A DNA stretch of 42,904 nucleotides, taken from contig JBAXGN010000050.1 in assembly GCA_037139415.1 (NCBI GenBank), positions 1 through 42,904 of the forward strand, written 5' to 3'. Position 1 is the first letter of the stretch. Every line of letters begins with the position of its first letter. A model generated the notes under the pieces. It made no database searches, was not told the origin of the DNA, and saw only the letters and a program-made list of their open reading frames with translations. This stretch comes from Verrucomicrobiota bacterium. GTDB lineage: Bacteria > Verrucomicrobiota > Verrucomicrobiia > Limisphaerales > Fontisphaeraceae. Both the position numbers and the translations under genes were made by a program. This document shows positions 1 to 42,904 of the stretch, piece by piece.

Positions 1-102
1 TTATTCAAAAACCTGCAAAAAATCCGCATTGTTAAGTCCGACAGGCTGCTAGGAACCAAAAAATGGGAACAATGATAACCATTCCAGTTTATGCCCCGAC
101 CG

Positions 103-180
103 AATAGCCAAGTGTTGACCAACGTCACCGATGCCTTGGGACGCTAGAATGCTTGGGTGTACGGCCCCACCGGCTATGAT
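103..180 (+). pseudogene. Possible RHS/YD-repeat protein remnant
   Basis: Read from 103, the frame gives NSQVLTNVTDALGR, then a TAG stop at 145-147, then NAWVYGPTGYDYS. The pattern LTNVTDALGR followed by a G-Y-D segment resembles YD/RHS repeats, which are common in large Verrucomicrobiota surface proteins. There is no start, there is an internal stop, and only about 25 residues are recognisable. It may be a decayed fragment or chance similarity. Confidence 0.25.
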
Positions 181-523
181 TATTCATTCCGAAAGCCACA
201 ACTGGCCCGCAGAAAAAGCAAAGAGTCCATTCATAGACTGGTTCGTTTTCGTCTTTAGCCAGGCTTGCTCAGGTTACACCTTCTGATTCCCAGATTCTCT
301 CCTGGCTTTCAGCTTTCGCGTTTTTAGCATGTTTCGCGGTTTAAATTCCTCGCCCGCTTTAACTTCTGCCGCCAAGCCCCTGTCTTCTTCTGGTCATTCT
401 AACTCCAAACTCCCAGTTCCTATCTTCTTCAGTCAAATTTTTCTGCCGGTTTCATCTTTCTGCTAGATTCCATCCCCATTTTACCGGCCTTTCCCCCTAA
501 AAATATTTTTCAAACTTTTTTGA

Positions 524-548
524 GGGTAGGACCGTATTTGTCCTACCC
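524..548 (+). promoter_or_regulatory. Perfect 9-bp stem-loop ahead of a small ORF
   Basis: GGGTAGGAC (524-532) pairs perfectly with GTCCTACCC (540-548) around a 7-nt loop. It lies 25 nt before the ATG at 574 and is preceded by an A/T-rich tract (498-522). It is not followed by a T-run on the plus strand and is followed by A-rich sequence on the minus strand, so it does not look like a rho-independent terminator. A leader hairpin or protein-binding palindrome is more likely. Confidence 0.5.
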
Positions 549-573
549 CCCTTGCTACGCTGTTTCGCGAAAG

Positions 574-843
574 ATGAACATTATGAACACAAAATACGAA
601 TTAACGACCATGAATAACAACCCTTGGACCCGGCAGGAAAAGTTCCTGCTCTTCGTCAATCAGGGCGCGATTGCCCGCGACCTCACCCAAGGCACCCGCG
701 ACAGCTACCGTATCGCACAACTCGCCCGTGCCGTCCCCGCCGCCGAAATCCCGGAGGACCCGGCCTCCGCCGCCTTCGACTTCCTCGCCTACCTCGACCG
801 CCGCACCCGCGCCAAGCGCTGGATGATCAGTGTCCCTGAATAA
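574..843 (+). CDS. Small hypothetical protein (89 aa, or 77 aa from 610)
   Basis: No known domain is recognised. Three in-frame ATGs occur at 574, 583 and 610. The last gives a 77-residue protein beginning MNNNPWTRQEKFLLF, and the protein-like part starts there, so 610 may be the true start. The sequence contains a basic/aromatic N-terminus, a helical RDSYRIAQLARAVP segment and a C-terminal DFLAYLDRRTRAKRWMI helix. It resembles a small soluble helical protein, perhaps nucleic-acid binding, but this is only an impression. There is no clear Shine-Dalgarno sequence. The hairpin at 524-548 lies just upstream and no partner gene is adjacent. An overlapping reading on the opposite strand (789-1055) has less protein-like sequence. 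Confidence 0.5.
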   Translation: MNIMNTKYELTTMNNNPWTRQEKFLLFVNQGAIARDLTQGTRDSYRIAQLARAVPAAEIPEDPASAAFDFLAYLDRRTRAKRWMISVPE

Positions 844-944
844 CCTGCTCTTCCTCGATGCAAACCATCAAAATGGGGCGGTTGAAAATGGAATCCCTTT
901 GGCAACCGTCCCATTTTGCATTTTTGTGCCTGAACATATTTCAC

Positions 945-1015
945 TCCGCATTCCGCAATCCGAAATCGAGGGTTCCGCATTTGAATTATTCTCCTCCGGG
1001 AGGAAACCACCTTCC
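945..1015. repeat. Dispersed repeat module, copy 1
   Basis: This segment holds ATTCCGC-type iterations, CCGAAATCGAG, TTCCGCAT, TTTGAATTATT and a small CCTCCGGGAGG palindrome, in that order. The same modules in the same order occur at 34968-35048. It is a non-coding interspersed repeat of unknown origin. Confidence 0.6.
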
Positions 1016-1101
1016 CGAAAACCCTGCTACCCTGCCTCGCATGAATGACAAACATATTGTCCGCCAGCCAGTCTCGCGATCACGCGCGAATCGCACTCCT
1101 T

Positions 1102-1128
1102 TTCCCATTCGTCCTATCGGTCCCATCG
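1102..1128. repeat. Degenerate 9-bp repeat (GTCCYATCG), short array
   Basis: Units TTCCCATTC, GTCCTATCG and GTCCCATCG follow one another. The opposite strand would read as a Gly/Pro/Ile/Met-like low-complexity peptide, which explains spurious open frames. A longer array of the same family lies at 34748-34870. Confidence 0.6.
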
Positions 1129-1442
1129 GCACTTCGGATTTGCCCCTTATTCTCGGGCATTCCCTTCTCACTCTTCCCGCCCTTCACACGTTTTCACTAT
1201 GGTTCCATTTTCATGCCATCCAAAATCAAAACCTCGTACTAGTTTCATCCTAGTTTTGTAAACGCTGAATCTGCCCGCATTTTGCTATTAGTGATTCTGC
1301 CGTGCGGCGCCTATGCGTTTCATCGGTTGTGTCCGAGCCCACTCTCGAGTCCGTTTTAGAAGACCGCTTCCGTGAGGTCTTCAGATTGGAGAAGGCGCAG
1401 ATACTGGTTCACCAATTTACCCATAGTGCGGGACACGCCCTT

Positions 1443-2813
1443 TTATTCCACTTTAATATTGCTGACCATGTACACCCCTTCTTTTTCCGGGATATCGCTG
1501 GCGAGCCGGAGGGGGCGGCGCTGCGCGGCAGGATCAGCCAGGGTCACCCCCAGCCGATAGGTCCCCGGTTTCAAGTTGGCCGGCAGGGCGAGCACGGCGT
1601 CCGCTGGTTGTTCTCCCGGCAGCCAGTTGGCGGGCAGGGATTGGGAGTCACGGGTTAACACCGTCTGCCCGGCTGCGTCCAGCAGCAGGACGCGCAGCAC
1701 ATACGGATAATATAATTTGCCGACCCCCACGTTGGCCCACTTCATCCGCACGTTGAGTGTCGCGCCGGGTTTGATGGCGGCCTCGTGGGTCAACTCGCGC
1801 AGTACAAACCGGTAACCTGCCAGGCGGGCGAGCTTTTGCAGTTGCGGCATGGCTTCCGGCGGCACGCGTCCGACGTTGTCGTTGATGTACGTGACGTGAT
1901 GGGTGAGCATGAATTGCACGGCGGCGTCAAAGGACCATTGGCGGCTTTTCAGGTAATCGTAATCACCGAACCACTCGAACACCACCGGCGCTTTCTTCCA
2001 AGTGTCGGCCATGCCATCCACGGCGGCGTATTTCTTCGAGCCGATCCAGTTCTGCTCATGCCAGGGCGAGCCAACGCCATCGCGACGGAATCCGGTGCCG
2101 TGCGCCAGGGCGTATTTCAGCACCGCAGCGTCGTCGGACATGAACACTAGCGGGGTTTTGCGGAAGGCTTTCAGATACATATCCACGATTTGTGTGCGCA
2201 CCTCGACGGGTGCGGGATGCTTGGTATGCCACTCGCCCCAGACACCATAGGAGCCAATATCGAGAAACTCGATGCCGGGATGGCCATCATAGCGTTTGCC
2301 CAAGGCGGCGATGAACGCCCCGTGTTCCCGGAGATAGATGGGGTCGGCATAATCCGGTTCAATGCGCGGAATCGGTGTGCCACCACTGGTGGGATCAGCA
2401 CCACCCACGTTGTACTCGAATCCTTTGGCGCCTGCATCGAACATCCACTTGGGCGAGGTATAATAGCCCTTGCTGTGCGCGCTGCACGTCATGACCCGCA
2501 GGGAAACCGTCGCGTCGCGCGGCTTCCACGCGGCGATGACATCATCAATCAAGGCCCAGTTGTATTTGCCTTGTTCCGGTTCGGCATCCGCCCAACCGAA
2601 ACGCACATACACCACCGAACAGGGGAAGCGCGGTTCCTTGGTGGGCTTGCGATTCTGATTCATCCAACCCTGGCCGGGATTGGCGAACAGCGCATCGGTT
2701 TCGCGGAATCGCACCTGGCGCACATTCTCCGCCGCCCGCAGACCATCGCCCGCCAAGGCAGCCGCTAGCAGCAGCCATACCGAGGCATTACCTGATAATA
2801 TCATTTGTCGCAT
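1443..2813 (-). CDS. Secreted DUF4832 / glycoside-hydrolase-like protein
   Basis: A 456-residue exported protein. The ATG at 2813 was chosen because it gives a signal peptide (MRQMILSGNASVWLLLAAALAGDGLRA); an open frame extends upstream to 3086 but runs through repeat DNA. A second ATG at 2804 is also possible. After the signal come a TIM-barrel-like region (YVRFGWADAEPEQGKYNW, which resembles the start of GH42-like barrels, and FLDIGSYGVWGEWHT with candidate acidic residues) and a C-terminal beta-sandwich-like region from about residue 340 (TYINDNVGR to VYMVSNIKVE). This layout matches DUF4874/DUF4832 proteins, which are presumed glycosidases. Substrate unknown. It appears monocistronic. Confidence 0.75.
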   Translation of the reverse strand: MRQMILSGNASVWLLLAAALAGDGLRAAENVRQVRFRETDALFANPGQGWMNQNRKPTKEPRFPCSVVYVRFGWADAEPEQGKYNWALIDDVIAAWKPRDATVSLRVMTCSAHSKGYYTSPKWMFDAGAKGFEYNVGGADPTSGGTPIPRIEPDYADPIYLREHGAFIAALGKRYDGHPGIEFLDIGSYGVWGEWHTKHPAPVEVRTQIVDMYLKAFRKTPLVFMSDDAAVLKYALAHGTGFRRDGVGSPWHEQNWIGSKKYAAVDGMADTWKKAPVVFEWFGDYDYLKSRQWSFDAAVQFMLTHHVTYINDNVGRVPPEAMPQLQKLARLAGYRFVLRELTHEAAIKPGATLNVRMKWANVGVGKLYYPYVLRVLLLDAAGQTVLTRDSQSLPANWLPGEQPADAVLALPANLKPGTYRLGVTLADPAAQRRPLRLASDIPEKEGVYMVSNIKVE

Positions 2814-2946
2814 AGCGATGGACAATAAACGTTCTTCCCGGCCCGGCAAGCCAGAAGCGCAAGCCCAAATCCACGCCTTAGCGGACCGCGAAACACTTCC
2901 TCCATTCCGCAGGTTCTTCGCTGTTTTCGGTGGAATACGCAGTGGA

Positions 2947-2976
2947 ATCCCGAATTCCGAATTCCGAGATCCGAAA
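2947..2976. repeat. ATTCCGA-type degenerate tandem repeat
   Basis: Successive CGAATTCC / GAATTCCGAG / ATCCGAAAA units form a short degenerate tandem run upstream of the DUF4832 gene. It is the same word family as 945-970, 20981-21013 and 34968-35003. Non-coding. Confidence 0.55.
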
Positions 2977-3011
2977 ATACGCCACCTCCATGAGGAGAGC
3001 CACCGACGCCT

Positions 3012-3237
3012 GTGGCCGTCACCGGGCTGGAAAGGCAGCTTGCCGAGTTTCTCCGCAAAAGGCGGGGCGAGTTGACGTTTCAGCAATGGTCACGCAAACT
3101 GGGGCTGCCAACCTCCACCTTGTTCCTCCACCTTGTTCCGACTGGAAAACCAGGAACCGAGCATTACCCTCCGCCGGCTGCAACAAGTCATGAGCCGCCT
3201 GAATTGCTCATTGCAGGACATTTTTGTGGGCAAGTAG
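3012..3237 (+). pseudogene. Small XRE-like helix-turn-helix regulator broken by a 13-bp tandem duplication
   Basis: From the GTG at 3012 (GAGGAG at 2992-2997 upstream) the frame reads VTGLERQLAEFLRKRRGE, then LTFQQWSRKLGLPTSTLF, a typical helix-turn-helix. The 13-mer CTCCACCTTGTTC then occurs twice in tandem (3113-3125 and 3126-3138) and shifts the frame. Removing one copy restores TSTLF-RLENQEPSITLRRLQQ and continues to a TAG at 3235-3237, giving a complete protein of about 70 residues ending CSLQDIFVGK. The repaired sequence looks like a stand-alone Cro/CI-type DNA-binding protein. Unrepaired, the frame continues as nonsense to 3299. No target operator can be named. The break could be a real mutation, slipped-strand phase variation or an assembly error. 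Confidence 0.75.
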
Positions 3238-3284
3238 GGATTGCACTCCGTCCGGCCATGCCTGCCGAAAAAACGGTTTCCCCT

Positions 3285-6200
3285 CTATTTATCCGGTGAT
3301 GGCGGCGTGTCCGTGCCCGGAGCATCCAGATCGGGAAGCACCAGTTTCCTGATGGTTTGCAGCGGATGCAGCAGCGGCCCAAGGTAGAGCGCCTCGGTCT
3401 TGGGATCGTTCAGCGAGCCGGTCACTTTGTACACGAAGATTTTGGAAAACGGCTTGATGACCAGGTTGAGCAGCGCGCCGACCACATTGGCGTCCTTGAG
3501 CCACTCCGCCTCCACCCGCGCATTGACGCGGCCTTCAAAATCCACCGTGCCGCGATAGCGCATGCGGAACGGGTTGGCGGAAATTTGCAAGTCGCGCGAG
3601 GTGACCACGCTGTTGGTGATGGTAAAGCTGGCGGTGGCGGCGGTGGCGCGGGAGTTGCCCAGGCCGGACGTCAAGCCGTTCATGATTTGGGAGAACACGC
3701 CGAAAATGGGCATGTCCCACAGGAGGCCGTTACGGAGGGTGGCCTGGCCAAAGCCCTGCCAGCTCTGCCAGTCCGCGGCATTGGCATGCGTGACGTTGAG
3801 TTCGGCAGAGAGCACGCCATCAAGCTTGTTGCTGGCCTGGTTCACATCGGCCATGAAGGCGTTGAACTGCACTTCCTGCAAGGTCGCCTGCAACGCGTAG
3901 TCCGTGCCTTTGGCCGCCAAGTCAAATTGCAAGTTACCCTCCAGCCGGCCGCCGTAGAAATCCGCGACCAGGTTGGTGATGAGCAGTTTATCCCCCAGCC
4001 ACCAGACGGTGCCGGCAACCTGGCTGGGATTGAAGCGCCACCAGTGGAACGGGCCGCCGGAGACGGTGAACTTGACGTCGGCAACCCCTTTGTCATTCAG
4101 GGGAATCACGCCTTCCACGAGGGCGCGGGGCGGATGTTTGAATTGATAGGCCTCAATCACCTCGAAGGTCTGCGGACCAATGCATTTGGTGACCGCCGCC
4201 GGTTCCATGCTACCGTGCGCGTTCGTCAGGTGCAGCATCAGCGTGTTGAAATCCACCATCACCAGATCCGCATCGGCGCGCTCGCCCGGACGCTCGGCCA
4301 GGGGGTTGATGAAGGACAGGATTTTATCCCGGTATTGGACGCGTGATTCCAAGCGGCTGATGGGCACGCCGCGCATCACGAAATTGGTGGCGCGCACGGT
4401 GCCCGTGCCGGTGAGGTCAAAATCCGGCTGCCAGCGTCCGGTTACGTCCGCATCCACCAGCGGATGGCCGTTCCATTGAAACCAGTCGAACACCTGGGTG
4501 ATATTGGTGTTCAAAACGGGCGCGATAATTCTCGGGTCCAGCGCGCTTTTCACTTGGGCGTGAAAGGTCTTGCGGTTCAGATCGCTTTCCCCGGATATCC
4601 ACATCTCGTCATCCGCACTGCGCGCATAAAACGCCGGGACCCGCCACACCCCGTTGGTGAAGGTGGCCCGGGTGCGCGCCTCGGACAGCATGATCCCGCC
4701 ATACACCACCCCGGCGGCGCGCGCATCCCCAGCGAGCGACAGCGTGGGCCACACTGCGGCCGCCCAATTGGTTTCCGGCCAATCCCATGGCGGCAGCACG
4801 GCCCGCGCCTGGAGGTTCAGCACGGGCGGCTTGCTCCAGGTGATCTGCTCCAGGAACTGCCGGATCGCCGGCTCCATCACCGGGCTTAATTTGCGCGCAT
4901 CAAAATCGGATCGGGCACCGATCCGCACCTCGCGCGTGGCGACGTCCAGCCGTCCGGTCACCGTCAGCGCGCCGCCATTCAGTTGCGCCTGCCAGCGATC
5001 CAACGCCAGCACCGGGCCGCGCCAATTGCCCTCCATCTGCACGCGGTCCAACGCCAACTTAAAAGCCTCCACCCCTTGCAGGTCCAGCGTCCAATGCGCC
5101 GGCCAGCCTTCCAGTTTTTCCCAAGCACCCCAACTGGCGTCCGCGTGCTTCACCAGGTTGGTGCCCAAGCGGGAAAGGTCCATTTGCACCGCGGCGGTTT
5201 TGGCCTGGCCCCAAGGGGTTTGCAGCCGGCTCACCGAGGCTTTCATGGCCATGGTTTCCGGGCATTGATCCAACGCGGCGAGCAGACATTGTAGCTGATA
5301 GCGCCCGTCGGCAACGGAGCCGAATTTAGGAAATAGCGCGGCCCCGGCCTCAACTTCCGCCTCCAGGTTTATCCGCGCGGCCGGTGGCGGAGCAGGCGTC
5401 ATCCGGGCGATGATTTTGGCGCGCTCAAGGCTGGCCCAGGCGCTGTACAATTTCTGCGCTTCAATCACCAGGTTGGTGGCGGTGGATTGCAGGTCCGCCT
5501 CGACGCTCACCCGCTCACCCCGACACCATTTGGTATCCAGCGCATCGCAAGTGACATGCAGCGAACGGCAGACGGGCGCGTCGCCGAACCGGAATAGCCC
5601 GGCCTCCGCGCGCAATTGGACTTGCCGTGCCCGGCCCCAGACGGTATCGGCCAGTCCAGCGCTCAGGCGCAGGGACAATTCGGTTTGCGCCGAATTGGTG
5701 GCCGACTGCAAACTGACAGCCAAGGTGGCATCGCTCAGGCGGCCATACGGCGTTTGCGCGTCGCGCGCGATGAGGTTGACGCTGCCTTGCAGGTTGGACC
5801 AGGCGTTGGCGTCAGCCTTGAATTGGAGGGTGATCTGGGGCGGCGCCTGAAATTGCCAGTTGGTCAGCGTGTGCGCAAATTTGAGCAGTAATGCATCCGG
5901 CTGGAGCGCCGGGGGCCGGGCGGCACCGTTGGTCGCCGGCGAGGCGCGCAGCCGGGAGGCATGGTCCAGGCGACCGGTAACAGTGATGTCCACGCCGTGG
6001 AACCGCCCTTTCAGAAAACTCAGGTCCCAGCGGTCATCCTTGCCCAGCCAGAGGCTGGCGCTCAGGTTGGTGATGGCCAGCGGGTGGCTGGGTTGCGGGC
6101 CGGCGAAATGCCAGTTCAGGCAGCCGCCACGAAACTGTAATTTTTCCACTTCCAAACGGCCGTGCAGCAGCGCCTCCGCATTCAGGCCCACCACCAATTC

Positions 6201-6488
6201 ATCCAGCGTCATCTGGGGGCCGTTCACCCGCTGCGCGTGGCGAAACGCGACGTTTTCCGCCACCACCCCGCGATCCCAGCGGAAGCGGATTTTCTGATAT
6301 TCCACTTCCATCCCGTGCGTGCGTAATTGCTCCAGGATGCGGTTCTTGAGAAAATCGGGCAGCCCAGCCTGGCTGATGTAGAGCAGGAACCCGGCGAGTC
6401 CCAGCACCAGCAGCAGGAACGCGATGCGAAAAAATCGGAAGATGCGTCGCGCGCTGGTCCAGATTCGCCGGCCAAGGGTGTCGGGCAT
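3285..6488 (-). CDS. AsmA/TamB-like inner-membrane-anchored protein
   Basis: A 1067-residue protein with one N-terminal membrane helix (about residues 21-38) and a very long predicted periplasmic body rich in beta-strand patterns (repeated LxVTGRLDxxxR and xxLxLxA segments). It ends in an AsmA-like C-terminal region (about 900-1040: RNGLLWDMPIFGVFSQI, then FRMRYRGTVDFEGRVNARVEAEWL and VTGSLNDPKTEAL). Family members form bridge-like structures linked to outer-membrane lipid or protein traffic. It is the last gene of the five-gene minus-strand operon, 9 nt after the DUF4340 stop, with AAGG ahead of the ATG. Placement behind a GldA-F-G-like exporter suggests a role in envelope transport; that link is inference. 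Confidence 0.85.
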   Translation of the reverse strand: MPDTLGRRIWTSARRIFRFFRIAFLLLVLGLAGFLLYISQAGLPDFLKNRILEQLRTHGMEVEYQKIRFRWDRGVVAENVAFRHAQRVNGPQMTLDELVVGLNAEALLHGRLEVEKLQFRGGCLNWHFAGPQPSHPLAITNLSASLWLGKDDRWDLSFLKGRFHGVDITVTGRLDHASRLRASPATNGAARPPALQPDALLLKFAHTLTNWQFQAPPQITLQFKADANAWSNLQGSVNLIARDAQTPYGRLSDATLAVSLQSATNSAQTELSLRLSAGLADTVWGRARQVQLRAEAGLFRFGDAPVCRSLHVTCDALDTKWCRGERVSVEADLQSTATNLVIEAQKLYSAWASLERAKIIARMTPAPPPAARINLEAEVEAGAALFPKFGSVADGRYQLQCLLAALDQCPETMAMKASVSRLQTPWGQAKTAAVQMDLSRLGTNLVKHADASWGAWEKLEGWPAHWTLDLQGVEAFKLALDRVQMEGNWRGPVLALDRWQAQLNGGALTVTGRLDVATREVRIGARSDFDARKLSPVMEPAIRQFLEQITWSKPPVLNLQARAVLPPWDWPETNWAAAVWPTLSLAGDARAAGVVYGGIMLSEARTRATFTNGVWRVPAFYARSADDEMWISGESDLNRKTFHAQVKSALDPRIIAPVLNTNITQVFDWFQWNGHPLVDADVTGRWQPDFDLTGTGTVRATNFVMRGVPISRLESRVQYRDKILSFINPLAERPGERADADLVMVDFNTLMLHLTNAHGSMEPAAVTKCIGPQTFEVIEAYQFKHPPRALVEGVIPLNDKGVADVKFTVSGGPFHWWRFNPSQVAGTVWWLGDKLLITNLVADFYGGRLEGNLQFDLAAKGTDYALQATLQEVQFNAFMADVNQASNKLDGVLSAELNVTHANAADWQSWQGFGQATLRNGLLWDMPIFGVFSQIMNGLTSGLGNSRATAATASFTITNSVVTSRDLQISANPFRMRYRGTVDFEGRVNARVEAEWLKDANVVGALLNLVIKPFSKIFVYKVTGSLNDPKTEALYLGPLLHPLQTIRKLVLPDLDAPGTDTPPSPDK

Positions 6489-6497
6489 AGCGGGACC

Positions 6498-8303
6498 TTA
6501 TTTCTCCGGCCCAGCCGGCCGTTTAAGGGGCAAATCCCGTTGGATCATCTGGAACAACTGCCAGGGGAACTGGAATATCCATGGCTGGCCTTCCAGTTGC
6601 ACTGTGGCCAGCGGTATCTGGCTGCGTAGCGAGGGGCCAAACTCCACCGCCAGGGTTTGCGTTCGGTCGCCGTCACGCAGCTCCAACTCCAGGCGATAAC
6701 TGTGGTTGGTAAATCCCAGATTGGTCCTGGCCTCCTCACCCCGCCCAAACCACGCCCCGGCAGTCAACTCACCCAGCCGGTACACGATTTCTTCCACCGC
6801 ATATTCATTGACCAGCCCTTCGGAGCCGGGTGCCAGCAGCCATTCATTGGTGCCCCGGTGCAGGAGTTGCATGGTCCGTCCGCCCTGGCTCACGGTGAAC
6901 CGCGTCACATTGGTGGCGGAAAAATTCCATACGCGGCGGTCGCGCAGTTGCCATGCGTATTGGGGAACCTTGAGAAAATCTTCTTCGCGCACCGCGTACA
7001 CTGAGGATTCATCGGGGCGCCGCGCAAAAAAACGCCCGGCGGCGTTGGTGCCAAAATCTGCCTGTGCCAGGACGCTGTTGGTGACAGCGGTGCCATTGGT
7101 ATTGCCAGCCTTGAAAAAGACTTGTGCCATCGGTTTTTCCAGACCGTAGCCGGCAAAATCCGTCACCACATCCTTCTCGAACTCGGCCACCTCGAACGAA
7201 TAGAGGTCGGCGATCAATTCCCGCACCAAAGAGTTGTCGGCGGGCAAATCGAGCGGTTCCACCAACCGCCATTGGTTGGTGCCGGTTTTGCGAATCACGA
7301 TGTTCTCTTGCTGGCGGACTTCAATTTGCGTGACGGCCCCCGGAGGAAACGCGAGCAAATGCCGGTCACGCAAAGTAACAAACGGCACCTGCAACTGCTC
7401 CGCCAAGTCATGCGGTACCAACACCACATTGGTGTGGGACATGCGCCGCGCGTACACCAGGTCGGGATTGTTTGTGACACCCGCGCCGAATTGCACCACC
7501 AGCAGATCGTTGGTGCCCGCCCCCAACACCAGTTCGAACTTGGGCGGCTGCAAACCGTACGGTTCCAGTTCGACACCCGGATTGTCCGTGACAAAACGGC
7601 TCACCCGCGCCTGCAAACACTTTAACAAAGCGCTTTCCACCTTGACGCGATCCGCCCGCGCCTGCATGGGCTTGCTCAGGCGCCAGAGCCGGTTCGTGGT
7701 ATTAAATTGAAGCGCATAACCCACCCCTTTGGTGGTGGAACGCACCTCAAAGCGATCAAAGGCCGTGCCCCCCGGCAAGCTCAACAGCGCCGTGCTGCGC
7801 CAGGCGTCGGCGTTCTCCGGGATCAGGCTCAGCAGGGAGGCATCCATGGTATAAACATCCTCCACGCCCACCACGCGCACATACACCTGACCACCCACCG
7901 GGGTAAGCGCGCCGACCTGCACTTCAGTGCGCGTGTCGCCCTGCTGCGCCACAATCAACGCCGCCGGGTCTGCCAGCCCGAAATCGGCCAGAGTTTTGGC
8001 GTGGATCGGGTTCTGCCGCTCCATGCGCGCCAGTGCCTGCAATAAATTATCCACCATCACTGGCTGCGCGGGATAATTGACCGGCGCCGCCAACCGCCAA
8101 CTCTCCCCCTCGCGCTGCAACCTCACAAACTGCGTGCCGCGCCGCACCTGTAACGCGCCGACCGCCTGGGGACGGAATTGGGGTAACAAGAGGGTGGGTC
8201 CCAGCGGGCCGGCGGCGCGATCCCAGTGCCGTTCAAAGAAAAATATGAAGGTGAACAGCCCCACCGCCAGCAAAAACCAGAACCATGTGCCTTTTGTGTT
8301 CAA
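6498..8303 (-). CDS. DUF4340 domain-containing protein
   Basis: A 601-residue protein with an N-terminal membrane anchor (about residues 6-23, FWFLLAVGLFTFIFFFE) followed by tandem DUF4340 modules. These carry the characteristic phrasing (VRLQREGESWRLAAPVNYPA, then ADFGLADPAALIV, then KTGTNQWRLVEPLDLPAD, VTDFAGYGLEKPMAQVFF). The function of DUF4340 is unknown, but it typically follows GldG-like genes. Here it lies 18 nt after the GldG-like gene and 9 nt before the AsmA-like gene, all on the minus strand. Most of the protein is predicted to be periplasmic. It may be an auxiliary subunit of the adjacent ABC system. Confidence 0.85.
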   Translation of the reverse strand: MNTKGTWFWFLLAVGLFTFIFFFERHWDRAAGPLGPTLLLPQFRPQAVGALQVRRGTQFVRLQREGESWRLAAPVNYPAQPVMVDNLLQALARMERQNPIHAKTLADFGLADPAALIVAQQGDTRTEVQVGALTPVGGQVYVRVVGVEDVYTMDASLLSLIPENADAWRSTALLSLPGGTAFDRFEVRSTTKGVGYALQFNTTNRLWRLSKPMQARADRVKVESALLKCLQARVSRFVTDNPGVELEPYGLQPPKFELVLGAGTNDLLVVQFGAGVTNNPDLVYARRMSHTNVVLVPHDLAEQLQVPFVTLRDRHLLAFPPGAVTQIEVRQQENIVIRKTGTNQWRLVEPLDLPADNSLVRELIADLYSFEVAEFEKDVVTDFAGYGLEKPMAQVFFKAGNTNGTAVTNSVLAQADFGTNAAGRFFARRPDESSVYAVREEDFLKVPQYAWQLRDRRVWNFSATNVTRFTVSQGGRTMQLLHRGTNEWLLAPGSEGLVNEYAVEEIVYRLGELTAGAWFGRGEEARTNLGFTNHSYRLELELRDGDRTQTLAVEFGPSLRSQIPLATVQLEGQPWIFQFPWQLFQMIQRDLPLKRPAGPEK

Positions 8304-8321
8304 CGTATAAAATCCAATGGT

Positions 8322-9824
8322 TTAATTTCTTCGCCGCAGCCAGACCAGCAGGCCCAGGAATAATACCCCGCCCGGCAGGCCGCCGAGCAGAATCCAGCGG
8401 ACGGCGGTCAATTGTGCGCGGGTCATGTTCAATTTGTACTCGTTGACCGGACGCGGCGAGAGGCCCGCCAGCCATTGCGGACGATCCACCAGCCAGTTGA
8501 TCGCCTGCACGGCAAAATCGCGGTTCGCAGCCGACTCGATCAACTGGTTGGCCAGGAAAAAGGAATCCCCCGCCACGACCATCCGGGTCGTCCCCCGGCC
8601 AACGCCCCGCACGCTTTTTTCACTCGCCACCATCAGCGGGAACACACCGCGACGATCCCGCGCCGGATTCAGTTCCGGCATCCCGTTGCGGATGGTGGTG
8701 ACCATCACGCCTTCGCTGGTGGTATGCAGAATTTCATCCACCTTCAGCCCTTCGATCGCGCGGCCGGATTTGATGGAGGCGACCGACCGCGGCAGGATCA
8801 AATGCAGGGAGGACTGGTATAACGCCCGGGTGATGGCGTGCGCCTCGTTCTCAGTGAGCGTCAACACCAAATCCTGGCCGCGTGATTCCGGGGTTGACCG
8901 CATGGGATCGAGCACAATGTTTTCCCCGGCCACCACGCCCCAATTCGCCAGCAACCCTTCCAAACCCACACGGCGCCCATACGAGCGATACCCGAACAAG
9001 GCAAAGAGGCGGCCACCCTGGTTAAGGTAGCGTTCGATCTTCTCCACCTCGTCTTTGGTCAGAGTGTCCACCGGGCCCGGAATGATCAGCAAGCTGCAAT
9101 CAGCGGGAATGTCCGCCGCACCGGCGAGGGAGAGCAACTCCGGGCGGATGCCGTTTTCCACCAGCACGGCGGCAAATTTGGAGTAACCATTTTGTTCGTC
9201 GGTGCTGGCCGGGTTTTGTTCGCCGTGGCCTTGCAGGAAACAGGCCTTGTACTGCTTGGGATCAATCACGGTCACCAGCGCGGAGGTGAACTCCAGTTCC
9301 CCGCGGAACGTGCGCGGCTTGCGCCGAAACTCGCGTTCCGTCGGATTGGCGACCTGCTCCAATTCATATTCCGAAAGCGCGGCCTGATAGACGGACTTGG
9401 TTTTGTTGTTGCAGTCAAAAATAATCAGGTCCTTGTCCCGGACCGACCCCAGCCGGTAGCGGGTGCGGATGACTTGTGCCTCGGCGGGATTGTTGATGGG
9501 GTTGACGAGCTGCACTTGCAGATGCGGGTTCCGGGCGGAGTATTCCTTGAGCAACGCGGTGGCCTCCTTGAATAGACGTTCCTGGGGATCATAATAGACG
9601 ATGATCTTGACCTCATTGGTGATCCCCTCGAGTACGCGCAACGTCAACGGCGAAAGCTGGGTGCGCTGGCTGGCGCTGCAATCCCAGCGCCAGAAATGCC
9701 GCCCCGCCAGATAGTTCAACATCACGACGACGGCCAGCAGCGAGAGGCTGCCGAGCAGCATGTTAAAGCCCGCGCCAAATCTGCGGCTGAATGAAAAACT
9801 GGGGTTGCTGGTGGGTTCGCTCAT
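8322..9824 (-). CDS. GldG-like ABC-transporter auxiliary subunit
   Basis: A 500-residue protein with a membrane helix at about residues 21-40 and another at the extreme C-terminus (GGLPGGVLFLGLLVWLRRRN). Between them is a large extracytoplasmic ABC-transporter auxiliary domain: a thioredoxin-like segment (VKIIVYYDPQERLFKEATALLKEY), then a GHGEQNP segment and LLIIPGPVDTLTKDEVEKIERYL. This matches the GldG/ABC_transp_aux family, first linked to Bacteroidota gliding but also found in non-gliding phyla. The ATG at 9824 lies 1 nt after the permease stop, with GGAGG upstream, so translation is probably coupled. Confidence 0.88.
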   Translation of the reverse strand: MSEPTSNPSFSFSRRFGAGFNMLLGSLSLLAVVVMLNYLAGRHFWRWDCSASQRTQLSPLTLRVLEGITNEVKIIVYYDPQERLFKEATALLKEYSARNPHLQVQLVNPINNPAEAQVIRTRYRLGSVRDKDLIIFDCNNKTKSVYQAALSEYELEQVANPTEREFRRKPRTFRGELEFTSALVTVIDPKQYKACFLQGHGEQNPASTDEQNGYSKFAAVLVENGIRPELLSLAGAADIPADCSLLIIPGPVDTLTKDEVEKIERYLNQGGRLFALFGYRSYGRRVGLEGLLANWGVVAGENIVLDPMRSTPESRGQDLVLTLTENEAHAITRALYQSSLHLILPRSVASIKSGRAIEGLKVDEILHTTSEGVMVTTIRNGMPELNPARDRRGVFPLMVASEKSVRGVGRGTTRMVVAGDSFFLANQLIESAANRDFAVQAINWLVDRPQWLAGLSPRPVNEYKLNMTRAQLTAVRWILLGGLPGGVLFLGLLVWLRRRN

Positions 9825-9825
9825 G

Positions 9826-10578
9826 TTACCGCCACCTCCGGCTTTCCACGACCTTCAAGGTCAGGTATAAAAACAAGAACGTTCCGGTCAGATAAAAAGC
9901 CACCGCCCGGGTATCCACCACACCGCGCGCGAAGTCCCGCAGGTGGTCCATCATGTTGATATGGGTCAGCACCAGCGCCACCCAACCGGCGCGCGCGGCG
10001 AACGCATACGACAGGAAGCCCAGTAAAAACAGGGAAATTCCGACGACAAAACTCAGCATCGCGGCAATCATCTGGCTGCGGGTCATCGCTGAGGCCAGGC
10101 AGCCCAGCGACAAATACAACATGCCCACCAGCGCGATACCGAGGTAGGTGGTGGCCAGGGCCCCCAAATCCAGCGAGAGCGGCTCCTGCGTGTAATGCTT
10201 CAAAATAAATACCAGCGCCATTAACGGCAGCCACATGATCAGGTAAAACAGCAGCGCGCCCGAAAACTTGGCCAGCACCACCTGCATTTCGCTCACCGGG
10301 GTGGTCATCAGTGTCTCGAACGTGCCGGAATGCCGTTCCAGCGCAAAGGTGCGCATGGTAATCATGGGCGCAGCCATCAGCAGAATCAGCCAGAACGAAA
10401 AGGTTTCATAAAACAGTTCCGTGATGGAAACCGTCAACGGTTCCGCATTCAAGGCCTCCACCATACCGACAAAACTCAAGCCGATCAGGAAGACGACGGC
10501 CGTGATGACCGTATAACCCGTCCAGGATAGAAAATGACTGCCCAGCTCGCGCCGCACCAAGGTGATATACGCTTGCAT
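9826..10578 (-). CDS. ABC-2 type permease, GldF-like
   Basis: A 250-residue integral membrane protein with about six hydrophobic helices. It begins MQAYITLVRRELGSHFLSWTGYTVITAVVFLIG and has the family-typical FALERHSGTFETLMTTPVSE loop, in which ABC-2 permeases contact their ATPase. Its ATG shares one base with the ATPase stop (TGATG at 10576-10580), and AAGGAGGAGG lies directly upstream, one of the strongest ribosome-binding sites in the window. It would form the membrane channel with the ATPase at 10578-11573 and the GldG-like subunit. The cargo is unknown. Confidence 0.9.
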   Translation of the reverse strand: MQAYITLVRRELGSHFLSWTGYTVITAVVFLIGLSFVGMVEALNAEPLTVSITELFYETFSFWLILLMAAPMITMRTFALERHSGTFETLMTTPVSEMQVVLAKFSGALLFYLIMWLPLMALVFILKHYTQEPLSLDLGALATTYLGIALVGMLYLSLGCLASAMTRSQMIAAMLSFVVGISLFLLGFLSYAFAARAGWVALVLTHINMMDHLRDFARGVVDTRAVAFYLTGTFLFLYLTLKVVESRRWR

Positions 10579-11573
10579 CAGGATTCCTCCTCCTTGTCCG
10601 GACGGGTGAGCCTGACAAATACGTCCTCGAGCGAATACCGGTTGCGCGTCAATTCGCGCAGCTTCCAGCCCCGTTGCGCCACCAATTCAAACACCAGCGG
10701 TCGCAAATCCACCCCCGGACGCGCGGTCAACGAGCACCGCAGGTACTCCCCTTCTGCCGGCGCAATGTCGTAGTGGTCCACCTCGGGATGACTATCCCAG
10801 CACGCTTTCAAATCGGCTGCCGGCGCGGCGATTTCCGCCACCACTTGGGTGCCCTCGCGGAACAGCTTATGCAAATTTGCCGGGGTATCCGCCGCCAGGA
10901 TTTTGCCGTTGCCCAAAATCATCACCCGTCCGCAGGTCATCTCCACCTCGGGGAGAATATGCGAGGAGAGCAACACGGTATGTTGCTTGGCCAGGTCCTT
11001 GATTAGTTGACGCACGGCGCGAATCTGGTTGGGGTCGAGTCCGATGGTGGGTTCGTCCAGGATCAGCAATTCGGGATCATGCACCAAGGCATCCGCCAGC
11101 CCCACCCGTTGCTGGTAGCCCTTGGATAACTGGCCAATCACGCGCCCGGTGACATCCGTCAGGCCGCACTGCGTCATCACCAGGTCCACCCGGGTCCGCG
11201 AGTCCTTTCGGTTCAGGCCTTTCAGCCGGGCGCGGAATTTCAAATAGTCACGCACCCGCATATCGTGGTGGAGCGGATTATTTTCCGGCATATACCCAAT
11301 GCGCCGGCGCACCTCTTCGGACTGCGTGAACACATCGAAGCCGGCGACGCGCGCCGTACCCGAGGTGGCGGGGAGATAACACGAGAGAATCCGCATGGTC
11401 GTGCTCTTGCCCGCCCCGTTGGGCCCCAGCAAGCCGACCACCTCACCCCGCTGCACCGTAAAGGAAATCGCCTCCACCGCCGCGCGTCCTGCGTAGCGTT
11501 TGGTCAGTGTGTCCACTTCAATCATCGGTGCGTCGCCCATGTCGTAACGCCGTACCATACCGGTTTTTATCAT
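10578..11573 (-). CDS. ABC transporter ATP-binding protein, GldA-like
   Basis: The ATPase of the exporter. Walker A is GPNGAGKST (residues 50-58 of the 331-residue reading). It is followed by a Q-loop region around RRRIGYMPENNPLHHDMRV, the signature LSKGYQQRVGL, Walker B LLILDEPTIGLD and the H-loop in LLSSHILPEVE. A C-terminal extension of about 90 residues is usual for GldA-like and drug-export ATPases. The start is uncertain: ATG 11573 gives 331 residues, but ATG 11525 (MIEVDTLTKRY) begins exactly at the domain and is probably the true start. First gene of the operon, divergent from the transaldolase gene. Confidence 0.92.
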   Translation of the reverse strand: MIKTGMVRRYDMGDAPMIEVDTLTKRYAGRAAVEAISFTVQRGEVVGLLGPNGAGKSTTMRILSCYLPATSGTARVAGFDVFTQSEEVRRRIGYMPENNPLHHDMRVRDYLKFRARLKGLNRKDSRTRVDLVMTQCGLTDVTGRVIGQLSKGYQQRVGLADALVHDPELLILDEPTIGLDPNQIRAVRQLIKDLAKQHTVLLSSHILPEVEMTCGRVMILGNGKILAADTPANLHKLFREGTQVVAEIAAPAADLKACWDSHPEVDHYDIAPAEGEYLRCSLTARPGVDLRPLVFELVAQRGWKLRELTRNRYSLEDVFVRLTRPDKEEES

Positions 11574-11706
11574 GGGCAGCCAACATCAATCTTCGATAGT
11601 TTCTTCGCAAGATAATCGGTGGACCGGCCTCACCGGAACCTGTGTCCCCAAGCCGAACAACAAGAAAGTTGATGTTTTCCAATTTGAGGTTAGACTTTTG
11701 CCGGAC

Positions 11707-12429
11707 ATGCAAAACAATCTGAGTCAACTAAAGGTTAAGATTTTCGCGGATGGCGCCGACAAAGCGGGCATTCTGCAATTGAACGCCAACCCGCTCATCC
11801 AGGGGATGACGACGAATCCCACCCTGATGCGCAAGGTGGGCATCAAGGATTATGAGGCGTTTGCCCGGGACGTGCTCCACGGCGTCACCGTCAAACCCAT
11901 CTCCTTTGAGGTGTTCTCGGATGATTTTGCGGACATGCGGCGGCAGGCGCTCAAGATCGCCGCTTGGCAGAGCAACGTCTATGTGAAGATTCCCATCACG
12001 AACACGCGTGGAGAATCGTCGCTGCCGCTGATTCGCGATCTCGCCCAGCAAGGCGTAAAATTGAACATTACCGCCATCCTGACTCTTTCACAGGTGGCGG
12101 GCGTGGCGCAGGCGCTGAACCCGCAGGTCCCCTCGGTGGTCTCCGTTTTCGCAGGCCGCATTGCGGATACCGGCGTGGACCCCATGCCGCTGATGCGCGC
12201 CGCGCTGGCGCTGCTCGGCGGCCAGCCCAAAGCGGAACTGCTCTGGGCCAGCGTGCGCGAGGTGTTCAATATTTTCCAGGCCGATGAAGCCGGCTGCGCC
12301 ATCGTCACTGTGCCGCACGATATCCTGGGCAAAGCTCTGAAAATGACCGGCATGGACCTCACGGCGCTCTCGCTCGACACCGTCAAGATGTTCGATACGG
12401 ACGCCAAGGCTGCTGGTTTTTCTTTATAA
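11707..12429 (+). CDS. Transaldolase / fructose-6-phosphate aldolase family protein
   Basis: A 240-residue class I aldolase of the small transaldolase family. It shows KIFADGADK with the conserved Asp15, TTNPTL (35-40), the Schiff-base lysine Lys94 in NVYVKIPIT, LNITAILT (119-126) and SVFAGRIADTG (146-155). The enzyme would transfer dihydroxyacetone units between sugar phosphates in the pentose phosphate pathway, or cleave fructose 6-phosphate; the sequence alone does not decide which. The open frame extends to 11572, but ATG 11707 starts just before the first conserved strand. No Shine-Dalgarno sequence is visible. zwf lies further along the window, so two pentose-phosphate enzymes are present although not in one operon. 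Confidence 0.88.
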   Translation: MQNNLSQLKVKIFADGADKAGILQLNANPLIQGMTTNPTLMRKVGIKDYEAFARDVLHGVTVKPISFEVFSDDFADMRRQALKIAAWQSNVYVKIPITNTRGESSLPLIRDLAQQGVKLNITAILTLSQVAGVAQALNPQVPSVVSVFAGRIADTGVDPMPLMRAALALLGGQPKAELLWASVREVFNIFQADEAGCAIVTVPHDILGKALKMTGMDLTALSLDTVKMFDTDAKAAGFSL

Positions 12430-12460
12430 TTTCGGATGCTGCTTGCGAATTTTTAACCAT

Positions 12461-12476
12461 CCGCAGTCATCTGCGG
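12461..12476 (+). terminator. Weak hairpin after the transaldolase gene
   Basis: CCGCAG and CTGCGG form a 6-bp stem around TCAT, 31 nt after the stop. No T-run follows, so terminator activity is doubtful. It may simply be one more dispersed repeat word. Confidence 0.25.
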
Positions 12477-12564
12477 TTGTCGGTTAATCTCAACGACCGT
12501 TTTCGGGCTCATCCGCCCCGCTGATACGCTTGCACGGATGGTGATTCCGCGTTAACCTCCGCGC

Positions 12565-13500
12565 ATGAATCGCCGCCAATTCCTGGAAACGACCGCGCTT
12601 TTAAGCGCCAGCACCGCCCTGCCCCGCGCGATGGCATCCCCGGAAGCGCTCCCGGTCGTGGATACCCATGTGCATTTTTACGATCCAAGCCGGCCGGAAG
12701 GCGTGCCGTGGCCGGACAAAAACTCCCAACTGTATCGCACGGTGTTGCCGGCAAATTACCGGGCCTTGCCGCAGCCGTTGCCCGTCGCCGGAGTGATCGT
12801 GGTGGAGGCAAGTCCATTGCTGGAAGATAACCAATGGGTGCTGGATCTGGCCGCGCGCGAACCGCTGATCTTGGGGATGGTGGGCAACCTGGACCCGGCG
12901 CATGAGTCGTTCCTGAAACACCTCAAGCGATTTGCCAAAAATCCCCTGTTTCAGGGCTTTCGCGTGCGCGTGCCGCAGCAATTGCGGCGCGGCTTGGAGA
13001 ATCCCGCGTTCGTCGCCGGGCTAAAGCATACCGCCGAATTGGGGCTGGCGCTTGATGCCGGTGGCGGCGGCAGTCCACTGGAAGAAATCGCCCGGTTGAC
13101 AGAACTCATCCCGGACCTGCGCATCATCATCAACCATCTCGCCGGAGTGCGCGTGGATGGGCAGCCACCCAAGGCCGAATGGCTCGGCGCAATGCGCAAT
13201 GCCGCCAAGGGGAAAAACGTCTTTTGCAAAATTTCCGGGTTGGTCGAAGGGTCCGGTCATAAAGCCGGCGACGCTCCCAAAGACGTGGCGTATTACCAGC
13301 CGGTGCTCAATGCCGTCTGGGAAATCTTTGGTGAAGACCGTCTGATCTACGGCAGCAACTGGCCGGTCAGTGAACTGTATGCGCCATGTGGAACCGTGCA
13401 GGAGATCATCCGCGATTATCTGCGGGAGAAGCCGGAAGCAGTCCGAAATAAAATCTTCCACGCCAACGCCCAGCGCGCCTATCGGTGGCGAGTCAAGTGA
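12565..13500 (+). CDS. Tat-exported amidohydrolase (TIM-barrel metal hydrolase)
   Basis: A 311-residue protein beginning MNRRQFLETTALLSASTALPRAMA, a twin-arginine signal (RRQFL). The mature part carries the amidohydrolase-2 signature: DTHVHFYDP (residues 33-41, metal-binding His pair), a barrel body with FQGFRVRVP, NHLAGVR (His191 region), and YGSNWPVSELY near the C-terminus, which supplies the conserved late acidic/Trp region. Closest families are L-fucono/L-rhamnono-lactonases and related 2-pyrone-dicarboxylate lactonase-like hydrolases. A periplasmic sugar lactonase is a reasonable guess but the substrate is unproven. It stands alone, 135 bp after the aldolase gene. Confidence 0.85.
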   Translation: MNRRQFLETTALLSASTALPRAMASPEALPVVDTHVHFYDPSRPEGVPWPDKNSQLYRTVLPANYRALPQPLPVAGVIVVEASPLLEDNQWVLDLAAREPLILGMVGNLDPAHESFLKHLKRFAKNPLFQGFRVRVPQQLRRGLENPAFVAGLKHTAELGLALDAGGGGSPLEEIARLTELIPDLRIIINHLAGVRVDGQPPKAEWLGAMRNAAKGKNVFCKISGLVEGSGHKAGDAPKDVAYYQPVLNAVWEIFGEDRLIYGSNWPVSELYAPCGTVQEIIRDYLREKPEAVRNKIFHANAQRAYRWRVK

Positions 13501-13742
13501 TTCATGCCCCACCACCCTTGAAACTGGATGCCTGGCAATCGTGGAAGCGACGTCCCGTCGCTTTCGTGGTCCCATCGCTTTCTTCTATTCCTCTGATTAT
13601 TCCACACCTCCCGGCCTTCTCCCTTTCGCGTCAACCCAAGGAACGCGGATCTCCGGTCCGCGTGGCTTTGACTGCTTTAGCCGCACGCACTGCGGTGGGA
13701 ATAACCGAAGCTACTCCCGCGGCCCCGAGGGAGAGGAAACAG

Positions 13743-13818
13743 GTGAGGGGGTACGCAACCACAGACCCTGCCCACCTCGTAGTATTCGTAACGCACCAAC
13801 GCGCTTGATGCAGCCCTG
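13743..13818. repeat. 76-bp dispersed repeat, copy 1
   Basis: This segment matches 24970-25045 at 70 of 76 positions by eye, beginning GTGAGGGGGTACG and ending GATGCAGCCCTG. At the other site it forms the right end of a MITE-like element. Here the element's left part is absent and the repeat joins directly to the 58-bp repeat. Confidence 0.8.
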
Positions 13819-13873
13819 CCTACTCATTGTGGATGCCGGATTCCGCTCGACTTGATGGGACGGGCCGCGCTAG
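13816..13873. repeat. 58-bp dispersed repeat, copy 1
   Basis: This segment matches 21903-21960 at 55 of 58 positions by eye, from CTGCCTACT to GGCCGCGCTAG. It contains GATTCCGCTCGACTTGATGG in both copies. It overlaps the end of the 76-bp repeat by 3 bases. Confidence 0.85.
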
Positions 13874-14106
13874 CCCGCGAAACCTTCGCTAATTCACACG
13901 AAGCGGAACCAGGAATCGGATTTTGCAGAGAAATTAACCGGCAAAAAGATTGATGTACGGAAGATGAGGACGGAAAAGCGGGATGAAAAATCTTTACAAT
14001 ACCGGTGGCTGGTCCTATGTGTAACCACTGACAGAAGAAAACCATGATGATGATATAACTTAAACCATAATAATATTTTAGATTTTGCGTAGCTTCGGCT
14101 GCTGTT

Positions 14107-14267
14107 CACTACGAAACGTGGAAATTTCGCATTCAAGGACGGCGCTAGAAGCGCGCCCCAATCGGGGCGCGCTGAAAGCGTTCCTTGAAAGGCATCCACG
14201 TGCCTGTAGTGGGGCGTAAGTAGGTTCGCCCCTTTCGTTTTTCAGGCACGCGGTTCTTTTCAAGGAA
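14107..14267 (+). promoter_or_regulatory. Nested, mutually exclusive hairpins upstream of the nuclease-helicase gene
   Basis: Fold A (14107-14211): CACTAC/GTAGTG, ACGTGGA (14116-14122)/TCCACGT (14195-14201), TTCAAGGA (14132-14139)/TCCTTGAA (14182-14189), and a perfect 10-bp stem AGCGCGCCCC/GGGGCGCGCT (14150-14159/14164-14173). Fold B (14181-14267): TTCCTTGAAA/TTTCAAGGAA (10 bp), CGTGCCTG (14199-14206)/CAGGCACG (14243-14250), and GGGGCG/CGCCCC (14211-14216/14227-14232) followed by a T-rich stretch. Both folds need bases 14181-14211, so they compete. This geometry suits an attenuator or structured leader RNA. A composite palindromic repeat with no regulatory role is the alternative. No known riboswitch family is recognised. 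Confidence 0.5.
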
Positions 14268-14312
14268 GCCATCCCAACAGAGGGCTGAGCGCACACGCAA
14301 GCGTTTCAGCCT

Positions 14313-17300
14313 ATGAATTGGAATGGTGGTACTGCACCCGAATTTCCCGGTTCCTGGTCCGATTTAACTTTCATTACCAACGAACCCGGAAGGAGTCTTG
14401 GCGACCGTTTTGCGGTTCTCCTTGGCGAAGACACGCGCCGGTTTGATTGTCTGGTGGGTTATTTTTTCATCAGCGGTTTCCATAATCTCCATCCCGCACT
14501 CACCAAGACCGAGAAGATTCGCATTCTCGTCGGTATCAAAACCGACCGGGCGGCCCATGATTTGATTCAGACGGCCAAACAGCAGCAGGAGTTCGTACTG
14601 GAGTCGCACGCCCAGGTGCGGCAGCAGGTTCCCGGTGAAATACTGGGTGAGTTCCAGAAATCCGGGGATAGTTCGGACATTGAAGAGGGGGTCCGCAAAT
14701 TTGTGGAGTGGATCAGGTCCGGCATACTGGAAGTGCGCGCGTATCCCTCGGAGCGGTTGCACGCCAAACTGTACATTATGACCTTCCAGGATGGCGACCG
14801 GGACAAGGGGCGCGTCATCACGGGGTCCAGCAACTTCACCGAGGCGGGTTTACAGGAAAATCTGGAGTTCAACGTCGAGTTGAAAAACCGTTCCGACTAC
14901 GACTTTGCCCTCCAGAAGTTTAATGAACTTTGGGCCAAGGCGGTGGATGTGACCCAGGATTATGTCACCACCATTGAGGTCAAATCCCCGTATGCGCAAT
15001 TCTCGCCGTACGAACTCTACCTGAAATTCCTCTACGAATATTTCCAGCGGGAACTCAACCTGCCGGATGAAATCGAAGACAGCTATCTGCCGACGGGATT
15101 CAAAAAGCTCAAGTACCAAGAGGAAGCCGTCCTGAATGCCCGCAAGGTGCTGGATGAATACGGCGGCGCGTTTTTGTCCGACGTGGTCGGGCTGGGCAAA
15201 ACCTACATGTCCGCCCTGCTGGCCCAACATTTAAACGAACCGTGCCTGGTTATCGCCCCACCCCATTTGCTGGATGAACACAATCCCGGTTCGTGGCCGA
15301 ACGTTTTCCGGGATTTCGGGGTACGCGGCTATTTGTGCGAATCCCTGGGAAAACTGGAATCCCTGCTGGAGCGGGACCTGCAAAAATTCACCGTGGTCTT
15401 CATTGACGAGTCGCACCGTTTCCGCAGCGAGGATACGCAGAGCTACGAAATGCTGGCGCAGATTTGCCGGGGCAAGCGCGTGGTGCTGGTGTCGGCCACG
15501 CCCCTCAACAATACCCCGCAGGACATTTTGAGCCAGATCAAGCTGTTCCAACCGGGGAAGAACAGCAGCATTCCCAACGTCCGCAATCTCGAAGCCTTCT
15601 TTGGCGCGCTCCGGCGGAAGCTGGAGGGTCTCGACCGCCAGCGCGACCGCGAGGCGTATTTCAAGGTGGTCCAGGAAAACGCCCGCCAGACGCGCGAGAA
15701 AATCCTCAAATTCCTGATGATCCGCCGCACGCGCACCGAAATTGAAAAATACTATGGCGACGATTTAAGGCGGCAAGGCTTGAAATTTCCCGAGGTCACC
15801 AATCCCGAACCGCTCTTTTACAAGTTCAACCGGACAGAAGGCCAGGTGTTTGACGAAACCATCCGGGCATTGACGCATGAGTTCAAATACGCCCGGTACA
15901 CGCCACTGGCCTACTACACTGGCGAGCGGGATGAGCAGGCGATCCAGAGTCAGCGCAACCTGGCCAAGTTCATGAAAATTCTCACGGTGAAACGCCTCGA
16001 AAGCAGTTTCACCGCGTTTCAGTTGACGCTGGGGCGGTTCATCCACACCTACGAGCGGGTGATTGCCGAGTTTCACAAGGGACAGGTTTTCATCAGCAAG
16101 AAACACATTGGGAAGGTGTTTGAATTGCTGGAATGCGACAACCAGGAAGGCATTGACCGGCTGTTGGAGGAGGAAAAAGCGGAGCGGCTGGCGGCTGAGG
16201 ACTTTCGCCCGGACTTCATCACCGATCTGGAAAACGATTTGAAGGCCCTGAAAGCCATCCGCACCCACTGGAAAAAAATCACGCGGGACCCCAAGTGGGA
16301 AGCGTTCCGCGTCATCTTGAAGCAAACGGCACGACTTAAAGACGGCAAACTCATCATTTTCACCGAATCGCAGGAGACCGCCGATTATCTGGCCGGCAAA
16401 ATCCGGGCCGAGGTCGAACCCAAGGTGCTGCTCTTCACCGGCCAATCTTTGAAAACGGTCCGCGAGGAGGTGATTGCCAACTTTGATGCCAAGGCCTACC
16501 GGCCCAAGGACGATTACCGTATTCTGGTGGCCACCGAAGTACTGGCTGAAGGCGTCAACCTGCATCGCTCGAACGTCGTCATCAATTATGACATCCCGTG
16601 GAATCCCACGCGGCTGATCCAGCGGGTGGGCCGGGTGAACCGAGTGGATACCAAGTTTGATCAAATCCACACCTACAATTTTTTCCCGACGGACGAAAGC
16701 AACGACCTGATTAAATTGCGGGAAGCCGCCGAGGCCAAGATTCATGCCTTCATCCAAATGCTTGGCGCGGACGCCCGGCTGTTGACCGAAGGCGAGGAAA
16801 TTGTCTCGCACGACCTGTTCGCCCGGTGGAATTCCAAGCAGACCATTACCGGAAAGGACGAGGAGGAGGAAACCGAACTCCAGTACCTGACCGAAATCCG
16901 CGCCGTGCGCGATCAGCACCCGGATCTTTTTGAACGCATCAAGCGTTTGCCCAAAAAGGCGCGATCCACACGAATGTTGGGCGAGGCCTTGGTTCCATAT
17001 TTCCCCGCGCTGTTCACCTATTTTCGCCAGGGCAAGCTCGATAAATTTTTCGTGGGCGCATCCGGCAAAGCGTCGGCCACCGAATTGGACTTCATGTCCG
17101 CCGCAAAGATATTGAAGCCCGCCGACCTTAAGGAGCCGCGCCAACCAATCCCGCGCGAGTTTTATGAATTGCTGGACGGAAACAAGGCCGCGTTCATCGC
17201 CGTTACCACCGGTGAGGCGGAGTTGGCTGAGGAATCCCACCGGGGCGACCGGAATGCGGCCTATATTTTGAAGCGCCTTAAAGCGCGGGAAATCCGTCGT

Positions 17301-17558
17301 TGCCAACAGTTCACCGAGGACGACGAGGAATTTGTCGGCAAAATCATCCGGCTGACGGATGAGGGGGCGCTACCCAAACGCACCGCCAAGGAACTGGCCG
17401 CAAAACTCAAGATCGAGATTGAGCCGTTAAAAGTACTCGCCATCTTGCGGCGCGAGGTTAAATCCGAATTATTGAAGGCCGCCCCGACCGCACAGGCGAG
17501 CCAGGGGCAATTTCCGCGTGAAGTCATTCTATCCTCTTATCTGGTACAAATCTCATGA
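14313..17558 (+). CDS. PLD-type nuclease fused to SF2/SNF2-like helicase (restriction-modification component)
   Basis: A 1081-residue two-part enzyme. The N-terminal phospholipase-D-type nuclease region (about 20-200) shows a single HxK...GSxN site: His150 and Lys152 in LHAKLYI, then GSSNFTEAG (171-179) and ENLEF (182-186). The SF2 motor follows: SDVVGLGKT (289-297, Walker A region), VVFIDESHR (361-369, DExH), SATPLNN (394-400), LIIFTES (680-686), VATEVLAEGVNL (739-750) and QRVGRVNRV (770-778, arginine fingers). The remaining C-terminus (about 800-1081) is unassigned. It overlaps the methyltransferase start by 4 bases (ATGA at 17555-17558), so the two products are probably made together. The likely role is ATP-driven DNA translocation and cleavage of unmethylated DNA. 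No Shine-Dalgarno sequence is visible at the start; hairpins lie upstream. Confidence 0.85.
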   Translation: MNWNGGTAPEFPGSWSDLTFITNEPGRSLGDRFAVLLGEDTRRFDCLVGYFFISGFHNLHPALTKTEKIRILVGIKTDRAAHDLIQTAKQQQEFVLESHAQVRQQVPGEILGEFQKSGDSSDIEEGVRKFVEWIRSGILEVRAYPSERLHAKLYIMTFQDGDRDKGRVITGSSNFTEAGLQENLEFNVELKNRSDYDFALQKFNELWAKAVDVTQDYVTTIEVKSPYAQFSPYELYLKFLYEYFQRELNLPDEIEDSYLPTGFKKLKYQEEAVLNARKVLDEYGGAFLSDVVGLGKTYMSALLAQHLNEPCLVIAPPHLLDEHNPGSWPNVFRDFGVRGYLCESLGKLESLLERDLQKFTVVFIDESHRFRSEDTQSYEMLAQICRGKRVVLVSATPLNNTPQDILSQIKLFQPGKNSSIPNVRNLEAFFGALRRKLEGLDRQRDREAYFKVVQENARQTREKILKFLMIRRTRTEIEKYYGDDLRRQGLKFPEVTNPEPLFYKFNRTEGQVFDETIRALTHEFKYARYTPLAYYTGERDEQAIQSQRNLAKFMKILTVKRLESSFTAFQLTLGRFIHTYERVIAEFHKGQVFISKKHIGKVFELLECDNQEGIDRLLEEEKAERLAAEDFRPDFITDLENDLKALKAIRTHWKKITRDPKWEAFRVILKQTARLKDGKLIIFTESQETADYLAGKIRAEVEPKVLLFTGQSLKTVREEVIANFDAKAYRPKDDYRILVATEVLAEGVNLHRSNVVINYDIPWNPTRLIQRVGRVNRVDTKFDQIHTYNFFPTDESNDLIKLREAAEAKIHAFIQMLGADARLLTEGEEIVSHDLFARWNSKQTITGKDEEEETELQYLTEIRAVRDQHPDLFERIKRLPKKARSTRMLGEALVPYFPALFTYFRQGKLDKFFVGASGKASATELDFMSAAKILKPADLKEPRQPIPREFYELLDGNKAAFIAVTTGEAELAEESHRGDRNAAYILKRLKAREIRRCQQFTEDDEEFVGKIIRLTDEGALPKRTAKELAAKLKIEIEPLKVLAILRREVKSELLKAAPTAQASQGQFPREVILSSYLVQIS

Positions 17559-20500
17559 ATACCCAACAGGCCCGTGCCCTTGTCAAAGAAACATTTCCGC
17601 AGGCTTTTGACAAAGTCCGCTTTCACCAGTTCGTCAAGGAATTGCTCAACGGCTTCAACGAAGACAAGTCATCGGCCATGCAGGTGCCCGATGCTTATGC
17701 TGACCATATCCGCAGTTGCGCTCGGTTGGGCACCTACCAGTCGCCGGATGGCGAAATGGCGGATGTGCTCATTGTCCATACCACGGAACCCTGGAAGTTG
17801 GAACGCACCCGTACCGCGCTCCGCGATTTTGTCGGGCATAAATTGAAACGTGGGGACAGCTACAAGGAAGCCGGCCTCGTCGCCTTTGTGGCACCGGATG
17901 CCCGTACCTGGCGTTTTTCATTCGTCCGCATGGAGTATGAAACCAAACGCGACCCCAAGACTGGGAAAATCGCCGCAGAAGAACGCCTCACCCCGGCCCG
18001 GCGCTACTCTTATCTGGTCGGCGGGAATGAAAGCTGTCACACGGCCCAAAGCCGGTTTCTCGACCTGCTGCAAGATACCGAAAATCTTCCCACATTGGAG
18101 CAGATTGAGGACGCCTTCAGCGTCGAAGCCGTCACCAAGGAATTCTTTGAGCAATACAAGGCCCTGTTTCTCGACCTCAAAGACGAACTGGACGATCTCG
18201 CCAAGCGGGACAAAACCATTGGCGCGGAGTTTGCCGGCAAACAGGTCAGCACCGCCGATTTTGCCAAAAAGCTCATGGGGCAGATTGTCTTCCTCTACTT
18301 CCTGCAAAAGAAAGGCTGGCTCGGCGTGCCCAAGGGCGGCAATTGGGGCGACGGCCCGCACAATTTTCTCCGCCAGCTTTTCGTGGGCCAATTCAGAAGT
18401 TACAAAAACTTTTTCAACGACATCCTGGAACCGCTCTTTTATGACACACTCGCCACGGATCGCGGCCAGGAGGCATGGTGTAAAATCTTTGGGTGCCGCA
18501 TCCCGTTCCTGAATGGCGGACTCTTTGAGCCGGTCGCTGGCTACAACTGGCAGAAGACCGATATCATCATCTCCAACTCGCTGTTCTCGAACACAAAGTC
18601 CACCGACGCGGGCGACACAGGCACGGGCATTCTGGATGTGTTCGACCGCTACAATTTCACTGTCAACGAAGCCGAACCGTTGGAAAAAGAAGTGGCCATT
18701 GACCCGGAAATGCTCGGCAAGGTGTTCGAGAATCTGCTGGAAGTGAAGGAGCGTAAATCCAAGGGCTCGTTTTATACCCCGCGCGAAATCGTCCACTACA
18801 TGTGCCAGGAAAGCCTGATCAATTACCTGGATACGGCGCTTAATTCTGAATCTGGTAGCAGCCGACGTGAGGAGCCTCATTCGGAAAAACCGGCGGCGGA
18901 AAATCAGAGTCTCTATACGTCGTCTCCTACGGGGGCGATGATTCATCGCGCCGACCTCGAAACCTTCATCCACTCCGGCGACCATGCCAGCTACTACGAG
19001 GCCGCCCGGGTGGAGGGCACGGGTTACAAACGCAACCTCCCCAAGATAATTGAAACCCATGCCCGGCTGATTGACGATAAACTCGCCGATATTGCCGTGT
19101 GCGACCCAGCCATCGGTTCCGGCGCGTTTCCCGTGGGCATGATGCAGGAAATCGTCCGCGCACGCATGGCGCTGACACCCTACTTCAACGCCGTCCAAGA
19201 ACGGACGCCTTATCATTTCAAACGCCACGCCATTCAGAACTGCCTCTACGGCGTGGATATTGATCCCGGCGCGGTGGAAATCGCCAAGTTGCGCCTCTGG
19301 CTCTCGCTGGTGGTGGACGAAGACGACGTGAAACAAATCAAGCCGCTGCCCAATCTGGATTACAAAATTGTCAATGGGAATTCATTGCTGGGCGTGGATA
19401 AAAACGAACTGGAAAATTGGCAGGCGTTTCACCGGCTCGAGGAAATCAAACCCAAATACTTTGACGAAGCGCATGGTGATAAAAAACACGGATACAAACG
19501 CGATATTGACAAGCTTATCCACCAACTTACCAACGGTAAATCTGCGTTCGATTTCGAAATATATTTTTCCGAAATATTTCACCGCAAGAAAGGTTTTGAT
19601 GTGGTCATTGGCAATCCCCCATATGTCCGGCAGGAAGCCATCAAAAATTTAAAGCCCGCGCTCAAGGCCGAAGGTTACGAGTGCTACACCGGCACGGCGG
19701 ACTTGTATGTGTATTTCTTCGAGCGCGGCGTGCGCTTGCTCCGCTCGGCAGGAACACTAGCCTACATTTCGAGCAACAGTTTTCTAAACTCCGGATTTGG
19801 TGAGAATTTGCGCCGCTATCTGTCCTCCAATACGCGTATCCTCCAACTCATAGATTTCGCGGAAACCAAGGTCTTTGAAGCCATTACAGAACCGTGCGTG
19901 ATTTGCCTAACGCGTGACAGAGCGGTTAACCACGAAACGAAGTTTCTGAAATGGGAGCAATCTTCTTTGCCAGAAAGAATCAAAGAAGTCTTTGCGACCC
20001 GCTCGCAAACCATTCCGCAGCGTGAATTGAAAGCGGAAAGCTGGCAGCTTGAATCGCCCGTCGTGCTGCGGTTGCTGACAAAACTCCGCTGTGTCGGAAA
20101 GCCTCTTGGCACCCACGTCAACGGGCGATTCTATCGCGGTATCCTAACTGGCTTAAACGAGGCGTTTGTTGTTGATCGCACCACCCGCGACCGCTTGATT
20201 CGCGAGCACAAATCTTCCAGCGAAATTCTCAAACCATTTCTGCGCGGGCGTGACGTTAAGCGATGGCAAACCGAGTTTGCCGAACAGTATCTCATCAAAA
20301 TTGAATCCTCGGAAAACAAAGACCATCCGTGGTCGGACAAATCAAATAAAGAAGCCGAAGAAATCTTTGCGAAGTCTTATCCGGCAATTCACTCGCACTT
20401 TGAGAAGTTCCGCAGGGAGCTCATCAAGCGTGAAGACCAAGGCAAATACTTTTGGGAACTGCGGTCGTGCGCATACTGGCAAGAGTTCAAACACCCAAAG

Positions 20501-20899
20501 ATTATTTATCAGGAAATCAACCGGACAGACTGTTTTGCTTACGACGATTCTGGCTATTTCGCCAACAACAAGTTGTTCATGCTGCCAAATGCCCCACTAG
20601 AATATCTTGGTTTTTTCAACTCTCGTTTGGGCAGTTGGTATTTGCACAATTTCACCGGAGTTCCGATGGGAGGCTTTCTCGCTTTGCAATGGCCGGTGAT
20701 CAAAACATTTCCCATTCCCGTCGTGGCATCTGAGGCCCAAAAGCCAGTGGCACGGTTGGTTGAGCGGATTTTGGCGGCAAAGCGGCGCGATGCCGAGGCG
20801 GACACGAGCGCATTGGAGCGGGAGATAGACAAGTTGGTGTATGCGCTCTACGGCCTGACGCCGGAGGAAATTACAATCGTGAGGGATGCAATGAAATGA
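17555..20899 (+). CDS. Eco57I-like N6-adenine DNA methyltransferase with C-terminal target-recognition region
   Basis: A 1114-residue protein. The N-terminal region (1-390) has no catalytic motif I can name. The methyltransferase core follows: GSFYTPREIV (404-413), motif I DPAIGSGAFPVG (517-528, SAM binding), YGVDIDPGAVEIAKLRLWLS (565-584), and motif IV NPPY (687-690), which marks N6-adenine methylation. From about 700 the sequence matches the TaqI-like specificity pattern (YISSNSFLNSGFGENLRRYL, then FLRGRDVKRW, then FANNKLFML and GFFNSRLGSWYLH). It is probably the modification and recognition subunit paired with the nuclease-helicase. Residues 434-459 are encoded by a palindromic repeat inserted in frame between YLDTAL and IHRADLETF. 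Confidence 0.88.
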   Translation: MNTQQARALVKETFPQAFDKVRFHQFVKELLNGFNEDKSSAMQVPDAYADHIRSCARLGTYQSPDGEMADVLIVHTTEPWKLERTRTALRDFVGHKLKRGDSYKEAGLVAFVAPDARTWRFSFVRMEYETKRDPKTGKIAAEERLTPARRYSYLVGGNESCHTAQSRFLDLLQDTENLPTLEQIEDAFSVEAVTKEFFEQYKALFLDLKDELDDLAKRDKTIGAEFAGKQVSTADFAKKLMGQIVFLYFLQKKGWLGVPKGGNWGDGPHNFLRQLFVGQFRSYKNFFNDILEPLFYDTLATDRGQEAWCKIFGCRIPFLNGGLFEPVAGYNWQKTDIIISNSLFSNTKSTDAGDTGTGILDVFDRYNFTVNEAEPLEKEVAIDPEMLGKVFENLLEVKERKSKGSFYTPREIVHYMCQESLINYLDTALNSESGSSRREEPHSEKPAAENQSLYTSSPTGAMIHRADLETFIHSGDHASYYEAARVEGTGYKRNLPKIIETHARLIDDKLADIAVCDPAIGSGAFPVGMMQEIVRARMALTPYFNAVQERTPYHFKRHAIQNCLYGVDIDPGAVEIAKLRLWLSLVVDEDDVKQIKPLPNLDYKIVNGNSLLGVDKNELENWQAFHRLEEIKPKYFDEAHGDKKHGYKRDIDKLIHQLTNGKSAFDFEIYFSEIFHRKKGFDVVIGNPPYVRQEAIKNLKPALKAEGYECYTGTADLYVYFFERGVRLLRSAGTLAYISSNSFLNSGFGENLRRYLSSNTRILQLIDFAETKVFEAITEPCVICLTRDRAVNHETKFLKWEQSSLPERIKEVFATRSQTIPQRELKAESWQLESPVVLRLLTKLRCVGKPLGTHVNGRFYRGILTGLNEAFVVDRTTRDRLIREHKSSSEILKPFLRGRDVKRWQTEFAEQYLIKIESSENKDHPWSDKSNKEAEEIFAKSYPAIHSHFEKFRRELIKREDQGKYFWELRSCAYWQEFKHPKIIYQEINRTDCFAYDDSGYFANNKLFMLPNAPLEYLGFFNSRLGSWYLHNFTGVPMGGFLALQWPVIKTFPIPVVASEAQKPVARLVERILAAKRRDAEADTSALEREIDKLVYALYGLTPEEITIVRDAMK
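18855..18930. repeat. Palindromic repeat inserted in frame within the methyltransferase gene
   Basis: Two 24-nt arms (18855-18878 and 18907-18930) are inverted copies matching at 18 of 24 positions, sharing GTAG-AG-CGACGT and AG-CTC. They enclose a 28-nt centre. The segment adds a polar Ser/Glu/Pro-rich stretch (SSRREEPHSEKPAAENQSL) to a loop between conserved blocks. The length keeps the reading frame. I recall similar GTAGCAGCCGACGT palindromes in intergenic DNA of this phylum, but that is memory, not a search result. Confidence 0.6.
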
Positions 20900-20980
20900 A
20901 AACCATTCCATATCGTGGTGACAACATCCGGCACAAAGCGCGGCTTGGGGTGGCGCGTTCCACTGGCAGGAGCGTGGTCT

Positions 20981-21013
20981 GAATTCGAGATGCGGATTGC
21001 GGATTGCGGAATG
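20981..21013. repeat. GCGGATT-type degenerate tandem repeat
   Basis: Units GATGCGGATT, GCGGATT and GCGGAATG follow a GAATTCGAG word. Read on the opposite strand this is the ATCCGCAATCCGC family seen at 945-970 and 34968-35003. It lies in the short gap after the methyltransferase gene. Confidence 0.5.
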
Positions 21014-21046
21014 GGCAAAGTTCAGGCTACAGGAGGCGGCGAATAC

Positions 21047-21075
21047 ACCGCGAAACACGCGAAGCACGCGAAAGG
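21047..21075. repeat. ACACGCGAA degenerate 9-bp repeat
   Basis: Three iterations (ACCGCGAA, ACACGCGAA, GCACGCGAA) follow one another between the methyltransferase gene and the minus-strand gene at 21097. It is non-coding and would read as TAKHAKHAKG. Confidence 0.55.
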
Positions 21076-21096
21076 CCGTAGGCGCCACGAATTCGG

Positions 21097-21669
21097 TCAA
21101 CGACAATCGTCTTTTCCCAAGCGAGCCACCCTTCCCGATTTTTTGCCGCCGAGGAAATCGCTTTTAATTGCCAAAAGACGCTCCTTTTGTGCGGCCTCGA
21201 ATTTGACTGCGGCTTCGTCACGTTCCAAAGTGAAGATATTATCTTTTTCCTTCTTTTCGATGGATTCGAGATTTTTGCGATATTTTGGGTCTTGGGCTAA
21301 AATGACGAACTTGGTTGAGAAGCCCTGTCGGTCAATCGCCAGATCATAAACTTTATCTGCCACCAAATCAGCCGTGACTACGGCGACGTTGCTCCCAATG
21401 GCGATAAAAGACTTCGTTCCAGGCTCACATGTGAGTTGGCACTCACTGTGTTGAGGCAGATCCATCAGAAATGTTCCGTCCTCGCCAAAAATAGCGTAAC
21501 GCACGAGATCGCGAAAAGTACCGTGTATATTCACCAACACCTTTCCTTTGGGGGGAAGATCTATTCGGGCAACCTTCGTGATGCGAGTATCAGCGCCGTT
21601 GACGGGCAACAACAATAACGGAAGAATTCCGAGGTAAAGAAGGAGACGGACTGACGACTTTTTCATCAT
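21097..21669 (-). CDS. Exported hypothetical protein, possibly DUF2846-like
   Basis: A 190-residue protein starting MMKKSSVRLLLYLGILPLLLLPVNGADTR, a clear signal peptide without a lipobox cysteine. The mature N-terminal part (IDLPPKGKVLVNIHG, then YAIFGEDGTFLMDLPQHSECQLTCEPGTKSFI) has the rhythm of DUF2846-type beta-rich periplasmic proteins, in which a PP-x-GKALVY strand is followed by a cargo strand and a tail. The C-terminal third (about 125-190) is a charged helix (RKNLESIEKKEKDNIFTLERDEAAVKFEAAQ) that may form a coiled coil. It is convergent with the methyltransferase gene, has no operon partner, and its function is unknown. Confidence 0.6.
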   Translation of the reverse strand: MMKKSSVRLLLYLGILPLLLLPVNGADTRITKVARIDLPPKGKVLVNIHGTFRDLVRYAIFGEDGTFLMDLPQHSECQLTCEPGTKSFIAIGSNVAVVTADLVADKVYDLAIDRQGFSTKFVILAQDPKYRKNLESIEKKEKDNIFTLERDEAAVKFEAAQKERLLAIKSDFLGGKKSGRVARLGKDDCR

Positions 21670-21973
21670 AACTGATCAACTGGTATGAAATTGAATTTGT
21701 GTCATAATCATTCTTGAGGCAGGATACGTTTTTCTATGCGCAGGACAAGAATATTTTCGTTTTTACACTCTGTGCGTTTGAACTCGCCCTTTTGGGAAAA
21801 CTTCCATTAGCCTGACGCCGATGGGCTAAAACCGGAACTTCAAACTGAGCTTTTCCCCCCCCCCAACACCTTTAGGCCGATTGGCACTTTCATGCATACG
21901 CGCTGCCTACTTATTGTGGCTGCCGGATTCCGCTCGACTTGATGGGGCGGGCCGCGCTAGGGTGCCGCCCAGC
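21670..21973. other. Intergenic region with a C10 run and the 58-bp repeat
   Basis: No gene is seen. A TTAGCC/GGCTAA hairpin lies near 21806-21830, a run of 10 C at 21855-21864, and the 58-bp repeat copy at 21903-21960. The repeat ends only 13 nt before the Dabb gene ATG, so it forms most of that gene's leader. Confidence 0.55.
21903..21960. repeat. 58-bp dispersed repeat, copy 2
   Basis: Second copy of the repeat at 13816-13873 with three differences by eye. It directly precedes the Dabb gene and must be transcribed with it, or contain its promoter, unless the promoter lies in the 13 bases that remain. Confidence 0.85.
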
Positions 21974-22363
21974 ATGAAAAAACTTATTCTGATGTTGGCC
22001 GCGGCCATGATGGCCGGGGCAATTGTTTGGTCGGTTTCCGCCCAGGCGAAAAAGGAAGGCACGCTGCGGCATGTGGTGTGCTTCAAATACAAAGCCACCG
22101 CCACGGAAGAGCAGATTCAGAAGGTGGAGAATGATTTTCGGGCGTTGAAGTCCAAAATCAGCGGCATCAAAACCTTTGAATGCGGCGTGAATGTCAGCCC
22201 GGAGAAGCTGAACAAGGGAATCACCCATGCGTTCCAGCTTTCGTTCGGCACCGAGGCCGACCGGGACGTGTATCTGAAGCATCCCGACCACCAAGCCTTC
22301 GCCAAGTCCCTCGGTCCGGTGTTGGACGATGTCTTCGTGATGGATTACTGGGCCAAGCCGTAA
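21974..22363 (+). CDS. Exported Dabb-family (stress-responsive alpha/beta barrel) protein
   Basis: A 129-residue protein. ATG 21974 gives a signal peptide (MKKLILMLAAAMMAGAIVWSVSA); the open frame runs on upstream through repeat DNA. The mature part is a complete Dabb ferredoxin-like domain: LRHVVCFKYKATATEEQIQKVENDF, then GIKTFECGVNVSPE, THAFQLSFGTEADRDVYLKHPDH and FVMDYW. Dabb proteins are dimeric alpha/beta barrels; some are oxygenases or cyclases, but most have no known activity, and exported versions are common in Verrucomicrobiota and Planctomycetota. It is convergent with coaE (13-bp gap) with no terminator hairpin visible between them. Confidence 0.85.
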   Translation: MKKLILMLAAAMMAGAIVWSVSAQAKKEGTLRHVVCFKYKATATEEQIQKVENDFRALKSKISGIKTFECGVNVSPEKLNKGITHAFQLSFGTEADRDVYLKHPDHQAFAKSLGPVLDDVFVMDYWAKP

Positions 22364-22376
22364 GGCGCAGACCCGC

Positions 22377-22967
22377 TCAAGCGGCAGCTCGGCGCAGCAC
22401 GAGTTCGAGTTGCTGCGCCAGCACCGCGATCTCGCCCTCGGTCCAGAGCACGTAGTGCGCCCGGGCCATTTTGGTTTCCACAAGCTGTTGGGAGGCGAGG
22501 CGCCGGCGGATTTCCTCCGCCGACCAGCCGCGCGCCGCTAGGCGCGCCCATTGAGACACCGCCGAGCACGCCACACAAAGAACGGCGTCGCACTGTTTTT
22601 CCGCACCGGTCTCGAATAGCAAGGGAATCACCACCACGCCGACCGGATGCCCTGCTGACCGCCATTCGCCCACGCGGGCCTGCCAGGTTTCACGGATACG
22701 CGGATGCAGGATGGCTTCCAAGCGCTGGCGGGCGGACGCATCGGCGAATACCTTTTTGGCCATGGCATCGCGGCGCAATCGGCCTTCCGCGTCAAGGTAC
22801 TCCGGCCCGAAGTCGCGCCGGATTTCTGCCAGCGCCGGTTGTCCCGGTTCGACCACTTCGCGGGCGATTTCATCGGTATCCGTCACCGGAATACCGTTTT
22901 CACGGAGCCATTGGGCGGCGGTGGATTTACCCATGCCGATGCCGCCAGTGAGACCAAGCAATTTCAT
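22377..22967 (-). CDS. coaE: Dephospho-CoA kinase
   Basis: A 196-residue kinase that phosphorylates the ribose of dephospho-CoA, the last step of coenzyme A synthesis in the cytoplasm. The P-loop is GGIGMGKS (residues 8-15). Next come TDTDEIAREVVEPGQPAL, whose Asp residues bind substrate, the ILHPRIRE motif and IPLLFETG, all hallmarks of CoaE. The length is normal for the family. The usual R-Q in the later NMAQ-type lid helix is replaced by an Ala/Trp-rich stretch (SQWARLAARGWSAEEIRRRLASQ), which still has the RRLASQ core. It is probably co-transcribed with zwf, whose stop lies 47 nt upstream. Confidence 0.93.
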   Translation of the reverse strand: MKLLGLTGGIGMGKSTAAQWLRENGIPVTDTDEIAREVVEPGQPALAEIRRDFGPEYLDAEGRLRRDAMAKKVFADASARQRLEAILHPRIRETWQARVGEWRSAGHPVGVVVIPLLFETGAEKQCDAVLCVACSAVSQWARLAARGWSAEEIRRRLASQQLVETKMARAHYVLWTEGEIAVLAQQLELVLRRAAA

Positions 22968-23014
22968 GGTGCAATGATAACCGAACTGGGTGGCGGTGCA
23001 ATGTTTGTGTCAGG

Positions 23015-24577
23015 TCAATGCCAGGCATGGCCGGTCTGGGCGAGCAGTTCTTGGGCGGCCACCGGTCCCCATGTGCCGGCGGGGTAGAATTCGCGGTCGG
23101 TCAAGGGTTGTCCCGCCCAAGCTTGGCGAATGGGATCAATAAAGCCCCACGCCAATTCCACCTCATCGCTACGGATGAACAGGGTGGCATCGCCGGCCAT
23201 GGCTTCGAGCAGCAGGCGCTCGTAGGCCTCGGGGGTGTACGCGCCAAATTCCGTATCGTAACTGAAATGCATGCGCACCGGACGCAGTTGCAGGCTGGGG
23301 CCCGGCACTTTGCCATTGAACCGCAGGGTGATGCCTTCGTTCGGTTGCAGGCGGAGCGTAATGGCATTGGCGTCCAGCCGGGGACCGCATTGCGCGGCAA
23401 ACAACACGTTGGGGGTGGGCCGGAATTGCACGCGCACCTCGCTGGTGCTAAGCGGCAGGCATTTGCCGTGGCGCAGGAAGAACGGCACGCCGGACCAGCG
23501 CCAGTTGTCAATAAACAGCTTCATGGCCACATAGGTTTCCACCGGGCTGTCCGGGCGCACCTTCGGCTCCTGACGATACCCCGGCATACTCTGCCCTTCC
23601 ACACTTCCCGCCGTGTATTGCCCGCGCACGACCTGCCGGGCCACTTGCGCGTCCGAAATGGGCCGCAACGATTTCAGCAACTTCACTTTTTCATTGCGGA
23701 TGGACTCGGCTTCGAGCGAGACCGGCGGCTCCATGGTCATCAACGCAAGCACCTGCAAAAGGTGGTTCTGGACCAAATCCCGCATGGCACCAGCCTCCTC
23801 GTAGTAGCCGCCACGATTGCCCACGCCGAGCTTTTCGCTGACGGTGATTTGCACGTGGTCCACCAACTGCCGGTTCCACAGCGGTTCAAAGATGGCGTTG
23901 GCAAAGCGGAACATAAGGATGTTCTGCACCGTCTCCTTGCCCAGATAATGATCAATGCGGAAAAGCTGGTGTTCCCCGGCAAAACGGGCGAGGTGCGTGT
24001 TCAACGCGCGTGCAGAAGCAAAATCATGCCCAAACGGTTTTTCCACCACCACGCGCTGCCAGCCCGGTCCATCCGTCCCCTTGTGGAGCAAGCCGGCAGC
24101 GGTCAGTTGCTCCACGGTGGCGGCCACCTGGCTTGGCGCGATGGCCAGATAGAAGAGCAGGTTCTGCCGCAAGGCGGGCTGGCCAAACGCGGTCAGTTGT
24201 TTCTCCAGGTTGAGGTACGCGTTTGGATCGGAAAAATCACCCGCGCAGTATTCCAGATTCTGGGCGAAGACAGCCCATGCATCCGAATCCACGTTTTTCG
24301 TGCGCGAAAATTGTTGCACCGCCGTTTTCATTTCGTCCCGCCAGGCGTCCGAAGTTTTTTCCCGGCGGGCAAAGCCGATGATGCGCATCGGGTCCGGCAA
24401 TTGTTTGCCGATAAAGAGATGGTACAGCGCCGGGATCAATTTGCGGGCCGTGAGATCGCCGCTGGCGCCAAAGATAACCACGGTGCAGGGTGTCACAGTT
24501 TTGTGGCCGCTATCCAAACGGCACACGAGTAATTCATCCAGTTGTGAGAAGTCATTCACAATGACAATTTGACGCAA
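23015..24577 (-). CDS. zwf: Glucose-6-phosphate 1-dehydrogenase
   Basis: Oxidises glucose 6-phosphate to 6-phosphogluconolactone, making NADPH at the entry of the pentose phosphate pathway. NADP-binding [10 protein letters not shown] (37-46), EKPFG (179-183) and the active-site RIDHYLGKE (207-215) are intact, followed by the G6PD C-terminal domain. The 520-residue reading starts at a TTG (24577). A GTG at 24559 is an alternative, and the first roughly 30 residues before TVVIFGASG are poorly family-like. No ATG is available at a suitable place. coaE follows 47 nt downstream. Upstream of the start lies the MITE-like element at 24615-25051. Confidence 0.93.
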
Positions 24578-24614
24578 ACCAGGCTAAAAGCAAACGTTGG
24601 TTGGTTCTTCCGTC

Positions 24615-25051
24615 CGCGGGCCAGGGCTGCATCAAGCTCGGTTTGGTTCAAGCCAAACCGCCAACGTAGGTGACGACGAACGAGTCTCAAACAGGACGGC
24701 GCGGGAAATTTTGGAGTGCGGTGGCAACTGCCGGGGGAAAAGGGGCGACGGGCGACACCGCTTTGGATTTGCTCCGTCCAGTTACGTGAGCGCGGGAGGC
24801 CACGGCGGCTTCCCAATGACGTCAGGCGGTATTCCGCCGCCCAGCGGGACGGGATAATCACAGGCTTGCTGGTGCGCCCATCCAAAGCGGCGTCGCGGCC
24901 CCCGTCACCCCACCTTGCCGCCGCACTCCAAAACCTGCGGCTCCCGCGCTTCCTTGGGCACGGGCCAAAGTGAGGGGGTACGGCACCACCGACCCTGCCC
25001 ACCTCGTATTATTTGTAACGCACCAACGCGTTTGATGCAGCCCTGGCCGCG
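24615..25051. mobile_element. MITE-like non-autonomous element with inverted ends
   Basis: The ends are inverted copies: CCAGGGCTGCATCAA at 24621-24635 and its complement TTGATGCAGCCCTGG at 25032-25046, extended outward by CGCGG (one base difference). Inside are an 8-bp hairpin (24639-24646/24653-24660), and two longer imperfect inverted arms, 24709-24768 and 24880-24933, which share TTTTGGAGTGCGG outermost and CCGCTTTGGAT innermost. No transposase is encoded, and no target-site duplication could be recognised with certainty. Confidence 0.55.
24970..25045. repeat. 76-bp dispersed repeat, copy 2
   Basis: Matches 13743-13818 at 70 of 76 positions by eye. Here it forms the right portion of the MITE-like element. 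Confidence 0.8.
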
Positions 25052-25126
25052 GGCCTGGTGGTTTAACAGTGGCTAAGATGCTGACGGCGAATCGAATAGG
25101 CGCGGCATGGCAGCGTCCAAACCCTT

Positions 25127-27841
25127 ATGCAAAGCATCACACGTCGTAAAAATTTTCAATGCCGCCTGCCAAAGGCAGTCGGGGTAACCGCCTTTGGGGG
25201 TAGGTTGCACGCTGGGTTGCTGGCGGGTTGGTTGGCCACTTTGGCGGCGGGAGGCGCAGCCGAGCCGGGACGGCTGGAGTTGCGCAATGAACGTGTGACA
25301 CTGGGGTTGGGCCAGGCGGAGCACGGTGCCATTGTTTCGCTTCAGGACGCCGGACATCAGGAATTCGTGGCCGCGCAGAAAAACCCGCGTTTGTTCACGC
25401 TGTCGTTCTCAAAAAAGGCCGCACCACCCGGCGAACAACTCACCCTGACCAGCGGTGACGCCAAAAGTTTCAAAGGAGAGATTCAGCGGGCCGGACAGGC
25501 ACAGGTTGCCACCCTGGTTTATGAAGGCTTTGCGCAATGGCCGTTCCGGGTGGTGTGTACCGCCAGTGTCACCAACCACGATCCGCTGGTGTACTGGCGC
25601 ATCGCGGTGCAGGTGCCTGAGGGGTTGGTGTTGGAATCGGTGCGTTTCCCATTTGTCGTGTTGCGCGCGCCGCTGGGGCAGAGCGGAGAGGACGATGCGG
25701 CGGTGGTCGGTTCCACCAAGGGCGGCGTGATCCGACGGCCAGGCGGGATGAAGGTTGGTTCCCTGGTGAGCATCGCGCAACCGGGAAACATGGCGGCGCA
25801 ATTTGGCTGTTATTATGATGAGCGCGCCGGTTTTTATACCGCCGCACTCGATGGCCGGGGACATCCCAAGCACCTCACGTTGGGTCGCGTGAATGAAGGA
25901 ATAGAAATTAGCTGGATCCAGGCCGGTTTTGCCACCGGCACCGTGGCGCGGGAATACGATGTGGTGATGACCACGTTTACCGGCAATCAGGGTGCCCCAG
26001 CGGATTGGCGCGATGCCGCCGATCTCTACAAAGAATGGGCGTTGAAACAGCCGTGGTGCGCCACGCCCTACGCCCAACGCCAGGACATCCCGGCTTGGAT
26101 GAAGGCCGGCCCCGCCATCGTGCGCTTTGGGCGCGAGTGGCTCGCCGAGCCGGACCGCATTGAACGCTGGCTGAGCAATTATTGGCAGAAGCAATTTCCC
26201 CAAGCTCCGTTGATCATGGCGTACTGGGGCTGGGAGAAGATTGGGACTTGGGTGACGCCGGATTATTTCCCCGTATTCCCCTCCGATGAGCAGTTCACCA
26301 AGCTGGTGGAGCGATCCCGCGCATTCGGCGCGCATGCGTTTCCCTGGCCCTCGGGCTATCACTGGACGCTGACGTATCGCAAAAACGCCGATGGCGGTTT
26401 TGAATGGGATGACCGGAAGCGGTTCGACACGGTGGCCCGGACCCACGCAGTGCAGACCCGTGACGGCAAATTATACCTGCGAACGCCAAGCTGGCTGGAC
26501 GGCGGAGATACCGCGTGCCTGTGCGGCGGCGATCCGTGGACCCTCCGTTGGTGGAACGAGGACATTTGCGTGCCGCTGGCCAAGCGCGGGTGTGAGATGA
26601 TCCAAATAGATCAAGTGGTCGGTGGCAAGTTTCCGGCGTGCTACGATTCTACGCATCCGCATCCGCCGGGGCCGGGGGTGTGGCAGACCGAGGCGTTTGA
26701 CCGGCAGTTGCAGACGATGCTGGCGACCATGCGGAAAACCCAGCCGGAGGCGGTGGTTTGTTTTGAGGAACCGAATGAGTGGTTCAACCATCGGGCCGGC
26801 ATTCAGGATTACCGCGATTGTGAAAGCCCGCATGAGTGGGCGTCGGTGTTCAATTATCTGTACCACGAGTTTCTCCCCACGTTTCAAAGCAACCCGCGCG
26901 GAAACGATCTGATGATGTCAGCCTATTGCCTGGTCAACGGCCAGATGCCGCACCTGGTGCCATCCGGGCGAGACCTCAGCGAGACGGTGTTGGTCAACGG
27001 TGGGTTTGAACCACGTGCGAGCGGACGCAATCCGCTGGCGGGCTGGGATCAGGTTCATGCCTACCAAGGCCGCAATTGGACTGGCCGGGCGTTTAGCGAC
27101 TCCAAGGAAAAGCACGGTGGCAGCGCTAGCCTGCGGCTGGAAAATACCAATGCCAGTGACATAGTGCAGGTCTCGCAAAACGTGTCAGCCAGTACAGACG
27201 GTTTCGCCGTGGGCAAGAAATATCGCCTGAGTGCCTGGCTGAAAACGGATCAGATGGCCGCTCCCAATGCCATTGGTTTCGGGCTTTTCGCCACCGGGAT
27301 GAAATCGCTGGGCAAAGGGGGACAACTCCGGTTTCCGGCAGCAGGCACGGGTTGGACCCGCGTGGCGGCTGAATTCACAGTGCCCGCCGAGACCACCACC
27401 ATGCGCATCATGATTAACCTCAGCGGCCTGGCGAAAGCCTGGGTGGATGATATGGCGTTGGAGGAACTCTCGCCGGATGGCACTGTCACACCTGCAACAT
27501 ACTCGACCGCGAGCCCGGAAACGAAGTTCATGCAACGCTGGGTGACGCTCTACCACGGGGAAGGCCGACCCTGGCTGCAATTCGGGCGCATGTTGCATCC
27601 GCCTAAATTGACGTGTGACACGACGTCATACAAGGCGCGGACCAAACAATCCGGCGGCAAGATCGCCTATAATGAGCGCACCACTGCCGCCGTGTTACAC
27701 AATGCGTTCCACGCGCCGGACGGCACTGAAGCCGTGGTGCTGGCGAATGCAACGCTTGACCCGCAACACGTCACCTTGGAATGGAAAGGCAAGTCCATGC
27801 CAGTGGACGTGCCACCAGCAGGCGCAATGTTGCTCAAGTAA
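25127..27841 (+). CDS. Secreted DUF6259 glycoside-hydrolase-like protein with CBM-like domain
   Basis: A 904-residue exported protein. The signal region (GLLAGWLATLAAGGAAEPG) lies about 30 residues in, so the true start may be downstream of 25127, but no better ATG was found. Residues about 48-300 form a beta-rich domain. The central barrel (about 300-640) has the DUF6259-type phrasing DLYKEWALKQPWC, APLIMAYWGWEKIGTW and RGCEMIQIDQVVGG, and the acidic run VVCFEEPNEWF. About 645-790 resemble a CBM4/9-type jelly roll (VLVNGGFEPRASGRNPLAGWDQVH, then YRLSAWLKTDQ and WVDDMALEEL). A C-terminal beta domain ends the protein. It is probably a glycosidase for a complex polysaccharide; substrate unknown. 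First gene of the hydrolase cluster. Confidence 0.78.
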   Translation: MQSITRRKNFQCRLPKAVGVTAFGGRLHAGLLAGWLATLAAGGAAEPGRLELRNERVTLGLGQAEHGAIVSLQDAGHQEFVAAQKNPRLFTLSFSKKAAPPGEQLTLTSGDAKSFKGEIQRAGQAQVATLVYEGFAQWPFRVVCTASVTNHDPLVYWRIAVQVPEGLVLESVRFPFVVLRAPLGQSGEDDAAVVGSTKGGVIRRPGGMKVGSLVSIAQPGNMAAQFGCYYDERAGFYTAALDGRGHPKHLTLGRVNEGIEISWIQAGFATGTVAREYDVVMTTFTGNQGAPADWRDAADLYKEWALKQPWCATPYAQRQDIPAWMKAGPAIVRFGREWLAEPDRIERWLSNYWQKQFPQAPLIMAYWGWEKIGTWVTPDYFPVFPSDEQFTKLVERSRAFGAHAFPWPSGYHWTLTYRKNADGGFEWDDRKRFDTVARTHAVQTRDGKLYLRTPSWLDGGDTACLCGGDPWTLRWWNEDICVPLAKRGCEMIQIDQVVGGKFPACYDSTHPHPPGPGVWQTEAFDRQLQTMLATMRKTQPEAVVCFEEPNEWFNHRAGIQDYRDCESPHEWASVFNYLYHEFLPTFQSNPRGNDLMMSAYCLVNGQMPHLVPSGRDLSETVLVNGGFEPRASGRNPLAGWDQVHAYQGRNWTGRAFSDSKEKHGGSASLRLENTNASDIVQVSQNVSASTDGFAVGKKYRLSAWLKTDQMAAPNAIGFGLFATGMKSLGKGGQLRFPAAGTGWTRVAAEFTVPAETTTMRIMINLSGLAKAWVDDMALEELSPDGTVTPATYSTASPETKFMQRWVTLYHGEGRPWLQFGRMLHPPKLTCDTTSYKARTKQSGGKIAYNERTTAAVLHNAFHAPDGTEAVVLANATLDPQHVTLEWKGKSMPVDVPPAGAMLLK

Positions 27842-27910
27842 TTCCTGAGCAAGCCCCTTGTTCAAAATAGTCCAATGGACATTTTGGAAAGACATAAACG
27901 GGTGCGTTGC

Positions 27911-27916
27911 TATACT
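27911..27916 (+). promoter_or_regulatory. Possible -10 box before the FGE-like/sialidase gene
   Basis: TATACT at 27911-27916 lies 12 nt before the ATG at 27929, with AAGACA at 27889-27894 as a possible -35 (16-nt spacing). If used, the transcript would be nearly leaderless. Only a weak pattern match. Confidence 0.25.
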
Positions 27917-27928
27917 CAACCAAGAAAC

Positions 27929-30037
27929 ATGAATATTAACTGGGTGCGTAGCGAGTTTGGGTTATGGCTGTTGCCCCCACAGCTAGCCCTTTTTTGCACC
28001 ATTTTGGCCCTGGCGTTTCCGGGTGCCTCGCAGACCGCCGAGCCGAAAGAGTTCACCAACTCGCTCGGCATGAAGTTGGTGCGCATCGAGCCGGGTAGGT
28101 TTATCATGGGGCAGAACGGTCCGTCGGCAGATTACCACATGAATAAGCATCCCGCCGAGTTCGATCACGCCGACTGGGATGAGAAGCCCGCGCACAAGGT
28201 CACCATCACCCAGCCGTTCCACTTCGGCGCGACGGAAGTCACGCTCGGGCAATACCGCCAGTTCAAACCGAAGCATCGTGCCCGTAGCGGGGATGACGAG
28301 GCGGCTACCGGTGTGAGTTGGTTTGAAGCGGTCGCGTTTTGCGAATGGCTCTCGAAGCGGGAAGGCAAAACCTATCGCCTGCCAACCGAGGCGGAATGGG
28401 AGTATGCGTGCCGTGCCGGCACGACCACATTGTTCAACACGGGCGACACCTTGCCCGCCGGTTATCAACATTGGTTCGGCGAGCTGAGCCGGCGCACCCT
28501 CTACTTTACCAACGGAACGATGCCACCGGAGTATCAGGTCATCACCAGCCCGGTCTCGCTGCGGGTCGCGCAGAATCCGTCGAATGCGTGGGGCCTGTTC
28601 GACATGCACGGCAACGTCGCTGAATGGTGCGCCGATTGGTACGGGCCTTATGAGGCGGATGCGCAAACCGACCCGCTTGGCCGCAGTGACGGCGATTTTC
28701 GCGTATTCCGCGGCGGCTGGCATTCGAGCTTCACGCGGCTGATTCGTTCTGCCAATCGCGGCGCTTGGATTCCGGAATCGGTCAGTGATGTCATTGGGTT
28801 CCGCGTGGTGCTGGGGGAATTGCCCAAGGGCAGTCGGTTGCCTCCACCACCGCCGCCGTTGAATGCGCAAAACGTGAGCCAGGGTCTCGCAAAACTCCAA
28901 CTGCCGTCCGCCGACATCCCATTTTTCTCCGGCCCGAACCCGTTTGTGAAAATCCCGGCGAACTCATCCGGTCCGCTGTTCTCGTGGCATAACCACAGCC
29001 CTGCGATTACCGAATGCCCGAACGGCGATCTGTTGGCGGCGTGGTTTTCGTGCGTGGATGAAGGTGGCAGTGAGTTGTGCAATGTGGCCTCCCGCCTGCG
29101 CCAAGGTAGCACTGAGTGGGAACCAGCTTCGCCCTTCTGGGACGGCGCGGACGTAAACGATCACGCGCCGAAACTCTGGTGGGATGGTGACCACACGCTC
29201 TATCACTTTGCGCGCGGCTTCGCGGAAAACATCCTGAGGACTTCCACGAACAACGGTGCAACGTGGTCCAAGGCACGCACTCTTTTTCCGCACGGCGAGT
29301 TCGGCAACCAACTGCTCCGTACGCGCGAAGGGTATCTTCTGATCACCCACGACTCGCGCACCACAGGTCTCGTCAGCAGCCGGGATGGCGGCCAGACATG
29401 GAACGCGATTGAGATGCTGAAGCGCGACACCGCCGCCGAAATACGGCCCGGCGGCACCGGGCATCGCCCACCCGGCATCCACGCGCCAATTGTGCAACTC
29501 GCGGATGGCAGCATTATGGCGATCAGCCGGCAGGATCCCAAGGAGGACCAGGCGCGTTTCCACGGCAAGACGCCTATCAGCATCACCCGCGACTGGGGAA
29601 AAACGTGGACCTTCGCCGAATCCGAGTTTCCCGCCATCAGCAGCGCGCAACGCGCGGTGCTCTTTCGCTTGCACGAAGGCCCGCTGTTGCTCTGCTCCTA
29701 TACCGATCAGGGCCTCAACTGGAAACAGCGCCAGGGGCTGCAATTCAAAGCCGCCGACGGCAGCGAGTTCACTGGTTACGGTCTCTTCGCCGCCGTATCC
29801 TTTGACGACGGCAAAACATGGCCTGCCCGCCGTCTGATTACTCCCGGCGGTCCCAAACGCACTGAACCGACGATTGATCGAGGCGCGTTCATCGTGAGCG
29901 ACACGATGGCGGAACCCACCGGGTACCTCGCGGTAACCCAAACGCGCGATGGCCGCGTCCAACTTCTTAGCAGCAAAAACCATTACGTCTTTAATCTCGC
30001 ATGGCTCAAAACCTTGCCACCCGCTCCCAAGAAATAA
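27929..30037 (+). CDS. FGE-like (SUMF1) domain fused to sialidase-like propeller, exported
   Basis: A 702-residue fusion from ATG 27929; an earlier in-frame ATG at 27875 would put 18 charged residues before the signal peptide. After the signal (LALFCTILALAFPGASQ), residues about 40-295 are a formylglycine-generating-enzyme-type domain (NSLGMKLVRIEPGRFIMG, then TEVTLGQYR, LPTEAEWEYACRAG, WGLFDMHGNVAEWCADWYG, IGFRVV). The catalytic cysteine segment of true FGE is replaced by RGGWHSSFTRLIRSANRG without cysteine, so it is probably a binding rather than a modifying domain. A Pro-rich linker (305-310) leads to a sialidase-like beta-propeller with four Asp boxes (STNNGATW, SRDGGQTW, TRDWGKTW, SFDDGKTW). 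It sits 13 nt before the next gene, which also carries a propeller. Confidence 0.85.
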   Translation: MNINWVRSEFGLWLLPPQLALFCTILALAFPGASQTAEPKEFTNSLGMKLVRIEPGRFIMGQNGPSADYHMNKHPAEFDHADWDEKPAHKVTITQPFHFGATEVTLGQYRQFKPKHRARSGDDEAATGVSWFEAVAFCEWLSKREGKTYRLPTEAEWEYACRAGTTTLFNTGDTLPAGYQHWFGELSRRTLYFTNGTMPPEYQVITSPVSLRVAQNPSNAWGLFDMHGNVAEWCADWYGPYEADAQTDPLGRSDGDFRVFRGGWHSSFTRLIRSANRGAWIPESVSDVIGFRVVLGELPKGSRLPPPPPPLNAQNVSQGLAKLQLPSADIPFFSGPNPFVKIPANSSGPLFSWHNHSPAITECPNGDLLAAWFSCVDEGGSELCNVASRLRQGSTEWEPASPFWDGADVNDHAPKLWWDGDHTLYHFARGFAENILRTSTNNGATWSKARTLFPHGEFGNQLLRTREGYLLITHDSRTTGLVSSRDGGQTWNAIEMLKRDTAAEIRPGGTGHRPPGIHAPIVQLADGSIMAISRQDPKEDQARFHGKTPISITRDWGKTWTFAESEFPAISSAQRAVLFRLHEGPLLLCSYTDQGLNWKQRQGLQFKAADGSEFTGYGLFAAVSFDDGKTWPARRLITPGGPKRTEPTIDRGAFIVSDTMAEPTGYLAVTQTRDGRVQLLSSKNHYVFNLAWLKTLPPAPKK

Positions 30038-30050
30038 TCAACCCGCTCGA

Positions 30051-32369
30051 ATGAAAACTCAAACCAACCGTTCCTGGTCCACGCTTAATTTGTTGTTGCT
30101 CGCGGCAACCATTGCCGCATGGCCGCCGATGCAGGCGGCAGAATCGCCGAAACTTGCGCCCGTCCTGCAACCGTTCGTGGAGGACCGCACGCTGGCGGGG
30201 GCGGTGATCCTCGTCGCCGATACGAATAAAATCCTCGCCCTCGAAGCGGTCGGTTGGATGGACATCGCGGCGAAAAAACCGATGCGCCCGGACTGCGTGT
30301 TCTGGATCGCCTCGCAATCGAAGCCAATCACGGCAACCGCGCTGATGATCCTGGTGGATGAAGGCAAGGTGAACGTAGATGATCCGGTCGAAAAATATTT
30401 GCCGGAGTTCAAGGGGCAACAGGTGAATCTCAGCACGAACGCGGCGCAGCCGGAACTCAAAGCGCCGCGCCATCCGATCCTCGTGCGCGAAATACTCAGT
30501 CACACAAGCGGCCTGCCGTTCAAGTCGGACATGGAAGAGCCGACGCTTGATTTGAAGCCCCTTGCCGAGCGGGTGCAGAGCTACGCCAAGATGGCGCTGC
30601 TATTTGAGCCGGGCACGAAGTCGAAGTATTCGAATGCCGGCATCAACACCGCTGGGCGCATCGTCGAAGTCGTCAGCGGGATGAGCTTTGAACGGTTTCT
30701 CGACGAGCGGATCTTCAAACCGCTCGGCATGAAAGACACCACGTTCTGGCCGAATGCCAGCCAGCTCACGCGGCTGGCGAAAGCGTATAAGCCGAATGCC
30801 AAAAAGGACGACCTCGAAGAATGCCCGATCGGCCAACTCAAGTATCCGCTCGATGACCGTGAGCGGCAGCCCATGCCAGCCGGCGGTTTGTTTTCCACCG
30901 CGAATGACGTCGCAATCTTCTACCGGATGATCGCGAACCATGGCATTTTCAATGGCCGCCGTATCCTCTCCGAAAAAGCCGTTGCACAGATGACTTCCGA
31001 TCAATCCGGGGAAGCCAAGTCCGCGTACGGTTTCGGTTTCGGCACCAATGGCCGAATCGTCACCCATGGCGGCGCTTACAACACCAATTCGCGCTATGAT
31101 CGCGAACACCAACTCATCACGATTTTCCTGGTGCAACACGCCGGTTGGGCCAGGGACGGAAAGAAGATTTTGCCTGCGTTCCAAAAAGCCGGAACGGACG
31201 CTTTCGGCTCCACACCTCCCGCGCCGACGGCAAACGCCGCGGCGGATGCGCACCTGGTCGTCGGCATTCCCGGTGAAGCGGAGGCGAAATCCAAAGTCGC
31301 GGTGCCAACCGTGTCGCCAGCCTCGAAAGAAAACGTTACCCTCTTCAACGAACCGGGCCGTTACGGCGGCTGGCCGGCCAATCACGGCCTCTGGCAGTGG
31401 GGCAATGAACTGGTGGCGGGCTTCGAGGTCGCATGGTACAAGCATCCGACCAACGATCACGCCGTGGACCGCAGCAAGCCCTTCGAGTGCTGGCAGGCGC
31501 GCAGTCTCGATGGCGGCAAGACTTGGAAAAACGAAAGTGACCTGCCGTTCCGCGAAATCGGTCATGAGAAGAAACCCGACCTGTTGAAGGAGCCGCTGGA
31601 TTTTACCGCGCCGAATTTTGCGCTCATGTTCCGCTTCGGCGGTCTGCATGCGGGGCCGTCCTGGTTTTATGTTTCAAATGATCGCTGCAAGAACTGGCGC
31701 GGGCCATTCTCATTTGCCGTCGAAGGTATGGATAAGATTTGTACCCGCACCGATCTCATCGTACTTGGTCAACGCGATTGCCTGATGTTCGGCAGCGCAG
31801 CGAAGCTGAGCGACGACAAGGAAGGCCGCGTATTCTGTGCGCGCACCACGGATGGCGGGTTGACGTGGAAGCTCGTCTCGCTCATTGGCCCCGAACCGGC
31901 AACCGGTTATGCCATCATGCCCTCCACGGTGCGACTGGCGAGCGGTGCGCTGGTGACGACCATCCGCCATGGCGGGGGCCAGAAACACAGCATCGCTGCC
32001 TGGCGTAGCGATGATCTCGGCCAGCATTGGGCTTCGCTCGGCGACGCCACGCCCGACATCGGCAGCAATCCACCGGCGCTCGTGCAGTTGAAGGATGGTC
32101 GTTTGTGTCTGACGTATGGTTATCGCCGCCGGCCATTCGGCGCGCGCGCACGGATCAGCAGCGATGAAGGCCGCTCTTGGGGACCGGAAATCATTTTGCG
32201 CGATGACGGGCTTACCGGTGACCTGGGCTACCCGCGCAGTCTGGTTCGCCCGGATGGCAAGGTCTTCACCATCTATTATTTCAACGGCCCGCGTGATGAA
32301 GACCGCCCGATTCAGGGAACTTTCTGGACGCCGCCCGCAGCAACAGCAACCGCTCGACAAACCCAATGA
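30051..32369 (+). CDS. Class-C-beta-lactamase-like serine hydrolase fused to sialidase-like propeller
   Basis: A 772-residue exported fusion; ATG 30051 gives a signal peptide (NLLLLAATIAAWPPMQA). Residues about 35-385 are a serine hydrolase of the beta-lactamase/penicillin-binding-like class: Ser88-x-x-Lys91 (SQSK), Tyr193-Ser-Asn195, and His339-Gly-Gly341 in place of KTG. Residues about 440-770 are a sialidase-type beta-propeller (RSLDGGKTW, TTDGGLTW, SDDLGQHW, SSDEGRSW). The catalytic Ser, Lys and Tyr are all present, so esterase or peptidase activity is plausible, with the propeller as a glycan-binding or second hydrolytic half. The preceding gene ends 13 nt upstream, indicating one operon. 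Its hydrolase half is closely similar to the next gene. Confidence 0.87.
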   Translation: MKTQTNRSWSTLNLLLLAATIAAWPPMQAAESPKLAPVLQPFVEDRTLAGAVILVADTNKILALEAVGWMDIAAKKPMRPDCVFWIASQSKPITATALMILVDEGKVNVDDPVEKYLPEFKGQQVNLSTNAAQPELKAPRHPILVREILSHTSGLPFKSDMEEPTLDLKPLAERVQSYAKMALLFEPGTKSKYSNAGINTAGRIVEVVSGMSFERFLDERIFKPLGMKDTTFWPNASQLTRLAKAYKPNAKKDDLEECPIGQLKYPLDDRERQPMPAGGLFSTANDVAIFYRMIANHGIFNGRRILSEKAVAQMTSDQSGEAKSAYGFGFGTNGRIVTHGGAYNTNSRYDREHQLITIFLVQHAGWARDGKKILPAFQKAGTDAFGSTPPAPTANAAADAHLVVGIPGEAEAKSKVAVPTVSPASKENVTLFNEPGRYGGWPANHGLWQWGNELVAGFEVAWYKHPTNDHAVDRSKPFECWQARSLDGGKTWKNESDLPFREIGHEKKPDLLKEPLDFTAPNFALMFRFGGLHAGPSWFYVSNDRCKNWRGPFSFAVEGMDKICTRTDLIVLGQRDCLMFGSAAKLSDDKEGRVFCARTTDGGLTWKLVSLIGPEPATGYAIMPSTVRLASGALVTTIRHGGGQKHSIAAWRSDDLGQHWASLGDATPDIGSNPPALVQLKDGRLCLTYGYRRRPFGARARISSDEGRSWGPEIILRDDGLTGDLGYPRSLVRPDGKVFTIYYFNGPRDEDRPIQGTFWTPPAATATARQTQ

Positions 32370-32475
32370 CCTCATTTACAACCGCTCCATATATGCATAA
32401 CCAACTTGGCAACGCTGTCTTCATCGCCATCAGCCCTTCAAGCTGCTGCCGTGGAGTGCCGGAGGTTGAGGACCA

Positions 32476-33630
32476 ATGGCAGCCATGATCAAGATTCGTT
32501 CCATTACGTTGTTGTGCGCGGCGCTGATCGTTTGGGCGGGCGTCGCCGAACCGCCAAAGCCGGGCTCCGCACTTCAGTCGTTCGTGGACCACCACGAACT
32601 CGCTGGCGCGGTCACTCTCGTAGCCACCGCTGACAAGGTACTCGACGTCCAAGCGGTTGGTTGGGCCGACCTCGCTGCGAATCAACCCATGCGCCCCGAT
32701 TGCCTGTTTTGGATCGCCTCGCAGTCGAAGCCGATCGCGGTAACAGCGTTGATGATGCTTGTGGACGAGGGAAAGGTGAGCCTGGATGATCCGGTCGAGA
32801 AGTATCTGCCGGAATTCAAAGACCAGTGGCTTGCGGCGGAGCACGACAATCAGCATGTGTTGTTGAAGAAACCGCAACATCCCATTGTCGTCAGCAACCT
32901 GCTTAACCACACCAGCGGGATGCTTTACAAGACGTCAATCGAGCAACCGACGCTCGACCTGTTGCCGCTCAACGCGCGCATGCACGCCTACGTGATGTCG
33001 CCGCTCCAATTTGAGCCTGGCACGAAACATCTCTATGCGAACGCCGGCATCAACACCGCCGCCCGTATTGTCGAACTCGTCAGCGGCCTGCCGTATGAAC
33101 GATTCCTCGCCGAACGCGTTTTCACCCCGCTCGGTATGAAAGACACAACGTTCCACCCCAACGCCGACCAACTCAAGCGCCTCGCCAAAGCCTATAAGCC
33201 GAACGCTGCCGGCACCGCGCTCGAAGAAGCGCCGATTCCCCAGCTCCGTTATCCGTTGGATGACCACACACGCTGCATCCAACCCGCCGGCGGTCTGTTC
33301 TCCACGGCCAGCGACCTGTTGAACTTCTACCGTATGATTCTCAATGGCGGTGTCTTTGCCGGTCAGCGAATCCTCTCCGAGCAGGCGGTTCGGCAGATGA
33401 CCTCGAAGCAGACGGGCAACTTACCGCAGTCGTATGGTTTCGGGTTCGACACCCAGGGTGGGCGAATTGGTCATGGCGGCACTTTCGGCACCGTATCATC
33501 CATTGATCGCGAGCATCGGCTCATCACGATATTCCTGGTCCAATACGCCGGGCCGTCGTCCAATCTTAACAAGTTTGTCCCCGTTTTTCGCAAAGCCGTT
33601 GCGGAGAGCTTCCCTGCCTCCTCCCCGTAG
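32476..33630 (+). CDS. Exported class-C-beta-lactamase-like serine hydrolase, paralogue of the previous N-terminal half
   Basis: A 384-residue serine hydrolase with signal peptide. GGAGG at 32461-32465 lies 10 nt before ATG 32476, which decides the start over 32485. The catalytic set is intact: Ser82-x-x-Lys85 (SQSK), Tyr187-Ala-Asn189, and HGG (333-335). Long stretches match the hydrolase half of the upstream fusion (for example MRPDCxFWIASQSKPI, VDEGKV, DDPVEKYLPEFK, NAGINTA, PLGMKDTTF), so the two arose by duplication. The propeller is missing here. A different substrate range from the fused copy is possible. A 106-bp gap without features separates it from the fusion gene. Confidence 0.87.
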   Translation: MAAMIKIRSITLLCAALIVWAGVAEPPKPGSALQSFVDHHELAGAVTLVATADKVLDVQAVGWADLAANQPMRPDCLFWIASQSKPIAVTALMMLVDEGKVSLDDPVEKYLPEFKDQWLAAEHDNQHVLLKKPQHPIVVSNLLNHTSGMLYKTSIEQPTLDLLPLNARMHAYVMSPLQFEPGTKHLYANAGINTAARIVELVSGLPYERFLAERVFTPLGMKDTTFHPNADQLKRLAKAYKPNAAGTALEEAPIPQLRYPLDDHTRCIQPAGGLFSTASDLLNFYRMILNGGVFAGQRILSEQAVRQMTSKQTGNLPQSYGFGFDTQGGRIGHGGTFGTVSSIDREHRLITIFLVQYAGPSSNLNKFVPVFRKAVAESFPASSP

Positions 33631-33680
33631 TTGTTGATCCTATTGCATTCAAACCACACCCACATCAAACAAACAAGACC

Positions 33681-34598
33681 ATGAGACATCATCGCTTCAC
33701 CACCCTGCTAACCTGTGTCGCACTGACTGCGGGAACGACGGTGTTCGGGGCCGCGCCCAAGCCGGTCCCGACCCACGCGGACGTTGCCTATGGCCCGAGT
33801 CCGCGCCAGTTGATGGATATCCATGTGCCGACGAATGGGAGCGGCCCGTTTCCGGTTTTGATCTGGTACGGCGGCATCTGGAAGCCGAGCAAGCATGTGC
33901 CGGACCTCAGTCGCTTCCTGCCGAAACAAATCGCCGTGATTGGCGTGCAGTTGCGCACGCTGACCGACGGCGTGGATGAAAAAGCGAACCCGCCGGTTTG
34001 CTATGTGATGAACGACGCCTGCCGCGCCGTGCAGTTCGTGCGCCTGAATGCGGCGCAGTGGAAGCTGGACCCGCGCAAGATCGCGGTGGGCGGTGGCTCG
34101 CAGGGAACACTGCCCGCGCTGTATGTCGGTTGCGCCGGGAACCGTGCCGATCCCAAATCGGACGACCCCGTCGGCCGTGTCTCCACCAAGGTCACTGGCG
34201 TGGCGGCTTATCGCAGCCAGCCGAGCATTGACCCGAAGCGCATGCAGGAATGGGTGCCCGGCGTGAAGTGGGGAGCGCCGGCGCTGGGTTGCAGCTTTGA
34301 AGAATCCGAGAAGCGGCGCGATGAACTGCTGCCGCTCATTGAGAAATGGTCGCCCGAGGCGCTGTTGCACCAAGGCGCGGCCCCGATCTATTTTGAAAAC
34401 AACTGGGGTTTGACGCAGCCGGAGAAGGTCACCGAGATGGATTACAAGGTTCACTCGCCCGCCTGGGCGCTTGGTTTCCAAAAGCTCGCCGAAAAAGCCG
34501 GTGCGGTCTGCCTCGTGAAGTATCCCGACCACCCCACCGAGGGATACCAAGATATCTGGGATTTCCTGGTGCAAAAGTTGCAAGCGCCTGCGCCTTGA
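33681..34598 (+). CDS. Exported alpha/beta-hydrolase (carboxylesterase-like)
   Basis: A 305-residue protein with a signal peptide (TTLLTCVALTAGTTVFG). The body is an esterase-type alpha/beta-hydrolase: DIHVPTNGSGPFPVLIWYGG (strand plus oxyanion-hole glycines), VQFVRLNAAQWKLDPRKIAVGGGSQG with nucleophile Ser140 in GGSQG, and YPDHPTEGY with the likely catalytic His284. The oxyanion segment is WYGGIW instead of the usual HGGGW. BD-FAE/acetyl-xylan-type esterases are the closest in style, so removal of acyl groups from a polysaccharide would fit the neighbouring glycosidase-like genes. It follows the serine hydrolase by 50 bp and is the last gene of the cluster. Confidence 0.82.
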   Translation: MRHHRFTTLLTCVALTAGTTVFGAAPKPVPTHADVAYGPSPRQLMDIHVPTNGSGPFPVLIWYGGIWKPSKHVPDLSRFLPKQIAVIGVQLRTLTDGVDEKANPPVCYVMNDACRAVQFVRLNAAQWKLDPRKIAVGGGSQGTLPALYVGCAGNRADPKSDDPVGRVSTKVTGVAAYRSQPSIDPKRMQEWVPGVKWGAPALGCSFEESEKRRDELLPLIEKWSPEALLHQGAAPIYFENNWGLTQPEKVTEMDYKVHSPAWALGFQKLAEKAGAVCLVKYPDHPTEGYQDIWDFLVQKLQAPAP

Positions 34599-34603
34599 AA
34601 TCG

Positions 34604-34684
34604 GGCGAGCCGCTTCGGTTGCGGGTCTTTCTCGACCGTTCGTTGCTGAAAGCTTGGGCCCTCAACCCAGTCAACAATTGGTGA
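34604..34684 (+). pseudogene. Possible GH32-type C-terminal remnant
   Basis: Frame from 34604 reads GEPLRLRVFLDRSLLKAWALNPVNNW then a TGA. The LRVFLDRSxLE-type string resembles the C-terminal beta-sandwich of GH32 fructan hydrolases (usually LRVFLDRSVLEVFAN). It begins right after the esterase stop, has no start codon and is only about 26 residues. Chance similarity is possible. Confidence 0.3.
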
Positions 34685-34747
34685 AAATACGGTTGTTTTG
34701 ATGCCCACCTGCTGGGGTATTACCGCCAATGGTAATGGCTCCTTTCG

Positions 34748-34870
34748 TCCTTTTGGTCCTTGCTGTCTTTGCTGTCCTCCATCAGTCCTATTAGCCCCAT
34801 TCCTCCCATCCACCCTATCTTCTGGCCTTATCCCGTCCATCAGTCCCATGCGTCCTATCCGTCCCGTTTT
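34748..34870. repeat. Degenerate 9-bp repeat array (GTCCYATNN)
   Basis: Successive units such as GTCCTTTTG, GTCCTTGCT, GTCCTATTA, GTCCCATGC, GTCCTATCC and GTCCCGTTT follow one another, with some 11-12-mers. It is the same family as the short array at 1102-1128. The opposite strand reads as a Gly/Asp/Arg-rich low-complexity peptide. Non-coding. Confidence 0.65.
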
Positions 34871-34967
34871 TCGTCTTCATTTTTATGCCAGCTAATTTTT
34901 TTGCCATGTCCGATTCCCTATTTTTCTGCAAAATCAGTTTCATTCCGCATTTGTTTCTTTGCTTAAT

Positions 34968-35048
34968 CATTCCGCACTTCGAAATCCGCACTCCGAAATC
35001 GAGTATTCCGCATCCCCATTTGAATTATTTCCCCCTGGGAGGGAATCG
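34968..35048. repeat. Dispersed repeat module, copy 2
   Basis: Holds CCGCACTTCGAAATCCGC-type units, CCGAAATCGAG, ATTCCGCAT, TTTGAATTATT and a GGGAGGG block, in the same order as 945-1015. Non-coding. Confidence 0.6.
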
Positions 35049-35283
35049 CTTTTTCCATTCCTGTGTCACGCTCTCGCCCGTGGGTCATCACGGACCGCGC
35101 GTTTGCGGTCCGCCAGACACCGTGTGTCGCGACCCACCTGACTGAAAAATAGAACGACATAATATTATGAAAACTCAAATTCCGATGCAGGATCGTTTAA
35201 AATTCCAGCTCCTGACTCCAAACTCCCATCTTCTTCGACACGATTTTTTACCTGCCATTTTTATGCCATGCTCTTCGCTCCCC

Positions 35284-35311
35284 ATTCGCGTCTATTCGCG
35301 TAATTCGCGGG
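35284..35311. repeat. ATTCGCG degenerate tandem repeat
   Basis: ATTCGCGTCT, ATTCGCGTA and ATTCGCGGG follow directly. Similar words flank the GxxExxY gene at 37711-37730. Confidence 0.6.
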
Positions 35312-35323
35312 CATCCCTGTCTC

Positions 35324-35353
35324 TCTGAAATTTGAAATCTGAAATCTGAAATT
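35324..35353. repeat. TGAAATCT tandem repeat
   Basis: Three to four near-perfect 8-bp units (TGAAATTT, GAAATCTG, AAATCTGA) lie in the leader of the open frame starting at 35357. Confidence 0.6.
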
Positions 35354-35919
35354 CCTATGTGGCCGCACAAATTCATCTCCCGCATCATCCGCCCCAAGAT
35401 CATCAAGCCGGTCATCATCCGCGCCATCATTCGTGTTTCCCAGCGCCGGATCGGTCCGCGCCCCAAACCATCCCTCATCACCCAATACTTTCGCACGGCC
35501 CAACGATTCATGAACCTGGATCGGATGCTGTTTTCCAACAGCTTCGCCTGCTGCCAGAACTCGCTGCGCCAGCTTTTGGCGACCTTCCCGCAACCAAACT
35601 GCACCACCCCCCTGCAAAATGGACCAGCGGCGCTTGACTCGAAAACCTCACAACCGTCTGTTTTACACCAACTTATAAAAATGACATCCGTCGAAACCAT
35701 TTCCTGAAAATTTCATTTTTGGTACAGAAACGGTCCAGTTTTGGTCCAGTTTTTATCCCCGTCGCACCAGTCATCATTGGACGTGGCCCCCCCAAGCGTT
35801 AGGCGGAGCCGTTTTTATCCCCCAACCTCGCCGGCTGGCGGATCGAGATTCAGCGTTTATGAACAATACTAAGGCTTGCCAATTCGCGCCAAATTGGAAC
35901 ACTGCCAGACGATTAACAC

Positions 35920-37200
35920 ATGAGCCTGCTTTATGAGCGCTGGCGCCAGGTGGCGAAGGAACGACGCAAGGAATTGGCGTTGCGGGATCTGGCCACCGGA
36001 GACGCCTGGACTTTCGAACAACTCGCCACCGCGGTGGAATCTTCCGCGCGCGGCAAGCCGGGTTTGATCTGCCCGCATGGGCATTCGGCGCAATTTATCC
36101 TGGCAGTATTGCGCGGCTGGCGGGATCAGTCGGTGGTATGCCCGTTGGAGCCCGGCCAAAAGCCGCCGGCGGTGCCGTTGCCGCCACCGGGCATCGCACA
36201 TCTCAAACTTACCTCGGCCACCACCGGCCAGTCCCGGGTCGTGGCCTTCACGGGGGCCCAGCTTGCGGCGGATGCGGAGCACATCCTGCCCACCATGGGC
36301 CTGCGCCCCGAGTGGCCCAACCTGGCGGTGATTTCCATGGCTCACTCGTATGGATTCTCCAACCTGGTGTTGCCGCTGACCTTGTTCGGTATTCCGCTCC
36401 TCGTCGCGCCCTCGCCATTGCCAGAAGCCATGCGCCGGGCCGCGCAGCTTTTCCCGGCCATCACCCTGCCCGCCGTGCCCGCGCTTTGGCGCGCCTGGCA
36501 TGAGGCGGCGGCCATCCCGAATACCGTTCGCCTGGCCATTTCTGCCAGCGCGCCGCTGCCGATCACTCTGGAGCGGGCCGTGTTTGAAGCCACCGGGCTG
36601 AAAATTCACAACTTTTACGGTTCCTCCGAATGCGGCGGCATTGCCTATGATTCCACGCCCACGCCGCGCCTGGACGATGCCTGCGTGGGCCAGCCCATGC
36701 GGCACGTGCGGCTCTCGGTGAATGATGAGGGTTGCATGCTGGTTCAGAGCCGGGCGGTGGCGGAAACGTATTGGCCGGAAGCCAGCCCGGCGCTGGGCCA
36801 AGGCCGGTTTCAGACCAGTGACCTGGCAGAAATGACCAGCGGGCAGGTCTTTTTGCGCGGGCGGTTAAGCGATCAGATCCATGTGGCCGGACGCAAGGTT
36901 TCCCCGGAACACGTGGAACACGCGCTGCGCCTGCACCCCGGGGTGCGCGACTGCCTGGTGTTTGGGGTTCCCAGCCCGGACGCCGACCGCACGGAAAGCA
37001 TCGTGGCTTGTGTCGCCGGCAAACACTCGCTTTCCGCAGAAAGCTTGAAACATTTTCTCCTGGACCGCCTGCCCGCCTGGCAGGTGCCGCGCGAGTGGTG
37101 GTTGGTGGATTCGCTGGAAGCCAACGCCCGGGGAAAATTGCCGCGCGCGGAATGGCGCCGCAAATTCCTCGAACGGCAGAAAACGGATTTTGCCCGCTAA
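35920..37200 (+). CDS. AMP-binding (ANL superfamily) acid-CoA ligase-like enzyme
   Basis: A 426-residue adenylate-forming enzyme that would activate a carboxylic acid with ATP and pass it to CoA or a carrier. The phosphate loop is TSATTGQSR (98-106, degenerate at the usual second Ser-Gly), motif A5 is NFYGSSECGG (231-240), A8 is LRGRLSDQIHVAGRKVSPEHVE (about 312-333), and the catalytic lysine is Lys406 in ARGKLPRAEW. It is roughly 100 residues shorter than typical family members, with the loss in the N-terminal subdomain. No signal peptide, so cytoplasmic. Substrate unknown; the neighbours give no clue. Its TAA stop lies within the left repeat word that precedes the GxxExxY gene. Confidence 0.83.
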   Translation: MSLLYERWRQVAKERRKELALRDLATGDAWTFEQLATAVESSARGKPGLICPHGHSAQFILAVLRGWRDQSVVCPLEPGQKPPAVPLPPPGIAHLKLTSATTGQSRVVAFTGAQLAADAEHILPTMGLRPEWPNLAVISMAHSYGFSNLVLPLTLFGIPLLVAPSPLPEAMRRAAQLFPAITLPAVPALWRAWHEAAAIPNTVRLAISASAPLPITLERAVFEATGLKIHNFYGSSECGGIAYDSTPTPRLDDACVGQPMRHVRLSVNDEGCMLVQSRAVAETYWPEASPALGQGRFQTSDLAEMTSGQVFLRGRLSDQIHVAGRKVSPEHVEHALRLHPGVRDCLVFGVPSPDADRTESIVACVAGKHSLSAESLKHFLLDRLPAWQVPREWWLVDSLEANARGKLPRAEWRRKFLERQKTDFAR

Positions 37201-37223
37201 TCACGCCAATGAACGCGAATGGA
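37198..37223. repeat. Left flank repeat of the GxxExxY gene
   Basis: TAATCACGCCAATGAACGCGAATG resembles the inverse of the right flank at 37711-37730 (its complement reads CCCGCGAATCACGCGAAT). The TAA is the stop codon of the AMP-binding gene. Confidence 0.4.
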
Positions 37224-37275
37224 AAAACGTGGAAATTTGTTAGCGAGATAGGTAATTCCCGAGTTGAAATTATTT

Positions 37276-37698
37276 ATGAACGATCTGATTTATAAAGACG
37301 AAGCATACAAGATAATCGGGGCTTGTTTCGAGGTATATAATGACAAAGGGTGCGGGTTTCTGGAAGCAGTCTATCAGGAATGTCTTGAAATCGAATTGAG
37401 CATGAAAGGCATTCCTTTTGTATCCAAGCCACAGGTTGCTCTGACCTACAAAGGGCATCCGCTAAAATGCACCTACCAACCCGATCTGATTTGCTACGGT
37501 AAAATTGTGGTGGAACTCAAAGCAGTGTCCACCTTGGTTGATGAACATCGCGCACAAGTGATCAATTATCTTAACGCCACCGGATACGAACTGGGGCTAT
37601 TGGTCAATTTCGCGCACTACCCAAAGCTCGAATACGAACGATTGGCAAATACCCGAAAAAAATTCATTCCAGCAAATCTTGCAACCAAGCACGAATGA
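37276..37698 (+). CDS. GxxExxY protein (PD-(D/E)xK-like fold)
   Basis: A 140-residue protein of the GxxExxY family; ATG 37276 was preferred over the TTG at 37264. The name-giving motif is Gly27-x-x-Glu30-x-x-Tyr33 (GFLEAVY). A nuclease-like core follows: Pro69-Asp70, then Glu80-x-Lys82 (PDLICYGKIVVELKA), which fits PD-(D/E)xK. Activity has not been shown for most members, which occur in many copies in some genomes. Here the gene is bracketed by repeat words (37198-37223 and 37711-37730) and has fewer GC-rich codons than its neighbours, so it may be a mobile insertion. It could act on nucleic acid, but this is inference. Confidence 0.88.
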   Translation: MNDLIYKDEAYKIIGACFEVYNDKGCGFLEAVYQECLEIELSMKGIPFVSKPQVALTYKGHPLKCTYQPDLICYGKIVVELKAVSTLVDEHRAQVINYLNATGYELGLLVNFAHYPKLEYERLANTRKKFIPANLATKHE

Positions 37699-37710
37699 AA
37701 TAATTTAAAA

Positions 37711-37730
37711 AATTCGCGTGATTCGCGGGT
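37711..37730. repeat. Right flank ATTCGCG repeat of the GxxExxY gene
   Basis: AATTCGCGTGATTCGCGGGT shares the ATTCGCG word with 35284-35311 and is roughly inverse to the left flank at 37198-37223. Confidence 0.45.
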
Positions 37731-37740
37731 AAAATCCGGC

Positions 37741-39588
37741 TCACTGCGCGAAGCGCCAGTCCGGGGCCGCGCCGGGTTTCACCGGCAACTCCAGCATCAC
37801 TCGGCGAATCAGGTCCACGGGGATGGCTCCCTGACGCAACACCGCATCGTGAAATTCCCGTTCGCTCATTTTCTTTTTGCCGACCGTTTCTTTGTGCAGC
37901 GTGTATAATTGCAATCCCCCAAGCATATAGGCCGCCTGATACAGGGGTGAGTAATCGTCACTGATATACCGGCGGACCTCGCTGGTCGCCCCCAGCTTCT
38001 CATGCCCCACGCGGGCCATCAGGAAATCCACCATTTGCGGCGGGGTCATCTCGCCGAGGTGAAATTTCAAACTGACAATAATGCGGGCGCAACGGTGCAT
38101 CCGCCAAAACAACATGCCAACGCGCTCCTCGGGCGTGCGCGCATATCCCAGATCCCATAAGCGCAACTCCCAATACAGCGCCCACCCTTCCACGAGGAAA
38201 GGAGTGGCAAACAGACTGCGTTGCTGCTGGTAACGGGAGCCGACAAAGTTTTGCAGGTGATGGCCGGGGACCAGCTCATGCGGGATCACCAAGTGCATGA
38301 ACGGGCGGTTGTTGCCGCGCATGGACATCACCTTGTCCTCATGTTTCATGTCCTCGCGCGCATACGCCACGAGCACGCTTTGCCCGCCATAGGCGGCGTA
38401 GGGCATGGTCTTTTGCTGCTCGCTGTTCAGCATCGTCAACCGCCAGGTTTCCTCGCACAACGGCGGCACCGTAACCAAATCATGCTCCCGCACAAACTGG
38501 ACGGCGGCACGCCCCTCAGTGGCCACCACTTCCTCCTGTTTCCCCGGCGGCACATGTTGCGATTTCACACCCGCCAGTGCCGCTTTCCAATCCGCCACGC
38601 CCATGTCGGCGGCGGCCTTCCGCATCTGTTCTTCGCACCATGCGAATTCACGCTCGCCGATGGCAATCAACTCGCGCGGGGTGTAGGGTAGAAATTCAGT
38701 GGTGATCTCGGTTTGCAGCGCGGCGGCGCCAAATGGCTCGCCCACCAGCGGATCTTCCGGCTTGCCTTTGAGGCCGGCCAGCTCTTCGCGCAGACACTTC
38801 GCGTATTCCTCCAACGCCTTGGCCGTTTCCTCTTGGGGTTTCTTCAGCCACCAACTGAATTCAGGCTGAACACCATCATACGCGTTGAACCAATTCTTCA
38901 GGGTCTGCCGGACTTCATCCGTGGCACTGGCGGCGCGCCGGGCTAACGTGGCGGAAATCTTCAACGACGGCGCGTTCGTACCGGCGGTCTTGGACGGTTC
39001 CTCTTTGGTTTCGGTCGTTTCCTTCTTGTCGTCCCCGGTCGCCTTGTCCTTGGGTTTATCTTTCCGGCCCGCATCCAGCCGCTCGCGCAGTTTCTTTATC
39101 TGTTCAGGGACGCCGGCCAACTCGGTGGCGGCGGCTTGAGCATCCAACGGGGTCATGTGCCAGCGGGCCAGTTCCAGCTTCTGGATGGCCTCGCGAAACG
39201 GCAACAGGTCACGCATATCCTGCAACCGCTGGCGGTCGCGTTCCAGGCGAGCTTGGGAGCGCTGGAGCAAGTTGAGCAAAAGTGCCTGGTCCACCTGCCC
39301 CTGGACGTTAAGCTTTTTGAAACCGGCGATCTTCACCCGCGCCTGCCATTCCTGGCCCAAGCGCTCCAGACGATCAAATCGGGCCTCCGACCAGGGGAGG
39401 CTATAGAATTGGCCAACACTGTTGCGATCACTCTCGAACTGCTGAACCTCCGCCTCATAATCGCTGTTCGCCAGCGCGGCTGGTGGTGGCGTGGCCACCA
39501 TGGAATTGCGGCCGAGCGCCAGGCATACGCCAACCACCAAACCGCCACCAACTTTTAAACTGCGCCTTGTAATCAATGAAAATGACAT
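37741..39588 (-). CDS. Exported DUF885 family zinc-peptidase-like protein
   Basis: A 615-residue protein with an N-terminal signal that includes RRSLKVGG and a hydrophobic GGGLVVGVCLALG; a Tat-type signal is possible. The catalytic region carries a zinc motif HELVPGHH (437-444) with EGWALYWE (467-474) downstream, the pattern of the DUF885/M32-like fold. It is presumed to be a metallopeptidase or carboxypeptidase in the periplasm. Residues about 172-205 form a Lys/Glu/Thr-rich low-complexity insertion (DAGRKDKPKDKATGDDKKE) not usual in the family. The M50 gene lies immediately upstream on the same strand (18-bp gap), so both may be one unit. Confidence 0.85.
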   Translation of the reverse strand: MSFSLITRRSLKVGGGLVVGVCLALGRNSMVATPPPAALANSDYEAEVQQFESDRNSVGQFYSLPWSEARFDRLERLGQEWQARVKIAGFKKLNVQGQVDQALLLNLLQRSQARLERDRQRLQDMRDLLPFREAIQKLELARWHMTPLDAQAAATELAGVPEQIKKLRERLDAGRKDKPKDKATGDDKKETTETKEEPSKTAGTNAPSLKISATLARRAASATDEVRQTLKNWFNAYDGVQPEFSWWLKKPQEETAKALEEYAKCLREELAGLKGKPEDPLVGEPFGAAALQTEITTEFLPYTPRELIAIGEREFAWCEEQMRKAAADMGVADWKAALAGVKSQHVPPGKQEEVVATEGRAAVQFVREHDLVTVPPLCEETWRLTMLNSEQQKTMPYAAYGGQSVLVAYAREDMKHEDKVMSMRGNNRPFMHLVIPHELVPGHHLQNFVGSRYQQQRSLFATPFLVEGWALYWELRLWDLGYARTPEERVGMLFWRMHRCARIIVSLKFHLGEMTPPQMVDFLMARVGHEKLGATSEVRRYISDDYSPLYQAAYMLGGLQLYTLHKETVGKKKMSEREFHDAVLRQGAIPVDLIRRVMLELPVKPGAAPDWRFAQ

Positions 39589-39606
39589 AGCTCAATCCTT
39601 GGTAAA

Positions 39607-40269
39607 TCAAATCCAGCGGCTGCCATACAAATGCGACATAACCGCGATGGAAAACTTGGTGGCATGGGCCAGCGCCAGAAAGACCACCGGAAACAGGTTG
39701 ATGAGGACAATGATGATGACGAAGCCCCACTGACTGAAGCGCATATAGGCCTCCTCGGTCATGCCGATCAAATACCGTAACACCCGCGACCCATCCAACG
39801 GCGGAATTGGCAGCAGGTTGAAGAAGCAAAGGAACATGCTCAGTGCGGCCAGGCTGATGCAATAATCAACCGTCGGCTCGCTCCCGGCGAACGCCCCGGC
39901 GCGCGCAATGGCCATGACGGCCACCGCCAGAGCCACATTCATCGCCGGCCCGGCCATGGAAACCAGGATGTCATCCACCGTACGTCGGCGCAGGTTGGCC
40001 AGGTTCACCGGCACCGGTCGGCCCCAGCCAATAATGAAACTGCCCAGCCCCGAGCCCGAGGCGGACAACCCAATCGCCAGCAATGGCAGCAGCACCGTCC
40101 CGAATATCTCAATGTGGGAAAGCGGGTTTAACGTGACCCGCCCTTGCAGATATGCGGTGTCATCGCCGCAACGCCACGCCGTATAGGCATGGCCGAACTC
40201 GTGAAACGTCACGATCACCACCATGCCAATCCACATCAATATCCCGTCATAAATCGCCTTTTCATCCAT
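39607..40269 (-). CDS. Site-2 protease family (M50) membrane peptidase
   Basis: A 220-residue multi-pass membrane protein of the intramembrane metalloprotease class. The zinc-binding HEFGH motif (23-27) lies within the first transmembrane helix, and LLPIPPLDGSR carries the conserved DG of the second motif. It lacks the PDZ domain of larger RseP-like members. A role in regulated intramembrane proteolysis or turnover is usual for the family; the substrate is unknown. It is transcribed in the same direction as the DUF885 gene downstream. A divergent start of the oxidoreductase gene lies 86 bp away, with no convincing -10/-35 pair. Confidence 0.9.
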   Translation of the reverse strand: MDEKAIYDGILMWIGMVVIVTFHEFGHAYTAWRCGDDTAYLQGRVTLNPLSHIEIFGTVLLPLLAIGLSASGSGLGSFIIGWGRPVPVNLANLRRRTVDDILVSMAGPAMNVALAVAVMAIARAGAFAGSEPTVDYCISLAALSMFLCFFNLLPIPPLDGSRVLRYLIGMTEEAYMRFSQWGFVIIIVLINLFPVVFLALAHATKFSIAVMSHLYGSRWI

Positions 40270-40355
40270 AAGCAGGTGGAAGGTAGCCCGGATAGTCCAC
40301 TCTGCTCAATAATTAACTTGCCCGTTTGGATTAAACTGGTGAAATAACCACCACA

Positions 40356-41792
40356 ATGAAAAAGCAAATTTCCACTTCGCAGGGCAGGTTGCCTGCTGGC
40401 AACTTGTTTTCCCGCCGTAACTTCTTGCAGACCACCGTGGCGGCGACCGCCTTTACCGTGGTGCCGCGCCATCTGCTGGGCGGTCCCGGACAAGTGGCCC
40501 CCAGCAACAAGATCACACTGGCCGGCATTGGCCTGGGGGGACAAGGAATGCAAGACCTGTCGGCGTTCCTGGAGTTCCCGGAAATCCAGGTCGCAGCGGT
40601 GTGCGATGTGAACCGCGAGAGTGGCGGTTACCTGTCATGGAACTGGGGTCAGGGCAAGGAACAAAAACCATGCGGTGCCGAACCGGCCCGGCGCATGGCC
40701 GAGGAGCATTACGGCAAAAATAAACCCTCCGGCCAGTATCGTGGCGTCAAAACCTACAGCGATTATCGCGAATTGCTGGAGAAAGAGGATGTGGATGCCG
40801 TCTTGGTTGCCACGCCGGATCATACACACGCGGTGATTACACTGGCCGCCCTCAAACGCGGTAAACATATTTATTGCGAAAAACCGCTCACCTACACCGT
40901 GGACGAGGCGCGGCGAGTCACTGAAGCCGCGCGCCAGGCCAAAGTCGCCACCCAATTGGGTAACCAGGGCCAGGCCGAAGAGCGCGCCCGGATCGTCCGC
41001 GAAATCATTGCCGACGGAGCCATCGGCGCGGTGCATGAAGTGCAGGTGTGGACCCCTGCCCGGTTCTGGACCTGGCCGGATTGGGAAGGCCGCCCGAAGG
41101 ACACGCCGCCGGTCCCCGATGGCCTGCATTGGGACCTCTGGCTTGGGCCCGCACCGTATCGCCCTTATCATCCCTGTTATCACCCCTGGACCTGGCGCAA
41201 CTGGCTGGATTTCGGCACCGGCCTGCTCGGCGACTTGGGATGCCATAAACTCTCCACGGTCTTCAAGGCGCTCAAGCTGGGGCATCCCACCAGCATCGAG
41301 GGCTGCTGCACCAAACAGAGCAATGAGACGTATCCGCTGGGTGAAATCGTTCGCTTTGAATTCCCCGCCCGGGGCGACATGCCACCCGTCACTCTCAGTT
41401 GGTACGATGGCGGCTTAAAGCCGCAACGCCCACCAGAACTGGAACCGGACGACCGCCAGGATGACATCGTCTATATCGGCGACAAAGGCAAACTCATGGG
41501 GCAACGGCTGATCCCGGATTCCCGCATGGACAGCTACCGCAAGCCGCCCAAGACCCTGCCACGCTCCCCCGGTCATTACCACGAATGGGTAACCGCCTGC
41601 CGGGGTGGCGAACGCGCCGGCTCGGACTTTGTGGATCACTCGGGCCTGCTGACCCAGGTTTGCCTGCTGGGCAACATCGCCGTGCGCCTGCAAAAAAAGC
41701 TGATCTGGGATGGCGCCAAATTCGAGTTCCCGAATGACAAGGCAGCCAACAAACTATTGCAACGCGAATATCGTGCCGGTTGGAACCTTTAA
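40356..41792 (+). CDS. Tat-exported Gfo/Idh/MocA family oxidoreductase
   Basis: A 478-residue protein with a twin-arginine signal (SRRNFLQTTVAATAF, residues 19-33). The N-terminal NAD(P)-binding fold follows (KITLAGIGLGGQGMQDL), then VLVATPDHTHAVITLAALKRGKHIYCEKPLTYTVDEARR, the family hallmark including the catalytic Lys of EKP. The C-terminal domain binds a sugar-like substrate. It probably oxidises or epimerises a sugar or inositol-type compound after export with its cofactor. The sugar-isomerase-like gene begins 36 bp downstream, so the two may form one pathway step pair. Confidence 0.9.
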   Translation: MKKQISTSQGRLPAGNLFSRRNFLQTTVAATAFTVVPRHLLGGPGQVAPSNKITLAGIGLGGQGMQDLSAFLEFPEIQVAAVCDVNRESGGYLSWNWGQGKEQKPCGAEPARRMAEEHYGKNKPSGQYRGVKTYSDYRELLEKEDVDAVLVATPDHTHAVITLAALKRGKHIYCEKPLTYTVDEARRVTEAARQAKVATQLGNQGQAEERARIVREIIADGAIGAVHEVQVWTPARFWTWPDWEGRPKDTPPVPDGLHWDLWLGPAPYRPYHPCYHPWTWRNWLDFGTGLLGDLGCHKLSTVFKALKLGHPTSIEGCCTKQSNETYPLGEIVRFEFPARGDMPPVTLSWYDGGLKPQRPPELEPDDRQDDIVYIGDKGKLMGQRLIPDSRMDSYRKPPKTLPRSPGHYHEWVTACRGGERAGSDFVDHSGLLTQVCLLGNIAVRLQKKLIWDGAKFEFPNDKAANKLLQREYRAGWNL

Positions 41793-41828
41793 ACCCAGAC
41801 ACCGAACCCTGAAAAACAAGCTTTGTAA

Positions 41829-42797
41829 ATGAAAACGAACCTATCCCGTCGGCAACTGTTCCTCGGTGCGGCTCAAACCACCGCTTTATGCGGCTTGGGC
41901 TTGCCCGCCCTTAAACTGGACGCGGCGACTGAAGCCGCACCTGCCAAATTGAAGGTGGGCATCGCCACCCTGGGCTTCAACAACTACACCAACGCCGCAT
42001 TGGCCAAGGAACTGTCTGCCTCGGGGTTCAAGCTCATCCAGTTGTTCCTGGTGCAGACCGATAGTAACTTCTGGAAATACAACCAGCGCTCCGATGTCTC
42101 CAGCCTGACGCCCGCGCGTTGCAAGGAAATCGCTGACGTGTACCGCGATGCAGGTATCACGATCCACAGTCTTGGCGTCTATGCCAATCTCATCCATCCC
42201 GACCCCGCCGAGCGCAAGGCCAACCTCGACTACTTCGCCGCCATGATGGATGTCGGCGGCCACATGGGCGTGAACACCTTCATCAGCGAAGCCGGTCATT
42301 TCCGCGATCCCAAGGAGCCCGAACCGCGTATCGCGCATCACTTCCAGGATGAAGTCTGGACCTACATGCTGGAGACTGGAAAGCAACTAGCCGCACTGGC
42401 GGAAAAACGCGACGCCAAGATATTACTGGAAGGTTTCTATCGCGGTTTCCTGGCCAGCGCCAAACGTCTGCGCCTCTTTTTGGAGGAAATCCATTCACCC
42501 CACCTTCGCGCCCTGCTCGATCCTGCCAATCTCATTGAAGTGAACGACCTTGATGAAATGTTTCAGCAACTGGCCCCGCACATTGATTGTCTCCACGCCA
42601 AGGACCGCAAGTACCATGTCGAACGCGGGGTACCGGCTGGACAAGGCTCATTGGACTACGAAAAACTGGTACGCCTCGCCGCCACCCACACCCCACACGC
42701 CCCCCTGGTGCTCGAATACGTCGGCCCCAAAGATTACCAAGCCGCCCTCGCCCACCTGCGCGCCGCGATGCAGAAGGTTGGGGTTCAGGCAGAATAG
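41829..42797 (+). CDS. Tat-exported sugar-phosphate isomerase/epimerase-like protein
   Basis: A 322-residue protein with a twin-arginine signal (SRRQLFLGAA, residues 6-15) and a xylose-isomerase-like TIM barrel: FKLIQLFLVQTD, GITIHSLGVYANLIHPDP, LLEGFYRG, LLDPANLIEVND, and HIDCLHAKDRKY, then APLVLEYVGP. The acidic and His residues in EGF, DPAN and HAKD match the metal-binding positions of the AP-endonuclease-2/isomerase superfamily. The substrate is not identifiable. It follows the Gfo/Idh/MocA gene, a common pairing in this phylum. The remaining 107 bases of the window hold nothing recognisable. Confidence 0.88.
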   Translation: MKTNLSRRQLFLGAAQTTALCGLGLPALKLDAATEAAPAKLKVGIATLGFNNYTNAALAKELSASGFKLIQLFLVQTDSNFWKYNQRSDVSSLTPARCKEIADVYRDAGITIHSLGVYANLIHPDPAERKANLDYFAAMMDVGGHMGVNTFISEAGHFRDPKEPEPRIAHHFQDEVWTYMLETGKQLAALAEKRDAKILLEGFYRGFLASAKRLRLFLEEIHSPHLRALLDPANLIEVNDLDEMFQQLAPHIDCLHAKDRKYHVERGVPAGQGSLDYEKLVRLAATHTPHAPLVLEYVGPKDYQAALAHLRAAMQKVGVQAE

Positions 42798-42904
42798 GCC
42801 TATTACCTAAGCGGTTGATGGAATCTAGATTGGTATATAAAATGCTTGTTATTTAGTGCTTATCCGTAAATAGATATTGTCTGTCGCCAGCAGATTATGG
42901 CTGC

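Follow-up and report, generated by a model that had tools for sequence, protein, structure and literature searches.

Two adjacent genes in a Verrucomicrobiota contig probably form a self-contained, ATP-dependent restriction-modification system, in which a PLD nuclease fused to a helicase is paired with an N6-adenine methyltransferase. Within the window, the whole stretch of 42,904 nucleotides analysed here, both genes lie on the forward strand, the first (14313-17558) encoding a PLD nuclease-SF2 (SNF2-like) helicase of 1081 aa and the second (17555-20899) an N6-adenine methyltransferase of 1114 aa with a target recognition domain (TRD). The two reading frames overlap by an ATGA at 17555-17558 that places the methyltransferase start inside the helicase stop, and on these coordinates, lengths and overlap the initial annotation was accurate. 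Its broader proposal, a two-gene, PLD-armed defence system resembling restriction-modification, is well supported; the nuclease and methyltransferase genes are cognate and linked, as in restriction-modification systems generally.

The first protein carries its PLD nuclease domain at residues 58-207 (14484-14933), with H150, K152, N174 and E185 as catalytic residues. No aspartate completes an HxKx4D motif after the HxK, the site being of the HxK...GSxN...E type, and the best PDB profile match of the domain is SauUSI (7clg, E=1.7e-8). Downstream lie a Walker A motif, GLGKT (residues 293-297, 15189-15203), helicase motif II, DESH (residues 365-368, 15405-15416), and a C-terminal RecA domain (residues 669-778, 16317-16646; Pfam Helicase_C, E=3e-22). 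The PLDc_2, SNF2/ResIII and Helicase_C matches all exceed curated cut-offs, in agreement with the earlier assignment of PLD and SF2 helicase to this protein. Across 18 relatives, phage copies included, H150, K152, N174, E185, K296, D365, E366, R771 and R774 are invariant, as is H368 of motif II, and even nine distant paralogues possess HxK and GSSN. When compared with most close relatives, including those of other phyla, the helicase has a dN/dS of about 0.07, and although dS is near saturation and calls for caution, this value indicates strong purifying selection along the whole length of the protein. Because homology to relatives starts only at residue 16, the true start may be slightly off 14313. 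In databases such PLD-helicases are usually annotated as merely 'helicase-related protein'.

The second protein matches Eco57I, N6_Mtase and TaqI_C, all above curated Pfam cut-offs, consistent with the N6 methyltransferase and TaqI-like recognition region read from it originally. Motif I, DPAIGSG (residues 517-523, 19103-19123), has D517, P518, G521 and G523 invariant in the 18 relatives, and motif IV, NPPY (residues 687-690, 19613-19624), has N687, P688 and P689 invariant, with Y690 replaced by W in one of the 18. Since motif residues of both proteins are invariant among these relatives, the motifs did not arise by chance; HAK (150-152), GSSN (171-174), GKT (K296), DESH, DPAIGSG and NPPY were all found where the annotation had placed them. 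The TRD, which includes TaqI_C (residues 893-1054), occupies residues about 760-1060 (19832-20734) and is hypervariable. The PADLOC model PDLC03596 (REase_MTase_IIG) matches the methyltransferase at full length, over residues 1-1110, with 920 bits.

Structural comparison is constrained by poor AlphaFold models (pLDDT 61 and 55, built from 13 and 19 sequences), so that fold matches outside the methyltransferase, TRD and RecA parts were left unused. The helicase model resembles RapA, and BrxX/PglX aligns with residues 189-1114 of the weak methyltransferase model (Z about 12, rmsd 16-18). Both likenesses would suit a BREX-like exclusion system, in which a PglX-like methyltransferase is accompanied by a helicase that blocks phage DNA replication or transcription and cuts nothing. 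Against it stand the invariant PLD site, whose HxK and GSSN signatures are still present in distant paralogues, and the lack of any recurring gene of the PglZ or BrxC/DUF499 type near the pair; we regard non-cutting exclusion as quite unlikely.

A homologue scan of 84,980 species genomes returned 22 loci, in which full-length copies of the helicase are 60-84% identical. They are distributed among Verrucomicrobiota, Planctomycetota, Omnitrophota, Armatimonadota, Pseudomonadota, Desulfobacterota, Elusimicrobia and Acidobacteria. Most relatives are metagenome bins whose individual phylum labels may be wrong, and several of the contigs exceed 60 kb. At this level of identity the helicase is present in 3 of 39 near relatives and in 21 of 338 genomes of the phylum, and its tree intermixes phyla; the two-gene family is thus widespread but patchy. 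The genes are strictly paired: in each of the 18 related bacterial loci whose downstream DNA could be read, the next gene of the system on that strand is the methyltransferase, and it follows the helicase likewise in six of six viral contigs. The initial annotation had allowed that homologues might always occur with further required genes, which is not so: no third gene recurs around the pair in related loci. Inserted genes for ORF6N, a four-helix bundle with a Zn ribbon, a Gp49-like protein and an IS-type transposase were each considered as a third component and rejected, as they lie between the pair in a few loci and do not recur. In two viral contigs (L100, L103) the pair interrupts head, endolysin or terminase genes, which argues that the two genes are enough as cargo. 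The initial annotation had missed the wide spread of the family and its carriage by phages, as well as the private N-terminal domain of the methyltransferase and the Type IIG filing in PADLOC.

Several loci depart from the simple arrangement. Small cargo genes lie between helicase and methyltransferase, encoding a four-helix bundle with a Zn ribbon, ORF6N or a VapC toxin (L020:4221-4964 and L032:13191-13973; L022:13216-13779 and L031:13117-13785; Synechocystis NZ_CP054308.1 for VapC), and such insertions suggest that the helicase-methyltransferase junction is an exchange hotspot. At L037:2062-6231, a remnant of the helicase described here (residues 16-266, 84% identical) stands directly before a complete PLD-helicase of a different, distant kind, one system having been replaced by another. 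Related PLD-helicases of Thermus oshimai (NC_019388.1, L044) and Allomeiothermus silvanus (NC_014214.1, L043) occur in reversed order, as methyltransferase, hypothetical gene and helicase.

The pair in the window itself lies outside any defence island, among housekeeping-type neighbours (transaldolase-like, amidohydrolase, Dabb, CoaE and G6PDH-like). GC content is 51-56% over the pair versus about 60% in the flanks, and a 61-nt direct repeat (left copy 13813-13873, right copy 21900-21960, both on the forward strand and 93% identical) encloses a unit of 8.1 kb (13813-21960) comprising the pair and a 190-aa ORF. The core 24-mer of this repeat occurs twice in the whole 7.9-Mb assembly, at the two flanking copies, and together with the GC dip this suggests that the 8.1-kb unit is acquired DNA. 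In an empty-site comparison, relatives kept the amidohydrolase and none of the remaining flanking genes. A separate 105-nt intergenic repeat (13714-13818 and 24941-25045, 82% identical) abuts the 61-nt repeat with its left copy. The same genome holds further, more distant PLD-helicase loci on contigs C148 (L047), C63 (L048), C282 (L049) and C221 (L054), two of which have cargo ORFs between helicase and methyltransferase that by eye resemble DUF3800, DUF1016 and ORF6N.

What links the two proteins is most plausibly the N-terminal domain (NTD) of the methyltransferase, an unnamed region of about 210 residues (1-210, 17555-18184) that matched neither a Pfam family nor a PDB structure in profile searches and that is mostly modelled at pLDDT below 70. 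When the 338 phylum genomes were searched with the NTD, 16 of 17 strong matches followed a PLD-helicase of this family, encoded on the same strand, at a distance of 0-2.7 kb; in the seventeenth genome the helicase is cut by the contig end. By random placement, a match would fall within 3 kb with a chance of about 1 in 1000, the matches being non-independent through shared ancestry. From this linkage, and from co-divergence with the helicase, the NTD is predicted to be a module that docks the helicase.

The NTD also bears on whether the methyltransferase is instead a true Type IIG enzyme with its own nuclease in this domain, the PLD-helicase being a separate, type IV-like neighbour. The full-length PADLOC match fits such an enzyme, and in structural alignment residues 161-893 of MmeI align with residues 193-1114 of the weak methyltransferase model; because MmeI aligns only from its residue 161, the NTD occupies the place of the MmeI nuclease domain. 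Yet the domain lacks any match to a nuclease family, its invariant polar residues (D70, R86, R90, R120, S122, R150, S152, E159, H162, T163 and E191) form no PD-(D/E)xK triad in the 18 relatives, and it is almost never seen without the helicase. An independent Type IIG enzyme is for these reasons unlikely. Speculatively, the NTD could derive from a nuclease domain that lost its activity and came to serve in coupling.

Comparison of 18 complete pairs shows how differently the parts of the system have evolved. Except in a variable linker near 441-480, methyltransferase identity runs at 0.4-0.9 as far as residue 715 or so and is about 0.2-0.3 beyond it, and mean pairwise identity is 21% for the TRD versus 63% for the helicase. 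Helicase distances correlate with those of the NTD (Mantel r=0.86), the middle of the methyltransferase (0.78) and its catalytic part (0.72), but are uncorrelated with those of the TRD (r=0.01, p=0.44). In one pair of loci (L019 and L022) the helicases are 94% identical and the TRDs 13%, which is background. Shared operon ancestry could in part account for the tracking of helicase and NTD, but no such tracking is seen for the TRD, which belongs to the same gene as the NTD. Sequence tracking of the NTD and its lack in the TRD thus point to the helicase as a constant motor and the TRD as a freely exchanged reader, the signature to be expected of such a division of labour.

Three relatives, two of them viral contigs, possess silent TRD cassettes in inverse orientation adjoining a serine recombinase. 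The cassette of viral contig L102 (13630-15440) lies beside a resolvase (15501-16100), with an inverted repeat of 291 nt, 98% identical, and the silent ORF has about 97 residues near-identical to the methyltransferase and is divergent beyond. The inverted repeat of viral contig L122 (10485-12911) is 306 nt long, its copies sharing 88% identity. Prevotella nigrescens (NZ_CP082843.1, about 385000-391500; L121) has an Mpi-type invertase together with two such cassettes, and a 47-nt repeat there sits on the GNPPY codons. Judged by this arrangement, the inverted cassettes are a specificity switch in these relatives; a search of the window found no inverted repeats of this kind, and so no invertible TRD.

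Pin17FIII of Prevotella intermedia 17F, an m6A methyltransferase of about 1117 aa described in the literature as a Type IIG enzyme of one chain, is flanked by an upstream SNF2/RAD54 helicase and a downstream inverted gene fragment; cloned and expressed alone, it methylated GGYGAB (m6A), and two further related motifs in the genome were left unexplained (PMC5608340). Likened to the window pair by its published description, this locus is a probable relative. If it is a member, methyltransferase activity without the helicase has already been demonstrated, and TRD inversion would account for the two extra motifs, and so for a strain with three related motifs of which one is assigned to a cloned gene.

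These observations can be assembled into a mechanism. The second protein would methylate adenine at sites chosen by its TRD and so mark host DNA as self; on meeting the same site unmethylated, it would recruit or activate the first protein through the NTD. The first protein would then translocate on DNA by SF2 ATP hydrolysis and cut with its PLD domain, the active site being built from two protomers if BfiI and SauUSI are a guide. The domain make-up, catalytic invariance, purifying selection, pairing, NTD tracking, TRD exchange and mobility are seen in the sequences, and from these we infer a complex of the two proteins, translocation, cleavage and an anti-phage effect. We lean, by a modest degree, towards a further generalization, that the pair represents an unnamed class in which a constant PLD-helicase effector is served by a modification enzyme doubling as a swappable guide, a private NTD couples the two, and some members, phage contigs included, flip specificity by inversion of a TRD cassette.

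Should this reading be right, the Type IIG label that PADLOC attaches to the methyltransferase family, and REBASE to the Prevotella example, names the wrong nuclease, the actual cutter being the adjoining PLD-helicase. The same label has already been amended by REBASE for BREX PglX (PMC12707154). Free exchange of TRDs around a constant motor would in addition amount to a natural experiment in the re-targeting of restriction systems. Whether the pair had been catalogued before was raised by the initial annotation, and the answer is divided: PADLOC files the methyltransferase alone as Type IIG, so that existing catalogues include only this half, but the pair was not found under a single named type, and no paper naming it was found in the open-licence literature.

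The initial annotation proposed a split relative of Type ISP enzymes such as LlaGI or LlaBIII. These enzymes likewise combine nuclease, helicase, gamma-class N6 methyltransferase and TRD, with presumed translocation-coupled cutting, but they do so in a single chain with an Mrr-type nuclease, whereas the window pair consists of two chains with a PLD nuclease, and the genes are separate in every readable relative too. Sequence matches to Type ISP enzymes were sought and none was recovered, the nearest solved nuclease being that of SauUSI and the nearest methyltransferases CamA, BseCI and BREX PglX; the absence of LlaBIII among the matches listed for the weak structural model is evidence neither way. 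Given the lack of sequence match, the two chains and the PLD domain in place of Mrr, this kinship was rejected.

Several multigene systems share parts of the architecture. Type-2 BREX-related helicases have an HKD-SNF2 architecture and the systems pair such a helicase with an N6 methyltransferase (PMC12839542), as does the window pair, but these systems and Hma require a DUF499 ATPase and DUF3780. DUF499 (PF04465) had no match in the 98%-complete host genome, and 7 of 12 related genomes lack it as well; with the defining genes missing, Hma and BREX-related membership was rejected. In DISARM class 1 (DrmD-DrmMI) and ARMADA, a SNF2/RapA-like helicase gene stands beside a PglX-like methyltransferase gene (PMC12458937), but both need a YprA-like helicase (DrmA/DrmB or ArmC), and none lies near the window pair; the sole MZB/DUF1998 (DrmB/YprA-type) match in the host genome is on another contig, and none recurs in the loci of relatives. 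The helicase scores 139.6 bits against the DrmD equivalog, far under the cut-off of 610, and with DrmA/DrmB missing at the locus DISARM membership was rejected as well. The absence of these extra genes is as first annotated. A reduced locus of either kind, having lost its ATPase or DrmA/B and surviving mainly as a methyltransferase, would explain the HKD-SNF2 architecture and the weak similarity of the helicase to DrmD and HmaA. Decay would not keep this pair conserved, however, with the whole helicase under purifying selection, the pair occurring by itself across many phyla and in phages, and most of the related genomes devoid of any DUF499, and such a remnant is very unlikely.

For the cutter, the nearest worked example is SauUSI, whose PLD domain is closest to the present one among solved structures. 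It unites PLD nuclease and SF2 ATPase in a single polypeptide and is an ATP-dependent translocating restriction enzyme in which two protomers form one PLD site and the ATPase is the motor (PMC7913695). Unlike the window pair, it reads 5mC with its own SRA domain and has no methyltransferase partner; no SRA domain was detected by Pfam scan in either window protein, and here the second protein would both read and mark. In CglI and NgoAVII a PLD nuclease cooperates with an SF2 ATPase in restriction-modification (PMC5737866, PMC4267653), but their PLD domain shares a chain with a B3 reader while the ATPase stands apart, whereas here PLD and ATPase are fused and the reader resides in the methyltransferase. 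That methyltransferase is of the Eco57I/IIG class with a C-terminal TRD, as in Type IIG enzymes, but a nuclease in its own chain is not evident. The pair is, in our assessment, a variant of ATP-dependent restriction-modification that has a hitherto unrecognised domain for coupling and, in certain relatives, a TRD switch.
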